64,000 bases of DNA from Cyclobacteriaceae bacterium (GTDB lineage: Bacteria > Bacteroidota > Bacteroidia > Cytophagales > Cyclobacteriaceae). The notes beneath the pieces were generated by a model. It was not told where the DNA came from. It saw only the letters and a list, made by a program, of their open reading frames with translations, and ran no database searches. A program made the translations under genes and the position numbers. Numbering within the stretch: position 1 is the stretch's first letter; every line of letters begins with the position of its first letter. Location of the stretch: the NCBI GenBank assembly GCA_019638355.1, contig JAHBTY010000001.1:1054001-1118000 (forward strand), read 5' to 3'. Positions 1-64,000 of the stretch are shown here, one piece after another.

Positions 1-1
1 A

Positions 2-328
2 CTCCACTTCAATTTTGAATTTAATTCGGCTGATCTGGATGAGGAGGCGGAAGACTTTTTAAAAAATCTTGCTCGTACCCTGCAGCAAAACGAATCATTA
101 AATCTTATAATTGAGGGCCATACCGATAATATCGGCAGCGATAAGTTTAACCTGCGATTATCGCAAAGACGCGCGGATGCTGTGAAGCATGAACTGATAA
201 AAGCAGGCATAAATCCTAATCGCATAAAAAGCGAAGGAAAAGGAATGCGCGAGCCGCTCAATGAAAATCTAACGGATGCACAGCGTGCCGATAATCGCAG
301 GGTAGTATTAACGTTGGTGCAAGAGTAA
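2..328 (+). CDS. OmpA family protein, C-terminal fragment
   Basis: The frame is open from the left edge of the window to a TAA at 326-328, giving the last 108 residues of a protein whose start lies outside. The fragment is a complete OmpA C-terminal peptidoglycan-binding domain: an N-terminal FNFEFNSADL strand, the EGHTDNIGSDKFNLRLSQRRADAV core and the closing ADNRRVVLTLV segment. In this family the GHTD aspartate and the downstream NxxLSxxRA arginine bind diaminopimelate, so the protein probably anchors the outer membrane to the wall. Two more OmpA-domain proteins occur in this window, at 34052 and 52032. What precedes the domain cannot be seen. Confidence 0.9.
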   Translation, partial: LHFNFEFNSADLDEEAEDFLKNLARTLQQNESLNLIIEGHTDNIGSDKFNLRLSQRRADAVKHELIKAGINPNRIKSEGKGMREPLNENLTDAQRADNRRVVLTLVQE

Positions 329-332
329 ACTT

Positions 333-590
333 TTACTCCTTAAATCGCAATTTGAAATACAATAGCGATGAAGCCAGCACTAATGTAAGCAGGTTGGCTA
401 CTATTACCGGTATATCGCGAATGACGATTCCGTAGATTAACCATAACAATACACCAAAGCAGAAGAAGGAAAACATGCCTAATGAAAGATCTTTGGCTGA
501 GCCACTCTTCCAGGTTTTAATTACTTGCGGCAAAAAAGCGATAGTCGTGCATGATCCCGCAGCCAACCCAAGTACTTGAATGATGTTCAT
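333..590 (-). CDS. SemiSWEET-type PQ-loop sugar transporter
   Basis: This 85-residue protein has three hydrophobic helices and a PQ motif (P21-Q22 in AFLPQVIKTW) in the first helix. That is the single triple-helix-bundle layout of bacterial SemiSWEETs, which dimerise in the inner membrane to move small sugars by facilitated diffusion. Length matches the family (about 85-100 residues). It ends 4 bases from the stop of the convergent OmpA fragment. The substrate cannot be inferred from the sequence. Confidence 0.85.
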   Translation of the reverse strand: MNIIQVLGLAAGSCTTIAFLPQVIKTWKSGSAKDLSLGMFSFFCFGVLLWLIYGIVIRDIPVIVANLLTLVLASSLLYFKLRFKE

Positions 591-747
591 AATTTTATTT
601 TCAATGCAAAGATACGGCTTGCTATTGAGGTTGGTTGCGTACGTGTAAGATTATCCGCTACAGAACTCAGTTCAATCGTTTGCTGAGATTTTTAGTGTTA
701 AACCAAGCGCCCTCTATCCGTTAAGCGCTTGGTAATCTGCGTTAACA

Positions 748-2103
748 TTAATAATCATCCGTTAAGGCAAACGTATTTTTTCGTTGCATCCATTTGCCTT
801 GCGTAAAATCCGGAAACTCCACACTTTCTCCGCCTAATTGTATGGAAGATTCTGAAAGGGGAGTAATGGCGCTCCACGTTACCGCATCATATACATCTTG
901 CGGGGTGTTGGTTTTTCGTTTTACTGATTCAATAAAGGCATGCAACACAAACCAATCCATACCCCCGTGCCCGGCACCGCTGGCATCGTTGCCATATTTT
1001 TTCCAGAGCGGGTGATCGTATTTTTCCAACCACGCTTTTGCATCTTCCCATTGATGGGGTTTGGGACTTTGTCCTTCTATATAAATAGATTTATTCACAT
1101 CCATCCAAATACCCTTTGTGCCTTGCACACGGAACCCCAAAGAATAGGGGCGAGGCAAATTTGTATCGTGTTGAAGCAGTATAGTTTCTTTGTTGGTTGT
1201 ACTGATCATGGTAGTAACCACATCGCCCAATTTGAAATTTACTTTTGCATTGGGATGCTCGGCCCCACCCAGTTTTACTACATGCTCGTGCAAACCTTTT
1301 GCTTTTGTAGAATACGAAACCAATTGCGTAAAGCGATTGCCGCGGTTGATATCAATCATCATCGCCACCGGCCCAATGCCATGTGTTGGATACAAGTCGC
1401 CATCGCGGTAAACTGAATGGTTGGTACGCCATTGCGCTTCTGAAAACCCTTTTTCGCCAAACTCAGCACCACCACCGTATGGATTTTTGCCATCATTAAA
1501 TTTTACTTCGCGTAAATCGTGCTGATAGCCACCTTGAAGATGAACCAACTCACCAAATACATTTTGGCGCACCATATTTAATACGGCCATTACATCGCGT
1601 CTGTAACAAACGTTCTCCAACATCATTAACGGCATGCCTGTGCGCTCGCTGGTGTGTACCAGTTGCCAGCATTCTTCCACGGTCATTCCGGTAATTACTT
1701 CGCATCCTACATATTTTTTTGCATTCATGGCATCTAAGCACATTACGGTATGCCATTCCCACGGAGTGGAAATAATAACTGCATCAATGTCTTTATTCTC
1801 CAATAGTTTTTTGTATCCATGTGGTCCATCCATAATAACCTGCGGTTTCGGTTTACCCGATTTAGTAACCAATGCAAGGCTCATATCAATCATACGCTGT
1901 TGCACATCGCAAATGGCAACTACTTCGGTATCGGTACGCTTCAACGCCAACTCCAGATGATTTTGCCCACGCAAACCCACACCAATAAACCCTACTTTTA
2001 CTTTGGTAGCTCTATCTTTTGCAGATAAGATGCCGGATGGCAGAATAGAAAAACCTAATCCGGCTGCGGCCGATGTTTTGATAAAGTTTCTACGCGATGT
2101 CAT
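748..2103 (-). CDS. Gfo/Idh/MocA-fold glycosidase, GH109 (alpha-N-acetylgalactosaminidase-like)
   Basis: A 451-residue exported protein. It begins with a textbook twin-arginine signal (SRRNFIK, residues 3-9, then a hydrophobic stretch), so it is likely exported folded with its cofactor. A Rossmann motif GVGLRGQNH (41-49) binds NAD. PWEWH (114-118), LENVCYRRDVMAVLNMVR (162-179) and GGYQHDLR (191-198) are hallmarks of GH109, which cleaves alpha-linked GalNAc through a transient NAD-dependent oxidation. DLYPTHGIGP (236-245) supplies the Tyr and His placed at the substrate in that family. The Nudix gene ends 1 base upstream, so the two form one transcription unit. The GalNAc specificity is inferred from family resemblance. 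Confidence 0.85.
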   Translation of the reverse strand: MTSRRNFIKTSAAAGLGFSILPSGILSAKDRATKVKVGFIGVGLRGQNHLELALKRTDTEVVAICDVQQRMIDMSLALVTKSGKPKPQVIMDGPHGYKKLLENKDIDAVIISTPWEWHTVMCLDAMNAKKYVGCEVITGMTVEECWQLVHTSERTGMPLMMLENVCYRRDVMAVLNMVRQNVFGELVHLQGGYQHDLREVKFNDGKNPYGGGAEFGEKGFSEAQWRTNHSVYRDGDLYPTHGIGPVAMMIDINRGNRFTQLVSYSTKAKGLHEHVVKLGGAEHPNAKVNFKLGDVVTTMISTTNKETILLQHDTNLPRPYSLGFRVQGTKGIWMDVNKSIYIEGQSPKPHQWEDAKAWLEKYDHPLWKKYGNDASGAGHGGMDWFVLHAFIESVKRKTNTPQDVYDAVTWSAITPLSESSIQLGGESVEFPDFTQGKWMQRKNTFALTDDY

Positions 2104-2104
2104 A

Positions 2105-2647
2105 TCAATTTAGTTTAAGTAATAGCGATGCTTTTAAAATTCCCATTACACTCAGGCTGTCGGTAATTTTTCCGTCCAAAACCAGTTGGTAGGCTTCTTT
2201 GAATGGAAGTTTCCAAACTTTAAGATCGGCTTCGGTTTCTTCCAGGTTATTTTTTTCCTGTGTTAAACCTTCGGCTAAAAATAGAAACCCCTCTTCATCG
2301 CTTACCGAGTTTGACAAATGTGTGCGTTGAATCATCGTCCAGGTTGTGGCTACCAATCCGGTTTCTTCCTGAAGTTCGCGTTTGGCTGCTTCCAATGGAT
2401 CTTCATTCAGTGGACCGCCACCTTCTGGTATTTCCCAACTCCATTCATTTAGTGTATAGCGCCACTGCCCCACCAACCACGTGTTTCCTTCAGCATCTAT
2501 GGGCACCACGCCAATGGCCTTGTTTTTAAAATGAACTTTACCATAAATGCCCTTGCCGCCACCGGGGTTTATCACCTGGTATTCAGTTACGTTTATCCAT
2601 CGGTTGTCATATTTTTCAGTTGCCGATAAGGTTTTCCACGGATTCAT
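2105..2647 (-). CDS. Nudix hydrolase, ADP-ribose pyrophosphatase-like
   Basis: A 180-residue cytosolic enzyme with a perfect Nudix box (G-x5-E-x7-REL-x-EE-x-GL) at residues 76-98, which binds the divalent metal that cleaves nucleoside-diphosphate-X substrates. An upstream WRYTLNEWSWEIPEGG segment is typical of the ADP-ribose/ADP-sugar pyrophosphatase branch. It is the first gene of an operon with the GH109 gene 1 base downstream and is divergent from rnhB. The exact substrate is not determined by the motif. Confidence 0.88.
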   Translation of the reverse strand: MNPWKTLSATEKYDNRWINVTEYQVINPGGGKGIYGKVHFKNKAIGVVPIDAEGNTWLVGQWRYTLNEWSWEIPEGGGPLNEDPLEAAKRELQEETGLVATTWTMIQRTHLSNSVSDEEGFLFLAEGLTQEKNNLEETEADLKVWKLPFKEAYQLVLDGKITDSLSVMGILKASLLLKLN

Positions 2648-2750
2648 TTTTTCTATTCAAAATTATTCGTGTTCAAGATTCAAAAATTATTTCATTATAA
2701 ATGATGGATTACTTTGAATTTTATAAGCTGAATTTAGAATTTTGAATTGA

Positions 2751-3350
2751 ATGCTGATTTCTGCTTTTACTCCTGATCTGATTGAAGCCGGTTGCGATGA
2801 AGTGGGGCGCGGTTGCCTGGCGGGGCCGGTGGTAGCAGCGGCTGTAATTTTGCCGAAGAATTATCAGCACCAATTACTGAACGATTCCAAACAACTTAGC
2901 AAAGATGATCGGCAAACACTTCAGGCCGATATTACCCGCGATGCCCTGGCCTGGGCTATTGCTGAGGTAAGCAATGAAGAGATTGATTCCATCAATATTT
3001 TAAATGCATCCTTTAAGGCGATGCACCTGGCGCTTGATCAACTTAAAGTGAGACCACAATTTTTATTAATTGATGGCAATCGGTTTAAGCCGTATAACGA
3101 AGTGCCGTTCGAGTGTATTATAAAGGGCGATGGCGCTTACCTTTCAATTGCTGCTGCTTCGGTGTTGGCTAAAAATTACCGCGATGAATTGATGAGTAAA
3201 CTGGCCGATCAATATCCTGGTTATGGATGGCAAACTAATGTGGGTTACCCAACCGATGAACATCGCGAGGGTATTCGTGCATTGGGTATTACACCGTATC
3301 ATCGAAAATCTTTTCAACTGCTGCCTTCGCAACTGGAGTTATTTGATTAA
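2751..3350 (+). CDS. rnhB: Ribonuclease HII
   Basis: A 199-residue enzyme that nicks RNA-DNA hybrids 5' of embedded ribonucleotides, starting ribonucleotide excision repair. The N-terminal block AGCDEVGRGCLAGPV carries the catalytic Asp16 and Glu17 and the GRG motif. LLIDGN gives Asp108, and KGDGAYLSIAAASVLAK gives Asp127 plus the IAAAS signature. Length matches bacterial RNase HII (about 200). The ATG start sits 15 codons before the first catalytic residue, as usual. DUF3667 follows 8 bases later and may be co-transcribed. Confidence 0.95.
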   Translation: MLISAFTPDLIEAGCDEVGRGCLAGPVVAAAVILPKNYQHQLLNDSKQLSKDDRQTLQADITRDALAWAIAEVSNEEIDSINILNASFKAMHLALDQLKVRPQFLLIDGNRFKPYNEVPFECIIKGDGAYLSIAAASVLAKNYRDELMSKLADQYPGYGWQTNVGYPTDEHREGIRALGITPYHRKSFQLLPSQLELFD

Positions 3351-3358
3351 TTTGGTAA

Positions 3359-4246
3359 ATGCCTTTTTCATTCTTTAAAAAGAAACCCGATACATTCGAT
3401 TACGAAGAATCGCGGACTTGCAGGTGCTGCAACAACATGTTTAAAGGCCGATACTGTAATATTTGTGGTGAGAAAGTAATTGAACCCAGTGAACGATCAT
3501 TTCTTGCATTTCTTGATAATCTACTGAATGCCTTCACCTTTCTGGACGGAAAGTTTATTACAAGTTTGAAGTTGCTGGTAACCCGGCCGGGTCAGCTTTC
3601 GCGGAATATTGCTGATGGCCTGCGCGTGCCTTACATGAAAATGATTTCCTTATTTTTTGTAGCCAACTTTTTTTATTTCTTGTTTCCGATTTTTGATTCG
3701 TTTAATTCAACCTTGTTTTCGCAAACTAATCTGATGGGTGAACACAGCGTTCGGGCAAAAGCAATTGTAGAAAAAGAAGTTAGCACTCGCCAGATTTCAA
3801 TAGAAGAATTTGAAGAGAAGTATCGGGCACAATCCACAAACTTATCCAAACTTCTATTGATAGTACTGGTATTGGTAATGGCTGTTACTCACCTGGTTAT
3901 TAACTTTTCAAAAAAGAATTATTTTTTCGATCATCTTCTTATTTCAATGGAGTTCTACAGCTTTCATCTTTTGATAAACATGCTTTTGCTTCCGGCTATT
4001 GGCCTGCTGTTGGTGCGCATGGCCAGTTGGGTAGGGTGGAACTGGAACAGTTTACTGACTGATCGTGTGTTTTCCGTACCGGTGTATGGATTAGTATTGT
4101 ACTTTTTAATACGTGCGCAACGCATATTCTATAATCACAAATGGTATTGGGCCATTCCCAAAGCAATAATCCTATTTTACGCGTTCAGAGAAGTGATTTC
4201 ATTGTATAGAATTATGTTGTTTTATATAACCGTTTGGACTATCTAA
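3359..4246 (+). CDS. DUF3667 domain membrane protein
   Basis: A 295-residue protein with an N-terminal zinc-ribbon-like pair (CRCC and YCNICGEK, residues 22-39) followed by the family signature around LDGKFITSLKLLVTRPGQL. About four to five hydrophobic helices occupy the C-terminal two thirds. The cysteine pairs probably bind zinc on the cytoplasmic side; the rest lies in the inner membrane. The family is common in Bacteroidota but has no established function. It starts 8 bases after rnhB and is followed 23 bases later by the NRDE gene on the same strand. Confidence 0.8.
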   Translation: MPFSFFKKKPDTFDYEESRTCRCCNNMFKGRYCNICGEKVIEPSERSFLAFLDNLLNAFTFLDGKFITSLKLLVTRPGQLSRNIADGLRVPYMKMISLFFVANFFYFLFPIFDSFNSTLFSQTNLMGEHSVRAKAIVEKEVSTRQISIEEFEEKYRAQSTNLSKLLLIVLVLVMAVTHLVINFSKKNYFFDHLLISMEFYSFHLLINMLLLPAIGLLLVRMASWVGWNWNSLLTDRVFSVPVYGLVLYFLIRAQRIFYNHKWYWAIPKAIILFYAFREVISLYRIMLFYITVWTI

Positions 4247-4269
4247 GCACCTGAAAATATAAATCAATT

Positions 4270-5046
4270 GTGTGCCTCGTTTTTTTAGCATTAAATCATA
4301 ATACCGATTTTAAAGTAATAGTTGCTGCCAATCGCGATGAGTTTTATGCACGCAAAACTTCTCCGGCTGCATTTTGGACCGATCAGCCTTCTGTTTTGGG
4401 TGGGCGCGATCTGGAAGCAGCTGGCACCTGGATGGCCATGCATACAAATGGGAAAATCGCCCTTGTTACCAACTATCGCGATCCAGCCAATATAAAACAA
4501 CAGGCACCTTCGCGCGGAAAACTTGTATCCGATTTTTTGATTGGCGACCAATCAGCCGAACCGTATCTGAACGATGTTAAAACAAAAGCAAAGCTTTACA
4601 ATGGCTTTAATTTACTTGTAGCCGATGTGGACCAATGGTGGTACACATCTAACTACACCGATGGAATTCAGAAGCTTGAACCAGGAATTCATGGTTTAAG
4701 TAACCACTTATTAAACACACCGTGGCCTAAAGTGGAAACCGGTAAGGAGAGTTTTGCCAAAATAATTCAGCATAGTTTTATACCTGAAGATTTGTTTGCA
4801 ATGTTAGCCGATGAACACGTGGCTGATGATCACGATTTACCCGATACCGGCATTGGCCGTGAGCGTGAACGGGCTTTATCGGCTCGATTTATAAAAACAA
4901 CGGGCTATGGCACACGTTGTTCTACTGTTTTATTAATAGATTATAAAAACCGCGTGCAGTATATTGAACGAACTTACAACACAGAGACATTCAAGTATCA
5001 TACACGCGGTTATCGGTTTGGTATTAGTGCACCACCAATCGTCTGA
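4270..5046 (+). CDS. NRDE family (TANGO2-like) protein
   Basis: A 258-residue protein beginning MCLVFLALNH and carrying the diagnostic AANRDEFYARKT segment (residues 19-30) that names the NRDE family. The start is GTG at 4270, chosen because the family begins with Met-Cys. The fold is Ntn-hydrolase-like, with Cys2 exposed after Met removal; its substrate is unknown, although the eukaryotic relative TANGO2 has been linked to heme and lipid handling. The stop codon lies inside the end of the convergent giant gene, a 23-base tail-to-tail overlap. Confidence 0.85.
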   Translation: MCLVFLALNHNTDFKVIVAANRDEFYARKTSPAAFWTDQPSVLGGRDLEAAGTWMAMHTNGKIALVTNYRDPANIKQQAPSRGKLVSDFLIGDQSAEPYLNDVKTKAKLYNGFNLLVADVDQWWYTSNYTDGIQKLEPGIHGLSNHLLNTPWPKVETGKESFAKIIQHSFIPEDLFAMLADEHVADDHDLPDTGIGRERERALSARFIKTTGYGTRCSTVLLIDYKNRVQYIERTYNTETFKYHTRGYRFGISAPPIV

Positions 5047-8000
5047 TTTCGCCCAAGGCATTTTTGATAATATAAACACCAGGCGCAAGCGTACTTGCAT
5101 CAAAGTGCTTGTTGTTGGTAATGCGCAGCACCATCACACCCAGGTTATTATAGACCGCGTAATCACCTATTTTGGTAATGGTAACTTCTGTCTGCCGATT
5201 GGCTGGATTCGGATAAACCGTCCATTCCAGGTTTGTATTAACAGCTACTATATTGGAATAGGCAGAAGTGCCATCAAAATCGGTTTGCTTTAACCGGTAA
5301 TAGTTTATTCCTGCCATTGGATTTTCATCTACAAACTGATAGGTAGTTGTACTATTTTTTGTGCCCTGTCCATCAACCAAACCCAGGCTTGCAAACTCTA
5401 CTCCATCTGCCGAGCGTTGAATGGTAAAGAAATCGTTATTGAGTTCGGATGCTGTAACCCAATCCAGGTTAACGCGACCATTGTCAGCTACCGCGGTAAA
5501 GCTAACCAACTCTACCGGCAGCGGGTTATCCAACCCGGAAGAGCCCAGTGTTATAGGGCTGAAACTGGTGATCACTCCGGCAGAAATAACGGTTCCGTTT
5601 GTTGCATTTCCGGTGGTGCCGCCATTGCCATGGTTAACCCAGGCCGATCCGTTCCAACGCACCACGCGCAAGTTTGCCAGGTTAGTAATATATGGCCCGG
5701 TACAATCCGGTGTATTCCAACTTAAGGTTACACTTACGTTCGATCCGCCCACAGCCGGATTGCGATCTAACATCCAGTATTCGCATGAGCTTACCGTAAC
5801 TATGCCGGTAGAGTAGGTAGATGGCCCACCAAATGATTGACTTGACTTAAAGTACTCGGCAGTGAAAAAATGTGCAGCATTGCTTGGCGCTGAAATACTA
5901 ATAGGTCGGTAGAAGCCACCATCGCCCGTTGGAAAACTGAATGCATTTGTTCCGGTTTTTCGTACCGGCCCATCTACGTGGCTGGCATTAGAACCGCCCG
6001 TTACCGTGGCCCCGTTGGCAAAGTTTAGGTAGTTGCTGCTGGTGGTAAATAATACACCATTAGTAAAAGTACCGTTTGTAGAAATGGTGACATCGGTGCC
6101 TAATACGGCCAACCCCCCCGACTTATTCATAGTGAGTCTTCGGAATATGGGAGAAGCAGTGCCCGCCCTTAATACATTTTGAATAGCGCCACCAGCCATT
6201 ACCACGGTGCCGTTGTTAGCACCAAATGTGATTGCAGCGGGACCATCAACCGTTATGTTGTTATAAAAATTGCTAGCCAAATTATAAGCAGGTTGCAACG
6301 TGCCGTTGGCCTGATTAAAAGTAGTGTTACCTATAAACTCATCGGCAGTAGTATTTGCAAGCCTGAAAATTCCGGTACCTGAATTTGTAAAGGTTGAGTT
6401 GCCTGTAAAAATATTACCTCCGGTGCTGGCATCGGTTGAAGCTCCGGTTTTTATAAAGGAGTTGGTTCCATTAAAAGTAGCACCATCCAGAAACAATGCA
6501 GGTGCCGTAACGGATAAGGCCCCATTCCAGGTAGAGGAAGGTCCAGTTCTAAAAGTGGAAGAACCTGTAAGCACCATATTTTGAGCCGTGGCTCCAAACT
6601 GTGTAAATCGTTGTAAGCGTAGCTCGCCTGCTGTAAAACCAAGCCCCCCGATGCTAATGGTGCGGCCACTTGCAAGCGTGGCTGATCCGGCAGCATTTTC
6701 TGCGAAATAGATTCCGGTACCACTTGTGCTATTAACAATGATATCGCCATTAAACGTATTGTTTCCGATGTAGGCCGGGCGAATGTATGAGCTACCGGTG
6801 TTTGTCATGGTTACAGTATTGTTGTAAACACTTGCGGTGGTTAGTTCAAGCAGCAAGTCATTTGAACCGCTGTTGATAAGATTGGTAATGCCATTAAAAG
6901 TGTTGCCGCCATTGGTTCTTAAGAATCCCGAACCACTGAGTTGTATAGTTGTTGTTCCGTTAAAGGTTGTGTTACCGTTACCCGTATTACTGGTTGCGCC
7001 AGTCTTTTCAAGGAATGCTGAACCATTAAAAATACCACCATTAATCAAAAGTTGAGGTGCCCTGAAATCGGCAGCACCGTCAAACGAAATTGTAGGGCCT
7101 AAAACTAAAGTTGATGTCCCGGTTAACAAAAGTGTTTGTGGAGTAGCACCTGTTTGTGTGAATCTTCGCAACCGTAGCTCGCCCAAACTAAACCCAATTC
7201 CACCCACGGAAATTGTTTTTCCGGCAGCAAGTGTAGCCGTACCGCCACCGCTTTCGCTGAAGTAGATACCACCACCAAAAGTTGAGTTAACAATAATGTT
7301 TCCGTTAAACGTTGTTCCTGGAATGTTATCAGCCATGCGAATGGTAGATGAACCTGTGTTGGTTAATGTTAAGTCACCATTGAAGGTATCAAGGGCAGCC
7401 AAAGCAAATCTGAACCAACCACTGCCCGAGTTGGCGATGGTGGTAGTGCCATTAAAAGTATTGCCGCCATTGCTATCGTTATTATTGGCTCCGGTTTTCT
7501 CCAGGTAGGTTGTGCCATTGTAGATGGCACCTTCCAAAGCAACCTGGGGTGACCGGAAATCCAGGTTACCATTAAATGTTGATGCAGGACCAATCCGCAG
7601 CAAGGCAGTTCCGGTTAATAATAATGTTTGAGGGGCTGTACCTAATTGGGTGAATCGTCTAAAACGTAATTCACCACTGCTAAAACCCAACCCGCCTACC
7701 TGTAGGCTGGCACCGGTTCCAAAAGTTGAAGTGCCTGTACCGTTATTGGAAAAGTAAACTCCACCGCTGCCTAAGGTTGAGTTAAAAGTTATGTTACCAT
7801 TAAATTGAGAACCGGCTACATTATGAGCCAGGTAAATAATGTTAGAGCCGGTATTGGTTACAGTTAAAGCTCCATTAAAAGTATCGGGGGCTCCGTTGGC
7901 TGTCATTAAATACCCGCTGCCAGAGTTCACCAACGTAGTGCTACCATTAAACGTATTTCCACCTACGCCCGGGTTATCGGTGGCACCCTTCTTTTCAATA

Positions 8001-11000
8001 TAAGCAGCACCGTTGTAAGTGGTACCATTCAGAAAAACCTGTGGTGCCCGAAAATCTACATTGCCTCCAAAGGATGAGTTGGGGCCTAGCGTAAGAATGG
8101 CGATGCCGCTTAAGTTTAGGGCTTGGGCGGTAGGCCCAACCTGTGTAAAACGGATCAATCGAATGTCGCCACTTAACACCCCTGATGTACCTACACCTAT
8201 GGTGCGGGTGGCAGCAAGAGTGGATGTTCCGTTAACGTTATTGCCAAAATAAATACCCCCACCAAAAGTTGAGTTTAATTCAATATTGCCGTTAAACTGA
8301 TTACCAGCTGCATTATCGGCAAGGCGTATGGTGGACGAACCGGAATTGGTTACGATTAAGTTGCTATTAAAAATATCGGGCTGGGTACTTGCCGTTAACA
8401 GGTAGGCACTTCCGGAATTAACAATAGTGGTTTGTTGATTAAAAATGTTTCCGCCTTCGCCATCGTTGTTGTTGGCTCCTGTTTTTTCAAAGTATGCAGT
8501 TCCATTATAAGTAGCCCCACTTAACAACAATTGGGGTGCAACAAAATTCACATTTCCATCAAATGAAGAAACGGGTCCGATCCAAAGCCTGGCCGAGCCG
8601 CTTAATATTAAATTTTGATTGATTGCTCCGGTTTGAGTGAACCTTCTTAATCGTAAATCACCAACCGAAAAACCACCAGCGCCAACGCTAATAGTACCGT
8701 TGGTAAATGTAGAAGCTCCAGAAGCATTATTGGAAAAAATAATACCATTGGCGCTGCCGCTATTGTTAAGAATGATGTTATTGTTAAACTGATTGCCGGC
8801 TACATTATGAGCCATAAAAATCCAGTTAGAACCGGAATTGGTTATTGTAAGTTGTCCATTGAAAATATCAGGCGAAACATTGGCCATATACACAATCGCG
8901 CTGCTGGAATTAACTAACGAAGTGGTTCCATTAAAAATATTACCGCCATTGCTGGCATCATCTCCGGTTCCGGTTTTCTCGAAGGAGGCAGTACCGTTGT
9001 AGGTGGCACCGTTTAAAAATATCCGAGGTGAAACAAAATTTACATTACCATCAAATGCTGAATTAGGACCCACCCGCATAATTGAACTTCCCGTTAAGGT
9101 TATGTTTTCGGGTAGTGCACCTACTTGCGTGAAGCGATACAGGTTTAACGATCCGCTTGAGAACGTTCCGGTTGTAATAACTCCGTTGAGTGTAGAACTT
9201 GCTATGGCTTGTCCATTAAAGGTAACACCGGAAGCTCCGCCTGAATTAACAATATGAATATTTCCGTTGTAGGTGCTTGTGCCATTTTCACCCATTTGAA
9301 TAACGGTGCCCGGGGCGGTATTGGTTATGTTAATGTTAACGGGGCCATTAAATACGGCAGTAGAACCACCACCCAGTAATGCGCGATGATTGCTTTGAAT
9401 GGAACCACCTGCATTGATAGTAAATGTGCCCGCCACCGATAAACCTACATTGGTTCCTTCACCGATAAAGAACGACCACGCATCCGTTCCACCCGTTTTA
9501 TTGCTATTTAGTGTCAGGTCGGACGCGAAGGTTGTTGTTTGTCCACCATGATTATGGGCAAAGTAAATGCGATAACTGCCGGTATTGTTAAAAGTGGTGG
9601 CGGCATTAAATTCATCGCGGTTGTTATTACCTGTTAGTAGGTAGCCACTGCCGGAGTTGGTGATAGTTGTAACGCCATCAAAAATATTACCACCTGCACC
9701 TGCATCGTCACCCGCCCCATTTTTTTCAAGAGTAGCGGTTCCACTGTAGGTGCAACCATTGAGTAATAGTCGAGGAGCCGCAAACGTAACGTTGCCTCCA
9801 AATGCTGAATTAGGACCAACTATTAAGGTTGTAGTACCTGAAAAAGCGGAAAGCGTTTGTGGTGTTGATCCCAATTGCGTAAACCGAGGTAGTGAAAGCG
9901 TTCCACTTGAAAAACCAGAGGCCCCGATTGAAATGGTGTTTCCGGCAGAAAGTGTAGCGGTGCCGGCAGCATTTTCGCAAAACGTAATACCAGTACCTGC
10001 GGTACTGTTAACTACAATGTTTCCATTAAAAGTAGATGCACCTGTAAAGGCCATCCGGATATTGGATGTACCGGCATTTAGTAAAGTAAGGGAAGAGTTA
10101 TACGTGCTGCCGGAAGTAAGTTCCAGCAATACATCGCCATTGCTGTTGTTTGTAATTGAGGTTGGTCCGTTAAATGTATTGTTGCCATTGGTTCTTAAAA
10201 CACCACTACCGTTGTTAATGATGGTAGTGGTTGAACCAAACGTATTGTTGCCAATACCCGTGTTATTAATGGTTCCGGTTTTTTCCAAGTAGGCTGTTCC
10301 ACCTATCGTAATACCATCCAGAAAAAGTTGAGGGGCCCTTAAATCGGCATTGCCACCAAAAGAAGTGGCCGGCCCAACCCGCAATAATGTGTTAGTTCCT
10401 CCCAGATTCAGATTTAAAGCTCCGGCTCCTGAATTTGTAAATCGTTGGATATTTAAACTTCCGGATGTAAATCCACCCGCAATACTAAATGACCCTGTTG
10501 GAGCCTGAGTGGCACTGGCCGAAGCACCACTATTAAACGTAACTCCATTTGAACCGCCTGTATTGGTGAGCGTAATGTTACCATTGTAAGTAGATGTACC
10601 GTTTACACCCATTGTGATAATGGTGCTTGCATCGGTATTGGTATTATTGATTACAAGATTTCCGCCAACGGTAAGTGTTGTGCCGGCTCCATTTGCAAAC
10701 CGATGGTCGCTGCGTAATGATCCACCGCAGTTAATAACCAAATCTCCACCAATTGATACATTGCTGTTTGTATTTTCACCTACCAGAAACGACCATGGGT
10801 CTGTTCCGCCCGATTTATTTGAATTAAGTGTCAGGTTATTGGCAAACGTGGTAGTGGCTCCATTGTGATTAAAGGCAATGCGGATTCTGAAACTTCCGGT
10901 GTTGTTAAAAGTGGTAGCCGCATTAAATGTATCGGCAGCACCATTTCCAAAATAAATTTCATTTGAGCCATTGTGGGTGATAGTAGTTACACCATTGAAT

Positions 11001-12751
11001 GTGTTGCCCGAACTTGAATTATCGGTTGCCCCTGTTTTGGTTATAGAAGCGGTGCCGTTAAATGTGCTTGATATTAAGATGAATTGAGGTGCACTAAAGG
11101 TTACATTACCCCCCAGCGTTGAGTTGACAACACGAAGTAAGGAAGTAGTACCTGTAAGCGAAAGGCTCATGGCAGTAGTTCCCGTCTGTGTAAAGTTTCG
11201 AATGGCTAATTCTGATCCTGTAAAGCCACCCCCCCCAATATTAATTGTATTTCCGGCCGACATGGCAGATAACCCAGCGCCTTGACCAAAAGCTACTCGA
11301 TCAGAGCTAGTAACTGTAACACTTCCATTAAAGTTAACTTCTCCGTTGTTGCCAATCCAGTTTTCAACGTTGGTTATACCTGCATTTGAGTTTAGTATAA
11401 GCGGGCCATTAAAGGTGGTAGAACTTCCAGCCTCATAACTGATGTGAATATCACCACCGGGTGCATTATTATTGAAGGTAGTGGTTCCATTAAATGTTAC
11501 ACTTGCTGTACCAAAACGGCTTATTTGAATTCGACTTTGGATGTCGGCAGTACTTGAATTGGTAAAAGTAGCATTGGCGTTAAAAATATTGCCTGCATTA
11601 TCTTCGCCCACCCGAATGCGATTACCGCCCGTATTAATAAAAAACGCGTTGGCATTCCAGGTATCTCCGGCATCGGCAGCATTAGCACCCATGATAAAAT
11701 CATTGCCCTGGTTGGTAACCGTCATTACGCCATTAAAAGTATTACCACCCCGGCTGTTATCAACTTGATTACCGGTTTTAGTAACATTAACTGCCTGAAA
11801 TGAACTTGAATTGAAAATAATAGATGGTGTGGTTACAGTTAATGTACCACTAAATGTTGAGGCTGGCCCTAATGTTAAAGTAGCCGTATCATTTCCACTT
11901 AATGAAATATTCTGGGCTGTACCACCCGCCTGGGTTAATCTGGCTAATGTTAAATTACCACACCCTGATGCTCCAAAGCCGGCTACCGATATGGTTCGGC
12001 TTGCAGCCAACGTTGCGGAGCCACCACCGGCTCCAATAGAAATTAAACCGGTAGCATTGTAAGTAACAGTTACATGGTTGTTGATCTGATTTGCTGCTGA
12101 GCCATACGCAATTTCAAGTGGCCCGGTGTTTCCGCTTACCAAAGCTAATGTTCCATTGAAAATGTCAGGGTTGGTTCCACCCAGGCGAAACTGAGTTGTT
12201 GAACCATTGGTTAGTGTTACACTTCCTGAAAATGTATTGCCCCCGGTGCTGGTATCGTTATTGTTGGCTGTTTTGGTAATTGAAACAGTTCCGTTAAAAG
12301 TTGAACCATTAAAAAATATTCTACCGGTGGAGCCATTTACATTGGCACCAAAAGTAGTTCCACTAAAGGTGGAAGTACCGGTAGTGTTAAGTGTAACAGC
12401 AGCTGCACCACCACTGTTGTTTATTGTGCCAGTTACAAAACTGTTGGTTCCGGTTGTAGTTAGGTTAAAACCATTGATGTTGATAATGCCTGAATATCCA
12501 TTAATCGTAATTCCGGCTACATTTGGGGCAACATCTAACGTACAATTACCAAGGCCATTGGCATTGAACGTTACAACGTCTGAAGGTCCGGGAACAGACG
12601 CTCCGCCTGGCCCACCCGATGTAGTTGACCAGTTGGCTGGATTATTCCAATTGGAAGCTCCTGCAGCTACCCAAAAACGTTGGCCGAATGAAATTTGGGA
12701 GATAAGAAATAGAGTAAGAAAGGTTAGGTAAGAAAGTAAACGTTTATTCAT
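5024..12751 (-). CDS. Giant repetitive secreted protein with T9SS type A sorting domain
   Basis: A 2575-residue exported protein. A signal peptide (about 1-23, ending ISFG) is followed by a segment starting FWVAAGASNWNNPANW, common at the N-terminus of cytophagal surface proteins. Then come about ten tandem repeats of roughly 160-250 residues, each opening with a variant of RFTQxG and containing LGPxSxFxGNV, APQLxLxGATYNG, EKTG and GGNxFNGTTT blocks. The Gly/Asn/Thr/Ser-rich strand pattern suggests a long beta-solenoid stalk or adhesin. The end holds a VELVSF...NNDFFTIQRSADG domain and a sorting tail (VYPNPA...LAPGVYIIK), which in this family directs passage through T9SS and attachment to the cell surface. 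The gene is one unbroken frame. Ligand and role are unknown. Confidence 0.9.
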   Translation of the reverse strand: MNKRLLSYLTFLTLFLISQISFGQRFWVAAGASNWNNPANWSTTSGGPGGASVPGPSDVVTFNANGLGNCTLDVAPNVAGITINGYSGIININGFNLTTTGTNSFVTGTINNSGGAAAVTLNTTGTSTFSGTTFGANVNGSTGRIFFNGSTFNGTVSITKTANNNDTSTGGNTFSGSVTLTNGSTTQFRLGGTNPDIFNGTLALVSGNTGPLEIAYGSAANQINNHVTVTYNATGLISIGAGGGSATLAASRTISVAGFGASGCGNLTLARLTQAGGTAQNISLSGNDTATLTLGPASTFSGTLTVTTPSIIFNSSSFQAVNVTKTGNQVDNSRGGNTFNGVMTVTNQGNDFIMGANAADAGDTWNANAFFINTGGNRIRVGEDNAGNIFNANATFTNSSTADIQSRIQISRFGTASVTFNGTTTFNNNAPGGDIHISYEAGSSTTFNGPLILNSNAGITNVENWIGNNGEVNFNGSVTVTSSDRVAFGQGAGLSAMSAGNTINIGGGGFTGSELAIRNFTQTGTTAMSLSLTGTTSLLRVVNSTLGGNVTFSAPQFILISSTFNGTASITKTGATDNSSSGNTFNGVTTITHNGSNEIYFGNGAADTFNAATTFNNTGSFRIRIAFNHNGATTTFANNLTLNSNKSGGTDPWSFLVGENTNSNVSIGGDLVINCGGSLRSDHRFANGAGTTLTVGGNLVINNTNTDASTIITMGVNGTSTYNGNITLTNTGGSNGVTFNSGASASATQAPTGSFSIAGGFTSGSLNIQRFTNSGAGALNLNLGGTNTLLRVGPATSFGGNADLRAPQLFLDGITIGGTAYLEKTGTINNTGIGNNTFGSTTTIINNGSGVLRTNGNNTFNGPTSITNNSNGDVLLELTSGSTYNSSLTLLNAGTSNIRMAFTGASTFNGNIVVNSTAGTGITFCENAAGTATLSAGNTISIGASGFSSGTLSLPRFTQLGSTPQTLSAFSGTTTLIVGPNSAFGGNVTFAAPRLLLNGCTYSGTATLEKNGAGDDAGAGGNIFDGVTTITNSGSGYLLTGNNNRDEFNAATTFNNTGSYRIYFAHNHGGQTTTFASDLTLNSNKTGGTDAWSFFIGEGTNVGLSVAGTFTINAGGSIQSNHRALLGGGSTAVFNGPVNINITNTAPGTVIQMGENGTSTYNGNIHIVNSGGASGVTFNGQAIASSTLNGVITTGTFSSGSLNLYRFTQVGALPENITLTGSSIMRVGPNSAFDGNVNFVSPRIFLNGATYNGTASFEKTGTGDDASNGGNIFNGTTSLVNSSSAIVYMANVSPDIFNGQLTITNSGSNWIFMAHNVAGNQFNNNIILNNSGSANGIIFSNNASGASTFTNGTISVGAGGFSVGDLRLRRFTQTGAINQNLILSGSARLWIGPVSSFDGNVNFVAPQLLLSGATYNGTAYFEKTGANNNDGEGGNIFNQQTTIVNSGSAYLLTASTQPDIFNSNLIVTNSGSSTIRLADNAAGNQFNGNIELNSTFGGGIYFGNNVNGTSTLAATRTIGVGTSGVLSGDIRLIRFTQVGPTAQALNLSGIAILTLGPNSSFGGNVDFRAPQVFLNGTTYNGAAYIEKKGATDNPGVGGNTFNGSTTLVNSGSGYLMTANGAPDTFNGALTVTNTGSNIIYLAHNVAGSQFNGNITFNSTLGSGGVYFSNNGTGTSTFGTGASLQVGGLGFSSGELRFRRFTQLGTAPQTLLLTGTALLRIGPASTFNGNLDFRSPQVALEGAIYNGTTYLEKTGANNNDSNGGNTFNGTTTIANSGSGWFRFALAALDTFNGDLTLTNTGSSTIRMADNIPGTTFNGNIIVNSTFGGGIYFSESGGGTATLAAGKTISVGGIGFSLGELRLRRFTQTGATPQTLLLTGTSTLVLGPTISFDGAADFRAPQLLINGGIFNGSAFLEKTGATSNTGNGNTTFNGTTTIQLSGSGFLRTNGGNTFNGITNLINSGSNDLLLELTTASVYNNTVTMTNTGSSYIRPAYIGNNTFNGDIIVNSTSGTGIYFAENAAGSATLASGRTISIGGLGFTAGELRLQRFTQFGATAQNMVLTGSSTFRTGPSSTWNGALSVTAPALFLDGATFNGTNSFIKTGASTDASTGGNIFTGNSTFTNSGTGIFRLANTTADEFIGNTTFNQANGTLQPAYNLASNFYNNITVDGPAAITFGANNGTVVMAGGAIQNVLRAGTASPIFRRLTMNKSGGLAVLGTDVTISTNGTFTNGVLFTTSSNYLNFANGATVTGGSNASHVDGPVRKTGTNAFSFPTGDGGFYRPISISAPSNAAHFFTAEYFKSSQSFGGPSTYSTGIVTVSSCEYWMLDRNPAVGGSNVSVTLSWNTPDCTGPYITNLANLRVVRWNGSAWVNHGNGGTTGNATNGTVISAGVITSFSPITLGSSGLDNPLPVELVSFTAVADNGRVNLDWVTASELNNDFFTIQRSADGVEFASLGLVDGQGTKNSTTTYQFVDENPMAGINYYRLKQTDFDGTSAYSNIVAVNTNLEWTVYPNPANRQTEVTITKIGDYAVYNNLGVMVLRITNNKHFDASTLAPGVYIIKNALGEIRRLVVH

Positions 12752-12771
12752 AAAAACAATAGGGGAATCTT

Positions 12772-12779
12772 CAAAAATA
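12772..12779 (-). promoter_or_regulatory. Candidate -7 box of the giant repeat-protein gene
   Basis: On the minus strand this reads TATTTTTG, matching the Bacteroidota -7 consensus TAnnTTTG, 21 bases before the ATG at 12751. The -33 region is only weakly TT-rich. Placement and match support a promoter, but no transcript data are available. Confidence 0.4.
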
Positions 12780-12824
12780 TGCTTTTATACCGCTTAATTA
12801 AATACTGTAACATGTACTTTTTTA

Positions 12825-13691
12825 TTGCTGATTAAACTTTTCTTGGATTTGAAGAAGCAGATTCCACTTATACTTCGATTTGTGCGCTGGTTTTTTCCGA
12901 AACTTGAGACACTCTCTGGCAGCCTTGCAGTAGAATATTTTGATGTGATATTTTTCTCGCCACTGCGGTATAAAGTTCCCGAAAGGGAACAAGAATGCGA
13001 GAAGTTGGCAATAAAGGACGAAATTATTACGAATGGGATGAAAATTCAGACCTATGTATGGGGCGATGCAAATAAACCCTATGTTTTACTTATGCATGGT
13101 TGGGCCGGTCGGGCAACTCAATTTCGAAAGTTTATTCCGGAATTTGTTGCAGCAGGCTACCAACTGGTAGGTTTTGATGGCCCCGCACACGGTCGCTCTT
13201 CCGGTAAGCGAACTACCATCATAGAATTTGAAACCGCCCTGAAAATGGTGGTTGCCCGATGGGGGCAACCGGCAGGAGTAATTGCTCACTCGTTTGGTGG
13301 CGGAGCGCTACTCTATGCTATAATGAATGGCCTGCCCGTAAAAAAGCTCATCAATATTGCTTCACCTACTATGGCCGATGAGATTATCAAATCTTATTTG
13401 CGTGCAGTGAACGGATCGTGGAAAACGGGTTTGAAATTCAAAGAGCTGATCCGAAAAAAGTATAACCGCGATTTTGAAGAGTTTACTGCCATTTATTTTA
13501 TTGATCGTATAAAAAATTTAGACCTGATGCTGGTACACGATGAAGGTGATGCAGATGTACCTATTATTCAGGCTGAGAAACTAGCTGAAAAATATCCGGT
13601 TAAGTTCCTCAAAACCTCAGGCCTCGGCCATAATCGCATTCTGAAAGATGAAGGAGTAATTAAGGCGTGTCTCGATTTTATCAGAAACTAA
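12825..13691 (+). CDS. Alpha/beta hydrolase
   Basis: A 288-residue alpha/beta-hydrolase fold enzyme. It shows the oxyanion segment LLMHGWAG (88-95), the nucleophile elbow AHSFGG (Ser156), an acid loop HDEGDADVP (probably Asp242) and the terminal LGHNRIL (His269), so the triad is complete. No signal peptide is obvious; the N-terminus is moderately hydrophobic with basic residues. The first start in frame is TTG at 12825, and the first in-frame ATG would remove the first 71 residues, so TTG is preferred with some doubt. Substrate unknown. It is divergent from the giant gene. Confidence 0.8.
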   Translation: MLIKLFLDLKKQIPLILRFVRWFFPKLETLSGSLAVEYFDVIFFSPLRYKVPEREQECEKLAIKDEIITNGMKIQTYVWGDANKPYVLLMHGWAGRATQFRKFIPEFVAAGYQLVGFDGPAHGRSSGKRTTIIEFETALKMVVARWGQPAGVIAHSFGGGALLYAIMNGLPVKKLINIASPTMADEIIKSYLRAVNGSWKTGLKFKELIRKKYNRDFEEFTAIYFIDRIKNLDLMLVHDEGDADVPIIQAEKLAEKYPVKFLKTSGLGHNRILKDEGVIKACLDFIRN

Positions 13692-13870
13692 ATGATTGGT
13701 GTAACTTACCGCTAGTAAACCCGTCTGATAGTCGATTAAGAACCATTTGCAACACTAATCTGCCTTTTTGAACTTTTTTTGAAACCAAAACAGAAATATC
13801 CAGTAAAAGACTAAGATTGATCAACTATTCAACCAAACAAATCATCCTTTTGCTTTAACTTACTTTAACC

Positions 13871-14587
13871 ATGCCGAATATTATAAAGACCACCCACATT
13901 GCCCGCATGTATAAAATGGGCGATAACATTGTAAACGCCTTGCAGGATATTTCTATTTCAATTGAGAAGGGTGAGTACGTTGCTTTTATGGGCCCATCCG
14001 GTTCTGGTAAATCGACCCTAATGAATATTGTAGGTTGTTTGGATACACCCAGTTCGGGCGAGTATTGGCTCAACAACCAATTGGTAAGCGATATGACAGA
14101 GAATGAACTGGCCGTTGTTCGCAATAAAGAAATAGGGTTCGTGTTCCAAACATTTAACCTGTTGCCACGTGCTTCTGCTTTAGAGAATGTTGCGCTTCCG
14201 CTCATTTATGCCGGTTACAGCAAAAGCGAACGCGAAGATATGGCGATGGCCGCGCTTGAAAGTGTTGATCTGGCCAACCGACATCATCACAAACCCAATG
14301 AACTTTCCGGTGGGCAGCGCCAGCGTGTAGCAATTGCAAGAGCACTGGTAAATAATCCATCCATCATTTTGGCCGATGAACCTACCGGTAACCTCGATTC
14401 TAAAACATCTTACGATATTATGAACCTGTTTCAGGAGTTGCACGATAAAGGCAACACCATCATTATGGTTACACACGAAGATGACATAGCCCATTATGCT
14501 CACCGCATTATTCGTTTGAAGGACGGCTTGATTGAGTGGGATAAAAAGAACGAAAATGTTACGCGCAGCCAGGCGGTAACGGCATAA
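13871..14587 (+). CDS. ABC transporter ATP-binding protein, LolD/MacB-like
   Basis: A 238-residue ATPase with Walker [10 protein letters not shown] (41-49), Q-loop Gln93, signature LSGGQRQR (145-152), Walker B IILADEP (165-171) and switch His202. DEPTGNLDS after Walker B is characteristic of the MacB/LolD/FtsE group, which drives lipoprotein release, peptide efflux or division-related transport. No permease gene lies on either side, so its membrane partner must be encoded elsewhere. Confidence 0.9.
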
Positions 14588-14646
14588 TCGCACCAGTTTT
14601 TAGCGCATGGGTTGAATCTTGAATTTTAAATCTTCAATTTTCCATC

Positions 14647-15195
14647 ATGAAGATTTACACCAAAACAGGCGATCAAGGTTCTACTTCCCTATTTGGAGGT
14701 AAACGTGTATTAAAATCAGATTTGCGTATTGATACCTATGGTACCGTTGATGAATTGAATTCGTGGATTGGCGTTTTGCGCGATCAGTCTGTAAATAAAA
14801 ATCGGAGTACAATCCTTATTGAAATTCAAGATCGGTTGTTTACCATCGGTTCTATTCTGGCCACAGAACCCGGTAACTCAAAAGTTAAAATCCCGCCACT
14901 TACCGAAACCGACATTACTTTTCTTGAAAAAGAAATTGATGCGATGGATGCAATACTTCCACCAATGAAATTTTTTGTGCTACCCGGAGGTAATCAGGCA
15001 GTTTCGTTTGGGCATGTTACCCGCACCGTTTGTCGCAGGGCCGAGCGTTTGGTAATTGCACTCAACCAGGTCGATCCAATCAATGAACTTGTAATCAAAT
15101 ATTTAAATCGGCTATCCGATTACCTTTTTATGCTTTGCCGCACCATGGCTCGCGAGTTGAATGCAACTGAAACTCCGTGGAAACCGCGCATGTAA
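14647..15195 (+). CDS. Cob(I)alamin adenosyltransferase, PduO type
   Basis: A 182-residue cytosolic enzyme that transfers adenosyl from ATP to cob(I)alamin, making coenzyme B12. The ATP-binding N-terminus KIYTKTGDQGSTSLFGG, the GTVDELNSWIG helix, CRRAERLVIAL and the C-terminal YLNRLSDYLFMLCR are all signatures of the PduO-type trimeric family, and length is typical. It follows the ABC ATPase by 59 bases. No other B12 gene is in the window, so it probably serves B12-dependent enzymes encoded elsewhere. Confidence 0.92.
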   Translation: MKIYTKTGDQGSTSLFGGKRVLKSDLRIDTYGTVDELNSWIGVLRDQSVNKNRSTILIEIQDRLFTIGSILATEPGNSKVKIPPLTETDITFLEKEIDAMDAILPPMKFFVLPGGNQAVSFGHVTRTVCRRAERLVIALNQVDPINELVIKYLNRLSDYLFMLCRTMARELNATETPWKPRM

Positions 15196-15278
15196 ATAAT
15201 TTTTCGCCAATACCTTCCGGGTCTTAACAAGCCAGCGTATCGACCTGGAAGGCCTATAAATTAAACCACGCATGTAAA
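15181..15278. repeat. Near-identical 16-mer pair flanking a hairpin
   Basis: AAACCGCGCATGTAAA at 15181-15196 (overlapping the end of the adenosyltransferase gene) recurs with one mismatch at 15263-15278. Between them lies an 11-bp stem (15213-15223 with 15242-15252, one G-T pair) around an 18-base loop. The arrangement resembles a short duplication or a small insertion with a target-site copy. No T-run follows the stem, so it is not a typical terminator. Confidence 0.45.
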
Positions 15279-15294
15279 CTAACTGGATTTTAAC

Positions 15295-15335
15295 CTAACA
15301 CATGTTAGTAATGGACGTGCTGTTTGGTATCTTTG
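15295..15335 (+). promoter_or_regulatory. Candidate ilvE promoter and operator
   Basis: TATCTTTG at 15328-15335 matches the Bacteroidota -7 consensus TAnnTTTG and lies 32 bases before the ilvE ATG. A 6-2-6 inverted repeat, CTAACA-CA-TGTTAG (15295-15308), sits where a -33-overlapping regulator would bind. The box is a strong match; the operator role is inferred from position only. Confidence 0.5.
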
Positions 15336-15367
15336 CCACGGTTTAGTTTTCATTAAAAGAAGTAATC

Positions 15368-16432
15368 ATGGTAGAGACAGAAAGCATTGCAATTACCCGA
15401 ACTAAGAAATCGAGGTTGAGTAAAACCAACTTTACTAATCTTCCTTTCGGGAAAGTTTTTACAGATCATATGTTTATGGCCGATTACCGCGATGGCCAAT
15501 GGAAAAATCTTCGCATTGTTCCATACGGAAATATTCAGATTAGTCCGGCTACGCCTGCGCTGCATTATGGTCAGTCCATTTTTGAAGGCATGAAGGCATA
15601 TCGCGCAGCCGATGGTAAAGCGTTGGTGTTTCGTGCTGCTGATAATTGGAAGCGCATGAATATTTCAGCCGAACGTATGTGCATGCCAGCCTTGCCCGAA
15701 GATCTTTTTATGGATGCACTTTCAACAATTATAGATTTAGATCGTGATTGGATTCCTAATCAGGAGGGAAGTTCACTTTACATTCGGCCATTTATGTTTT
15801 CGGCCGATGAGTTTATTGGCATCCGGCCCTCGCTGGATTTTACATTCATGATTTTACTCTCGCCCGTTGGCCCATATTATTCCACACCCGTGAAAGTAAA
15901 AATTGAAACCCATTATACGCGCGCGGTAGAAGGCGGTACTGGTTTCGCGAAAGCGGGTGGTAATTATGGTGGTGCCATCTATCCGGCCAAACTGGCGCAA
16001 GACGAAGGCTATCATCAACTCGTCTGGACGGACGGAAAAACACATGAGTATGTGGAAGAAAGCGGCACTATGAACCTGATGTTTGTAATCAACAATACAT
16101 TGATTACACCCGCGCTCAGCGATTCTATTCTGGCCGGTATTACGCGCCAGAGTGTAATTGACCTGGCTCGCCATTGGGGAATGCATGTGGAGGAACGAAA
16201 AATTTCAATTATTGAATTGGTTGCAGCATTAAAGCAAGGGCGCGTGCAGGAAGCATTTGGAGCGGGTACGGCAGCTACCATTGCACACATTGAACTAATT
16301 GGTTACGAAGACGAAAAATTTCAGTTGCCTCCAATTGAGAATCGCACCTTTTCGAACCGCGTGCTGAATGAGTTGGAGAATATTAAGCGGGGTAAAACCC
16401 CATCACCTTTTGATTGGATGATTAAAATTTAG
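15368..16432 (+). CDS. ilvE: Branched-chain amino acid aminotransferase
   Basis: A 354-residue PLP enzyme that interconverts Leu, Ile and Val with their 2-oxo acids. The block FAKAGGNYGG contains the PLP-binding Lys195, EESGTMNL follows at 230-237, and LHYGQSIFEGMKAYR (65-79) is the family signature. Length and the long N-terminus match the eukaryote-like type II BCAT group common in Bacteroidota. A candidate promoter lies just upstream and a strong terminator just downstream, so it appears to be monocistronic. Confidence 0.95.
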   Translation: MVETESIAITRTKKSRLSKTNFTNLPFGKVFTDHMFMADYRDGQWKNLRIVPYGNIQISPATPALHYGQSIFEGMKAYRAADGKALVFRAADNWKRMNISAERMCMPALPEDLFMDALSTIIDLDRDWIPNQEGSSLYIRPFMFSADEFIGIRPSLDFTFMILLSPVGPYYSTPVKVKIETHYTRAVEGGTGFAKAGGNYGGAIYPAKLAQDEGYHQLVWTDGKTHEYVEESGTMNLMFVINNTLITPALSDSILAGITRQSVIDLARHWGMHVEERKISIIELVAALKQGRVQEAFGAGTAATIAHIELIGYEDEKFQLPPIENRTFSNRVLNELENIKRGKTPSPFDWMIKI

Positions 16433-16444
16433 GTTCACTTTTTA

Positions 16445-16486
16445 AAGCCGCTTCAAAACTTGTTTTTGAGGCGGTTTCTTTTTTTA
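16445..16486 (+). terminator. Rho-independent terminator of ilvE
   Basis: An 11-bp stem (16448-16458 with 16464-16474, one G-T pair, extendable outward by three pairs) with a 5-base loop is followed by a T-rich run (16475-16487). It begins 12 bases after the ilvE stop. Confidence 0.85.
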
Positions 16487-16500
16487 CAATCTTGCCACTG

Positions 16501-17001
16501 ATGCGAATTTTGATTTTTAGTTTGTTGTTTGTTTTTGCTTTCGCGACTTACGGTCAGCAACAATTAATATTGTTGAAACGAGGTGAAGTGGTGGCGCGCT
16601 TTGAACAAGGCGATAACATCAAATGTAAACTGCGCAACGGAAAAGTGAAGGAGGGCATGGCACTTCGCTACACGGAGGTTTCCGTGATTTTGCGGGGCGA
16701 TACCATTATGTTTTCCGACATCTATAAAATTTATGCGAAAGGAAAACGCAAGGCCGACTTCCGCCAGAAAGCAGGCACGGTGTTAATGATTGGTGGTGTA
16801 GGTTACTTCGCTATCGATATGGTTAACACCTTATTCTTTGTAGAAGGCCAGAGTGGTATTGATGAAGGTGTGGCGATTACGGCCGGAAGTTTGGCTGCAG
16901 TTGGTGCTGCGCTAACTTTTATCAGAAGTCCGTACATGAAAGTGCGTGGGTTATCAATAAGAATGATTACACCAGAGTCGCGGTTTTATCGATATGAATA
17001 A
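16501..17001 (+). CDS. Exported protein of unknown function
   Basis: The first ATG of the frame gives 166 residues; a TTG three codons earlier is possible but less likely. A signal peptide (MRILIFSLLFVFAFATYG) precedes QQQLILLKRGEVVARF. A strand-rich middle part follows, and two hydrophobic segments lie near residues 95-145 (VLMIGGVGYFAIDMV and AITAGSLAAVGAALTFI). It may be an envelope protein with two membrane segments. I do not recognise the family. It lies alone between the ilvE terminator and prfB. Confidence 0.6.
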   Translation: MRILIFSLLFVFAFATYGQQQLILLKRGEVVARFEQGDNIKCKLRNGKVKEGMALRYTEVSVILRGDTIMFSDIYKIYAKGKRKADFRQKAGTVLMIGGVGYFAIDMVNTLFFVEGQSGIDEGVAITAGSLAAVGAALTFIRSPYMKVRGLSIRMITPESRFYRYE

Positions 17002-17056
17002 CAACTATTATTTTTAATTGATTGATGTTACCTTCGCGCCATAATTTTTAAAATCA

Positions 17057-18158
17057 ATGACTACCGAACAATTAAAGGATTTGAAAGTCCGTGTTGCCGC
17101 CCTCAGGCGGTATCTTTGACTACGATCGTAAAATCGTAGAAATACAAGACGAAGAACGCATTACCCACCAGGCCGATTTCTGGAACAAACCCAAAGAGGC
17201 TGAAGTTATTCTCAAAAGCATTCGCACCAAAAAAGTTTGGACCGATTCATTTGCCGATGTAAGCAAACAATTGGAAGATTTGGAAGTGCTGAATGAATTC
17301 CACCAAGCGGGCGATGCCAGCGAGGAAGAGCTGGATGCCGAATACCAGAAGGCAGCTAAAGCCATTGAAGAGCTGGAGTTCAAGAAAATGCTGAGCAAAG
17401 AAGAAGATCAATTGAGTGCCGTAATGGAAATAAACCCCGGTGCAGGTGGAACCGAAAGTAATGATTGGGCCGATATGCTCAATCGCATGTATATTATGTG
17501 GGGCGAAAAGAGTGGTTACAAAGTTTCGCAGATTGATTATCAGGCGGGCGAAGTAGCAGGAATAAAATCGGCTACGCTGGAGATTGAAGGCCCTTTTGCC
17601 TATGGAAAACTAAAATCAGAAATAGGTGTGCACCGGTTGGTGCGCATTTCTCCGTTTGATAGTAACCAACGCAGGCATACTTCATTCGCATCGGTGTTTG
17701 TATATCCTAAAGTAGATGACTCCATTCAGATAGAAGTAAACCCTGCTGATGTAGAAATTCAAACTTCGCGTTCGGGTGGTGCCGGTGGACAGAACGTAAA
17801 CAAAGTAGAAACCAAAGTTCAACTCACACACAAACCATCGGGTATTGTTATTGTGTGCCAGGTAGAACGTTCGCAACATGCCAACCGCGAGCGGGCTATG
17901 CAAATGCTTAAATCCAAACTATACCAGGTAGAAATGGAAAAGCGTAACGCTGCACGCGATAAGGTGGAGGCTGGTAAAATGAAAATTGATTTTGGTTCGC
18001 AGATTCGGAACTATGTATTGCATCCTTATAAACTTGTGAAAGATGCCCGCACCAGTGTAGAGCGACACGATGCACAAAATGTATTGGATGGCGATCTGGA
18101 CGATTTTATAAAAGCATATTTACTGGAAGATCAAGAAGCTGCTTCTGGTAAACAGTGA
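17057..18158 (+). CDS. prfB: Peptide chain release factor 2 with programmed +1 frameshift
   Basis: RF2 ends translation at UAA and UGA. The zero frame starts with ATG at 17057 and reads 20 codons to an in-frame TGA at 17117-17119. Skipping one base at CTT-TGA-C (17114-17120) continues in the +1 frame for 346 more residues, 366 in all. In the joined protein the stop-reading tripeptide SPF is at 198-200 and the GGQ motif at 243-245; the 45-residue spacing equals that of E. coli RF2. The shift site CTTTGAC is the conserved autoregulatory one: low RF2 slows termination at the UGA and favours shifting. The preceding AGGCGG is a degenerate form of the usual stimulatory SD-like element. Confidence 0.95.
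17105..17120 (+). promoter_or_regulatory. prfB frameshift element
   Basis: AGGCGG-TAT-CTT-TGA-C: a Shine-Dalgarno-like hexamer, a one-codon spacer, the slippery Leu codon, the stop and the C that makes UGA a weak terminator. It matches the canonical RF2 site except that the SD-like element carries a C where E. coli has G. Confidence 0.9.
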
Positions 18159-18180
18159 TTTGGTAGTAAGTAATTAATAG

Positions 18181-18330
18181 ACGGTTTGGATTGAGATGTC
18201 ACTCGATTGTGATTATCTATCTCCTGAAACTGCAGAAAATCTTTTGAAGCAATGCAGCTCCATCGGACGCATGTTGAACTCTATGATTACCAAATCATCT
18301 TCATTTTGTAAACCTAAATCTAAAAATTAA
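18181..18330 (+). pseudogene. Remnant of a four-helix-bundle (23S rRNA IVP/S23-like) protein
   Basis: From 18181 the frame reads TVWIEMSLDCDYLSPETAENLL then KQCSSIGRMLNSMITKSS, ending at TAA 18328-18330. This matches the last helices of the four-helix-bundle family linked to rRNA intervening sequences and to diversity-generating retroelements (compare the YWL-L...GYLS...LL-EC-EIGRMLNSMI-KS pattern). A TAG at 18178 closes the frame upstream and prfB ends only 22 bases before, so the N-terminal two thirds are gone. An ATG at 18196 could give a 44-residue peptide, but decay is more likely. Confidence 0.6.
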
Positions 18331-18335
18331 CCTGA

Positions 18336-18390
18336 CTGATTACCGATCACTGATCACCGTTACTGATTACCACTTACTGACCACAGATCA
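18336..18390. repeat. Degenerate 14-bp tandem repeat
   Basis: Four units beginning CTGA: CTGATTACCGATCA, CTGATCACCGTTA, CTGATTACCACTTA, CTGACCACAGATCA (14, 13, 14 and 14 bases). They lie directly after the four-helix-bundle remnant and end 10 bases before the MFS start. Confidence 0.65.
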
Positions 18391-18400
18391 CCTAAATCGC

Positions 18401-19555
18401 TTGTCTAAAACCTACAACACATCTTTCTGGCTTCTCTGCCTCAGTTCGCTACTTTTCTTTGCAAGCTTTAACATGATTATTCCGGAATTACCGGAGTATC
18501 TTTCTAAACTGGGTGGCGCTGAATACAAAGGGTTAATCATTTCGCTCTTCACCATAACGGCAATGATTTCACGACCGTTTAGTGGAAAGTTAGCGGATAG
18601 TATTGGTCGCGTGCCGGTTATGATTTTTGGTGCTGTAGTCTGCTTGATTTGCAGTTTAATTTATCCACTCATCACCACGTTGATGCCTTTTTTTGTTCTA
18701 CGTTTTTTTCATGGATTCTCAACGGGCTTTACACCTACTGGCAACACAGCTTACCTGGCGGATATAATTCCCGCACAAAAACGAGGCGAGGCGATGGGCT
18801 TACTCGGCACAGCCGGAGCCATTGGTATGTCGGGTGGGCCTGCATTGGGGGGCATGCTCAGCAACCAGTTTGGCTTGAAAGTAATGTTCTATGCATCGTC
18901 CATACTGGCATTGTTATCGATTCTTATTTTAATCCGCACCAAAGAAACACTTCAAACCAAACAACGATTTACGTTCACACATTTAAAAGTAAAACGAACC
19001 GATTTTTTTGAACCGCTTGTGGTGGCGCCTTGCATTGTAATGGTTTTGGCTGCATTTGCTTATGGTGCAGTGTTTACATTAATACCCGATTTTGGTCAGC
19101 ACGTAGGTGTGCGCAATAAAGGTTTATTGTTTACATACCTCACGGTTGCTTCGCTGGTAGTACGGTTGGTAGCAGGTAAAGCATCCGATCGGTACGGACG
19201 CCAACCTGTTTTATTGGTAAGTACTTCGGTCATCGTTTTATCGATGTTGGTGATTGGTCTTGCTACCACTAAGCTGCAGTTGATGATTGGTGTGGTGCTC
19301 TATGGATTTGCACAAGGCTCCACTTCGCCCACATTGTTGGCATGGGCTACCGATTTAAGTGACAATCGCTTTAAAGGCCGCGGCATTGCTTCACTTTATA
19401 TTTTTATGGAATTAGGGATTGGTTTGGGCGCGTTGATTTCAGGTTGGCTGTATGCCAATGATACTAATTTATTCTTTCCGGTGTTTTCTGTTAGTGCAAT
19501 ACTCGCAGCCATTGCTTTTCTTTACCTACTTTCATTACAACGATTAAAGGCATGA
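18401..19555 (+). CDS. MFS transporter
   Basis: A 384-residue inner-membrane protein with about twelve hydrophobic helices. The loop 2-3 signature GKLADSIGRVPVMIFG (about residues 64-79) and its counterpart in the second half, GKASDRYGRQPVLLV, identify the major facilitator superfamily; the compact size fits a drug- or metabolite-proton antiporter. The start is TTG at 18401, because the first in-frame ATG falls inside helix 1. The lysoplasmalogenase gene overlaps its end by 4 bases (ATGA), so they are co-translated. Substrate unknown. Confidence 0.85.
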   Translation: MSKTYNTSFWLLCLSSLLFFASFNMIIPELPEYLSKLGGAEYKGLIISLFTITAMISRPFSGKLADSIGRVPVMIFGAVVCLICSLIYPLITTLMPFFVLRFFHGFSTGFTPTGNTAYLADIIPAQKRGEAMGLLGTAGAIGMSGGPALGGMLSNQFGLKVMFYASSILALLSILILIRTKETLQTKQRFTFTHLKVKRTDFFEPLVVAPCIVMVLAAFAYGAVFTLIPDFGQHVGVRNKGLLFTYLTVASLVVRLVAGKASDRYGRQPVLLVSTSVIVLSMLVIGLATTKLQLMIGVVLYGFAQGSTSPTLLAWATDLSDNRFKGRGIASLYIFMELGIGLGALISGWLYANDTNLFFPVFSVSAILAAIAFLYLLSLQRLKA

Positions 19556-20208
19556 AAAAAGTAACACTGATTTTATTTCTGGTACTAGCCATTTCAAATT
19601 TGGTTGCTGTAACTTTTAATATGGCATTGGTAAATTTTGTTACCAAACCTTTATTGGTTCCGGCACTGGCGGTTTATTACCGGGTAGCCACTTCACAAAA
19701 GAGTTATCTTTTTTTAGCCGCACTTTTTTTCTGCTGGCAGGGCGATGTATTGTTGATGCTGCAGCGCGATGAAACCTTTTTTATAGCGGGCCTGATCGCC
19801 TTCTTAACCGGCCATGTGCTGTACATTATTTGTTACCGCAATTTCCGAAGTGCAGGTACCGGGCTAACAGGTCCACAACGAATCCGGTTTTCATTACCCA
19901 TAGTTTTAGCAGGTACCGGTTTGGTTACGATTCTCTTTCCACATTTGGGCGTGTTACAAATTCCGGTAATGGTGTATGCGTTGGTGATTACGGTAATGGC
20001 GATAAAGGCATTGTTCCGCTACGGCCGCACCAACTCAAAAAGTTTTACACTTGTATTTACAGGTGCCATCAGCTTTATGCTTTCCGATTCGCTGCTGGCG
20101 ATTAATAAGTTTATGCAACCACTGCCCCTTGCGGGTTTAGCGATTATGTTCACCTATATCCTTGCTCAGTATTTGATTGTGGAGGGAGTGGTGCGGCATG
20201 AAGCATAA
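19552..20208 (+). CDS. YhhN family protein (lysoplasmalogenase-like)
   Basis: A 218-residue protein with about eight membrane helices. LVNFVTKPLLVPALAVYY (residues 27-44), CWQGDVLLML and FMLSDSLLAINKF match the conserved blocks of the YhhN/TMEM86 family, including the two aspartates proposed as catalytic. Characterised members hydrolyse the vinyl-ether bond of lysoplasmalogens; whether this organism has such lipids is not shown here. It overlaps the MFS gene by ATGA and is followed by a strong hairpin terminator. Confidence 0.8.
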   Translation: MKKVTLILFLVLAISNLVAVTFNMALVNFVTKPLLVPALAVYYRVATSQKSYLFLAALFFCWQGDVLLMLQRDETFFIAGLIAFLTGHVLYIICYRNFRSAGTGLTGPQRIRFSLPIVLAGTGLVTILFPHLGVLQIPVMVYALVITVMAIKALFRYGRTNSKSFTLVFTGAISFMLSDSLLAINKFMQPLPLAGLAIMFTYILAQYLIVEGVVRHEA

Positions 20209-20253
20209 AATATAGATTCATGTATCCAGTTCACCAACATCTTAACATTATAC

Positions 20254-20290
20254 ATAAAAAAATGCCTCCCGATCAGGAGGCATTTTTATT
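20254..20290. terminator. Bidirectional terminator
   Basis: The stem AATGCCTCC (20261-20269) pairs with GGAGGCATT (20276-20284) around a 6-base loop, with an A-run before and a T-run after. It lies between two convergent genes and can serve both strands. Confidence 0.85.
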
Positions 20291-20308
20291 ATCAACTAAA
20301 AAACTTTT

Positions 20309-21121
20309 TTACATCTTCCTCACTTTTCCACTCCCCGATGAATGGCTATTCACCGAGCTTGGATTACCTCGATATGAAACACTGCCACTGCCCGATATGG
20401 TTGCATCCAATGCTTGTTTTACATTGATCTCTACATCGCCCGAACCAGAAATCCGTACTTCACATTTTTCAACTTCCAGGTCGGCAGCCTGAATTTCGCC
20501 CGATCCGCTAATAGTGGTACGAATTTCTTTTGCAGTACCGCTTGCAATAATTCGGCCCGAACCCGATACGTTCATATCGGCCCGTTCGGCAATGGTGCCG
20601 GCCAACATTACTTTACCCGATCCACTTACCTTGCTCTCCAATGCCCGGCAATTTCCTTTAACCCGAATATCGCCCGAGCCGCTTACATTCGCTTCCATGT
20701 AGCCGGTAGCATTTATTTCAATTTCCATAGAACCTGAACCACTTACGGCCAAAGCCATGTCGCCTGCTTTGATAACACCTTCGCCAATCAGGTTGCCTGA
20801 ACCGCTCACACTAATGCCTTCAATATTTTTTACCGTTACGTAAGCAATAATACGGTCATTGTTTTCCCAGTTCCACGAGCGCCAATTGTTTTCGCGCCCA
20901 ATACTCAAACGGCCACCCGAAACTTCAGTCTCGATTTTTGCAAGTATATCCTTTGGTCCTTCCAACACAACTTTTTGTTCGCTGCCCTGGCGCAGGTATA
21001 GCTTACCGGGCACGCGGAAGTTTAATTTTGTGAAAGTGTCAACGTTTCGGGTTTCTTTGGTTTGGGCCCAAGCCAGCACAAAGCCTAAAACAAACAAGAG
21101 GGTAATAGCGGTGCGTTTCAT
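20309..21121 (-). CDS. Head GIN domain (DUF2807) exported protein
   Basis: A 270-residue protein with a signal peptide (MKRTAITLLFVLGFVLAWA) and then the FTKLNFRVPGKLYLRQG start of the DUF2807 domain. The rest is a run of roughly 20-residue turns, each carrying SGSG (at least eight copies such as VSGSGNL, VSGSGSM, ISGSGEI). Known structures of this family are right-handed beta-helices. It is probably periplasmic or surface-exposed; the function is not established. It is transcribed toward a shared terminator. Confidence 0.85.
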   Translation of the reverse strand: MKRTAITLLFVLGFVLAWAQTKETRNVDTFTKLNFRVPGKLYLRQGSEQKVVLEGPKDILAKIETEVSGGRLSIGRENNWRSWNWENNDRIIAYVTVKNIEGISVSGSGNLIGEGVIKAGDMALAVSGSGSMEIEINATGYMEANVSGSGDIRVKGNCRALESKVSGSGKVMLAGTIAERADMNVSGSGRIIASGTAKEIRTTISGSGEIQAADLEVEKCEVRISGSGDVEINVKQALDATISGSGSVSYRGNPSSVNSHSSGSGKVRKM

Positions 21122-21301
21122 ATGGTATTGATTTTTTTACGGGTAAATGACAAGCCCTACTTAAAAGAGTTGCTTGGTGATTGATTTTTTTATTGGGATT
21201 TGATTTTACGTTTATTAGGACGTAAAAAGCAGGTAGTGCGTTGCAGCCTTGCTTTTTTTCTTTTCAAACCGCTTTAAAAAATACTCCCGGTTGTTAAAAT
21301 T

Positions 21302-21895
21302 TTAGTTGAGAAGCCCCTGCAGCTTATGATAAATTTCCAGACAAACCCAGGCATCGGTAGCGGCATAGCTGATTTGTTTTTCGTTCAACACTTCTGCTTC
21401 CCAATTGCTGGTTTGGGCACTTTTGGAAATACGGAACCCTAACAACAAGGCTGTAAGTTTTTTCACACTCTCTACTTGTAGTCCCGCTTGCTTGCTCATA
21501 TCGGCCAGCTCAATAAAGCCGTTGGGTTCATAATGCTTTAAGCGTTGCAGGGCTTTGATGTCATCGCGCAAAGCCACACCGGCTTTTTGAATGGCAGTAC
21601 TCTCCAAAAAATTAATGAGTGAACTGTGCATGCCTGTGAATTTTACGCGCACTAAAAACACCTTATCAGGCAAGGCAATTTGTATAAGCGAAACTTTATT
21701 CTGCTGCCCGCGCACAAAAACAGGTTTGGTTTCGGTATCGAAACCCACAACTTTATGTTCGCGCACCTCATCAAATACACGGGGTAAAATTTTTTCTTCG
21801 GAAATAACCAATACTTTACCTTCGAACGCACCCAGCGGCAGTTCATTTATTTCTTCATGCGAAATAGTAAGGGGTAAATTACTTTTCTGTGGCAT
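21302..21895 (-). CDS. 3'-5' exonuclease, DEDDy (RNase D/WRN-like)
   Basis: A 197-residue exonuclease domain without extra domains. Exo I is VVGFDTETKP (Asp53, Glu55), Exo II contains RDDIKAL (Asp111 or Asp112) and Exo III is YAATDAWVCLEIY (Tyr177, Asp181), the full DEDDy set. The compact form resembles the WRN/RNase D-like exonucleases of Bacteroidota; RNA versus DNA preference cannot be told. Its start overlaps the end of nhaC by 17 bases, so it is translated from the same message. Confidence 0.88.
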   Translation of the reverse strand: MPQKSNLPLTISHEEINELPLGAFEGKVLVISEEKILPRVFDEVREHKVVGFDTETKPVFVRGQQNKVSLIQIALPDKVFLVRVKFTGMHSSLINFLESTAIQKAGVALRDDIKALQRLKHYEPNGFIELADMSKQAGLQVESVKKLTALLLGFRISKSAQTSNWEAEVLNEKQISYAATDAWVCLEIYHKLQGLLN

Positions 21896-23324
21896 CCAGC
21901 CTGCGAATTTTAAAGTTTAGGTATGCCTGCAACACCGTCATAAAAGGACTAATAATACAAAAGAAACAAAAGGGTGCATAGGCCATGGTAGCTACACCCA
22001 GCACATTAGCTTGGGTAGCACCACAGGTATTCCACGGTATCAATACCGAAGTTACCGTACCGGAATCCTCCAGGGTTCGGCTTAACACTTCTGGTTTTAG
22101 TCCGCGCTTGCGAAACGTATCGGCATACATACGGCCTGGTACAGCAATAGCCATGTATTGATCGGAAGCGGTGAAGTTGAAAAAGATACATGTGGCTGTA
22201 GTGGATGCAACCAATGATCCGGTTGAATGTGCAAACTGAATAATTTTCTCGGCAATAATTTTTAATAGTCCTGCAGATTCCATTACGCCACCAAAAATCA
22301 TGGCACATAAAATTAACCAGATTGTATTCAGCATTCCACTCATTCCTTTGGCGGTAAGTAATTCGCTAATCATGGGGTCGGCCGTTTGAATGTTAATGGT
22401 GGTTGTCATCGAATTCATAATCGCCACAAAAGAAGCCTTTGCAAAGTTCCCATCTATTTTAGAAATCTCTACTACCAGGTTGGGTTGAAATATAATGGCA
22501 GCAATACCACCTAACAATGCCCCCACTAAAAGTGCCGGTAGGGCCGGAACTTTTTTTACAATCATAACGATAACCAGAACCGGTACAATAAATAAAAACG
22601 GGCTCAGGTTAAAACGCGATTCAATGGCTTTTAAAACTGCAGAACTATCGGTTGCTGCACCGGATGTATCTAATGTAAAACCCCAGACGAAAAAGATAAT
22701 CAGGGTAATTGCTAAAGTAGGGAAGGTAGTGTAACTCATGTACCGGATATGGGTAAACAAATCGGTGCCGGCCATAGCGGGTGCCAGGTTGGTGGTATCC
22801 GATAAGGGCGACATTTTATCACCAAAATAAGCACCCGAAATAATTGCCCCGGCAATTACACCTTCGTGAATGTCCATTGCTTTTCCAATCCCCAACAGGG
22901 CAATGCCAACCGTTGCCACTGTGCTCCACGAGCTGCCCGTAGCTACCGAAACAATAGCACATACTACACACGCGGCAAGTAAGAAAATTGTAGGGTTAAG
23001 AATTTTTAGCCCATAATAAATCATGGATGGTACAATGCCACTAAGCAACCAGGTGCCAGCCAACGAGCCAATGGCTAATAGAATTAACATTGCACCCATA
23101 GCCGAACTGATACTTTTTACAATGCTGCTTTCAATTTGATGCCACGTGTAACCACAACGAAAAGCAATTATGCCGGCAATACCCGAGGCTAATAGCAGCG
23201 CAATCTGGTTGGCTCCGGTTATGGCATCGCTACCCAACACAATTACATTGATGGTAAGCAGGCCAATCAGAACTACAATGGGAATAAGCGCCTGAAGAAG
23301 CGAAGGTTTTTTTATTTCGGACAT
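21879..23324 (-). CDS. nhaC: Na+/H+ antiporter NhaC
   Basis: A 481-residue inner-membrane antiporter with about twelve helices. GSSWSTVATVGIALLGIGKAMD, ISGAYFGDKMSPLSDTTNLAP and the second-half VLIPWNTCGATQANVLGV are conserved blocks of NhaC. The first start in frame is TTG at 23330, but the ATG two codons later fits better. It exchanges internal Na+ for H+, supporting sodium and pH homeostasis. The exonuclease gene follows with a 17-base overlap. Confidence 0.92.
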   Translation of the reverse strand: MSEIKKPSLLQALIPIVVLIGLLTINVIVLGSDAITGANQIALLLASGIAGIIAFRCGYTWHQIESSIVKSISSAMGAMLILLAIGSLAGTWLLSGIVPSMIYYGLKILNPTIFLLAACVVCAIVSVATGSSWSTVATVGIALLGIGKAMDIHEGVIAGAIISGAYFGDKMSPLSDTTNLAPAMAGTDLFTHIRYMSYTTFPTLAITLIIFFVWGFTLDTSGAATDSSAVLKAIESRFNLSPFLFIVPVLVIVMIVKKVPALPALLVGALLGGIAAIIFQPNLVVEISKIDGNFAKASFVAIMNSMTTTINIQTADPMISELLTAKGMSGMLNTIWLILCAMIFGGVMESAGLLKIIAEKIIQFAHSTGSLVASTTATCIFFNFTASDQYMAIAVPGRMYADTFRKRGLKPEVLSRTLEDSGTVTSVLIPWNTCGATQANVLGVATMAYAPFCFFCIISPFMTVLQAYLNFKIRRLDATEK

Positions 23325-23411
23325 TGGCAACGTGTAAAAGGGTGTAAGATACTAATAATGCTTTAGCCTGTATATCTGTAAAAAATCGTAAATCGAAAAT
23401 AAAAAGTAAGT

Positions 23412-23918
23412 ATGCAAGCCGAAAAAATTCTGGTGAAGGCCCGGCACTCGGGTTTTTACCGTTGGTTATTAAACATAGCCTTGGATCGGATGATTCCCTT
23501 CAACAAACCACATGGCTTTAAGATTGTGGAATTGGAGGAGCATCGGCTTAAAACCAGCATTCCTTATAAGCGCAGAAACTTTAACCACATTCGCGGGTTG
23601 CATGCGTGCGGACTGGCCACCTTGTCGGAGTTTACTACGGGGTTTTTGCTACTCAGTGCGTTGGGTATGAAAAAGTACCGCATTATTATGCAGCGTTTGG
23701 AAATGAACTACCATTACCAGGGTAAGATGGCTGCCACGGCCGAGTTTACAATTTCAAAAGCGTGGATTGAAGAAAAAATAGCAGTGCCATTGCAAACGCA
23801 GGAGTCGGTAGTAGTACCGTGTGAAATAAAAATTCACGATGTTCAAGGTAATCACCTGACTACTGGTTTGGTGTATTGGCAGTTTAAAGAATGGACAAAA
23901 GTTAAAACAAAGGCCTGA
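23412..23918 (+). CDS. DUF4442 hotdog-fold thioesterase-like protein
   Basis: A 168-residue protein of the DUF4442/PaaI-like hotdog group: NKPHGFKIVELEEHRLKTSIPY, RNFNHIRGLHACGLATLSEFTTGF (the central hotdog helix) and the C-terminal GNHLTTGLVYWQFK strand. Such proteins usually hydrolyse or bind acyl-CoA/ACP. Its stop codon shares one base with the ATG of the GNAT gene, which in turn overlaps the glycosyltransferase gene, so the three form a tightly coupled operon. Substrate unknown. Confidence 0.75.
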   Translation: MQAEKILVKARHSGFYRWLLNIALDRMIPFNKPHGFKIVELEEHRLKTSIPYKRRNFNHIRGLHACGLATLSEFTTGFLLLSALGMKKYRIIMQRLEMNYHYQGKMAATAEFTISKAWIEEKIAVPLQTQESVVVPCEIKIHDVQGNHLTTGLVYWQFKEWTKVKTKA

Positions 23919-24844
23919 TGGCAGGGAGTTCGAGGCAACGGATGATTGTAAATTTTTCTGATGATGCTTTGTATGTGTACAATAGTTCTCGGCACCTGCA
24001 ATTACAAGCAAAAAAAGGCTGGGTAATATTTGAACTAACAGGCCCCAGGCATTTGGTGATAGCCAGAATATGTGTAAACATAAAACAAAGCACGGCCTTA
24101 AGTCCGGTGCGGGCGCCTTTTGGTTCGTTCGAAATTTATTCGCGACTGAGTAGTTCCTCCCTCTTAAAGTTTATTCAGTTTGTGGAAACCGGATTGGTGC
24201 AGAAAGGAATCAAGCAAATGATAATTAAAAACTGGCCGGCCGTGTATCAACCTGTGCAAGCCCGACAATTGTACAAGGTTCTGGTTACTAAACTTCAGTT
24301 TAAAGTTAGTGAAGAGGTAAGCAGCGTAATTCCGGTTAGTAACAAACCACTGCGCGTTCGTATGAAAATATCAGAACGGCAAAAAGCCAGAAAGGCAGAA
24401 AAGATGTTTTTATTCAGCTTGTGTAGGCCAAGTGAGTATAAAACTATTTATGATTTTATTTTAACGTGCAGACAGGAGCGCGGGCAATCGCTCTCACTTT
24501 CGTGGAAGGAAATGGAAAATACAATTTCAAAACTTCCGGATCGGTTTATGTTTTTTAAGCTTACAGGTGCTGAAGCTATTGCGGCAGCCGCTATCGTTAT
24601 CCGCGTAAGCGATAAAATCTGGTACACCTTTTATTACGCACATGCGGCTACGTATAATAAAGTTAGTCCGGTGGTGCATTTGCTGGAATGCATTTATAAC
24701 AAAGCGGCCAACGAAAAAGTAAAGTTGATTGATCTGGGCACATCTATGCTGCATGATAAAATCAACATGCCACTGTTGCATTTTAAAAAAAGCGTAGGAG
24801 CTGTTACGGTACCGAAGTTTACGTTCAGCAAAGTTTATGGCTAA
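23918..24844 (+). CDS. GNAT/FemAB-like acyltransferase, putative
   Basis: A 308-residue cytosolic protein. The N-terminal half has LSPVRAPFGSFEIYS and the C-terminal half FMFFKLTGAEAIAAAAIVIRVSDKIWYTFYYAHAA, a pattern seen in GNAT and FemAB-type proteins that move acyl or aminoacyl groups in envelope biosynthesis. No catalytic residue can be assigned with confidence. It is coupled by overlap to a hotdog protein upstream and a family 2 glycosyltransferase downstream (8-base overlap), suggesting joint modification of a surface glycan or lipid; that is inference. Confidence 0.55.
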   Translation: MAGSSRQRMIVNFSDDALYVYNSSRHLQLQAKKGWVIFELTGPRHLVIARICVNIKQSTALSPVRAPFGSFEIYSRLSSSSLLKFIQFVETGLVQKGIKQMIIKNWPAVYQPVQARQLYKVLVTKLQFKVSEEVSSVIPVSNKPLRVRMKISERQKARKAEKMFLFSLCRPSEYKTIYDFILTCRQERGQSLSLSWKEMENTISKLPDRFMFFKLTGAEAIAAAAIVIRVSDKIWYTFYYAHAATYNKVSPVVHLLECIYNKAANEKVKLIDLGTSMLHDKINMPLLHFKKSVGAVTVPKFTFSKVYG

Positions 24845-25703
24845 TCCCTTGGTTACTATAATTTGTGTGTGTTACAATCAGGCGCGGTTCGTAATGGAAG
24901 CTCTGGATTCTGTTGTTGCGCAAACCTATCAGCCTATTGAGTTGATTGTGATTGACGATGGGAGTACAGATGGTAGTGCTAAGATTATAAAGCAATGGAT
25001 TACGTCACATCCGGAAACAGTTATGCTACTAAACGGTGCTAATATGGGTTATTGTAAAACGTTTAATAAGGCTGCTGCCTTGGCGAAAGGAAAATACCTG
25101 ATTGACCTTTCGGCCGATGATGTATTATTACCCAATCGGGTGGACGTTGGCGTTAGAGCTTTGGAGGCACCACAAGCGGGCGTAACTTTTTCAGATGCTG
25201 AACATGTAAATGAAGCAGGCATTAAAATCAGTTTACACTCCGATCGGTTTCCACATCACACCGTTCCATCGGGTAATATCTATGAAGAACTTATTGCCCG
25301 TTTTTTTATCTGTTCACCTACCATGATGTTTTCCCGAGCTATGTTTAATGAGTTGGGTGGATACGATGAGACTTTGATGTACGAAGATTTTGATTTCTGG
25401 ATTCGATCCTCGCGTAAGTATCATTATGTCTATACGCCTGAAGTTCTTGTAAAGAAAAGAAAAGTGGCGGGCTCTTTATCCGATAGGCAGTTTAAGGTTC
25501 GTTCGGGTCAGTCTTTAACAACGCTTTGTGTTTGCGAAAAGATTCTTGATTTGAATAAAACAGAATCAGAGCGAAAAGCTTTGGATTCGAGGCTTTGGTA
25601 TGAGATGCGTTTAAACCTGCGATTGCTTAATTTTAAAATTGTTGTAAAATTTTTCAGGCTTTGGAGGCTTAACCGAAGGCGCAATTTTTCTAATTCTGAA
25701 TAG
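24837..25703 (+). CDS. Glycosyltransferase family 2
   Basis: A 288-residue GT-A fold enzyme. LVTIICVCYNQARFVMEALDS begins the nucleotide-sugar domain, IVIDDGSTDGS carries the first acidic pair and DLSADDVL the DxD-like metal site; YEDFDFWIRSSRKY provides the usual catalytic-base region. No membrane helix is visible, so it probably acts at the inner face of the membrane. It is the last gene of the hotdog-GNAT-GT2 operon. Acceptor and sugar are unknown. Confidence 0.88.
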   Translation: MANPLVTIICVCYNQARFVMEALDSVVAQTYQPIELIVIDDGSTDGSAKIIKQWITSHPETVMLLNGANMGYCKTFNKAAALAKGKYLIDLSADDVLLPNRVDVGVRALEAPQAGVTFSDAEHVNEAGIKISLHSDRFPHHTVPSGNIYEELIARFFICSPTMMFSRAMFNELGGYDETLMYEDFDFWIRSSRKYHYVYTPEVLVKKRKVAGSLSDRQFKVRSGQSLTTLCVCEKILDLNKTESERKALDSRLWYEMRLNLRLLNFKIVVKFFRLWRLNRRRNFSNSE

Positions 25704-25706
25704 TGG

Positions 25707-26624
25707 CTACTGTCGTGTATCTTCTCCGGTTGCCATGCTTATATAACTATTGTAGCGGCTGGCAGCAATCGTTCCTTGTTCAACCGCATCCAATACGGCA
25801 CATTTAGGTTCATTCAAATGCAGGCAGCGCGAACCAAACCTGCAACTTAAGCGTAAGTTACGCATCTCTGGAAAGTAGTCTGAAATTTCCTGTGGCTCCA
25901 TATCTACCAACCCCCATTCTTTGATACCGGGTGTATCGATAATAAAAGTATTTTCATTCACCTGAAACATTTCAGCAAAGGTGGTGGTGTGCGTTCCTTT
26001 TTCCGAATAATCGGAAATAGCACCTGTTGCCAGTTTAAGCCCGGGTAATAGCCTGTTTAGTAACGTTGACTTACCCACACCGGAGTGGCCGGCAACTAAG
26101 GTAACTTTTCCTTGCAACTGTAATTGTACAGTTTCAACTTCGGCATCATGTTGTGCAGAAATTATTAATACGGTGGCCCCGATATGTTGGTAAAGTTGTG
26201 TTAACTCATCCAGCTCTGCAACCTCATCTGCAGTTAGTAAATCTTTTTTATTGAAAACGATTACCTGTGGTATGCGAAATGATTCGGCAGAAACCAACAC
26301 GCGGTCAATAAATCCTAACGAGGTGCGGGGTTGTTTTAATGTAGCTAAAACCAATACCTGATTTAGATTGGCAGCTAACACACTGGCATGACCGGTTCTT
26401 TTAACAGACTGCCGCAGCATGTGGTTTTGTCGTGGTAAAATTTCAGTAATGATTCCCTCCTTACCAAGTGGCTCAAATTGCACCTGATCACCAACTGCTA
26501 TTGGGTTACTTTCTTTGTAACCCTCCAATCGTAATTTACCCCGCGCGCGACAAGCGTACCGAAGTGTATCTTCGCCTGCAACCTCGTACCAAGAGCCGGT
26601 AGATTTTAAAACACGACCAATCAT
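25707..26624 (-). CDS. rsgA: Ribosome small subunit-dependent GTPase A
   Basis: A circularly permuted GTPase of 305 residues that helps the late maturation of the 30S subunit. An OB-fold N-terminus is followed by G4 NKKD (about 125-128), then G1 GHSGVGKS (179-186) and G3 DTPG (230-233), the permuted order typical of RsgA. A zinc finger follows (Cys261, Cys267, His269, Cys275). The ATG at 26624 overlaps the waaA stop as ATGA and is preferred over an upstream TTG at 26645. Confidence 0.95.
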   Translation of the reverse strand: MIGRVLKSTGSWYEVAGEDTLRYACRARGKLRLEGYKESNPIAVGDQVQFEPLGKEGIITEILPRQNHMLRQSVKRTGHASVLAANLNQVLVLATLKQPRTSLGFIDRVLVSAESFRIPQVIVFNKKDLLTADEVAELDELTQLYQHIGATVLIISAQHDAEVETVQLQLQGKVTLVAGHSGVGKSTLLNRLLPGLKLATGAISDYSEKGTHTTTFAEMFQVNENTFIIDTPGIKEWGLVDMEPQEISDYFPEMRNLRLSCRFGSRCLHLNEPKCAVLDAVEQGTIAASRYNSYISMATGEDTRQ

Positions 26625-27856
26625 GCGGTAAGTAGTTTTCTGCAATGCGAAATAATTTTTTCAGTAGCCCCCAGGTTTTCCTGAATGTACGCTTTGGTTA
26701 CTTCGCATGCTAGCAGAAAGTTTTCGGGCCGGTTTACCATCAGTTCATAGTTAGCTTCCAGTTCGGCATAACCGGATATGGCAAATGCGCCTCCCCGCAT
26801 AATCAATTCGGTTGCTTCTTTAAATTTTTCATAATTTTTATTTCCAAAAAAAACCGGTACGCCATAGCAGGCAGCCTCCAGTATGTTGTGCAATCCTTTG
26901 CCAAAAGCACCTCCAACATAGGCAAATTCGCCATAGCGGTAAAGTGCTGAAAGCATACCAATGTTATCAATAATCAGAACAGAAGCGTTAAGGTTAACAG
27001 GGTTTGAAAACCGGGTACAGGTTACTTCCACACTTTCTTCAATCTCCTGTAAAAATGATTCGGAAATTTCGTGTGGGGCAATTATAAATTTGAGTGATTG
27101 TTTATGTTCATTAATAAATGGGGCAATTACTTCCAGGTCTTCGGGCCATAAACTTCCCACCACAAATACCCGGTCGGTTCCTTTAAATTTTTCAGCCACT
27201 GCAATGGTTTTGTTTTGTTGGGTAATGGTATGCACACGATCGAACCGGGTATCGCCTGCTAATGCTACAGATGTTACCCCAATACTTTTTAGCAAGCCAA
27301 CCGATTGCTCATTCTGAACAAAGAAGTGGTTAAACTTTTTAAGTATGCGCCTGAAAAAACCACCATACCATTTAAAAAAGATCTGGTTCTGCCTGAAAAT
27401 GCTGGATATGGAAAGAATAGGTATTTGCCGTTGCTTTAAGGTGGCAGTGTAATAATGCCAGAATTCATACTTGACAAAAATGGCAAGTGCCGGTTGGGCT
27501 ATTTCTACAAACCTGCGGGCATTGTTGCGGGTATCCCACGGCAGGTAATAAATAAAGTCAGCTCCGCTATAATGCTTACGCACTTCATAGCCCGATGGAG
27601 AAAAGAAGGTGAGCAAAATTTTATAGTTTGGAAATTCTTTACGAATCATTTCCATTACAGGCCGGCCTTGTTCAAACTCGCCCAGCGATGCACAATGTAG
27701 CCATATAAGTTTGGTTGGCTGGTTTGAAATAGCTGCCTCAAGCCGATTAAAAATTTGCTTACGCCCATTTACAAACAGCTTTGCTTTAGGATGAAACAAG
27801 GCTGCCACATAATATACAAGGCGTAAAAATTGTATCGATAAAGAATAAAATATCAT
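26621..27856 (-). CDS. waaA: 3-deoxy-D-manno-octulosonic acid transferase
   Basis: A 411-residue GT-B enzyme that transfers Kdo from CMP-Kdo to lipid A precursor. A single N-terminal hydrophobic anchor (about residues 3-22) is followed by WLHCASLGEFEQGRP, whose Glu60 corresponds to the catalytic base of the family. VVGSLWPED, IIAPHEI and the nucleotide-binding YVGGAFGKGLHNILEAACYGVPVFFG segment complete the picture. Presence of waaA implies a Kdo-containing lipopolysaccharide. rsgA follows with a 4-base overlap. Confidence 0.93.
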   Translation of the reverse strand: MIFYSLSIQFLRLVYYVAALFHPKAKLFVNGRKQIFNRLEAAISNQPTKLIWLHCASLGEFEQGRPVMEMIRKEFPNYKILLTFFSPSGYEVRKHYSGADFIYYLPWDTRNNARRFVEIAQPALAIFVKYEFWHYYTATLKQRQIPILSISSIFRQNQIFFKWYGGFFRRILKKFNHFFVQNEQSVGLLKSIGVTSVALAGDTRFDRVHTITQQNKTIAVAEKFKGTDRVFVVGSLWPEDLEVIAPFINEHKQSLKFIIAPHEISESFLQEIEESVEVTCTRFSNPVNLNASVLIIDNIGMLSALYRYGEFAYVGGAFGKGLHNILEAACYGVPVFFGNKNYEKFKEATELIMRGGAFAISGYAELEANYELMVNRPENFLLACEVTKAYIQENLGATEKIISHCRKLLTA

Positions 27857-27954
27857 GGGCCGCTAAATTACTTCTTAAACTATAAATGTTAAGGGGCAGG
27901 CCATTTTGATTACAATAAATTAAATAACTTGCGAAACCGTTTAAACTTAATCCT

Positions 27955-28962
27955 ATGAGAAAAATCAGTATGCTGTTTCTGGTATTATCTATTTCAGTTG
28001 GTACCTGGGCTCAAGATATTAATGACCTGATAAAGGGAAGCCTGCAAGATGCAAATAAACTGGTGGATGGTTATACCCAACCGGTTCTTAAAGCATTTGG
28101 TTATGGGCTTAATCAAGGCTGGTACAACACGGCCAAACCTCACAAAACACTTGGCATTGATCTTACCATATCGGCCTCAGCGGTGTACATTCCTAATTCT
28201 GATTTATTTTACAAAGTAGATAACAATCAACTAAGCCAGGTTGAATTACAAAGCGTTGGCGGAGTACCCATTGATAACTCTGGGATTGGTAACGTACCCA
28301 CTATTTTTGGCCCTGATGTAATACCACAGTATTATAGTTCCAGCAGTGGAAGTAGTTTTGATGGCCCAGGTGGAGTTGATCTCAAGAAAGAACTAGGTAT
28401 TCAAGCTATGCCAGTCCCCATTGCTAACCTCGGCATTGGCTTACCGAAAGGGTTTGATCTTAAGTTTCGGTTTGTACCAACACTTCAGATTGGCGATGAT
28501 GCAGAGTTTGGTTTGTTTGGGGTAGGTGTAATGCATGATGTAAAGCAGTACATTCCGGGTATCAAAAACCTGCCATTCGATTTATCGGCATTTGTGGGCT
28601 ACACCAAAATGAAACTAACCACAGAATTAGATGTGCAATCGGGCAATAATCAACGTGCCACATTCGAATCTGCTGCCACCACTATTCAAGGTTTGATTTC
28701 AAAAAAGATTTCGGTGCTTACGTTTTATGGTGGTGTAGGTTATAATGTGGCTAACTCTAAAATTGCTTTGTTGGGCGACTATGATTTGAATGAAGACGGC
28801 TACATGGATGTAACCGACCCATTGAGATTAAAAGCCGATGCAAATGGATTTCGCACTACGGTGGGTATGCGGTTGAAGTTAGCGGTATTTACATTTCATG
28901 GAGATTACACCGTGCAGAAATACAACACCCTAACTGTTGGCTTTGGCATAAACGTTCGATAA
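27955..28962 (+). CDS. DUF6588 family outer-membrane protein
   Basis: A 335-residue exported protein with a signal peptide (MRKISMLFLVLSISVGTWA). After it, QDINDLIKGSLQDANKLVDGYTQPVLKAFGYGLNQGWYNTAKPH is the opening of a Bacteroidota family I recognise as DUF6588. The remainder alternates hydrophobic and polar residues in long strands ending in an aromatic-rich C-terminus (YTVQKYNTLTVGFGINVR), as expected for an outer-membrane beta-barrel. Function unknown. It ends at a hairpin terminator shared with the convergent enoyl-CoA hydratase gene. Confidence 0.7.
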   Translation: MRKISMLFLVLSISVGTWAQDINDLIKGSLQDANKLVDGYTQPVLKAFGYGLNQGWYNTAKPHKTLGIDLTISASAVYIPNSDLFYKVDNNQLSQVELQSVGGVPIDNSGIGNVPTIFGPDVIPQYYSSSSGSSFDGPGGVDLKKELGIQAMPVPIANLGIGLPKGFDLKFRFVPTLQIGDDAEFGLFGVGVMHDVKQYIPGIKNLPFDLSAFVGYTKMKLTTELDVQSGNNQRATFESAATTIQGLISKKISVLTFYGGVGYNVANSKIALLGDYDLNEDGYMDVTDPLRLKADANGFRTTVGMRLKLAVFTFHGDYTVQKYNTLTVGFGINVR

Positions 28963-28974
28963 TTGGTTCAAATG

Positions 28975-29015
28975 AAAATAAAAAACGGCTCGCACCTGCG
29001 GGCCGTTTTTATTTT
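28975..29015. terminator. Bidirectional terminator
   Basis: AAAAACGGCTCGC (28981-28993) pairs with GCGGGCCGTTTTT (28998-29010) around ACCT, flanked by A and T runs. It lies between two convergent genes. Confidence 0.85.
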
Positions 29016-29029
29016 GAAAAAGCTCAAGG

Positions 29030-29803
29030 TTATTGGCCTTTAAACTCAGGTTTACGCTTTTCGATAAAAGCCTTCATGCCTTCCTTCTGATCGGCCGAAG
29101 CAAATGTGAGGTAAAAGTTTTTACGCTCTAACGTTAATCCTTCATCCAAATGCGTTTCGAATGACCGGTTTATAGCTTCCTTGGCTAACTGCACAGCAAC
29201 AGGCGAGAGTTGCGCAATTTCTTTGGCAAGCGTAAAAGCTTCGTGCAGATACATTTCTTTCGGCACTACTTTGTTCACCAATCCATAAAAGTGCGCTTCT
29301 TCTGCCGATAAAAATCTTCCGGTTAGTATAAGTTCCATGGCTTTGGCTTTGCCCACCGCTTTGGTTAAGCGTTGTGTTCCTCCGGCACCAGGTATCGTTC
29401 CGATTTTTATTTCGGGTTGACCAAACTTGGCAGTTTCTGAAGCAATTACCATATCGCACGTCATTACAAATTCGCAACCTCCGCCCAGGGCAAAACCAGA
29501 TACTGCGGCAATGATTGGTTTTTTGGTTTTACGAATCTGATCCCACGTGGTGAATTGATCCAGCAACAACATATCAATGGCTGACTTATCGGCCATTTGT
29601 TTTATATCGGCACCAGCCGCAAACGCTTGTTCATTACCGGTAATAATTATTACCCGCACGGCATCATTCTTATCTAAGGCTACCAATGCATCGCGTACTT
29701 CCTGCATTAATTGTGGGTTAAGCGCGTTCAGTTCTTTCGGGCGATTTAGTTCAATCAGGGCAACGTGTGGTTCTTTTTGTTCCGTTACTTTAATGAGTTC
29801 CAT
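29030..29803 (-). CDS. Enoyl-CoA hydratase/isomerase
   Basis: A 257-residue crotonase-fold enzyme that adds water to 2-enoyl-CoA in beta-oxidation. The oxyanion loop FAAGADIKQM (61-70) and VSGFALGGGCE (101-111) are present, with the two catalytic glutamates at Glu111 and Glu131 (GQPE). Their spacing of 20 residues equals that of rat mitochondrial hydratase, so true hydratase activity is likely. No other beta-oxidation gene is adjacent. Confidence 0.9.
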   Translation of the reverse strand: MELIKVTEQKEPHVALIELNRPKELNALNPQLMQEVRDALVALDKNDAVRVIIITGNEQAFAAGADIKQMADKSAIDMLLLDQFTTWDQIRKTKKPIIAAVSGFALGGGCEFVMTCDMVIASETAKFGQPEIKIGTIPGAGGTQRLTKAVGKAKAMELILTGRFLSAEEAHFYGLVNKVVPKEMYLHEAFTLAKEIAQLSPVAVQLAKEAINRSFETHLDEGLTLERKNFYLTFASADQKEGMKAFIEKRKPEFKGQ

Positions 29804-29865
29804 ATTTTATTTAAAGTTTGTTTCAGACGATAGCGAAACAAAACTAAACTTTATGAGGCCGATAA

Positions 29866-29899
29866 AAAAGAAAGACCGCCTCACGTTTGAAGCGGTCTT
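29866..29899 (-). terminator. Hairpin with T-run upstream of the enoyl-CoA hydratase gene
   Basis: On the minus strand AAGACCGC (29899-29892) pairs with GCGGTCTT (29879-29872) around a 12-base loop, followed by TCTTTTTTATC. It looks like a rho-independent terminator, yet no minus-strand gene ends just before it; the next downstream gene is the enoyl-CoA hydratase. It may be an attenuator or may end antisense transcription from beyond the LMW phosphatase gene. Confidence 0.6.
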
Positions 29900-30039
29900 A
29901 TCTAACCAAAAGGCGGATAAAAAATGTGCTATGCGATTTTATATACAACCCCAGGATAGCTCGTAACCGCGGGCGATGTGTAATTTTGAAGAATTGAGGT
30001 GAATAGGGTTGATACCCTTGAAATATTCAAAATTTTACA

Positions 30040-30501
30040 ATGAAAGTACTTTTTGTTTGCCTGGGAAACATTTGCCGATCGCCCTTGGCCGAAGCCATTT
30101 TTAAACACAAAATCAAGAAACAGACTGTCGGCCACCATATTCTGGCCGATTCATGCGGAACCGGGAATTACCACATTGGTGATCAACCCGACCCGCGGAC
30201 AATAAAGACAGCCGAAAAAAATGGAGTGGCAATCTGGCACCAGGCGCGTCAGGTTTCTACTGATGATTTAGAAAACTTTGATTTCATATTCGCGATGGAT
30301 CAACAAAACCTGAAAAACATTTTACGGTTGCCCCATGCTGACAAGTATGCTCATAAAATAAAACTGATGCGTGAGTTTGATCCGCAAGGCCAGGGTGATG
30401 TACCCGATCCATACTATGGCACGTTGCACGATTTTCAATACGTATTCGAAATGCTGGATCGTACGCTGGATGAATTTATAAAGGCAGAAATAAAGTTATA
30501 G
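30040..30501 (+). CDS. Low-molecular-weight protein tyrosine phosphatase
   Basis: A 153-residue cytosolic phosphatase. The P-loop VCLGNICRSP holds nucleophile Cys7 and Arg13 (C-x5-R-S), and VPDPYYG gives the general-acid Asp with the paired tyrosines. In Gram-negative bacteria such enzymes often act on tyrosine kinases of polysaccharide export, but no such kinase is nearby. The gene's last 6 bases overlap the end of the convergent aspartate kinase gene. Confidence 0.93.
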   Translation: MKVLFVCLGNICRSPLAEAIFKHKIKKQTVGHHILADSCGTGNYHIGDQPDPRTIKTAEKNGVAIWHQARQVSTDDLENFDFIFAMDQQNLKNILRLPHADKYAHKIKLMREFDPQGQGDVPDPYYGTLHDFQYVFEMLDRTLDEFIKAEIKL

Positions 30502-31740
30502 CCGCACCAATACTTGTAAAGTAGAGCGTGATGATTGCTCCAGCAGAACACCTGGCATGTTGCGATAGGTATTAAAAGTTGTGGTATCATAATTCTTTAC
30601 AGTGATAAGCGTTAAACCTGTATTATAATACACTTCAAAGTTTTTGCTCAAGGCTTCAATAAGGTGTAGCGTTTTGGGTTCGCGGTAATCTGCACAAAAC
30701 GAAAGGGAGATAGCGGAGTTTTGCATTACATTGATGCGAACATCGTGTTGCGAAAGTGTGGTAAAGATGTGTCCCATCTGCTGCTCATTCACAAACGAGT
30801 AATCCATAACTTTACACGAAATCAAACATTGGTTGTTTTTAAAAACAATGAGGGGCGGAAGTTTATCAATCTTGCATTGATGAATTCGGGTACCGGGTAG
30901 GGTGGGGTCGTCAAAGTTTTTAACCAATAACGGAATGTTGGCATTGGCAAGGGGCTTAATGGTTTTAGGGTGGATAACCGAAGCTCCGTAATAAGTCATC
31001 TCAGCTGCTTCCTGGTAAGGGAGTTCATCAAACACCACGGCATCGGGTAAGCGCTTGGGGTCGGCACTCATCACACCAGGTACATCTTTCCAAATAGTAA
31101 CCGATTCTGCATCCAGGCATGCGGCAAAAATAGCAGCACTATAATCAGAACCTTCGCGCCCCAGCGTAGTGGTTTTGCCTTCCGGTGTTGCCCCAATAAA
31201 ACCTTGGGTTACGATAAGTTGGCTTTGTAGAATTTTTTTGAGCCCCTGAACTTTCGATCGTGTTTGCTCCCAATTCACCTTGCCTTCGCGCCAAGCGCTA
31301 TCGGTTTGAATGTAATTACGGGCATCTATCCAGGTTGCGGAAATTCCCTGGCGGATCAGGTACTCGCTTAAAATAAGGGAAGAAAGTAATTCGCCTTGCG
31401 CTACTACTTGATCGTACACAAAATCATAGGTACCGGTACTGGTGGCTGCAGCCTTCAGGTTTTCAAATTGTGTTGAAATGCGTGCAATAAAAGCGGGAGT
31501 ATGAATACCGAGTTGTTCAATTACCTGATGATGATAATCCTTTATTTCTTGTAAAGTAGCATCAAAGCCTTCCTGTGCCTGGGCTAATGAAACTACTCTT
31601 TCAAGAGCATTGGTAGTTTTACCCATAGCCGAAACCACAATCAAAAGCTGGTTTGCTTCCTGTTGGCGAACAATAGCGGCAACATTTTTTATGGCTGCTG
31701 CATTTTTAACCGATGCCCCCCCGAATTTAAAAACCTTCAT
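30496..31740 (-). CDS. Aspartate kinase
   Basis: A 414-residue monofunctional kinase phosphorylating aspartate, the first step to Lys, Met and Thr. It begins MKVFKFGGASVKN, the canonical amino-acid-kinase N-terminus, and contains TLGREGSDYSAAIFAACLDAESVTIWKDVPGV. The C-terminal 130 residues (LISCKVMDYSF... to LLEQ) form ACT-like regulatory domains, somewhat degenerate. The ATG at 31740 is preferred over TTG at 31773. No homoserine dehydrogenase domain follows. Confidence 0.93.
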   Translation of the reverse strand: MKVFKFGGASVKNAAAIKNVAAIVRQQEANQLLIVVSAMGKTTNALERVVSLAQAQEGFDATLQEIKDYHHQVIEQLGIHTPAFIARISTQFENLKAAATSTGTYDFVYDQVVAQGELLSSLILSEYLIRQGISATWIDARNYIQTDSAWREGKVNWEQTRSKVQGLKKILQSQLIVTQGFIGATPEGKTTTLGREGSDYSAAIFAACLDAESVTIWKDVPGVMSADPKRLPDAVVFDELPYQEAAEMTYYGASVIHPKTIKPLANANIPLLVKNFDDPTLPGTRIHQCKIDKLPPLIVFKNNQCLISCKVMDYSFVNEQQMGHIFTTLSQHDVRINVMQNSAISLSFCADYREPKTLHLIEALSKNFEVYYNTGLTLITVKNYDTTTFNTYRNMPGVLLEQSSRSTLQVLVRL

Positions 31741-31839
31741 AAGTGGATAATTATTGATTTCAAACGTTTGCAAAGCTATATTTCGTACGTTTTATAATCC
31801 CGGGCCGAAGTTACTAAACCGGGCTAAACAACCTTACAC

Positions 31840-32850
31840 ATGGCTAGCTTTATGGAATCATCGCGCATTGCTTTACCAATCGGAACGGCCCTCGACCGTT
31901 TCATCAAAAACAATCAGGATCAGTTTCAATATGCCAGCGGGGAGCTTTCGCAGTTGCTGCGCGATATTGCCTTGGCATCTAAAGTGGTAAACCGCGAAGT
32001 AAACAAGGCTGGGTTGATTGATATAATGGGGCCGATGGGTTCGCAAAACCCGGGTGGCGAGCAACAACAAAAGTTAGATGTGCTGGCTAACATTCGCTTT
32101 ACGCGAGCACTTACTAAAGGAGGCGAAGCATGCGCTTTGATTTCGGAAGAAACCGAAGCGTATGTGGATTTGAATAATGCCGGTGGATATGTAATTGCGA
32201 TCGATCCGCTGGATGGTTCATCTAACATAGATGTGAATGTTTCGATCGGAACCATTTTTTCCATTTATCGAAGGAAGAGCGCCATCGGCAAACCCATTCA
32301 GGAAGAAGATATTTTACAAACCGGTGCCGAACAGGTTGCAGCTGGTTATATTTTATATGGATCATCCACCATGTTGGTTTATACAACCGGCCACGGAGTA
32401 AATGGCTTTACTTATGAAAGTACCTTGGGTGAATATGTACTTTCGCATCCCAATATGAAAATACCAGCCGATGGAAAAATTTATTCTATAAACGAAGGTT
32501 CGGCCAATTCATTCGCACAACCCGTGTTGGACTACATTCAACATTGTAAAGATCAGCAATACACGGCACGCTACATTGGTTCGCTGGTTGCTGATTTTCA
32601 TCGCAACTTATTGAAAGGCGGCATTTACATATATCCGGCAACGGGCAAAGATAAAAACGGAAAACTTCGTTTGATGTATGAGTGCAATGCACTTGCTTTT
32701 TTGGCCGAACAAGCCGGAGGCAGCGCTTCGGACGGACAAGGAAGAATTCTGGAAATAAAACCGAAAGACTTACATCAACGCACACCTTTTTATGTGGGTT
32801 CAAAAAATATGGTGCAAAAAGCGGTAAGTTATATTCAACAAAAAGCGTAA
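31840..32850 (+). CDS. fbp: Fructose-1,6-bisphosphatase class I
   Basis: A 336-residue gluconeogenic enzyme. EEADA-type metal site residues are seen in [10 protein letters not shown], and [26 protein letters not shown] is the defining substrate/metal motif; [23 protein letters not shown] and [15 protein letters not shown] follow in the expected order. Length is normal. It reads divergently from aspartate kinase and ends 10 bases from the convergent DUF5606 gene. Confidence 0.96.
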
Positions 32851-32860
32851 AAGCATCAAG

Positions 32861-33274
32861 TTAAGCTTCTTTCTTCTGTTCGGTGAAAATTTCGGGAGCT
32901 TGCTCTTGCAGGATGCCGTACCACTTTACCAACTTCTTGATATCCGAAACATATACCCGACTTTCATCAAACGTAGGTAATACCGATTTTAAAAATGCTT
33001 TTAGTTCATTGCCATCCGAATCGGCATCAACTCCTAAATCATTTTTATACTCCTGGTTAATTTTTTTCAATACGTCTTCCAACGGAGTGGTACCTTCCTT
33101 GGTGGTTGTATAAATAGAGATTTCGCTCAGTAACGATAACCGCTGGGTAGCATTTGCAACAATACGGGTTTTACTTGCATCGAGCGATTCCAATAGCACA
33201 CCAGATTTGCCCGGCTTTAATACTTTGAATAAACCACCCTTACCACTTATCGATGCAATTTCAGATAACTCCAT
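32861..33274 (-). CDS. DUF5606 family protein
   Basis: A 137-residue cytosolic protein beginning ELSEIASISGKGGLFKVLKPGKSGVLLESLD, which I recognise as the Bacteroidota DUF5606 family. It appears to combine a small beta-barrel N-terminus with a helical C-terminus (ELKAFLKSVLPTFDESRVYVSDIKKLVKWYGIL). Its function is unknown. It follows engB by 39 bases on the same strand, so the two are likely co-transcribed and might share a link to ribosome assembly (inference). Confidence 0.75.
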   Translation of the reverse strand: MELSEIASISGKGGLFKVLKPGKSGVLLESLDASKTRIVANATQRLSLLSEISIYTTTKEGTTPLEDVLKKINQEYKNDLGVDADSDGNELKAFLKSVLPTFDESRVYVSDIKKLVKWYGILQEQAPEIFTEQKKEA

Positions 33275-33313
33275 GTTGAATTAATTTTTTAATGGGCGCA
33301 AAAGTAATCGATT

Positions 33314-33913
33314 TTAGTTTCTGGCCTTAAGTGCAGTTTCAATAAAATTAAGCATGGGGTTGCGGCCGGTTTTTTTCTCGGCCGAGGTTACAAAAACGGG
33401 TGGCAACTCAGCCCAGGTTTTAAGTATTTCTTTTTCAAGTTGGTTACGGGTTTTGGCTAACTCACTTTGCTTCAGTTTATCCACTTTGGTAAAAACAAGC
33501 GCAATGGGAATTCCCATTTGCCCTAGCCGGTTAATAAAATTTACATCGCTTGCCTGCGGTTCCAGTCGCGAGTCAATCAATATAAACGTACAATACAGGT
33601 TATCGCGTATTTTAAAATATTCCTCAATCATACTGCTCCAGCTTTCTCGATTTGATTTGCTAACCTGCGCATAGCCATAGCCGGGTAAATCCACCAGGTA
33701 CCAGGACTTGTTAATCATAAAGTGGTTAATGGTTTGGGTTTTTCCCGGGGTTGACGAGGTTTTGGCCAAATCTTTGCGATTGGTAAGCATGTTGATGAGC
33801 GATGATTTGCCCACGTTCGATCGGCCAATGAAAGCAAACTCCGGTTTATCAGTTTGCGGACACTTGCTTACCTGGGTATTACTAATCACAAACTCGGCCT
33901 GAAGTATATCCAT
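33314..33913 (-). CDS. engB: Ribosome biogenesis GTPase EngB/YsxC
   Basis: A 199-residue TRAFAC GTPase needed for 50S subunit assembly. G1 is FIGRSNVGKSSLIN (27-40), the switch region contains SSTPGKTQTINHF, G3 is DLPGYGYAQV and G4 TKVDKL; SAEKKTGR supplies G5. Length and motif order are standard. DUF5606 lies downstream on the same strand. Confidence 0.96.
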   Translation of the reverse strand: MDILQAEFVISNTQVSKCPQTDKPEFAFIGRSNVGKSSLINMLTNRKDLAKTSSTPGKTQTINHFMINKSWYLVDLPGYGYAQVSKSNRESWSSMIEEYFKIRDNLYCTFILIDSRLEPQASDVNFINRLGQMGIPIALVFTKVDKLKQSELAKTRNQLEKEILKTWAELPPVFVTSAEKKTGRNPMLNFIETALKARN

Positions 33914-34051
33914 ATCACTAACTATTGTTTGGCAAAGTAGTAAAATGTAATTTATGGGTACCTTATTCGGTTTTTTACAACTTTTGTTGCCAATGGTTTT
34001 AGATAATTTGCCGAAATTTTGAACTTGTTAAGTAGTAGCGTCCAACACTCT

Positions 34052-36040
34052 ATGTACATGTGCCTACGTAAGATTTTATTTTTTGGTGTTTTGTTAGCCG
34101 GTTGTGCCGTTCAGGCACAGCAACAGGATAAAGAACAGGCCCGCCAATATTACGAAATGGCTACTGAAATTATGACCAGCACCCGCGCGGTAGATGATGC
34201 CCGCGAGTTGATGATAATAGCAGCCAACTTTGATACCACCAATCTGAAAGCCAATACCGAGGCCGGCATCATGCACATCCGTACCATTCAAAAAGAAGAA
34301 GGTGTAAAATATTTGCTTCGGGTGTATCGGCAAAATCCCAACTTCCGGTTCGACCTGGAATATCAGATTGGTCTTAGTTACCAGTACGGGTTGAACTTTG
34401 ATAAAGCCATAGAATTTTTTAACAAGTATAAAATTAAGGCAAGTTACAATGCCAATTATAAAGGCAAGGATCGGGTAGAAATTAAAGAAGTTACACGCAG
34501 GCTCGAAGAATGCAACAATGGAAAGGAATTTATAGCAGCAGCCAAACCACTTGCCATTACCAACATTGGTCAACAGATTAATTCGGAATTTGATGATTAT
34601 GCTCCGGTAGTTAATGCAGATGAAACGGAAATGATTTTTACCTCGCGCAGGCGCGATGGTAACCTGAATGAAAACGTAAGCGATGATAACCGCCCCTTCG
34701 AAGATATTTTTGTAAGTAAACGCGAAGCAGGCACCTGGCAGCCCGCACAAAACATAGGCAACATTGTAAATACACGATTCAATGAATCCAACATAGCTCT
34801 TTCACCCAATGGCAACACGCTATTCATTTACCGCGATGGTGTGGGCGATGGCGATATTTTTACAAGCACCCGCCAACCTAATGGCACGTGGACTAAACCC
34901 GTTCCGCTACCGGGTGCTATTAATTCATCTTTTCGTGAGTCGTCCATAACAATTAACAAAGATGAAACCATGCTTTTTTTCGCAAGCGAACGCCCCGGTG
35001 GTTTGGGCGGTGTAGATATATATTCTTGCATAAAAGATAAGAAAGGCCAATGGACCATTGTGCGCAACCTGGGCCCCGGCATTAATACAGAGTTTGACGA
35101 TGATGGACCTTTTATCGATTACGATGGCAAAACACTTTACTTCAGTTCCAAAGGAAGAAAGGGCATGGGTGGTTACGATATTTTTAAAACTACTTTAATG
35201 AATCTTGAAAAGCGGGAATGGACGGAACCCGAAAATCTCGGTTACCCGATTAACACCCCCGATGATGATATTTTTATTGTAGGAACAGCCACACCCAATC
35301 GCTTCTATTATTCATCGGTACGTAATGGAGGCGTGGGGTATTCCGATATCTACCTGATTTCAGAAAAGAAAGACGCCCCACAGCCAGAAACACTGCCTGA
35401 GAAAAAAGGTATTCAACCTATCAAATTTATTTTGGAAGTGGTTGATGCCGAAACCAAACAACCTGTTGATGCTACTGCCCGCATGCGCGGAAAAGACAAC
35501 ACGGTTATCGGATCGGCTAGTTTGGGTACTGGTGTGTACGAGTTTGGTGTTATGTCAACCATTCCAAAAGAATACACCGTTTCGGTTGAATTAGATGGCT
35601 ACATATTCGAAAACCTGAAAGTAATGTTGGGTCGCGCTACCGAAGAGCCACAAACAATAAACCGAAGGTTGCTGCTGCGCAAAGTTGCTATTGGCGAAGT
35701 GTCGGCCTTGCGCCATGTGTTTTTTGATTTTGGTAAAGCCACCCTGCAGGAAGCCTCGTTTGATGAGTTGAATATGATGGTAACCATGATGAAACAAAAC
35801 GAAAGCATGCAGGTAGAAATTGGTGGCCATACTGATGATGTAGGAAGTGATGTGTTCAATAAAAAACTTTCGCAGCAACGGGCTGATGCTGTGAAACGAT
35901 ACCTGACCGATAACGGAATTAATGCCCGAAGGATTAAATCCATTGGCTATGGTGAGGAACGACCCATCGTATCGAACGATGATGAATCTGGAGGCCGCGA
36001 GATTAACCGCAGGGTAGAGTTTAAGGTAATTGCGAAGTAA
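34052..36040 (+). CDS. PorE-like OmpA/PD40 lipoprotein
   Basis: A 662-residue protein with lipobox LLAGC, so probably an outer-membrane lipoprotein. Domains in order: TPR-like helices (about 30-160), PD40/WD40-like propeller strands (about 175-435; repeats such as VNADETEMIFTSRR, DETMLFFASERPGG and YDGKTLYFSSKG), a carboxypeptidase-regulatory-like Ig domain (FILEVVDAETKQPVDA), and a C-terminal OmpA domain (IGGHTDDVGSD, LSQQRADAVK). This TPR-propeller-CRD-OmpA order is that of PorE, a T9SS component that tethers the machinery to peptidoglycan, but paralogues with other roles exist. ATG 34052 is chosen over TTG 34019; ATG 34058 is also possible. Confidence 0.82.
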   Translation: MYMCLRKILFFGVLLAGCAVQAQQQDKEQARQYYEMATEIMTSTRAVDDARELMIIAANFDTTNLKANTEAGIMHIRTIQKEEGVKYLLRVYRQNPNFRFDLEYQIGLSYQYGLNFDKAIEFFNKYKIKASYNANYKGKDRVEIKEVTRRLEECNNGKEFIAAAKPLAITNIGQQINSEFDDYAPVVNADETEMIFTSRRRDGNLNENVSDDNRPFEDIFVSKREAGTWQPAQNIGNIVNTRFNESNIALSPNGNTLFIYRDGVGDGDIFTSTRQPNGTWTKPVPLPGAINSSFRESSITINKDETMLFFASERPGGLGGVDIYSCIKDKKGQWTIVRNLGPGINTEFDDDGPFIDYDGKTLYFSSKGRKGMGGYDIFKTTLMNLEKREWTEPENLGYPINTPDDDIFIVGTATPNRFYYSSVRNGGVGYSDIYLISEKKDAPQPETLPEKKGIQPIKFILEVVDAETKQPVDATARMRGKDNTVIGSASLGTGVYEFGVMSTIPKEYTVSVELDGYIFENLKVMLGRATEEPQTINRRLLLRKVAIGEVSALRHVFFDFGKATLQEASFDELNMMVTMMKQNESMQVEIGGHTDDVGSDVFNKKLSQQRADAVKRYLTDNGINARRIKSIGYGEERPIVSNDDESGGREINRRVEFKVIAK

Positions 36041-36157
36041 CCGCAGATGCAACTTTTTTAGTGACGGTATATCAGTTACCAAACCCCAACAACCACACCA
36101 GTTACGCACCAGAATAAATTCTATTGTTAGATTTGTTTAGTTGAAACAACCGAATAC

Positions 36158-36832
36158 ATGAACCGGGTTGATAGGTTAATGGGCATTCTTACTTTTTTAC
36201 AGGCACATAAAAATGTAACCGCTGAAAAATTAGCTACCCGGTTTGAAATAAGCGTTCGCACCGTTTACCGCGATATAAAAGCATTGGACGAAATCGGAAT
36301 TCCCGTATCGTTTGAAAACAACAAAGGCTATTTTATTGTACAGGGTTATTTTTTGCCTCCGGTTTCGTTAACAACCCATGAGGCCAGTGCACTTATGTTG
36401 GTAAATGCGTTGGCTAACCGGTTTACAGATAAAACAACGGCAAAACACAGCGATAATGCTATTCAGAAAATTAAAGCAGTGTTGCGCCAGCCCGATAAAG
36501 ATAAATCGCAACAATTGGAGGCACGGGTCAGAGTTTTGAATGCAAAACCTCAAACCAATCATTTTTTATCTGAAGTTCAACAAGCTGTTGTTGAACAGAT
36601 GATTTTAAAAATAGCTTACACTGATGCCAACGGGCAAACCACCAGGCGCGAAATTGAACCTATTGGAATAATTTATTATACCGAACAATGGCACGTAATA
36701 GCATGGTGCTGGAAGAGGCGCGATTACCGCGATTTCATCATGGGCCGGATTAACATTTTATCGAATACAGGCAAGTCTTTCAAAAAGAAGAATCATATCA
36801 GTTTGGAGCAGCATATGCTAACCTGGAAATAA
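36158..36832 (+). CDS. HTH/WYL-domain transcriptional regulator (YafY family)
   Basis: A 224-residue regulator. The N-terminal winged helix-turn-helix (RVDRLMGILTFLQAHKNVTAEKLATRFEISVRTVYRDIKALDEIGIPV, residues 3-50) is the DeoR-like HTH of this family. The C-terminal part (IKIAYTDANGQ...EPIGIIYYTEQWHVIAWCWKRRDYRDF) is a WYL ligand-sensing domain, though the W-Y-L tripeptide itself is replaced. Target genes are unknown; a CTGCCA/TGGCAG inverted repeat 12 bases after its stop, before the next small gene, is a possible site. Confidence 0.85.
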   Translation: MNRVDRLMGILTFLQAHKNVTAEKLATRFEISVRTVYRDIKALDEIGIPVSFENNKGYFIVQGYFLPPVSLTTHEASALMLVNALANRFTDKTTAKHSDNAIQKIKAVLRQPDKDKSQQLEARVRVLNAKPQTNHFLSEVQQAVVEQMILKIAYTDANGQTTRREIEPIGIIYYTEQWHVIAWCWKRRDYRDFIMGRINILSNTGKSFKKKNHISLEQHMLTWK

Positions 36833-36844
36833 TTTTTTTCGGAC

Positions 36845-36862
36845 TGCCATAAGGTTGGCAGT
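36845..36862. promoter_or_regulatory. CTGCCA/TGGCAG inverted repeat
   Basis: CTGCCA and TGGCAG separated by 6 bases, between the WYL regulator and the small downstream gene. No T-run follows, so an operator is more likely than a terminator, but this is inferred from symmetry and position only. Confidence 0.3.
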
Positions 36863-36951
36863 GGGGCATATTTCATTTGTTGCAGAAACAACCTGTAAGC
36901 GTTAGCAAGTATCAGGTTGATCAAAAATTTTTAGTATAAAACTTTTGCAAC

Positions 36952-37167
36952 ATGAAAGATTTGAATTCGGTACAACCACCTCCAAGTGCCTTTACCGCAA
37001 GCGAGTTTCAGAAAATTAATGAAGCACTTCAATCAGCAGCCAGGCAAAATCTGGGCGCATTCAAACTATGCATTACCCGAAATGAAAATTACGAGGTGGT
37101 GTTAAAAGAGATTAATCCCAAACGATCAATTAAAATTTCAGCCGGGCTATATGATTTGGGTTGGTAA
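36952..37167 (+). CDS. Small protein of unknown function
   Basis: A 71-residue hydrophilic protein with no signal or membrane segment (MKDLNSVQPPPSAFTASEF at the start). A helix-forming middle (EFQKINEALQSAARQNLG) precedes a strand region (FKLCITRNENYEVVLKEINPK). I do not recognise it. Its end overlaps the next gene by 17 bases in another frame, which suggests coupled translation. The ATG is preceded by an AT-rich stretch (36930-36945) that could hold a promoter. Confidence 0.5.
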   Translation: MKDLNSVQPPPSAFTASEFQKINEALQSAARQNLGAFKLCITRNENYEVVLKEINPKRSIKISAGLYDLGW

Positions 37168-37882
37168 GCTTCGGGTGTTAATTCTATTTGCGATATTATT
37201 TAAATGTAGTAACACTACGGGTCAAGATAGTACGCGCGCTATTATTCGACTAACGCCAAGGTTTAACTCGGCAGGACATTTTCCCTTTACAGGATCGTTA
37301 TTGAATACCAATTTCAATTTTGATTTAAATTTTTTCTATGAAAAAAATAAGTTCGGCTTTTTTGTTTTTAAGTCAGTTGATCTGGAGGACCAACGATCGT
37401 ATGTAAACTATCTTCAGCCAGGTATTTTCACAAAGTTTGAGTTAACAACCAATCTACAAATAAGAATGTTTGTCGGATACTTGTTCTCGCAAACACAACG
37501 CTTTAGGGATAAAGATTCTGATTATTACACAGCTGTGGCTTTTTATTGGTCGTTGAATCCTTCTCTAAAAATAGAACACACTGCTTTGTTTTTTGATATG
37601 AGTCAATCCATCAAATTGGCAAATCGCTTTCTGGTGTATTACACAGTTAACGGTTTTAAGATTGAACTTTTTATTTGGAATCGTTGGGAGTTGAAGCAGC
37701 AATTCAATGCGACTTCGGCCAGCCTGGCTCTCAATTTTCCGAACATTAAAATTTTTCGCGGTGTAGCCATGCTCAACACAATCTCCTACCAGGGCTACTT
37801 CGGTTCAAAGAAACCGGATTTTGCACTACCGAAAGGTGTACTCATTTCGGTAGCATTTCCTATCAATGCCGATAAAAAGTAG
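37151..37882 (+). CDS. Putative outer-membrane beta-barrel protein
   Basis: A 243-residue protein with an N-terminal hydrophobic signal (LRVLILFAILFKC; the Cys could make it a lipoprotein) and then alternating amphipathic strands rich in Phe and Tyr (LNTNFNFDLNFFYEKNKFGFFVFK, LQIRMFVGYLF, AVAFYWSLNP), ending KGVLISVAFPINADKK. This is the look of a beta-barrel of about ten to twelve strands. No family recognised. It overlaps the 71-residue gene upstream by 17 bases. Confidence 0.6.
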   Translation: MIWVGKLRVLILFAILFKCSNTTGQDSTRAIIRLTPRFNSAGHFPFTGSLLNTNFNFDLNFFYEKNKFGFFVFKSVDLEDQRSYVNYLQPGIFTKFELTTNLQIRMFVGYLFSQTQRFRDKDSDYYTAVAFYWSLNPSLKIEHTALFFDMSQSIKLANRFLVYYTVNGFKIELFIWNRWELKQQFNATSASLALNFPNIKIFRGVAMLNTISYQGYFGSKKPDFALPKGVLISVAFPINADKK

Positions 37883-37965
37883 GCTGTTGATTGGATAACC
37901 AAATTTATTTTTACTTGTTTTCAAAATGCAGGTTAATCAGTACTTATTGCCTGTGCTAAATTCAG

Positions 37966-37973
37966 TATTTTTG
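37966..37973 (+). promoter_or_regulatory. Candidate -7 box of the ubiE-porT operon
   Basis: TATTTTTG, an exact match to TAnnTTTG, 21 bases before the TTG start of ubiE, with a TTG triplet 16 bases upstream as a possible -33 element. The resulting leader would be very short. Confidence 0.45.
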
Positions 37974-37994
37974 AGCTTTTAATTTAATTCCAGC

Positions 37995-38717
37995 TTGACT
38001 GTAGTACCGTATAAAGAAGATGATGCCGGCAAAAAGCAACAAGTTGCCCGCATGTTCGATTCCATCAGTGGCAAATACGATTTCCTTAATCACTTTTTGA
38101 GTTTAGGAATTGATATCCGTTGGCGTAAGAAAGCTGTAAAAATGCTTGCCGAAGGAAACCCTAAAGTTATTCTGGATGTAGCCACCGGCACAGGCGATTT
38201 TGCAATCGAAACGTTAACACTTTCACCCACGCAGGTAATTGGTGTTGATATCTCCGAAGGCATGTTGGAAGTTGGTCGCCAGAAAATGAAAGCACGTGGT
38301 TACGATCATATAATTGACATGCGGGCGGGCGATTCTGAAAATCTTCCCTTTGAAGAAAATAAATTCGATGCGGTGATCGTTGCTTTTGGTGTGCGCAATT
38401 TTGAAAATCTGGAACGCGGTCTTACCGAAATGAAGCGGGTGCTCCGGCCCGGTGGCAAAATGATTGTGCTTGAATTTTCTAAACCCCGCGCGTTTCCTTT
38501 TAAACAATTGTATAACTTTTATTTTAAATTCATTTTGCCTAAAATCGGGCGATTGATTTCACGCGACAAGGCAGCTTATACTTATTTGCCCGAATCCGTG
38601 CAAGCTTTCCCCGATGGCTCCGAGTTCGTAACCATCCTAAACCGGTTAGGATTTAAACAAACGGCATGCAAGTCACTCACATTCGGAATAAGTTCGCTGT
38701 ACTCAGCTACAAAATAA
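37995..38717 (+). CDS. ubiE: Demethylmenaquinone methyltransferase
   Basis: A 240-residue SAM-dependent methyltransferase performing the last step of menaquinone synthesis. FDSISGKYDFLNHFLSLGIDIRWR is the UbiE/MenG opening, VILDVATGTGDFAIE is the SAM-binding motif I, and VIVAFGVRNFENLERGL plus LRPGGKMIVLEFSKP are family signatures. The start is TTG at 37995, with no in-frame ATG before the conserved block. porT overlaps its 3' end by 52 bases. Confidence 0.93.
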   Translation: MTVVPYKEDDAGKKQQVARMFDSISGKYDFLNHFLSLGIDIRWRKKAVKMLAEGNPKVILDVATGTGDFAIETLTLSPTQVIGVDISEGMLEVGRQKMKARGYDHIIDMRAGDSENLPFEENKFDAVIVAFGVRNFENLERGLTEMKRVLRPGGKMIVLEFSKPRAFPFKQLYNFYFKFILPKIGRLISRDKAAYTYLPESVQAFPDGSEFVTILNRLGFKQTACKSLTFGISSLYSATK

Positions 38718-39403
38718 TTGTAGTTGGTGTGCTGATGGCTTTGCCTTTGTTAACACAGGCGCAAGCATTTAAATGGGCCCGCCAGAATAACCCTAACTAT
38801 GACGAGCGCCTGATCAGTTATGGATTTATGATTGGTTTACATACCACCGCCTACCAGGTAAAGTATGCCCCCCAATTTATAACCCAACAGTTCGATACCG
38901 TACATTCGGTTATGCCGCAGTTTTCACCCGGGTTTTCATTGGGTTTTCTGGTTAACTACCGCGTAAATGAATTTGTGGATTTACGCATAATGCCCAAGGC
39001 AGGTTTTTATACACACCGGCTGCAGTATAATTATACCGATGAAACCACCAAGCAACAATTTGTTGAAACCACCCATGTGGAGGTACCCTTTCTGCTAAAA
39101 TATAAATCGATGCGCAGAGGCAACGTGCGCATGTATATGATTGGCGGCATTACGCCCGGCTTCGAATTGTCGGGTAAGAATGATATTCAGGCCTCATCGG
39201 CAGTGTTGGATATTCGCAAGAATAACCTGCAGTTGGAAGGTGGCTTAGGTTTCGATTTTTATTTTCCCTTATTCAAGTTTTCGCAGGAGATACGTTTTGC
39301 ACGTGGTATTGTAAACATGCTGGGCACCGATACCAGCATTTACAGCGATCCTATTCAGCGACTGAACACCAACACCGTTGCGGTATATTTTATCTTTCAA
39401 TAG
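38666..39403 (+). CDS. porT: Type IX secretion protein PorT
   Basis: A 245-residue outer-membrane beta-barrel protein with a signal segment (IIVVGVLMALPLLTQAQA). Strand-rich sequence with ISYGFMIGLHTTAYQVKY, FSPGFSLGFLVNYRVNEFVDLRIMPKAGF and a final VAVYFIFQ aromatic end matches the PorT/SprT family. The position directly after ubiE is conserved in Bacteroidota and supports the call. PorT is required for T9SS export; the giant protein at 5024-12751 would be one client. Its start lies 52 bases inside ubiE. Confidence 0.82.
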   Translation: MQVTHIRNKFAVLSYKIIVVGVLMALPLLTQAQAFKWARQNNPNYDERLISYGFMIGLHTTAYQVKYAPQFITQQFDTVHSVMPQFSPGFSLGFLVNYRVNEFVDLRIMPKAGFYTHRLQYNYTDETTKQQFVETTHVEVPFLLKYKSMRRGNVRMYMIGGITPGFELSGKNDIQASSAVLDIRKNNLQLEGGLGFDFYFPLFKFSQEIRFARGIVNMLGTDTSIYSDPIQRLNTNTVAVYFIFQ

Positions 39404-39439
39404 GCATTTTCAACCTTTGCTATCCTATCTTATAAAATT

Positions 39440-40195
39440 ATGTCTAAGCGTATTGCATTAATTACCGGAGCTACCTCAGGTATTGGCGAAGCCACGGCCC
39501 GGTTGCTGGCAGCAAATGATTTTGATTTAATCCTGTGCGGCCGTAGAAAAGACCGCTTGCAAAAACTATCTGCAGAACTGGAATCGCGTACGCGGATTCA
39601 TACGTTATCATTTGATGTGCGCGATCAAAACGAAACCAATCAGCAAATTGCTTCCTTACCGGGCGAGTGGAAGAATATTGATGTATTGATTAACAATGCA
39701 GGCAATGCGCATGGGCTTGATCCGATTCAACAGGGAAGTGTGGAAGACTGGGATGCAATGCTGGATATTAATGTAAAGGGCTTGTTATATGTTACCCAGG
39801 CGGTGCTTCCGGTAATGATTGCGCATAATCGAGGCCACATTATTAACATTGGTTCTATTGCTGGTAAAGAAGTGTATGCCAATGGCAATGTGTATTGCGC
39901 CAGTAAGTTTGCAGTAGATGCTCTTACAAAAGGTATGCGTATTGATTTAAATACGCACAACATTAAAGTTACCGGTATTCATCCGGGTATGGTAGAAACA
40001 GAGTTTTCATTGGTTCGCTTTAAAGGCGATGCCGAAAAAGCAGATAAAGTGTACAATGGATTAACGCCCCTGCGCGCTGAAGATATTGCTGATTTAATTC
40101 TCTTTGCAGTTACCCGCCCGGCACATGTGGTGGTGGCCGATTTGGTTGTGTTGCCTACCGCCCAGGCGAGTGCCACTGTGGTAAAGCGGCTGTGA
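39440..40195 (+). CDS. SDR family NAD(P)-dependent oxidoreductase (YdfG-like)
   Basis: A 251-residue classical short-chain dehydrogenase. TGATSGIG (9-16) binds the cofactor, with the following CGRRKDRL favouring NADP. NNAGNA is at 85-90, Ser139, Tyr152 and Lys156 form the catalytic set (YCASK), and HPGMVETEF closes the active site. It most resembles the YdfG group of 3-hydroxy-acid dehydrogenases; substrate uncertain. It stands 36 bases after porT. Confidence 0.9.
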   Translation: MSKRIALITGATSGIGEATARLLAANDFDLILCGRRKDRLQKLSAELESRTRIHTLSFDVRDQNETNQQIASLPGEWKNIDVLINNAGNAHGLDPIQQGSVEDWDAMLDINVKGLLYVTQAVLPVMIAHNRGHIINIGSIAGKEVYANGNVYCASKFAVDALTKGMRIDLNTHNIKVTGIHPGMVETEFSLVRFKGDAEKADKVYNGLTPLRAEDIADLILFAVTRPAHVVVADLVVLPTAQASATVVKRL

Positions 40196-40274
40196 TTTTA
40201 AAATTATCTTATAGCAGCAACTATAAATTCGGTTTACGTAATTTCCGTCAAATGAACTTATAGTAATCTAGGTA

Positions 40275-40835
40275 TTATTTTCTTCTGATCGTACAACCCG
40301 ATGCGCGTTGATTAGCAACTTCTATTTTTTGGCCAGCTAATAACTTTTCAATCGCATCTTTTAAAAATGTTTGTTTAACATCTTTAGCAACTTGCGGGTT
40401 ATCGTCAATGGCGCCACTGTAAACTAAACTCAGTTTACCGTTTGTTTTGGCGATTAGAAAAACTTCGGTGCTTTTGCGGGCTCCTAACGCTTCCATGGCA
40501 ACCTGATCTTTATCGGCCAGGTAAGGCACGTTGATATCTTTGTAATGGATGGCCATTTGCTCGGTGCTCTCTTGTGGCTCCTGGTTTGAGTTTACCAGTA
40601 CAAACTGAATTTTACCAGCATACTGGCCCACCAATTCTTTCAAACGATCTTTATAATAATTATCAAACGGACATTCATGACTGGTAAACACTACGGCTAT
40701 TCCGGTAGCGGAACCTAAGCCCGAAAGTGTTGTCGCTTTACCATCACGTGTGTTGGTAAGCGAGAAATCTTTTACCTCTTGTGCGCTCACCACTGTAGCT
40801 AACAACAGCAAAATTAAAACCATCGTATTCTTCAT
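40275..40835 (-). CDS. Redoxin/thioredoxin-like exported protein
   Basis: A 186-residue protein with a signal peptide (MKNTMVLILLLLATVVSA). VKDFSLTNTRDGK opens an AhpC/TSA-type thioredoxin fold; the active-site region is FTSHECPFDNYY with one cysteine followed by Pro rather than CxxC, so it may act like a one-Cys peroxiredoxin or bind a partner. A second cysteine lies near the end (ASGCTIRRK), typical of this periplasmic subgroup. It is the downstream gene after the phosphopantetheinyl transferase, 6 bases away. Confidence 0.75.
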   Translation of the reverse strand: MKNTMVLILLLLATVVSAQEVKDFSLTNTRDGKATTLSGLGSATGIAVVFTSHECPFDNYYKDRLKELVGQYAGKIQFVLVNSNQEPQESTEQMAIHYKDINVPYLADKDQVAMEALGARKSTEVFLIAKTNGKLSLVYSGAIDDNPQVAKDVKQTFLKDAIEKLLAGQKIEVANQRASGCTIRRK

Positions 40836-40841
40836 AGCTTT

Positions 40842-41465
40842 TTAAATTTTTGTGCAAACCAAAACATAATCGGGCTGAATGCGATACTGTAATGGCAATT
40901 GTCGCGAGAAACCATCAATTTTAATACTTCCGTGCAAATCGCCCATGCGCGCCAGGTTAAATGGTTTTACGAGCAAATGATCTGCAAAATGAAGGCCACG
41001 TTTTCCATACGATTTATACAAGGCTTCCTTTGCACACCAATATACACAGTGTTTCAATACATCTTGTCCCGCATCGGCCAGTTCGCCCGAAGCTAAAATA
41101 CGGGGTGCGATATTCAATAATTTGGCTTTAGGTTGCTCCAGGTCAATACCTACTTCCGTATATAAATCTATTTGCGCTGCTACATACGGGTATGAGTGTG
41201 ATAATGAAATGTGGTGCGGATGCTTGTGTAGCATTGGCTTACCAAATTCATTTTTTTCTAACCCGTAAAACTCCAATCCACAATGTTCTACCAACTCTTT
41301 TAGCAGCGACCTTCCGGCCAACCATTCCAGGCGCTTGGTATAACTGGCAATCGAATCATCCACACGGGCACCGCTTGCCGCCTCAAGCTCTTGCTCCGTT
41401 TCGGTTATAAACCACAATGCCCACCCGCTTTGTGCATTATACTTCTGTAATTTCATCAGCGGCAT
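40842..41465 (-). CDS. 4'-phosphopantetheinyl transferase superfamily protein
   Basis: A 207-residue enzyme of the Sfp/AcpT type that loads the phosphopantetheine arm on carrier proteins. ISLSHSYPYVAAQI, VGIDLEQPK (metal-binding Asp/Glu) and WCAKEALYKSYG (catalytic Glu and Lys) are the three conserved motifs in order. Two ATGs (41465 and 41456) are possible. No polyketide or peptide synthase cluster is nearby. It reads divergently from the WD40 gene with 53 bases between. Confidence 0.88.
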   Translation of the reverse strand: MPLMKLQKYNAQSGWALWFITETEQELEAASGARVDDSIASYTKRLEWLAGRSLLKELVEHCGLEFYGLEKNEFGKPMLHKHPHHISLSHSYPYVAAQIDLYTEVGIDLEQPKAKLLNIAPRILASGELADAGQDVLKHCVYWCAKEALYKSYGKRGLHFADHLLVKPFNLARMGDLHGSIKIDGFSRQLPLQYRIQPDYVLVCTKI

Positions 41466-41518
41466 TGGTTTCTCTCAGTTTATCGTACAATTTTGGTAAA
41501 AATTTTGAATTCCGCTTC

Positions 41519-42436
41519 ATGCCAACAGTTCAGGTTCACAAACAACATGTATTTACGGGTCATCACGATTGCGTTTATACGTTAGAACCTGCCGGTACCG
41601 ATTCAGTTTTTTTTTCGGGTGGTGGTGATGGTATGATTGTAAAATGGGATTTAACGCAACCCAACGAAGGTGATTTGATTGCGCGGCTTCCCAATTCAGT
41701 TTATGCCATTCATCACGATAAGAAATCCAACTTGCTTATTGCGGGCCATAACTACGATGGAATTCACCTACTGGATTGGCAACAAAAAAAAGAAGTAGCA
41801 TCCTTACAAGTTACAGCAGCTGCTATTTTCGATATCGCCACAGCAGAAGATGATTTACTGGTGGCAACAGGCGAAGGAATGATTGTAGTAATCGATCGGA
41901 TTAACCTTCGCATCAAAACCAGGTTGGCACCGTCTGAAAAGAATGCCCGTGTGTTCGCCATCAATCCGAAAAGCGGAGACATAGCAATCGGTTTCAGTGA
42001 TAATTACATCCGGGTTTTTTCCTTGCGGGATTATAAATTGAAACACGAGTTTGTAGCCCATGATAATTCTGTTTTTACACTAAGCTATACACCCGATCAT
42101 AATTATTTAATCAGTGGCGCACGCGATGCACGCCTCAAAGCGTGGGATGTGCAGGCCAACTATAGCCAGGCGGGTGAAGTGGTAGCTCATCTGTTTGCTA
42201 TCAATCATATTGCATTTAGCCCTTCCGGGGAACATTTTGCTACTGCCAGTATGGATAAGTCGATCAAAATCTGGAAGGCTACTGAATTAAAGTTGCTGAA
42301 AGTTATTGATAAAGCCCGCCATGCCGGCCATGGTACATCGGTGAATAAACTGTTGTGGACATCGTACCAAAACCAACTGGTAAGTGCCAGTGACGACCGG
42401 AGTATTTCCGTTTGGGACCTGCGGTTTCTGTTGTGA
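41519..42436 (+). CDS. WD40 repeat protein
   Basis: A 305-residue cytosolic protein made almost entirely of WD40 blades, predicted as one seven-bladed propeller: HDCVYTLEPAGTDSVFFSGGGDGMIVKWDL, HDNSVFTLSYTPDHNYLISGARDARLKAWDV, and NHIAFSPSGEHFATASMDKSIKIWK are clear GH-WD units. The longer frame to 41417 would run into the divergent gene's 5' end, so ATG 41519 is chosen. Probably a protein-interaction scaffold; partner unknown. Confidence 0.88.
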   Translation: MPTVQVHKQHVFTGHHDCVYTLEPAGTDSVFFSGGGDGMIVKWDLTQPNEGDLIARLPNSVYAIHHDKKSNLLIAGHNYDGIHLLDWQQKKEVASLQVTAAAIFDIATAEDDLLVATGEGMIVVIDRINLRIKTRLAPSEKNARVFAINPKSGDIAIGFSDNYIRVFSLRDYKLKHEFVAHDNSVFTLSYTPDHNYLISGARDARLKAWDVQANYSQAGEVVAHLFAINHIAFSPSGEHFATASMDKSIKIWKATELKLLKVIDKARHAGHGTSVNKLLWTSYQNQLVSASDDRSISVWDLRFLL

Positions 42437-42472
42437 ATTATGCCCGTTTAAGGTAATTCTGATAAAAATTTA

Positions 42473-42480
42473 TACATTTG
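42473..42480 (+). promoter_or_regulatory. Candidate -7 box upstream of divIVA-like gene
   Basis: TACATTTG, an exact TAnnTTTG match, about 100 bases before the ATG at 42579, with a T-rich patch (GTTTA) about 23 bases upstream. Confidence 0.4.
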
Positions 42481-42578
42481 GATGTGGATTAACGTTATAG
42501 CTATCAACAGCTTAAACATTTGATAGCCATTTTTTAGACTGACACCATTTTTTAAACTTGTAATTAAACCACGCCCGT

Positions 42579-43298
42579 ATGAAAATCACACCGCTGGAAA
42601 TTCGTCAGAAAGCTTTTGAAAAAGTACTTCGCGGCTACGACAAAGATGAAGTGAATGCCTTTTTACTTACACTTTCGCAGGAATGGGAACGAGTATTGGA
42701 TGAGATGAAAGAACATCGCATTAAGCTGGAAGCCACCGAGCGCGAAGTTTCCAAGTTACGCGAAGTAGAAAGTTCACTTTACAAAACACTTAAAACAGCC
42801 GAAGATACAGGCGCCAGCGTAATCGGGCAAGCCAATAAAACGGCCGAGTTAATTTTAAGGGAAAATCAGCTAATGGCCGATTCTATTTTGAATGAAGCCA
42901 AAACAAAAGCGAAGAATACCATTGAAGAAGCTGAAATGCTGTCGCGCCAGATGCTGGATGAAATGGAAGAGCGCTTGAAAACACTTGGACAACATTATAA
43001 AACGTTAGAACTCCATCGCGATAATTTGCTTTCGGATTTAAAGCGTCTTGCAGGCGAAACCATCGATCGTGTGGAACGTGCCAAGTCTGCGGCCCGTGAT
43101 TTTGATCCTGATCAACACTTGGCATTAGCCAAGCGCGAAAGCAAAAAGGCATTGTTCCCCAATGCCGAGTTGGAAAACGAGATTAAAAAATCATTACAGC
43201 AGCCGGTTCCGGTTGTAACCGAAACAGTAAAAACCGTAGCTGTCGAAACAACGGTAGTACAGCAAACCCAACGCTCTTTCTTTGACGATATTCAATGA
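42579..43298 (+). CDS. DivIVA domain protein
   Basis: A 239-residue coiled-coil protein. The N-terminus KITPLEIRQKAFEKVLRGYDKDEVNAFLLTLSQEW is the DivIVA membrane-binding/dimerisation domain. A long heptad-rich coiled coil (about 35-175) follows, then a loose C-terminal tail ending RSFFDDIQ. In Gram-positives DivIVA marks curved membrane and recruits polar or division proteins; in Bacteroidota the role is less studied. folB overlaps its end by 4 bases (ATGA). Confidence 0.85.
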   Translation: MKITPLEIRQKAFEKVLRGYDKDEVNAFLLTLSQEWERVLDEMKEHRIKLEATEREVSKLREVESSLYKTLKTAEDTGASVIGQANKTAELILRENQLMADSILNEAKTKAKNTIEEAEMLSRQMLDEMEERLKTLGQHYKTLELHRDNLLSDLKRLAGETIDRVERAKSAARDFDPDQHLALAKRESKKALFPNAELENEIKKSLQQPVPVVTETVKTVAVETTVVQQTQRSFFDDIQ

Positions 43299-43654
43299 CC
43301 GGTAAAGTTGCATTGGAAGGCCTGGAGTTTCATGCGTACCACGGTGTATATCCGCAGGAGCGTTCTTCCGGAAATAAATTTGAAGTTGATGTAGTGGTTC
43401 AAACCGAATTTTCTGATTCGGCTTTTCAGGACGACCTGAGCGGAACCATCAACTATGAAAATCTGTATGCAATTGTAAAAGACGAAATGGCCAGGCCTTC
43501 CAAGTTGTTGGAAACAGTTGGTTATGCCATTGCAAGCCGAACGCTGGAAGCTTTCTTCGAAGCACAACGTGTAGAGGTTCAGATTTCGAAATTTAACCCG
43601 CCCATTGGTGGAGTCTGTAAAAAAGCTACGGTAACCGTTAGTAAAGCTCGTTAA
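43295..43654 (+). CDS. folB: Dihydroneopterin aldolase
   Basis: A 119-residue enzyme converting dihydroneopterin to hydroxymethyl-dihydropterin in folate synthesis. LEGLEFHAYHGVYPQER carries the family start with the substrate-binding Tyr/His, TINYENLYAIV and LLETVGYAIA the active-site Glu, and QISKFNPPIG the C-terminal Lys/Pro motif. Size is normal. Translation is coupled to the upstream DivIVA gene through ATGA. Confidence 0.93.
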   Translation: MTGKVALEGLEFHAYHGVYPQERSSGNKFEVDVVVQTEFSDSAFQDDLSGTINYENLYAIVKDEMARPSKLLETVGYAIASRTLEAFFEAQRVEVQISKFNPPIGGVCKKATVTVSKAR

Positions 43655-43667
43655 GGTTTACAACCTT

Positions 43668-44657
43668 ATGCCCCGTCTCACCCTCATCATGTCCGCATTC
43701 AATGCGGCAACTTTTGTTGAAGAAGCCATCAACAGTTTATTAAACCAAACGTTTACCGATTTTGAGTTGTGGATTATTGATGATGGTTCAACAGATAGTA
43801 CACGCGCTAAAATTGATTTGTTTAAGGATAATCGGATCAAAAAATTTTACTTCAATGAAAACCGTGGCCGCGTACTTTGTGTAAATGAATTTGCTGCCCG
43901 TGTAACGTCTGAATATTTTGGAATAACCGATGCCGATGATGTATCGCATCCCACCCGGATAGAAAAACAAATTGCATTACTCGATCAATATCAAGAAGTG
44001 GCTATGTGTGGTACTTCGTATTGGGCTATGGATGAAAACGGAGTGTTGATCCGCCTAATGAGGTTATCAGATGATTATGCACACATTCGCGAAACTAATA
44101 TTGAGCGGCCGCAGTTTCATGGCCCTACAACTGTTTTTAGAACGAAGCAGGTGCGCGAACTGAATGAATTCTACCGACTTTACTTCAAAAAAAATATGGC
44201 CGACACCGATCTGGCTGCACGTGTGGTAGATCAGTTTCCATCGGTAAATATTACCGAGCCGCTTTATTACTACCGGATTGTAAGAACATCTGTATCCCGT
44301 AAGGAGTTTTCATTTCGGTTTGCGATGATTGACCGAACCATCATTTTTTTATCAAAACAACGAAGAGCTTCTGGTTTAGATAGTCTCCAGAAATCAGATA
44401 GCAATGAACTGGAAAAATTTGTAATGGATTGGGAGGTTGTGTATGCAGCAGATCCCGCACGACTTTATCGCGAAGCAGCATTTTATCATTTGTATTGGAG
44501 GGTAACCGACAGCGCACTTGCCAGCGCATGGCAGGCGGTTTTGAAAAGGCCGCTTTCGGTAAAGAATTTATTTTGCCTGGTATATTGTTTCGTGATGAGT
44601 GCGGTCTATCGGGTAAATCGTTTAACTGCCAGGCATTATAGTGAGTTGATGCGATAG
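43668..44657 (+). CDS. Glycosyltransferase family 2
   Basis: A 329-residue GT-A enzyme. LTLIMSAFNAATFVEEAINS, LWIIDDGSTDSTRA and FGITDADDVSHP (the DxD metal site) define the catalytic domain. The C-terminal 90 residues are helical with a hydrophobic stretch (NLFCLVYCFVMSAVY) that may attach it to the membrane. It follows folB by 13 bases. Sugar and acceptor unknown. Confidence 0.88.
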   Translation: MPRLTLIMSAFNAATFVEEAINSLLNQTFTDFELWIIDDGSTDSTRAKIDLFKDNRIKKFYFNENRGRVLCVNEFAARVTSEYFGITDADDVSHPTRIEKQIALLDQYQEVAMCGTSYWAMDENGVLIRLMRLSDDYAHIRETNIERPQFHGPTTVFRTKQVRELNEFYRLYFKKNMADTDLAARVVDQFPSVNITEPLYYYRIVRTSVSRKEFSFRFAMIDRTIIFLSKQRRASGLDSLQKSDSNELEKFVMDWEVVYAADPARLYREAAFYHLYWRVTDSALASAWQAVLKRPLSVKNLFCLVYCFVMSAVYRVNRLTARHYSELMR

Positions 44658-44665
44658 TTTGTTGA

Positions 44666-44974
44666 TTAATTACTTCCTTGCTCGGCAAACATAAACCCCT
44701 TCGCATCGGCACCTTCATAAAAGTCCACCTCCTTACCAATCAGGTACATGGTATGCTTTTTATCGATGTGCAGGGTAATACCTTCAAGCGTATAGGTAAT
44801 ATCAGTCGGTTTTTCTTTGTCGAAGCCAATCATTAAAGCTACACCCCCACAACCGCCACCGCGTATGCCTACTCGTAAACCATACTCAGCCGGTATGTTT
44901 TTGGTTTGCATAATCCTGCGCACCTCTTCTGCGGCCCTGGGTGTTAATCCAACAGGTTCAATTTTTTCGAACAT
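44666..44974 (-). CDS. HesB/IscA-like protein lacking the C-terminal CxC
   Basis: A 102-residue protein with the A-type Fe-S carrier fold: LTPRAAEEVRRIM, GLRVGIRGGGCGGVALMIGFD and YLIGKEVDFYEG are the family blocks. Cys42 is the first ligand. The protein stops at GFMFAEQGSN, just where the family normally continues with a C-G-C ligand pair, and no such motif is present in other frames after the stop. It may use another ligand set or have lost cluster transfer. Confidence 0.85.
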   Translation of the reverse strand: MFEKIEPVGLTPRAAEEVRRIMQTKNIPAEYGLRVGIRGGGCGGVALMIGFDKEKPTDITYTLEGITLHIDKKHTMYLIGKEVDFYEGADAKGFMFAEQGSN

Positions 44975-45047
44975 CAGGCGTTAATATTGTGTAGCAACGG
45001 TCAAAATTATCTAAAAATTAAACACCTTTGAATCTCATTTAATTCCC

Positions 45048-45569
45048 ATGGAAGCATTAATTGAATTTGGTAAAATCCTGATCCCCGCGGCACTGGTACT
45101 CTATGCAGTTTACCTAACTGTTCGATCGTTTATTATCAAGGAAATCGAATTAAAGAAGTTAGAAATACGCACCCGTAGTATTGAAACCATTTTGCCCGCC
45201 CGGTTACAGGCATATGAACGCATGACGTTGTTTCTGGAGCGCATAGCGCCACAAAACTTATTAATTCGTTTAAACAATCCGGGTTTTGCCGCGCGCGATT
45301 TTCAACGGGTACTATTGGATGAAATCCGGAATGAATTTAATCATAACGTATCGCAACAGGTTTATATGAGTGAAGAAGTTTGGAACCAGGTGCGCAATGC
45401 CAAAGAAGATCTCGTATTAACCATTAATGATGCTGCTTCCGCTTTACCAGCCGAAGCCACCAGCATTGAATTGTCGAAAAAGATTTTTGAGGCGATTATG
45501 GCTAAACAGGTTGACCTGATCGGGCTAGCACTTTCGGAGTTGCGGAAAGAAATTCAACAAACATTTTAA
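45048..45569 (+). CDS. Membrane-anchored protein of unknown function
   Basis: A 173-residue protein with one N-terminal membrane helix (ILIPAALVLYAVYLTVRSFII) followed by a charged helical cytoplasmic part (EIELKKLEIRTRSIETILPARLQAYERMTLFLERIAP...). The pattern is that of a conserved Bacteroidota family without known function. The next gene's ATG overlaps its stop by one base, and a four-gene run continues to dtd. Confidence 0.65.
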   Translation: MEALIEFGKILIPAALVLYAVYLTVRSFIIKEIELKKLEIRTRSIETILPARLQAYERMTLFLERIAPQNLLIRLNNPGFAARDFQRVLLDEIRNEFNHNVSQQVYMSEEVWNQVRNAKEDLVLTINDAASALPAEATSIELSKKIFEAIMAKQVDLIGLALSELRKEIQQTF

Positions 45570-46210
45570 TGGCCCGCACCGCATTAGTAGCAGGAGCAAC
45601 CGGTTTAATTGGTAACCAATTAGTACAGTTGTTGCTGGCTGATGATACTTACCAAAAAATTATAGCACTTAGTCGTAAGCCGTTGGCTATTACCCATCCG
45701 AAGCTAGAAAATGTTTTACTGAATGTGGATGAGTGGACAAAGCTCAACAGCTTAAGGGCCGATGACGTATTTTGCTGCCTGGGCACCACCATCAAACAAG
45801 CAAAAACCAGGGAAGCATTCCGCAAAGTAGATTATGAATACCCACTTGAAGTAGCGAAGGCACTTAAACAAAATGGGGCCCAGAAATTTTTGCTGGTATC
45901 TGCGCTGGGCGCGGATAAGAATTCACGCATTTTTTATAATCAGGTAAAAGGTGAAGTAGAGGCAGCAATTATAGAATTGAACTACCACGCTACATATGTC
46001 TTCAGGCCTTCGTTGCTGTTGGGTGATCGGAAGGAACAACGCAGTGGTGAAGATGCAGCCAAAGTATTCTATAAAATTTTCGGAGCACTCATTCCGCAAA
46101 AGTATAAAGGCATTGATGCACTAAAAGTAGCGCGTGCCATGTTAGCCGAAGCTAAGTCTGGAAATGCTGGATTACACGTTTATGAATCGGCTGCTTTACA
46201 ACAGTATTAA
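45569..46210 (+). CDS. NAD(P)H-binding oxidoreductase, HTATIP2-like
   Basis: A 213-residue Rossmann-fold protein. VAGATGLIGNQLVQLLL (7-23) binds the dinucleotide, DDVFCCLGTT and FLLVSALGAD are typical of the atypical-SDR group including HTATIP2/TIP30, and FYNQVKGEVE contains the Tyr/Lys pair. Substrate unknown. The next gene starts inside its last 29 bases. Confidence 0.82.
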   Translation: MARTALVAGATGLIGNQLVQLLLADDTYQKIIALSRKPLAITHPKLENVLLNVDEWTKLNSLRADDVFCCLGTTIKQAKTREAFRKVDYEYPLEVAKALKQNGAQKFLLVSALGADKNSRIFYNQVKGEVEAAIIELNYHATYVFRPSLLLGDRKEQRSGEDAAKVFYKIFGALIPQKYKGIDALKVARAMLAEAKSGNAGLHVYESAALQQY

Positions 46211-47387
46211 GATCGGATTTGTTTTTAGCGCAGTATTCAGTGCTGTTGCAAGTGCGCAAATCAATAAAATTTCGGGTACCATTACCGATGCCGATTCGGA
46301 CGAACCCATTCCTTTTGCGAATGTATTTTTTGCCAGTACCAGTATTGGCATCAGCAGCGATATGGAAGGAAAGTTTGTGCTGCAGAATTTTCCAAATGGC
46401 AAGTATGATTTTACGGTTGCTTATGTTGGTTATGAACCGTTTCAGCAAGCTTTTGAGTTTAATGGCTCAGAATACAGGCTAACAATAAAACTCAAAACCA
46501 ATGAGGTTAAATTAAACGAAGTAATAATAAAGGCAGATACAACAGGCTGGGCACAGAACTTTGCCATCTTCAAACGAAATTTTTTAGGGGAAACAGCAAA
46601 TGCATCTAATTGCACTATCCTGAATCCGCGCGATATTCATCTTTATTTTGATAAACAAGATGGCATACTAGTGGCGCATGCCCGAAAGCCCATTGTAATA
46701 GAAAACAAAGCGTTGGGTTACACCATTCAATGGTATATGCAAAAATTTGAATTGAACTACCGCAATGGCAGATTAGAAGTATTTGGTATTCCATTATTTC
46801 AACAACTCGATCCGAAAAACGAGCGGCAATTGAAACAATGGACCCAGGAGCGGGAGCGTGCTTACCGTGGTTCTATCACCCATTTTATGCGTACACTTTT
46901 GCGCAAAAATTGGTTAGACGAAGGATTTGAAGTGCGTTTGGTAAATCTGGTTCCTAATCCTGAACGCCCATCAAAAGAATTTCTGGATAAAAAACTGACT
47001 GCACTGAAAGCAGATATAACTTCTTCGGGCGATAGTTTGAAATATTATTCGCGCCTGGCAGCCAAGCCTGAGCTGATTGAAGAAGTTTCGCGTGCGTTGG
47101 CCGGTGCAGAGCAGATCATAAACGATCAAACACAAACTATGTTAAAACGAACACTTGCCGTACGTTATAAAAATGAGAAGGAAGAGCCGGCCTATCCGCC
47201 AACAGTAGGCCGCACTACACGAAAAGTTCAAGACTCAGTTCTTCGTATTTTTGATGAAATGAAAATTTATTCGAATGGATATTACGAACCGGTTCAAAAT
47301 CTTTTTGTAGAAATGTATTGGGGCTGGTCTGAAAAAATCAGCGATATGTTGCCGTTAGATTATTCACCAGGAGTATCATTAAAATGA
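46182..47387 (+). CDS. Carboxypeptidase-regulatory-like domain exported protein
   Basis: A 401-residue protein with a signal peptide (IGFVFSAVFSAVASA) followed by ISGTITDADSDEPIPFANVFFASTSIGISSDMEGKF, a CarboxypepD_reg-like beta-sandwich common at the N-terminus of Bacteroidota outer-membrane proteins. The rest is a mixed, charged domain without a TonB-dependent barrel, so it is not a SusC. ATG 46182 is preferred over the start at 46164 because it begins the signal peptide. It overlaps both neighbours, and dtd begins within its stop (ATGA). Confidence 0.8.
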   Translation: MNRLLYNSIKIGFVFSAVFSAVASAQINKISGTITDADSDEPIPFANVFFASTSIGISSDMEGKFVLQNFPNGKYDFTVAYVGYEPFQQAFEFNGSEYRLTIKLKTNEVKLNEVIIKADTTGWAQNFAIFKRNFLGETANASNCTILNPRDIHLYFDKQDGILVAHARKPIVIENKALGYTIQWYMQKFELNYRNGRLEVFGIPLFQQLDPKNERQLKQWTQERERAYRGSITHFMRTLLRKNWLDEGFEVRLVNLVPNPERPSKEFLDKKLTALKADITSSGDSLKYYSRLAAKPELIEEVSRALAGAEQIINDQTQTMLKRTLAVRYKNEKEEPAYPPTVGRTTRKVQDSVLRIFDEMKIYSNGYYEPVQNLFVEMYWGWSEKISDMLPLDYSPGVSLK

Positions 47388-47836
47388 TTGCAGTTATACA
47401 ACGAGTTACGCGCGCTTCTGTAACCATCCATCAACAGCTTAAAGCAACCATAGGTTTGGGCATGTTGATATTGGTTGGAATTGAAGATGCCGATACGCAG
47501 GATGATATTGACTGGCTGGCAGCCAAACTTGTTAACCTTCGTATTTTTAATGATAGCGAAGGTGTAATGAATGTAGGTGTAAAAGATGCCGGAGGCGATA
47601 TCATAATCGTGAGCCAGTTTACACTACACGCCAGTACTAAAAAGGGGAATCGCCCCAGCTACATCAAAGCAGCAAAACCAGAGGTGGCAATTCCGCTATA
47701 CCAAAAGTTTATCGAGGCTGTTCAATTGATGCTAGGCAAGCCGGTTCAAACCGGTGAGTTTGGTGCCGATATGAAAGTTGAGTTGGTAAATGATGGACCC
47801 GTAACCATACTGATAGATACTAAGAATAAATTCTAA
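47384..47836 (+). CDS. dtd: D-aminoacyl-tRNA deacylase
   Basis: A 150-residue proofreading enzyme removing D-amino acids from tRNA. MIAVIQRVTRASVTI, VSQFTLHASTKKGNRPSYIKAAKPE (the SQFTL and N-R-P active-site motifs) and the final VELVNDGPVTILID are all present. Length is standard. It closes a run of four overlapping genes. Confidence 0.95.
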   Translation: MIAVIQRVTRASVTIHQQLKATIGLGMLILVGIEDADTQDDIDWLAAKLVNLRIFNDSEGVMNVGVKDAGGDIIIVSQFTLHASTKKGNRPSYIKAAKPEVAIPLYQKFIEAVQLMLGKPVQTGEFGADMKVELVNDGPVTILIDTKNKF

Positions 47837-47882
47837 AGTGATACCTGTTTAGTAAACTTTCAATTTTGAGATTTTACTATTG

Positions 47883-48836
47883 CTAAATAATGGCAATCCC
47901 TACCATTATCAAGTTCAAAATACCATATACCCATATCACAAGGCGGGCGCCTACCTGGTTTACCTGAACGGCTTTGTCTTTTTTTCCATTATCATAATAC
48001 CGTAAGGCTAAGGCCGAAACTACCAATGTTCCAAAAATTCCTAGGAAGGTAAGTGTGTGTAACGTATCTACCAATGTAAAGGCCGAAGTTTCGGGCAATA
48101 TGGAATCGATAATATATTTATTACCCACAGTAGCAAACAAACCACCTACCGGCAAGCCAAAGCGTGGCTCAAGCTCTTGTACCTGAATGGTGAAACTGAT
48201 AACGGAAATCAAAAACGCAATGTACATGCCAATAAAAATTTTCAGAAACAATCCCCATGCATTGCGTTCAATATCCAGCTCAATGGCAAACGCTGAAAAA
48301 TTTTGATAGTCGCGATGGGGGCGTGGATCTCCAAACCCGGTTTCATAATCATTCAACACCGATGAAACCTTAAAGTTGGTTATATCCCAGCCATCCAATG
48401 CCTCGGCTTTATCATAGGTGCTGCCTTTTACATCGGGTTTAAATACCAGGTTATTAATATCAAACAATGCATTTTCTATTTGGACGCGCAAATGTTGTTT
48501 ATCAAATGGAAAATCTGTTACCTGCCAGCTTTCTTTCATAGTGGCTTTCATTTTCATGATGGCCCAGGTTTTTCCATTAATGCTATCTAAAATAATTTCA
48601 GGTGCATCAATCGATTTGGCATTGGGAATATCCAACTGCGTAGAAAAGTCAAAATCGGGGTTATCGTATAAAAACCACAACCAAAAACGCATGGTATATT
48701 CCTTATCACGAAAATTAATATCGTGCACGCTAATCACATACGAACCTACTGTAACCGAATCGGGTTGGGCTTGTGCTTTTGTAAAGATGAAAGAAGATAA
48801 CAGAATAAAAACTGAGCGGGCAATGCGGAACTTCAT
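47883..48836 (-). CDS. Pentameric ligand-gated ion channel homologue
   Basis: A 317-residue membrane protein. After a signal peptide (ending TKAQA) comes an extracellular beta-sandwich with TDFPFDKQHLRVQIEN (FPFDKQ at 109-114), the bacterial form of the Cys-loop without cysteines. Helix M1 is about 195-216, the pore helix M2 about 228-247 (PRFGLPVGGLFATVGNKYII), the M2-M3 loop has LPETSAFTLVD as in GLIC-type channels, M3 about 254-279 and M4 298-317. These features place it in the pLGIC family. Ligand and ion are unknown. ATG 48836 is chosen for its signal peptide. Confidence 0.85.
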   Translation of the reverse strand: MKFRIARSVFILLSSFIFTKAQAQPDSVTVGSYVISVHDINFRDKEYTMRFWLWFLYDNPDFDFSTQLDIPNAKSIDAPEIILDSINGKTWAIMKMKATMKESWQVTDFPFDKQHLRVQIENALFDINNLVFKPDVKGSTYDKAEALDGWDITNFKVSSVLNDYETGFGDPRPHRDYQNFSAFAIELDIERNAWGLFLKIFIGMYIAFLISVISFTIQVQELEPRFGLPVGGLFATVGNKYIIDSILPETSAFTLVDTLHTLTFLGIFGTLVVSALALRYYDNGKKDKAVQVNQVGARLVIWVYGILNLIMVGIAII

Positions 48837-48892
48837 ACAACCTGGATAGGTAAACGAATGTAGGCAAAAAATCAGTGCGAAATAAAAATGTA

Positions 48893-48934
48893 CTAAAAAC
48901 AACAGGCAATCCTGCCTGTGGGATTGCCTGTTGC
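48893..48934 (-). terminator. Terminator of the S9 peptidase gene
   Basis: A 13-bp perfect stem (48900-48912 with 48921-48933) around an 8-base loop; on the minus strand it is followed by TTTTTAG. It lies 26 bases after the peptidase stop and before the channel gene. Confidence 0.85.
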
Positions 48935-48959
48935 TGCCGGGTACTGCCTGATAAAAAAA

Positions 48960-51386
48960 TCAATACTTCATGTTCACTTTGGTATCCTTTGGTTTTTCGG
49001 TAGGATTCTTTACGTACGTTTCTAACCAGGTGTCCATTTCCCAAAGGGTGTGCATAATACTTTCCTTTGCGGCATAGCCATGACTTTCGTAGGGTAACAC
49101 AACATAGCGGGCCGTACCACCATGACCTTTGATGGCATTGTAAAAGCGTTCGGTTTGAATGGGGAATGTACCCGAGTTGTTATCAGCCTCACCGTGTATA
49201 AACAAAATGGGTTCTTTCAATTTATCGGCATACGAGAAGGGCGACATTTGGTAATATACTTCGGGCGCCTGCCAGTAGGTGCGTTCTTCGGCCTGAAAAC
49301 CGAATGGCGTTAATGTGCGGTTATAGGCACCACTACGCGCAATACCGGCTTTAAAAATATCGGAATGTGCGAGCAGGTTGGCAGTCATAAACGCACCGTA
49401 CGAATGCCCGCCAACACCTACCCGGTTTGGATCAAGCACACCCAATGATGCTCCGTAGTCCACTACGGCTTTGGCACTGGCCACCAGTTGCGGAATGTAG
49501 GTGTCATTTGGTTCGGTAGTGCCTTCGCCCACAATGGGCATCGAGGCATTATCAAACACAGCATACCCACGCATAACCCAATAAAGTGGGCCACCCCAAC
49601 TTAAACGTGTAAATGTGTGTGGTGAACCTTTTACCTGGCCGGCAGCATCAGCCGATTTAAACTCGCGCGGATAAGCCCACACAAATCCCGGTAACGGTCC
49701 ATCTTCTTTTTTATAGCCCGGAGGTAAGTACAAATCGGCTGTAAGTTCAACACCATCGGCACGTTTGTATTTTAAAACCTGTTTGGTAACATCTTTAAGT
49801 TGTGGATACGGGTGCGGGAAGGAAGTTACCGGACTTAGTTTGGTTGAACCTATTGTGCGCACATAATAATTAGGGTTTTCGGTATTGGATTCGCGCGAAG
49901 TAACAAAGGTTCCTTTCTTTGAATCTAAAAATGTTATGAATGTTTCGTAGTATGGTGCAGCACATTGCCAAAGTCTTGTTTTTTTTCCGGTGGTCAAATC
50001 CATCTTATCCAGAAATGGTAAATCACCGGCAGGTGATGCACCTGCGCCTGTTAGGAATACGGTGTTGTTGGTAATGGACATGATGTTACGGCCATATTGA
50101 TTAGGCGTTGTGATAACACTACCCGGATCGTTGTAGCCATCTTCGTAATTACGATCAAATACAGTTTTCTTAACACCGGTTGTTGGGTTAACCTGATACA
50201 CACGTTCTTTGCGATCGCTGGTCCACCGCTCATATACCCACGCTACATTATCATTACCCCAACTAATCCGCGAAAAGCGTAAGGGCAAACTGATTAATTC
50301 TTTTGCGCTGCCACTGAAAGGATAATCCCAGGTATAAACTTTATCGCGTAGGTCAGCTTTGGCTTTAGGATCGCCTCCATCTTGTGCATGTACCCAAACT
50401 AATGTGGCTGGTTTATCGGTCCGCCAATTATGCGCGCGAGGTTCACGTTGAGTAGCGTTAAACCCGGTGGGGATATAATCGAGCAATGGGATTTTAGCAA
50501 TTTCTTTAACCAGTTTGCCATCCAGATCAACTACGCTAACAGTAGTAGGAAATAAGTATGCTGGTACCAGGTAAGAATAAGGCTTCTGAATAATTTCAGT
50601 CAGTATTAGTTTGCCATCGGGCGATGGATTAAAACCGGAATGAATAGCTTTTGTGCTCAGCGTTTTTTCCGTGCCGTTAATACTTTTCAGAATAAGATCA
50701 GATTGAGCATAATAATCAAAGGCGGCTTCATCGTGTGGATTTTTTAATAAGTCCTGATAGGTGCGCGAAGGTGCTTTCTTACCCAGGTTTTCTTCTACAA
50801 TTGGTCCGGATGGCACACGCGACTTTTCGGCCAGTGGTTTAATGTTTTCCGGCACTGCAGCAAAAAGTATTTGCTGCGAATCGGAAAGCCAGGTATAGCC
50901 ACCCATTACGTTATTGATTTTACGCTCTGTTAGTTTTGCTGCGGTTAGTGTAATCACATCAACCAACCAAAGTTCAATCTTATCGGCATTATTTTGCAGG
51001 AAGGCAATCTTCTTGCTGTCGGGCGCAAACGAAATGTTACTGGCCAGCAGCGGATCGGGTAAGTTTTTAATGATGAGTTCTTCGCCATCATTAAGTCGTT
51101 TAATTTTTAAACCAACGGTGTAGTTGCTGCGGCTGGGGCCGAAGTTTTGAGGATTAATTCGCAACCCACCAATGCGCAGCTCTGGCCGCGAAAGTTGTTC
51201 TATGGTTGGAAAGTCAGACCGATCCAGCAATAACATCCACTGCTTATCGGGCGAAAATGAAACAAACGGAGTAAGCGGTGCTTCCAGCAGTTTTGCAATG
51301 GCTTCGGGCGGACGTTGATAACCGATGTTTTCCTGTGCAAATGTGCTGCAGGCAACTAAAAAGGCCAGATAAAGTATTTTTTTCAT
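48960..51386 (-). CDS. S9 family peptidase (glutamyl-endopeptidase-like, S9D)
   Basis: An 808-residue exported serine peptidase. The signal segment MKKILYLAFLVACSTFAQ may be cleaved as a lipoprotein (LVAC) or after TFA. A beta-propeller of about 500 residues precedes an alpha/beta-hydrolase domain with GGHSYGAFM (Ser about 662), HGEADNNSGTFP (Asp about 735) and ESHGY (His about 769). The RSGAYNRTLTPFGFQ and DNNSGTFPIQTERF blocks are those of the S9D glutamyl endopeptidase branch. It probably degrades peptides in the periplasm or at the surface. Confidence 0.9.
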   Translation of the reverse strand: MKKILYLAFLVACSTFAQENIGYQRPPEAIAKLLEAPLTPFVSFSPDKQWMLLLDRSDFPTIEQLSRPELRIGGLRINPQNFGPSRSNYTVGLKIKRLNDGEELIIKNLPDPLLASNISFAPDSKKIAFLQNNADKIELWLVDVITLTAAKLTERKINNVMGGYTWLSDSQQILFAAVPENIKPLAEKSRVPSGPIVEENLGKKAPSRTYQDLLKNPHDEAAFDYYAQSDLILKSINGTEKTLSTKAIHSGFNPSPDGKLILTEIIQKPYSYLVPAYLFPTTVSVVDLDGKLVKEIAKIPLLDYIPTGFNATQREPRAHNWRTDKPATLVWVHAQDGGDPKAKADLRDKVYTWDYPFSGSAKELISLPLRFSRISWGNDNVAWVYERWTSDRKERVYQVNPTTGVKKTVFDRNYEDGYNDPGSVITTPNQYGRNIMSITNNTVFLTGAGASPAGDLPFLDKMDLTTGKKTRLWQCAAPYYETFITFLDSKKGTFVTSRESNTENPNYYVRTIGSTKLSPVTSFPHPYPQLKDVTKQVLKYKRADGVELTADLYLPPGYKKEDGPLPGFVWAYPREFKSADAAGQVKGSPHTFTRLSWGGPLYWVMRGYAVFDNASMPIVGEGTTEPNDTYIPQLVASAKAVVDYGASLGVLDPNRVGVGGHSYGAFMTANLLAHSDIFKAGIARSGAYNRTLTPFGFQAEERTYWQAPEVYYQMSPFSYADKLKEPILFIHGEADNNSGTFPIQTERFYNAIKGHGGTARYVVLPYESHGYAAKESIMHTLWEMDTWLETYVKNPTEKPKDTKVNMKY

Positions 51387-51539
51387 ATTCAGATTGATTA
51401 CGAGTATAAGTTGGAAAGTTAATCTACGTTGCTGTTCAATAATTTATATTTTCCGTTAAGGCACTAATTTTAGATTTAACTGGCCGGATAAGCGAAAAAA
51501 CTTGGTAATTTTCGGAGTAAAACGAAGCTCAATTTACCG

Positions 51540-51983
51540 ATGACCGATCTATTGCTACTTACCCACTCCACGTTACGCTATTTTATTCTGGTGTTTTTGT
51601 TGATTTTGTTGTTCCGATCCTTTCAAGGCTGGCAACAGAAAAGTGAGTTTACGGCTACCGATAATAAAGTTAGTCTTTGGTTATTTATTCTTACACACTC
51701 GCAATTGCTGATTGGCTTGATACTTTACTTCATCAGCCCGCTGGTAATTTTTGATAGTGCCTCTATGAAAAATTCTGTGGCGCGTTATTGGCTGGTAGAG
51801 CACATCAGCATGATGTTGATTGCTGTAGTATTGATTACGTTGGCCCGCACTACTTCCAAAAAGATGACTGATGCAGTGGCTAAACACAAACGACTATTCA
51901 TCTTTAATCTGATAGCACTAATTATTATTATCGGTGCCATAGCTATGAGTGGCCGTGGCTTTTTCAGCTTTCCGGAGATTTAG
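51540..51983 (+). CDS. Four-helix membrane protein of unknown function
   Basis: A 147-residue protein with four membrane helices (about 14-30, 47-68, 88-106 and 122-140). Conserved-looking histidines near helix ends (HSTLRY, THSQLLIGL, VEHISMM) recall small cytochrome-b-like proteins often annotated in Bacteroidota, but no heme binding is demonstrated. It lies 49 bases before the OmpA/PD40 gene on the same strand. Confidence 0.65.
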   Translation: MTDLLLLTHSTLRYFILVFLLILLFRSFQGWQQKSEFTATDNKVSLWLFILTHSQLLIGLILYFISPLVIFDSASMKNSVARYWLVEHISMMLIAVVLITLARTTSKKMTDAVAKHKRLFIFNLIALIIIIGAIAMSGRGFFSFPEI

Positions 51984-52031
51984 TAAACGGTAATTCTTAA
52001 TTTGAAACTTATAATTCGTAATAGTTAAAAC

Positions 52032-53789
52032 ATGAAATATTCATTTGTCCTTATTGTTTGGTTGGCTTCCGTTTCAGTATGGGCTCAGGAGATTAGTCCG
52101 CGGTATGAACTGGTAAAGATGAATGATAAAATCAACACCCTTTATCATCAGGTATCACCGGTTATTTCAATTGATGGAACGAAGCTCTATTATTTTGTTA
52201 GCAACCATCCGCAAAATACGTTCGGTAAAGAAAACAGCCAGGATATCTGGGTGTCCACGCTGGATGATAAAGGGGAATGGTCGGAAGGAAAACGATTAGG
52301 CCCCCCTTTGAATCAAAATCGCTATAACCAGGTGTTTAATGTGTTGCAAGATGGTTCCTTATTTGTGCGTGGTGGGCGAGCCAAAAACTCCAAAGGCTTT
52401 TCAATTGTAAATACAGGGGGCGGCTGGACAGAATTATCGGTACCTGGTTTTGAAGCAATGGACAAAGGGGTTTTTAATGGTGCCACTATTTCTGCCGATG
52501 GTCAACACCTGATTATTTACATGAGCGAAAAGCAAGGCGATAAGTTTAGCGATTTGTATATCTCCAATCAGGCCAATGGCCAATGGAGTAAGCCTGTGAA
52601 ACTAAAAATCAGCTCGCCAGCCGATGAATACAGTCCGTTTCTCGCACCCGATCAAAAGACGTTGTATTTTTCCAGCGACAGGTTTTCAAAAGATAAAGTA
52701 GGTGGAACCGATATTTACAAGACAACCCGCTTGGACGATAGCTGGCAAAACTGGAGCGAACCTGTAAACCTGGGTAAAAATGTGAACACACCCGTAGCGG
52801 ATGCATATTTTTCAATTGATACACACGGAAACATTTTTACAGCACGCACAGGTGCCCGCATTGATGGTGGTAATTTTGATTTGTTTATTCTGAAACCCCG
52901 CAACTTCAAGATTCTACTTACCGGCACTACCTACAATCAAAAAACAAATCTTACAGTACAATCGCTGGTAGATGTTAAAATGAAAGATCAACAACCCGTT
53001 CATTTAAGAACCACACCCAACGGAATTTTTGAGACACGCGTTCCGGAAATAGATACTTATACATTAGATGTAGCCGCCACAGGCTTTATGCCGTTTACGC
53101 AAAGCTATAAGGTGCCACGCATCAACAGCGATACCACTATTCACGTGGATGTGTACCTTACTCCGCTAAGCAAACAATTGATATTGGCAGGCGATCTGAT
53201 TGATAAGAAGACGGATCAGAAAATTAATGTGGGCAAGGTGGATATTGTATATAAACCCGATCGTTCGGTTAAATACAACCTGCCCGTAACAACGGGCAAA
53301 TATCAGCAAAACATTGCCGGCCTGGGTTGGTATTTGTTTACAGCTTCAGCAGAAGGTTATTTGAATACAACCGATAGTGTACAGGTTGAAAGCGCAGAAA
53401 TTACACCTGTTGTAAAAAATCTTTTTCTGGCCCCCATTGAAGTTGGATTAACGGTTCGGTTAAAAAATATCTACTTTGATTATGATAAGACTACCCTTAA
53501 ATCCGAATCGTATGTCGAGTTAAATAAAGTGGTTGACTTTCTGAAACAGAACCCAACGGTATCAATTGAAATTTCGGGCCATACCGATAGCCGTGGCTCC
53601 GATACCTACAACCTGAATTTATCGCAAGGTCGTTCGCAAGCGGTGGTTGATTACCTGATTAACCAGGGAATTGATTCTTACAGGTTAGAGGCACATGGCT
53701 ATGGCGAATCGAAACCAATTGACACCAACAATACCGAGGCTGGGATGGCTAACAACAGAAGGGTAGAGTTTACCGTGTTGAAGATTTAG
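52032..53789 (+). CDS. OmpA family protein with PD40 propeller
   Basis: A 585-residue exported protein. A signal peptide (MKYSFVLIVWLASVSVWA) is followed by PD40 propeller strands (ISIDGTKLYYFVSNHP, LAPDQKTLYFSSDRF), two Ig/CRD-like domains (about 295-465) and a C-terminal OmpA domain (ISGHTDSRGSDTYNLNLSQGRSQAV, NRRVEFTVLKI). It is shorter than the PorE-like protein at 34052, lacking the TPR region. It probably links the outer membrane to peptidoglycan; the role is otherwise unknown. Confidence 0.85.
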   Translation: MKYSFVLIVWLASVSVWAQEISPRYELVKMNDKINTLYHQVSPVISIDGTKLYYFVSNHPQNTFGKENSQDIWVSTLDDKGEWSEGKRLGPPLNQNRYNQVFNVLQDGSLFVRGGRAKNSKGFSIVNTGGGWTELSVPGFEAMDKGVFNGATISADGQHLIIYMSEKQGDKFSDLYISNQANGQWSKPVKLKISSPADEYSPFLAPDQKTLYFSSDRFSKDKVGGTDIYKTTRLDDSWQNWSEPVNLGKNVNTPVADAYFSIDTHGNIFTARTGARIDGGNFDLFILKPRNFKILLTGTTYNQKTNLTVQSLVDVKMKDQQPVHLRTTPNGIFETRVPEIDTYTLDVAATGFMPFTQSYKVPRINSDTTIHVDVYLTPLSKQLILAGDLIDKKTDQKINVGKVDIVYKPDRSVKYNLPVTTGKYQQNIAGLGWYLFTASAEGYLNTTDSVQVESAEITPVVKNLFLAPIEVGLTVRLKNIYFDYDKTTLKSESYVELNKVVDFLKQNPTVSIEISGHTDSRGSDTYNLNLSQGRSQAVVDYLINQGIDSYRLEAHGYGESKPIDTNNTEAGMANNRRVEFTVLKI

Positions 53790-53865
53790 TATTATTGAGT
53801 CATGATTTAAAATTCAAAATCAGGATCAAACTAATCCGGAATCTTAAATCTTGGATGGCTCTACT

Positions 53866-54255
53866 TTATTCAATTGATTCAAACTCCCGCTTACAAGCCT
53901 GGCACCGATATACTTTCTTAACGGGTAGAAACAAACCCATCAGAATTTCAGAGATCACGTAAGCAATAATACTTTTGCGACTGGGCTCATATACAATATT
54001 CATTGATCGGCACACCGGGCATGTACGCTCAATAGCAATCTCATCTTTTAAAATTTCTTTTACCTGCGCCTTGTCCTTCTCAAAAATATGGAGCCGAATG
54101 CCGGGAAACACTTCGTTGCGGATGGGGTAGAGGCCAACAAAGTTTTCATCCGTTAAAAAGCAAGGAATACCAAATGCATCCAACTTGGTTTTTGCCAGAT
54201 TGGCTGCCACTACGGTGTCATAAGCATCAAACACAATTATTTTGTCCTCATCCAT
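53866..54255 (-). CDS. DUF2007 domain protein with C-terminal zinc ribbon
   Basis: A 129-residue protein. The N-terminal IIVFDAYDTVVAANLAKTKLDAFGIPCFLTDENF is a DUF2007 fold, related to PII-like signal proteins. The C-terminal half carries CPVC and CQAC pairs about 35 residues apart, a zinc ribbon, separated by a hydrophobic stretch (SIIAYVISEILMGLFLPV) that could touch the membrane. Function unknown. amtB begins elsewhere on the same strand, upstream, and could be linked only loosely. Confidence 0.75.
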   Translation of the reverse strand: MDEDKIIVFDAYDTVVAANLAKTKLDAFGIPCFLTDENFVGLYPIRNEVFPGIRLHIFEKDKAQVKEILKDEIAIERTCPVCRSMNIVYEPSRKSIIAYVISEILMGLFLPVKKVYRCQACKREFESIE

Positions 54256-54355
54256 ACCGAAAGGTACAGTTTATAATTGTTGAAAGTTGCAGTACATACA
54301 AACTGCGTATTTACCACCTACCGTGTAGCACAACAAGTTGTCTGCGGTTCTGATT

Positions 54356-55663
54356 TTATTTGGTAGAAAGCCTCATGGTTTCGGAGTGCTGACTCAGGTC
54401 AAGCCCCAATTGTTCATCCTCAGGCGAAACGCGCAGGCGCGTAATCATACCGGTAATCTTAAAAATGATGTACGAGCCGCCAAACGTAAATACGCCAACA
54501 ATTACTAACGCAAGCAAATGGTATTTAATGGTTTCGGTATTGCCACTCATCAATCCAACATCGTTGGCAAACACGGCTGTTAAGATCATGCCCACAATCC
54601 CGCCAAGGCCGTGGCACGGAAATACATCCAAAGTATCATCCAACGAAGTTTTGTTTTTATAATACACAGCCATGTTGCTGATAATAGCTGCTACAAAGCC
54701 AATGAAAATACTTTGGCCTAAGTTTACAAAACCTGCTGCCGGTGTAATGGCCACCAGTCCAACCACTGCGCCAATACACGCCCCCATGGCTGAAATTTTT
54801 CGGCCCACCAAGGCATCAAACATCACCCAGGTAATCATAGCCGAAGCCGAAGCCATATTGGTTGTTGCAAATGCCTGCACCGCCAACCCATTTGCAGCTA
54901 ATGCCGAACCGGCATTAAAACCAAACCATCCGAACCAAAGCATGCCCGTGCCAAGAATGATGAACGGAATATTGGCTGGTTGATGTTGTTTTTCTTCGCG
55001 CTTGCCCAACACGTACGCTCCTGCTAATGCAGCAAACCCGGCCGACATGTGTACCACGGTGCCGCCTGCGAAATCGAGTACACCCCATACGCGCAAAAAG
55101 CCTTCGGGGTGCCAGGTCCAGTGTGCCAGCGGACAATAAATCAGCAATGAGAATAAACACATGAAGATAAGGTATGAAGTAAACTTTACGCGTTCAGCAA
55201 AGCTACCGGTAATCAATGCCGGGGTAATGATGGCAAACTTTAATTGAAACAGTGCGAACAATAAAAACGGAAACGTAGGCGCCAGGGCCGGGTGTGGATT
55301 AAGCCCTACATTTTTAAAGGCAAAGAAAGTGGTTGGATTACCAATAATACCGCCTATGCTATCGCCAAAAGCAAGACTAAACCCAACCAGGTACCAGAGC
55401 AAACTAATCACACCCAGTGCAATAAAACTCTGTAACATGGTAGAGATAACATTTTTGAAGCTTACCATTCCGCCATAAAAAAATGAAAGACCGGGCGTCA
55501 TAAATAACACAAAGGCAGTAGCTACAATCATCCAGGCTGTATCCGATTTATCGATGGTATCGGCCTGATCGCTAACAGGGTTGCCGGCCTGAAATAGTAC
55601 CAACAGTTGCAATACGGTAAGGATAGTAAAGATGACAATCCAACGGGTTTTGGGTTTACTCAT
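54356..55663 (-). CDS. amtB: Ammonium transporter
   Basis: A 435-residue Amt/Mep/Rh channel with about eleven helices. FVLFMTPGLSFFYGGMV is the first signature, LIYCPLAHWTWHPEG supplies one pore His region, DFAGGTVVHMSAGFAALAGAYVLG the Amt core, and DVFPCHGLGGIVGMIL the second pore His. It moves ammonium across the inner membrane. No glnK/PII gene is adjacent, unlike in many bacteria. An 18-bp near-palindrome lies 35 bases upstream of the start. Confidence 0.94.
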   Translation of the reverse strand: MSKPKTRWIVIFTILTVLQLLVLFQAGNPVSDQADTIDKSDTAWMIVATAFVLFMTPGLSFFYGGMVSFKNVISTMLQSFIALGVISLLWYLVGFSLAFGDSIGGIIGNPTTFFAFKNVGLNPHPALAPTFPFLLFALFQLKFAIITPALITGSFAERVKFTSYLIFMCLFSLLIYCPLAHWTWHPEGFLRVWGVLDFAGGTVVHMSAGFAALAGAYVLGKREEKQHQPANIPFIILGTGMLWFGWFGFNAGSALAANGLAVQAFATTNMASASAMITWVMFDALVGRKISAMGACIGAVVGLVAITPAAGFVNLGQSIFIGFVAAIISNMAVYYKNKTSLDDTLDVFPCHGLGGIVGMILTAVFANDVGLMSGNTETIKYHLLALVIVGVFTFGGSYIIFKITGMITRLRVSPEDEQLGLDLSQHSETMRLSTK

Positions 55664-55697
55664 AGGGAGGTAGATTTACTTCAAAGTAAAACCAATT

Positions 55698-55715
55698 AGG
55701 GTTAAATTTTACCCT
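55698..55715. promoter_or_regulatory. Near-palindrome upstream of amtB
   Basis: AGGGTTAAATTTTACCCT, symmetric except for two central positions, 35-52 bases before the amtB ATG. It could be an operator or a leader hairpin; its role is inferred from position. Confidence 0.4.
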
Positions 55716-55784
55716 ATTAATACTAAATTATTACTGAAAACGATTTAGATAAATTAAATTTTAACCTAACAACTGTAAAATGCA

Positions 55785-57218
55785 CTACTTTTTGCCTTCC
55801 AGTATTTTCTTTTTAAGGGCAATACCCGCCCGGCCCCGGGCCCGAAGCACCCATTGAATATCGTGTGCGGTGATTAACGATGCATGGGATGTAATAGCCA
55901 GCGAATCGACTGTAAGTTTTAATTTGTTGCCCGACTTGCCGCGTGCAATGGCACCTTCAATTAGTTGTGGCAAAGCACCAAGTTCTTCTGTTAAATCTTT
56001 CTTTACCGTATCGGCCAAAATGGCCACCAGGTTGTCGTGCATCATCCAATCGGCAGTGTTTAACAATGCTTCTTCGGTATTTAAATCATACCGCAAATTG
56101 GTTAAACCTATTACTTGCGTAAGTGTATCGTAATAGGGCAAGGCTTTAAAGTAAATTTTTCCGCGCAGCGCACCGCGCACCCGTAACTCCAGTGCCAATT
56201 CCTGCCCGCTGCCATATAACTCGGCATGGTGCAGGTTAAGCACATAGCTGTTGTACTTTAACGACATCTTATTAAGGTTTCGGTTTACAAATGCATTAAT
56301 CTGGTAAAACGGAAGCCGCGTGTGTACATACAAATCCAATTCTTCTTCCTGATTGGGTGCATACCGATGGCGCGGCAAGGGCTGGGGTTCAATGGCCGGG
56401 GGTTGTTCAAACCAACTATATACCCGTGTTTTAAGTGTAACCGTTGCTGAAATATTGCCATCGTGCTGTGGATTCCAGCGCGAACTCAATGCTTCTGCTT
56501 TCGCCACAAGGCCAACCTGGGGTTCAGTCTTTTTTATAATTATCGGTTTGTGAATATCGGCCCAGATTTTTTCAGCTACTTGGCGGCTATCAATTACTTC
56601 ATGCATCAAACTATCAAACCGATGCGTAAGTTTTTCCTGGTTACGGGCTAAATATTTATCGGCCAGGCCGCGCAGGTTTACATTCATAAATACAATTTTT
56701 AATGTTGGTTCCATCTTCCACAGCACGGTGTCAATCCGGGTGGTGGTGTTCAATCCCCAGTGGTCGTCCAACATAACCTTCGATTTTAATCGAACTACTA
56801 CTTCGGCTGTAACAGGTTTATCATTCGCAATGCGAATACCGGCAGCTTTTTTCATAAACTTAAAATCGATGCGCACGGGAATTTCTGCAGCGAGCAAGCC
56901 CGGTTGCCAGTCTAACTTTATCAAGTCAAATCGCTCCAGCGCCAGGTAAATGCTGTCTTTCTTTTTGTCGCCCACTGCCATCCACTCCTGCAAAAAAGTG
57001 CCGCTTAGTTTTTTGTTAACAGTTGTCTCCAGGTCTTTAACTGAAAACCCAAGCGGTATGCGCAAGGTTGAGATGGGAACTTGCAGGGCTGAGTCAAGGG
57101 TGGAGCGTTGGGGGGCAGTCGGTTTTACCGATGGATTCCGCATACTGTAATACCACCAGGCTATTGTAGCCATTGCAGCCAGTATCAATACAAACAAAAC
57201 TACTTTACGCTTTGCCAT
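55785..57218 (-). CDS. DUF4403 family protein
   Basis: A 477-residue protein with one N-terminal anchor (VVLFVLILAAMATIAWWYYS). The body has LRIPLGFSVKDLETTVNKKLSG, RIDFKFMKKAAGIRIANDKPVTAEVVVRLK and two similar beta-rich halves, matching DUF4403, a Bacteroidota/Proteobacteria family likely located in the periplasm and related to lipid-binding folds of the TULIP kind (family-level suggestion only). It reads divergently from the amidohydrolase gene. Confidence 0.8.
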   Translation of the reverse strand: MAKRKVVLFVLILAAMATIAWWYYSMRNPSVKPTAPQRSTLDSALQVPISTLRIPLGFSVKDLETTVNKKLSGTFLQEWMAVGDKKKDSIYLALERFDLIKLDWQPGLLAAEIPVRIDFKFMKKAAGIRIANDKPVTAEVVVRLKSKVMLDDHWGLNTTTRIDTVLWKMEPTLKIVFMNVNLRGLADKYLARNQEKLTHRFDSLMHEVIDSRQVAEKIWADIHKPIIIKKTEPQVGLVAKAEALSSRWNPQHDGNISATVTLKTRVYSWFEQPPAIEPQPLPRHRYAPNQEEELDLYVHTRLPFYQINAFVNRNLNKMSLKYNSYVLNLHHAELYGSGQELALELRVRGALRGKIYFKALPYYDTLTQVIGLTNLRYDLNTEEALLNTADWMMHDNLVAILADTVKKDLTEELGALPQLIEGAIARGKSGNKLKLTVDSLAITSHASLITAHDIQWVLRARGRAGIALKKKILEGKK

Positions 57219-57299
57219 TTACAATTAAATTCAGATGCTTGCCACATTATGCGTGGTTAAACTTGTTGAAAATACCTACTTTCCAAAAAACATTAAGAC

Positions 57300-58874
57300 A
57301 TGCGTCAACTATTTTTCATTTGCCTGTTTTGCATGGCACTGGCCACACAGGCACAAATGGCTAAAGCCCCCGAAGTAAAAGAAGGCGATGGCCCTTATCC
57401 TCAACTCATTATCCGCGGTGTTACCTTGATAAACGGAACCGGAGCGCCACCCATTGGGCCGGTGGATATTGTGGTAAAACAAAATCGCATTGTAAACATA
57501 GCCACTGTGGGCTATCCGGGTGTACCGATTAATGAAAGTCGCAGACCTAAATTAGAAGCAGGCGGAAAAGAAATTAATTGTGCAGGTATGTACCTGATGC
57601 CAGGCTTTGTAGATATGCACGGACACATTGGTGGAAGCCAGGCACCCATTGCTGAATATGTATTTAAACTGTGGATGGCACACGGTATAACAACTATTCG
57701 CGAACCATCGGCTGGTAATGGGTTGGATTGGGTGCTGGATCAAAAAATAAAAAGTGCTCAAAACAAGATTACCGCTCCCCGCATTTATGCTTACACATCA
57801 TTTGGGCAAGGAGCCAAAGAACCCATTGTAACTGCCGATCAGGCCCGCGCATGGGTTATTGAAAATAAAAACAAAGGTGCGGATGGTATTAAATTTTTTG
57901 GTGCCGCGCCCGAAGTAATGGATGCCGCCATTAAAAAGAATAAAGAACTGGGTCTTCGCTCGTGCACGCATCATGCACAAATGAGTGTAGCACAATGGAA
58001 CGTGTTGCATTCTGCGCGCGCAGGGTTAACCAGCATGGAGCATTGGTATGGGTTGCCCGAGGCATTATTTACCAATCAAACCGTGCAAAACTTTTCGCTT
58101 GATTATAACTACCAAAATGAAATGCACCGCTTTGGCGATGCCGGTAACTTGTGGAAACAGGCAGCCGCGCCTTATTCGGAACATTGGAATAAAGTGATGA
58201 ACGAGTTACTGGCGCTCAACTTCACGTTAGATCCAACTTTTAATATCTACGAAGCCAACCGCGATTTACACCGGGCGCGCAGGGCCGAGTGGCATGAGGA
58301 TTATACACTACCATCGTTGTGGGCATTTTACCAACCCAGTAAAATTTCGCACGGATCCTACTGGCACGCATGGGGTACCGAACAAGAAATTCAATGGAAA
58401 GAAAACTACCGGCTGTGGATGGCTTTTGTGAATGAATATAAAAACCGGGGCGGTCGCGTAACAACGGGTTCCGATTCAGGATTTATTTTTCAGTTATATG
58501 GTTTTGCCTATATCCGTGAGTTGGAGTTACTGCGCGAAGCGGGGTTTCATCCACTGGAAGTAATCCGATCGGCCACCATGTTTGGTGCGCAGGCATTGGG
58601 TGCTGATAAAGACCTTGGTACCGTAGAGATTGGCAAACTGGCCGACTTTGTAATTGTAGAAGAAAATCCATTAACCAATCTGCAAACCCTTTATGGAACC
58701 GGAGCTATTAAACTAACAGACGATAACAAAGTGGTGCGAGCAGGCGGTATTAAATACACCGTGAAAGATGGCATCGTATATGACGCCAAAAAATTATTGG
58801 CTGATGTGAAGAAGATAGTGGACGAAGAAAAACGGAAAGCAGGTTTTACATTAAAGCAACCGGGTAACGATTAA
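57300..58874 (+). CDS. Exported amidohydrolase family protein
   Basis: A 524-residue metal-dependent hydrolase with a signal peptide (MRQLFFICLFCMALATQA). PGFVDMHGHIGG gives the HxH of the TIM-barrel binuclear site; SCTHHAQM, MEHWYGL and TTGSDSGF provide the later His and Asp ligands. GTVEIGKLADFVIVEENPL is the usual C-terminal beta-sandwich return. It resembles imidazolonepropionase/prolidase-like exported amidohydrolases; substrate unknown. The TPR lipoprotein gene follows 3 bases later, in the same operon. Confidence 0.88.
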   Translation: MRQLFFICLFCMALATQAQMAKAPEVKEGDGPYPQLIIRGVTLINGTGAPPIGPVDIVVKQNRIVNIATVGYPGVPINESRRPKLEAGGKEINCAGMYLMPGFVDMHGHIGGSQAPIAEYVFKLWMAHGITTIREPSAGNGLDWVLDQKIKSAQNKITAPRIYAYTSFGQGAKEPIVTADQARAWVIENKNKGADGIKFFGAAPEVMDAAIKKNKELGLRSCTHHAQMSVAQWNVLHSARAGLTSMEHWYGLPEALFTNQTVQNFSLDYNYQNEMHRFGDAGNLWKQAAAPYSEHWNKVMNELLALNFTLDPTFNIYEANRDLHRARRAEWHEDYTLPSLWAFYQPSKISHGSYWHAWGTEQEIQWKENYRLWMAFVNEYKNRGGRVTTGSDSGFIFQLYGFAYIRELELLREAGFHPLEVIRSATMFGAQALGADKDLGTVEIGKLADFVIVEENPLTNLQTLYGTGAIKLTDDNKVVRAGGIKYTVKDGIVYDAKKLLADVKKIVDEEKRKAGFTLKQPGND

Positions 58875-58877
58875 CCT

Positions 58878-59807
58878 ATGAAAAGACTTAGCATTTTTTT
58901 ATTGGTTGTGGTGGCGTTTGCCTGTAAAGAAAATAATCCTGAACAAGCTTCAGCCGAAGCTGCGGAAGTATATTCGCTTTTAGGGTTAGAATATTATGCC
59001 CCAACCGCACCCAATGCAAAGCTGGATAGCAACCTGGCGATAGCCCAAAGAAATTTTGATGCAGACCCATCCGAAGAAAACTACATTTGGTTGGGCCGCA
59101 GGTTGGCGTATAAAGTAAAATACAACAAGGCTATTGATGTATTTACGAAAGGTATTGAGCAATACCCCAACTCGTACAAACTTTATCGGCATCGGGGGCA
59201 CCGGTATCTTTCGCAACGAAAGTTCGATGCTGCTATAGAAGATTTTACAAAAGCGGCTGAGTTAATGCCGGCTACGCCTTTGGAACTTGAACCTGATGGA
59301 GTTCCAAACAAAATCAACAAGCCATTATCTACTACACAATTTAATGTATGGTACCATTTAGGATTAGCCCATTACCTGAAAGGCGAATTTGATAAAGCCG
59401 AGCAAGCTTATTTGAAATGCATGGAAGTGAGCGATAACGATGATTTGATAACTGCCACAGTTGATTGGTTGTACATGACCTATCGCAGGCAAGGCAAAAC
59501 AGCTGAAGCTCAAAAACTATTGGAAAAAATTACCCCCAACATGACTATTGTTGAAAATGATTCTTACTTCAAACGTTTAAAACTTTATCAGAAAAAACTA
59601 CCTGTTGATTCGGTTTTAAATGTAAGTAACACCGCCAACGATGCGGACCTGGCGTTGGCTACACAAGGATATGGTGTGGGCAACTGGTATTTATACAATG
59701 GCGATACTGCACAGGCGATTGCTGTATTTGAACGCGTGGTGGGTGGCAAACATTTTTCAGCTTTTGGTTTTATTGCTGCCGAAGCAGAGTTGGCACGTTT
59801 AAGATAG
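58878..59807 (+). CDS. TPR-repeat lipoprotein
   Basis: A 309-residue lipoprotein with lipobox AFAC (Cys16) after a hydrophobic signal. TPR-like helices run from about 45 to 220, the clearest being NYIWLGRRLAYKVKYNKAIDVFTKGIEQYPNS and RHRGHRYLSQRKFDAAIEDFTKAAELMP. It likely acts as a scaffold in the periplasm. It is co-transcribed with the upstream amidohydrolase, 3 bases away. Its 3' end borders the tRNA-Arg repeat array. Confidence 0.85.
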   Translation: MKRLSIFLLVVVAFACKENNPEQASAEAAEVYSLLGLEYYAPTAPNAKLDSNLAIAQRNFDADPSEENYIWLGRRLAYKVKYNKAIDVFTKGIEQYPNSYKLYRHRGHRYLSQRKFDAAIEDFTKAAELMPATPLELEPDGVPNKINKPLSTTQFNVWYHLGLAHYLKGEFDKAEQAYLKCMEVSDNDDLITATVDWLYMTYRRQGKTAEAQKLLEKITPNMTIVENDSYFKRLKLYQKKLPVDSVLNVSNTANDADLALATQGYGVGNWYLYNGDTAQAIAVFERVVGGKHFSAFGFIAAEAELARLR

Positions 59808-59860
59808 CGGTTGGGCTAAAATCATTTTTATTTTAAATTTGCCACCGGCTTAAATTCGAA

Positions 59861-60486
59861 ATTAATCTCATAGTTCCCTATAATTTAACAGAGAACACAA
59901 TGGTCTCATAGTTCTCCCGATAATTATCGGGAGGATAGAATAGAAGTTTCCTGAGTTTTAAACCTTAGGTGTTAGAAAGTAGAATGAAAAAATATAACCG
60001 AAAAGAAAATTAATCTCATAGTTCTCTATAATTTATCGGAGAACACAATGGTCTCATAGTTCTCCCGATAATTATCGGGAGGATAGAATAGAAGTTTCCT
60101 GAGTTTTAAACCTTAGGTGTTAGAAAGTAGAATAAAAAAATATAACCAAAAAAATTAATCTCATAGTTCCCTATAATTTAACAGAGAACACAATGGTCTC
60201 ATAGTTCTCCCGATAATTATCGGGAGGATAGAATAGAAGTTTCCTGAGTTTTAAACCTTAAGTGTTAGAAAGTAGAATAAAAAAAATATAACCAAAAAAA
60301 TTAATCTCATAGTTCTCTATAATTTATCGGAGAACACAATGGTCTCATAGTTCTACCGATAATTATCGGGAGGATAGAATAGAAGTTTCCTGAGTTTTAA
60401 ACCTTAGGTGTTAGAAAGTAGAATAAAAAAAATATAACCAAAAAAATTAATATCATAGTTCCCTATAATTTAACAGAGAACACAAT
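59861..60486. repeat. Tandem array of promoter plus 5'-half tRNA-Arg units
   Basis: Units start with ATTAA at 59861, 60009, 60154, 60300 and 60446 (periods 148, 145, 146 and 146). Each of the first four has, 41 bases in, GGTCTCATAGTTC (the tRNA acceptor and D-stem), then a 20-bp palindrome CTCCCGATAATTATCGGGAG (one mismatch in unit 4), then GGATAGAATAGAAGTTTCCT as in the tRNA up to its anticodon, and finally an unrelated AT-rich tail. The fifth unit continues into the intact tRNA-Arg. Before each tRNA half lies TATAATTT within a weak inverted repeat GTTCYC/GAGAAC. Units 1, 3, 5 and units 2, 4 form two variants (ATTTAACAG versus ATTTATCGG). Confidence 0.9.
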
Positions 60487-60558
60487 GGTCTCATAGTTCA
60501 ACGGATAGAATAGAAGTTTCCTAAACTTTTGATCCCAGTTCGATTCTGGGTGAGACTA
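60487..60558 (+). tRNA. tRNA-Arg (anticodon CCU)
   Basis: The 72 bases fold as a cloverleaf: acceptor GGTCTCA with TGAGACT (60551-60557, one G-T pair), D-arm GTTC/GAAT, anticodon stem GAAGT/ACTTT with loop TTCCTAA (anticodon CCT at 60520-60522, reads AGG codons), T-arm CCCAG/CTGGG with loop TTCGATT, discriminator A60558. CCA is not encoded. It is the last unit of the tandem array and the only one with a 3' half. A T-run follows at about 60569. Confidence 0.92.
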
Positions 60559-60572
60559 CTAAAATCCCTTTT

Positions 60573-62243
60573 TTATTTTTTACCAGGGCCGCTCACTACT
60601 CTTCCGGGTTTAGCCCCTGTATGTTCACCGGCTTGTAATACTTGCACACCATTTACAAAAACATGTACCATACCGGTGCTGTATTGGTGTGGGTTTTCAA
60701 AAGTAGCATGGTCTTGAATTGTTGCAGCGTTAAAGATGGCAATATCTGCATAATAACCGGGTGCTAATGAACCTCGTTTCGTTAGTTTAAGGTTAGTTGC
60801 CGGAAGTGAGGTAAGTTTACGAATAGCCTCTTCCAAGGGTATTACTTTTTCATCGCGTACATACTTGCCCAATAAACGGGCAAAGTTGCCATAGGCGCGG
60901 GGGTGATTGCTGGATTTTATAAATACTCCTTCGGTTGCTGGCGAGCCGGCATCCGATCCGAAACTCATGTAAGGCAGTGCAATCTGGCGTTTTACATTTT
61001 CTTCATGCATCATAAAGTAGGCGGTACCCACGCGGGTACTATCGGCTATTACTAAATCCATGGCTGTTTCTTCCGGACTTTTGCCATATATTTTTGAAAC
61101 CTCGGCCAATGTTTTTCCGGTAAAACGCTTTAACGAATCGTTAGCAAAATCCAGCAGTAGTACCCGGTCGGCTCCACCGGCCATCAGCAACAGATTTTCC
61201 CACGTATCAGATGGTTTGCGCATTTCGGCTAATGCACGGTTTCTTATTTTCGGATCTTGTAGCCGTTTAATCCATTTTTTAATTCCACCTTCCTGTACCC
61301 AGGGCGGCATGGATGCATCCAACCCGGTGGCGCCTGCAATGTAGGTGTACATATCGGTGGTAATTTTTACACCCGATTTGTTTGCGTGCTCAATCATGGC
61401 CATAACAGAATCCAGTTTGTTCCAGTTATTCTGCCCGGCCATCTTAAGATGATAAATTTCGGCCGGTAGGTTTGCTTCGCGTGCTATTCGTATTGTTTCG
61501 TCAACCGCTTTGAAAATATTATCGCCCTCGCTTCGCATGTGCGTAATGTACATACCACCATATTCGCCAGCTACTTTACACAACTCAATCAACTCTTCGG
61601 TATTGGAATAGTTAGCCGGGGCATATATGAGAGACGAGCCCACGCCCAGCGCGCCCTCTTCCATGGCTTGTTTCACCAACGCTTTCATGCGCTCCATCTC
61701 TTCGGTAGATGGCAACCGATTGGCATAACCCAACTCGTGAATGCGCACTGAAGTAGCGCCAACAAATGAAGCAACATTGGGGGCCACGCCTCTGCGCTCC
61801 AGCGATTGAAGGTATTCGCCTAATGTTGTCCAGTCAATTTCATATTTCCAATCAGGATTACGTTCCATATCGGCCTTCATGTCGGCCTTCATTTTTTCGT
61901 TTAAAGGGCCCATGCTCCAACCTTCGCCAAAAACTTCCAGTGTTACACCTTGACGGATATCGGCCTGTGATTTTCCATCGATAATTAAAGTTTCGGTTGC
62001 CCAGCTTAACATGTTAATAAAGCCGGGTGCTACCGTGAGGCCGGTTGCATTAATTTCAGTTTTGCCAACTGCCTTTGAAAGATCGCCTATAAATACAATT
62101 GTATCGGCATTTATACCTACATCGGTTACTTTACCCGGTTTACCCGAACCGTCATATACAGTACCACCGCGAATGACAACATCAAATTTTTGTTGTTGAC
62201 ATGCCACAAAAAGCAATAGAAGAAGAAAGGGATAGATTTTCAT
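60573..62243 (-). CDS. D-aminoacylase-family lipoprotein lacking the HxH motif
   Basis: A 556-residue amidohydrolase-fold protein anchored by a lipobox (FVAC, Cys15). FDVVIRGGTVYDGSGKPG opens the N-acyl-D-amino-acid deacylase family. The later metal ligands are present: ITHMRSEG (His235), IYHLKMAG (His265) and SFGSDAGSPATEG (Asp). The first pair, normally H-x-H after PGFID, is replaced: PGFINMLSW has Leu79 and Trp81. It may hold one metal or belong to a known variant branch. Substrate unknown. Confidence 0.82.
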   Translation of the reverse strand: MKIYPFLLLLLFVACQQQKFDVVIRGGTVYDGSGKPGKVTDVGINADTIVFIGDLSKAVGKTEINATGLTVAPGFINMLSWATETLIIDGKSQADIRQGVTLEVFGEGWSMGPLNEKMKADMKADMERNPDWKYEIDWTTLGEYLQSLERRGVAPNVASFVGATSVRIHELGYANRLPSTEEMERMKALVKQAMEEGALGVGSSLIYAPANYSNTEELIELCKVAGEYGGMYITHMRSEGDNIFKAVDETIRIAREANLPAEIYHLKMAGQNNWNKLDSVMAMIEHANKSGVKITTDMYTYIAGATGLDASMPPWVQEGGIKKWIKRLQDPKIRNRALAEMRKPSDTWENLLLMAGGADRVLLLDFANDSLKRFTGKTLAEVSKIYGKSPEETAMDLVIADSTRVGTAYFMMHEENVKRQIALPYMSFGSDAGSPATEGVFIKSSNHPRAYGNFARLLGKYVRDEKVIPLEEAIRKLTSLPATNLKLTKRGSLAPGYYADIAIFNAATIQDHATFENPHQYSTGMVHVFVNGVQVLQAGEHTGAKPGRVVSGPGKK

Positions 62244-62338
62244 AGAAAGCGTGTTTGAGAATACAGCGTATGGAATAAATATTTTAGTTATGAAAAAATC
62301 CGAAGCCTAAAGTCGGCAACCCGTAGTTGAACAGTAGC

Positions 62339-63508
62339 TTACACGACTGGAAACTTAAATGTTGATTTTAAATTTATCCGCTTACCGGTTTGTTGCGATG
62401 CGCGCGTGGCTTCTATTATTTCCAGCACATGCAAGGCGTGCTCGGCTGCTATCAACGGTTCGTTTCCCATTGCCAGACTTTGTGAAATTACAGAAGCACC
62501 TTCCTGCCACACGTATGAACCCGTATCGGTTGCTTCGCGTCTTGTTTTTTCATTATCGTGCGTGGCCACATCTACACCAAATGGAGCCCAATCGTATCCT
62601 ATTAATTGGAGGTTGCCATGTGTTCCCCAAATGGAGATGGTGGGTTTATCCTGCCCGGAACCTTCGTGACCATACGGATCAAAATAGTTAAACCCACATT
62701 GCACATGCGATAAAATTCCATTGCCATGATCCATTAGCACCATGGCATTATCTTCGGCTACCACTTTTATTTTTCCTTTGTTATCAACAGTACGCTGGGG
62801 TGTAACAATACTAGTCATGCCCATTACCGATTTTGCCGGACCCAGTAATCCCGTAAGGGTTGCAATGTTGTAAACTCCTAAATCGGGCAAACTACCACCA
62901 CCTTGTTCGTAAAAAAAGGCCGACCACGTTGGCCCCAGGTGGCCATAATGCGCATGCGCTGCTGCTACCTTCCCAATCTTTCCTTGCTGAATCATGCGCG
63001 ACATGTGTGCAAACTGCGGGCTGTTTACCACTGCCGGAGCACCCCAGATGCGTACGCCTTGCTGCTTCGATAAATCGAGCAAAGCCTTACCTTCGGCATA
63101 GGTGTTGGCCATTGGCTTTTCACTCCATACATGTTTCTTTTTTAATAAGGCTTGTTTATTCAGGCGCCCATGCTCCTGCATGTCAGTTAGGTTTACCAGC
63201 AAATCGAAAGGCGCACCGGCCAATTGTTGTTCGATATGTGTGTAATGATTGGGTACACTATATTCTTCAGCTGCACGCTTAGCCCTTTCCGGAATAATAT
63301 CGCAAACGCTTACCAATTCCACATAGGGCGATTTGGACAGATGGGGCAGGTACATACCGGAAACACTACCGCAACCAATTAAGCCGATTTTTATTTTTTT
63401 TGTTTGATAGAGGTCGGCTCCCTGCGTAATGAATGGTGCCAGCATGCCGGCTATCATTAATTTAGTACTACGATCCAGAAATTGCTGCCGGGTAATTTTG
63501 CGTTCCAT
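62339..63508 (-). CDS. Gfo/Idh/MocA family oxidoreductase
   Basis: A 389-residue protein. IKIGLIGCGSVSGMYLPHL (39-57) is the NAD-binding Rossmann start and KKKHVWSEKPMANTYAEGKAL carries the EKP motif of the family; YEQGGGSLPDLGVYNI and NYFDPYGHEGSG are in the C-terminal substrate domain. The N-terminus (KITRQQFLDRSTKLMIAGMLAPF) resembles a Tat signal but has Arg-Gln instead of two arginines, so export is uncertain. Sugar substrate unknown. A second family member, with an intact Tat motif, is at 748-2103. Confidence 0.88.
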   Translation of the reverse strand: MERKITRQQFLDRSTKLMIAGMLAPFITQGADLYQTKKIKIGLIGCGSVSGMYLPHLSKSPYVELVSVCDIIPERAKRAAEEYSVPNHYTHIEQQLAGAPFDLLVNLTDMQEHGRLNKQALLKKKHVWSEKPMANTYAEGKALLDLSKQQGVRIWGAPAVVNSPQFAHMSRMIQQGKIGKVAAAHAHYGHLGPTWSAFFYEQGGGSLPDLGVYNIATLTGLLGPAKSVMGMTSIVTPQRTVDNKGKIKVVAEDNAMVLMDHGNGILSHVQCGFNYFDPYGHEGSGQDKPTISIWGTHGNLQLIGYDWAPFGVDVATHDNEKTRREATDTGSYVWQEGASVISQSLAMGNEPLIAAEHALHVLEIIEATRASQQTGKRINLKSTFKFPVV

Positions 63509-63611
63509 AATAAGTTTGTTTGAAAGTACTTTAACAGTAAGTGAAATGCTTTGCTTACACTTTGAAAGTAGGTATTCTATGCGAAAACCAAAAGCGAAAT
63601 TTGCCGACTGG

Positions 63612-64000
63612 CTAATGTACGCGGCCTATTCGCAAAAAAAGTGGAAAAGTTACTTCAACATTATTTAGCCAGTGTGTTTGAAGTTGCTTAATCAATCTAT
63701 CTACTGGGTTGGTGTGATGAAGTTGGATATACTTGCGCACAGCCGACCAGGTGTTGAGGTACCCGTGCAGTTGTTCCAGTGGCCATTGAAACGAAAATGA
63801 AAAGAGAGGTGCTTCTATTTCTGAAAATGGAAATGGAATTGTGCGGTAATGATCATCAATCATTTTTCGTTCCGGATCCCAGAACGAACCAATTACATTG
63901 TAATAGAAGTTATCGATTATTGAATCCACTGTTGGATTGATACGCAACAAGCCATAACCCCATACGGCTATAATTGCATCGGGTTTGCCAACTTTTTTAA
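63612..64000 (-). CDS. SAM-dependent methyltransferase, C-terminal part
   Basis: The frame is open to the right edge of the window, so the start and the SAM-binding domain lie outside. The visible 128 residues read PDAIIAVWGYGLLRINPTVD, then FYYNVIGSFWDPERKMIDDHYRTIPFPF, QLHGYLNTWSAVRKY and VTFPLFLRIGRVH, matching the C-terminal half of class I methyltransferases of the trans-aconitate/Crg1-like group. Substrate unknown. Confidence 0.75.
   Translation of the reverse strand, partial: KKVGKPDAIIAVWGYGLLRINPTVDSIIDNFYYNVIGSFWDPERKMIDDHYRTIPFPFSEIEAPLFSFSFQWPLEQLHGYLNTWSAVRKYIQLHHTNPVDRLIKQLQTHWLNNVEVTFPLFLRIGRVH

Follow-up and report, generated by a model that had tools for sequence, protein, structure and literature searches.

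Small hairpins inserted in the loops of RNA genes are familiar from the double-hairpin elements of fungal mitochondria; we know of no case in which these are tied to displaced tRNA copies plus a GIY-YIG gene. A nuclease that acts on tRNA genes has been described in T-even phages: SegB, a free-standing GIY-YIG homing endonuclease, lies beside tRNA genes and cuts inside them (PMC13096335; PMC2988022). It also drives segmental amplification of tRNA-Tyr together with segB, for which recombination functions are required (PMC13096335). In the accessible text of the SegB paper, the cleavage motif is given as RAWTSGAAC and the survey covers phage and archaeal-virus proteins; the word 'T-loop' does not appear there (PMC13096335). 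On our own reading, RAWTSGAAC would correspond to the tRNA T-loop consensus on the opposite strand. REP sequences with TnpA_REP/RAYT, in turn, are short interspersed palindromes for which the accessible parts of the sources describe insertions in transposase genes (PMC6006769, PMC3733652); REP insertions in tnpA_REP genes have been described for a subclass abundant in Cyanobacteria and Bacteroidetes (PMC6006769).

Here we analyse a tandem array in a stretch of 64,000 nucleotides from a Cyclobacteriaceae bacterium (GCA_019638355.1, contig JAHBTY010000001.1, positions 1,054,001 to 1,118,000), referred to below as the window. We read the array, with a probability of about 0.55, as a nuclease-free relic of tRNA-targeting, SegB-like GIY-YIG homing elements that was amplified by recombination. 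Like segB, the small GIY-YIG genes at related Bacteroidota loci adjoin tRNA genes. They differ from the phage genes in being chromosomal, in forming clades that follow tRNA isotype, whereas no isotype preference is reported in the accessible text on SegB, and in being accompanied by hairpin-tagged displaced tRNA parts, which that text does not contain (PMC13096335). The window array differs further in having no nuclease gene. The palindromes described here differ from REP sequences in that they sit in the loops of tRNA copies and vary in sequence, and their link to Y1 genes seems weak; the array shares with the double-hairpin elements a hairpin in an RNA gene loop, those elements belonging to other, mitochondrial genomes.

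Anatomy of the tRNA-Arg(CCT) array

Tandem Repeats Finder places the array at window positions 59859-60499 (period 146, 4.4 copies, 95% matches, score 1171), with a second period of 291 bp, that of a dimer. A single intact tRNA-Arg(CCT) lies at 60487-60559 on the plus strand according to both ARAGORN and Rfam, and is the only Rfam match over the window. These results confirm the preliminary description of a tandem array of four broken units and one intact tRNA-Arg. The four near-identical units (145-148 bp, together 59860-60444, plus strand) span 59860-60007 (unit 1, 148 bp), 60008-60152 (unit 2, 145 bp), 60153-60298 (unit 3, 146 bp) and 60299-60444 (unit 4, 146 bp), followed by a partial last unit that leads into the intact tRNA. 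Each contains a broken tRNA copy made up of tRNA nt 1-13, an 18-nt palindrome, TCCCGATAATTATCGGGA, and tRNA nt 17-36. These displaced 5' pieces lie on the plus strand at 59902-59952 (hairpin 59915-59932), 60050-60100 (60063-60080), 60195-60245 (60208-60225) and 60341-60391 (60354-60371), and in all four the palindrome takes the place of three D-loop bases (AAC), with one mismatch in unit 4. They had been described as truncated 5' halves, which holds for the tRNA nucleotides that are present; they are not plain truncations, because a palindrome that this description did not mention stands in place of D-loop bases.

Ahead of each tagged piece, every unit carries a second, older and decayed 5' fragment (TCTCATAGTTC...GAGAACACAAT; by eye). 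The fragment directly 5' of the intact gene (sub-unit A, 60451-60486, plus strand; by eye and by comparison with the related genome G009) has plus-strand equivalents at 59866-59901, 60014-60049, 60159-60194 and 60305-60340. Two variants of the fragment alternate, one in units 1, 3 and 5 and the other in units 2 and 4, so at least one amplification step involved a dimer, in agreement with the 291-bp period. In the window, the decayed fragment adjoins the intact gene and the fresh tagged piece lies outside.

The sole promoter-like motif before the array, TAAATTTG at 59834-59841 on the plus strand, is also the only match to the pattern TANNTTTG in 59700-60490. The pattern, TAnnTTTG, is what we take to be the Bacteroidota-type -7 promoter motif. 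Because it occurs only upstream of unit 1, the units probably lie within the leader of the tRNA transcript; the earlier suggestion that they supply extra promoters was rejected on this position, and the array seems to add none.

No second copy of tRNA-Arg(CCT) was found, either among the 36 tRNAs detected in the genome, a set that may be incomplete, or by searching the genome with the whole tRNA plus its 3' flank, and a sequence search with the array unit found no match elsewhere in the genome. A plasmid search with the array gave five records, each matching the last part of the query alone, that is, the intact-tRNA region. Using tblastn, we found no GIY-YIG remnant in the array, and hence not the catalytic domain of SegB-like elements; the one good match was the intact tRNA itself, because the query runs into its tRNA. 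By eye, the flanking open reading frames resemble a TPR protein and an amidohydrolase, and no integrase-like frame is seen around the array that would place an integrase beside a duplicated tRNA end.

Comparison within the genus

A tRNA-Arg(CCT) query matched 40 of 40 same-genus genomes. We read 20 of these loci beside those of the window's own genome (G000, with contigs C1-C7; L-numbers denote loci) and of a separate genome of the genus, G009. A search of relatives for related arrays had been proposed, and G009 carries one unit at the same locus: one tagged and one decayed copy precede the same tRNA, between the same two genes. Of the 22 tRNA-Arg(CCT) loci read in the genus, 2 therefore have the array and the 20 further ones do not; five of the latter (L224, L226, L228, L233 and L235) show the end of the same upstream gene and then the intact tRNA without an array (by eye). 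Because these loci hold no counterpart, G000 and G009 most likely owe the array to a gain in their own lineage. This restricted distribution and the 95-100% identity among units fit the repeated partial duplication, recency and homogenization proposed at the outset. In 3 of the 20 loci (L220, L221 and L222), a GIY-YIG gene and hairpin-tagged tRNA copies precede the same tRNA-Arg(CCT), the nuclease stop codon being the TAG of the tRNA's GTAG in L220 and L222 (by eye). The palindrome of these same-genus nuclease elements is not that of the window array, and its position also differs (near nt 26 or 49-56). At L228 (genome G030), an apparent 3' tRNA-Arg piece with a different, longer palindrome in the T-loop lies downstream of the tRNA (by eye; not listed by the automatic scan).

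An assembly artefact is highly improbable on this evidence. The genome is in seven contigs and was judged from the assembly alone; against an artefact stand the unit between the same genes in G009, a separate genome, and similar arrays in the complete chromosome CP012155.1.

Displaced tRNA pieces in the genome and the phylum

Rfam gives 36 tRNA loci in the genome with 150 of 305 candidates scored, and ARAGORN also sees 36; given the partial scoring and the lack of tRNA-Ile in the list, the set may be incomplete. At ten of the 36, part of the same tRNA is found displaced and tagged with the hairpin or with a variant or decayed version of it, 7 of them matching CCCGATNNNNATCGGG and 3 being variant or decayed (by eye). 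Eight of these tRNAs have the piece upstream (Arg(CCT), Val, Ser(TGA), Phe, Leu(CAA), Leu(TAA), Gly(TCC) and Gly(GCC); Leu(CAA) by eye) and two downstream (Met and Cys). Upstream, the pieces are 5' ends and the hairpin lies in or around the D-loop; downstream, they are 3' ends and the hairpin lies in the T-loop. A hairpin (perfect, stem of 6 or more) lies at the internal end of 15 of 19 displaced blocks compared with 71 of 1,482 random positions, a control that slightly understates chance since each position was taken in one direction and blocks have up to two ends. At tRNA-Met, three 3' pieces lie beyond a terminator-like hairpin (by eye), and the tRNA-Cys piece lies before one. A further locus, at C5:63000-65000 (L178), combines an integrase-start-like frame (by eye), a 3' part of tRNA-Thr, a GIY-YIG gene and a palindrome-tagged 3' piece, along with a second, truncated GIY-YIG copy.

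We then searched a collection of 84,980 species genomes for the pattern TAGNNC-palindrome-GG, which matched 99 stretches; 80 loci (106 sites), mostly Bacteroidota by title, were analysed. Because a palindrome must be preceded by TAGNNC and followed by GG to match, the D-loop position in this set is preset by design; evidence on loop position that is not preset comes from the own genome and from the nuclease loci below. At 81 of 106 sites, a matching intact tRNA was present at the same locus, downstream and on the same strand in 81 of 81, and the pieces span at or near nt 1 to nt 13. Thirteen tRNA isotypes occur among the scan loci. The 25 sites without a matched tRNA include several near contig ends, some weaker matches and about eight that are seemingly non-tRNA (partly by eye). 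The preliminary description knew no family of this kind, and a literature search at the open-access, abstract level likewise found no report of such chromosomal Bacteroidota arrays; as a matter of sequence, however, the array belongs to a phylum-wide class.

The complete chromosome of UKL13-3 shows both forms at one tRNA-Asn gene. Upstream lie 11 nuclease-free 5' units of 80 bp each; downstream, 7 palindromes follow one another every 410 bp, within units that also hold a 3' tRNA part and a GIY-YIG gene. Upstream and downstream units share the palindrome core, and the locus has 8 GIY-YIG matches. The innermost upstream units equal the leader of the intact gene and the outer ones have diverged, so growth at this locus took place at the intact end. 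The order of decay in the window is the reverse.

GIY-YIG nuclease loci

A GIY-YIG gene is found at only 9 of the 80 palindrome loci. A nuclease profile built from seven tRNA-side proteins at palindrome loci matched 130 of 198 Bacteroidota genomes. We read 90 loci (30 returned, and 60 from the listed matches), a biased choice of high-scoring, hand-picked loci with several per genome. Pfam PF01541 was found in 3 of 3 proteins scanned from related loci, and the same three had no match in NCBIfam. A tRNA lies within 100 bp of the nuclease gene at 62 of the 90 loci, within 220 bp at 70 and within 500 bp at 78, on the nuclease strand in 78 of 78; we estimate that a random gene would show such proximity with a chance of about 1%, based on 36 tRNAs in 4.49 Mb. 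The adjoining tRNA is the putative target, so that at the related loci the nuclease would lie beside its target, which is not the case in the window.

The tRNA precedes the gene at 62 loci (3'-type) and follows it or overlaps its end at 16 (5'-type). A displaced 3' end beyond the gene is present at 47 of the 62 3'-type loci and was not found at the other 15; a displaced 5' end is present at 15 of the 16 5'-type loci. In total, 80 of 90 loci have displaced blocks. A hairpin marks the internal end of 159 of 228 blocks (66 of 90 loci) versus 185 of 3,600 control positions; for the first 30 loci alone the counts are 61 of 78 versus 91 of 1,512. No hairpin-tagged block was found at 24 of the 90 loci. 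The hairpins vary, with 102 distinct locus-hairpin entries, of which 54 are of the TCCCG/CCCGA type. At nine of nine tRNA-Asp loci with a displaced 3' tail, the hairpin begins after the same GGTCG, and its inner letters differ yet pair in eight, with a mismatch in one copy (by eye). The contiguous T-loop motif is missing in 32 of 46 displaced 3' copies and kept in 14, 13 of which show a hairpin further upstream (by eye).

For a tree of the nuclease, 101 loci were reduced to 90 rows by leaving out L047 and 10 loci without a tRNA within 660 bp; with 79 columns and 44 of 87 inner branches open, single clades are weak. The amino acid of the neighbouring tRNA changes 27 times on this tree, compared with a mean of 64.9 and a minimum of 58 in 200 shuffles, whereas host family (83 rows) changes 45 times against a shuffled mean of 56.7 and minimum of 51. 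In 46 of 83 cases, versus 7.6 expected, the closest relative from a different host family adjoins a tRNA of the same isotype, and such sharing of isotype across host families is a prediction of target-specific spread. The 5' or 3' position changes at least 14 times on the tree, and two 5'-type Met genes group with 3'-type Met genes with modest support. Nonsynonymous divergence is below synonymous divergence in 10 of 10 pairs (dN/dS of about 0.15 and 0.19 in two pairs with moderate dS), a pattern that shows the nuclease to be under constraint.

The palindrome outside tRNA pieces

CCCGATNNNNATCGGG occurs at 37 sites in the genome compared with 0 for the reversed control, and is, like REP sequences, a short dispersed palindrome. 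No constant GTAG or CGTC tag of REP type was seen at the hairpin foot in the flanks of the non-tRNA sites (by eye). One of the 37 sites lies in tmRNA, one in an RNase P RNA match (L143/L179, C6:123241-123256) and four between 5S and 23S rRNA; three are at the apices of other inverted repeats (by eye). Of 30 same-genus tmRNA loci compared, 29 could be aligned (L345 lacks the region). In G000 and G009 the palindrome (L123, C1:1234604-1234621) takes the place of three bases; the remaining 27 have three other bases there and no palindrome. A solo copy can therefore enter an RNA gene without tRNA duplication. At L177 (C4:119668-119683), the palindrome lies in frame and stop-free just before the HVH motif of a 228-codon frame that resembles a Y1 transposase by eye; a PF01797 search, which gave 2 Y1 transposase matches in the genome, does not list it.

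Other copies were noted at C4:44961-45363 (L130), where five of six palindromes form a tandem array of 62-64 bp units beside an apparent tRNA 3' end (by eye) that neither ARAGORN nor Rfam recognizes. At E up to 0.5, Rfam gave no identity for the palindrome array at C4:45097-45363 or for a site near the end of C7. At L119, L126, L129, L137 and L139, palindromes lie in or near intergenic runs resembling TTACTGGTTTCTGGTT (by eye).

Genomes with the palindrome differ little from others in Y1 transposase (40 of 49 versus 105 of 149, p 0.14) and more in GIY-YIG nuclease (45 of 49 versus 85 of 149, p 4e-6), in comparisons of hand-compiled counts made across the phylogeny as it stands, uncorrected for relatedness. 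A Y1 transposase was considered as the mover of the palindrome and found to be weakly associated with it.

Discussion

The array is neither a chance arrangement nor a one-off. Most likely it belongs, as a member without a nuclease gene, to a set of displaced, hairpin-tagged tRNA parts that spans the phylum and is tied to GIY-YIG genes following isotype. In Bacteroidota, a small GIY-YIG gene from a lineage kept largely to one isotype adjoins an intact tRNA on its 3' or 5' side, and across the gene lies a displaced part of that tRNA, usually with an extra hairpin in or near the T, anticodon or D loop. In the mechanism we favour, the nuclease may cut the tRNA gene, as phage SegB does, and repair would leave an intact tRNA and a displaced part whose loop has been replaced by the hairpin and no longer offers a target. 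Recombination between tRNA copies could then amplify or delete units. The window array would represent the 5' form after loss of the nuclease gene, expanded to four units within the tRNA-Arg(CCT) leader by unequal recombination in which dimers also took part.

For this reading as a relic of homing elements we count the pieces at 10 of 36 tRNAs in one genome, the geometry of the nuclease loci, the excess of hairpins at internal block ends over control positions, the isotype-following tree, the nuclease and tagged copies at 3 of 20 same-genus tRNA-Arg(CCT) loci, the UKL13-3 locus, the dN/dS values, the SegB motif on our T-loop reading of it and the loss of the T-loop motif. Against it we count the lack of a nuclease remnant in the array, the scarcity of GIY-YIG genes at palindrome loci, the different palindrome and site of the same-genus elements and the solo palindrome in tmRNA. 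The T-loops that are kept, the 3'-type loci without a displaced 3' end, the loci without a tagged block, the decay order opposite to UKL13-3 and the biased choice of the 90 loci weigh on the same side. A broader proposal, which we advance tentatively and hold at somewhat under even odds, is that Bacteroidota chromosomes host distinct tRNA-gene parasites, consisting of isotype-specific GIY-YIG nucleases and flanking displaced tRNA parts with a maintained TCC...GGA-type hairpin in one loop. The hairpin would be a working part, either destroying the target or serving as a recognition structure for the nuclease, and nuclease-free arrays would move or expand in trans.

The main rival sees in the palindrome a REP-like hairpin, mobile in its own right, that inserts into DNA encoding RNA loops, its link to the nuclease being secondary; an insertion into an essential tRNA would then survive only if partial duplication keeps an intact copy. 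We consider this unlikely on balance, with several observations in its favour. The best of these is the solo tmRNA copy, confined to G000 and G009, and it is joined by the dispersal over 37 sites, by the copies between 5S and 23S, within the RNase P RNA match and in the Y1-like frame (by eye), and by the REP insertions in tnpA_REP genes described, in the accessible text, for a subclass common in Cyanobacteria and Bacteroidetes (PMC6006769). One autonomous hairpin sits poorly with the variety of hairpins in displaced copies, however, and the palindrome tracks the nuclease more than Y1, with relatedness again uncorrected.

It is improbable that the units serve as a functional leader RNA whose tagged 5' halves govern how the downstream tRNA folds or is processed. 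They do lie between the promoter-like motif and the tRNA, and the predicted minimum free energy fold of unit 4 plus the tRNA, as also in G009, pairs the 5' strand of the fragment with the 3' end of the tRNA; but the other 20 same-genus loci manage without an array, one fragment in each unit is decayed, and the tRNA-Met 3' pieces lie past a terminator-like hairpin (by eye), unlike the tRNA-Cys piece, which precedes one. More doubtful still is ordinary attachment-site debris of an integrative element. Integrases mostly use tRNA 3' ends, whereas the pieces here include 5' ends, and the surroundings of the window array look free of integrase-like frames (by eye); the pairing of an integrase-start-like frame (by eye) with a tRNA-Thr 3' part and a nuclease at C5:63000-65000 is what speaks for it.

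If the reading as a relic of SegB-like homing elements is correct, it would widen the range of tRNA-directed homing nucleases, from phages to bacterial chromosomes on the scale of a phylum, with a matching gene in 130 of 198 sampled genomes, and would account for many puzzling tRNA fragments and small GIY-YIG genes. It would also provide a natural system in which a nuclease specializes on one tRNA gene without killing its host, and bears on the expansion of tRNA arrays and on phage defence by tRNA cutting. The recurrence across Bacteroidota of hairpin-tagged tRNA pieces, often by a small nuclease gene, points to a class of selfish DNA, little studied so far, that has tRNA genes as its habitat.
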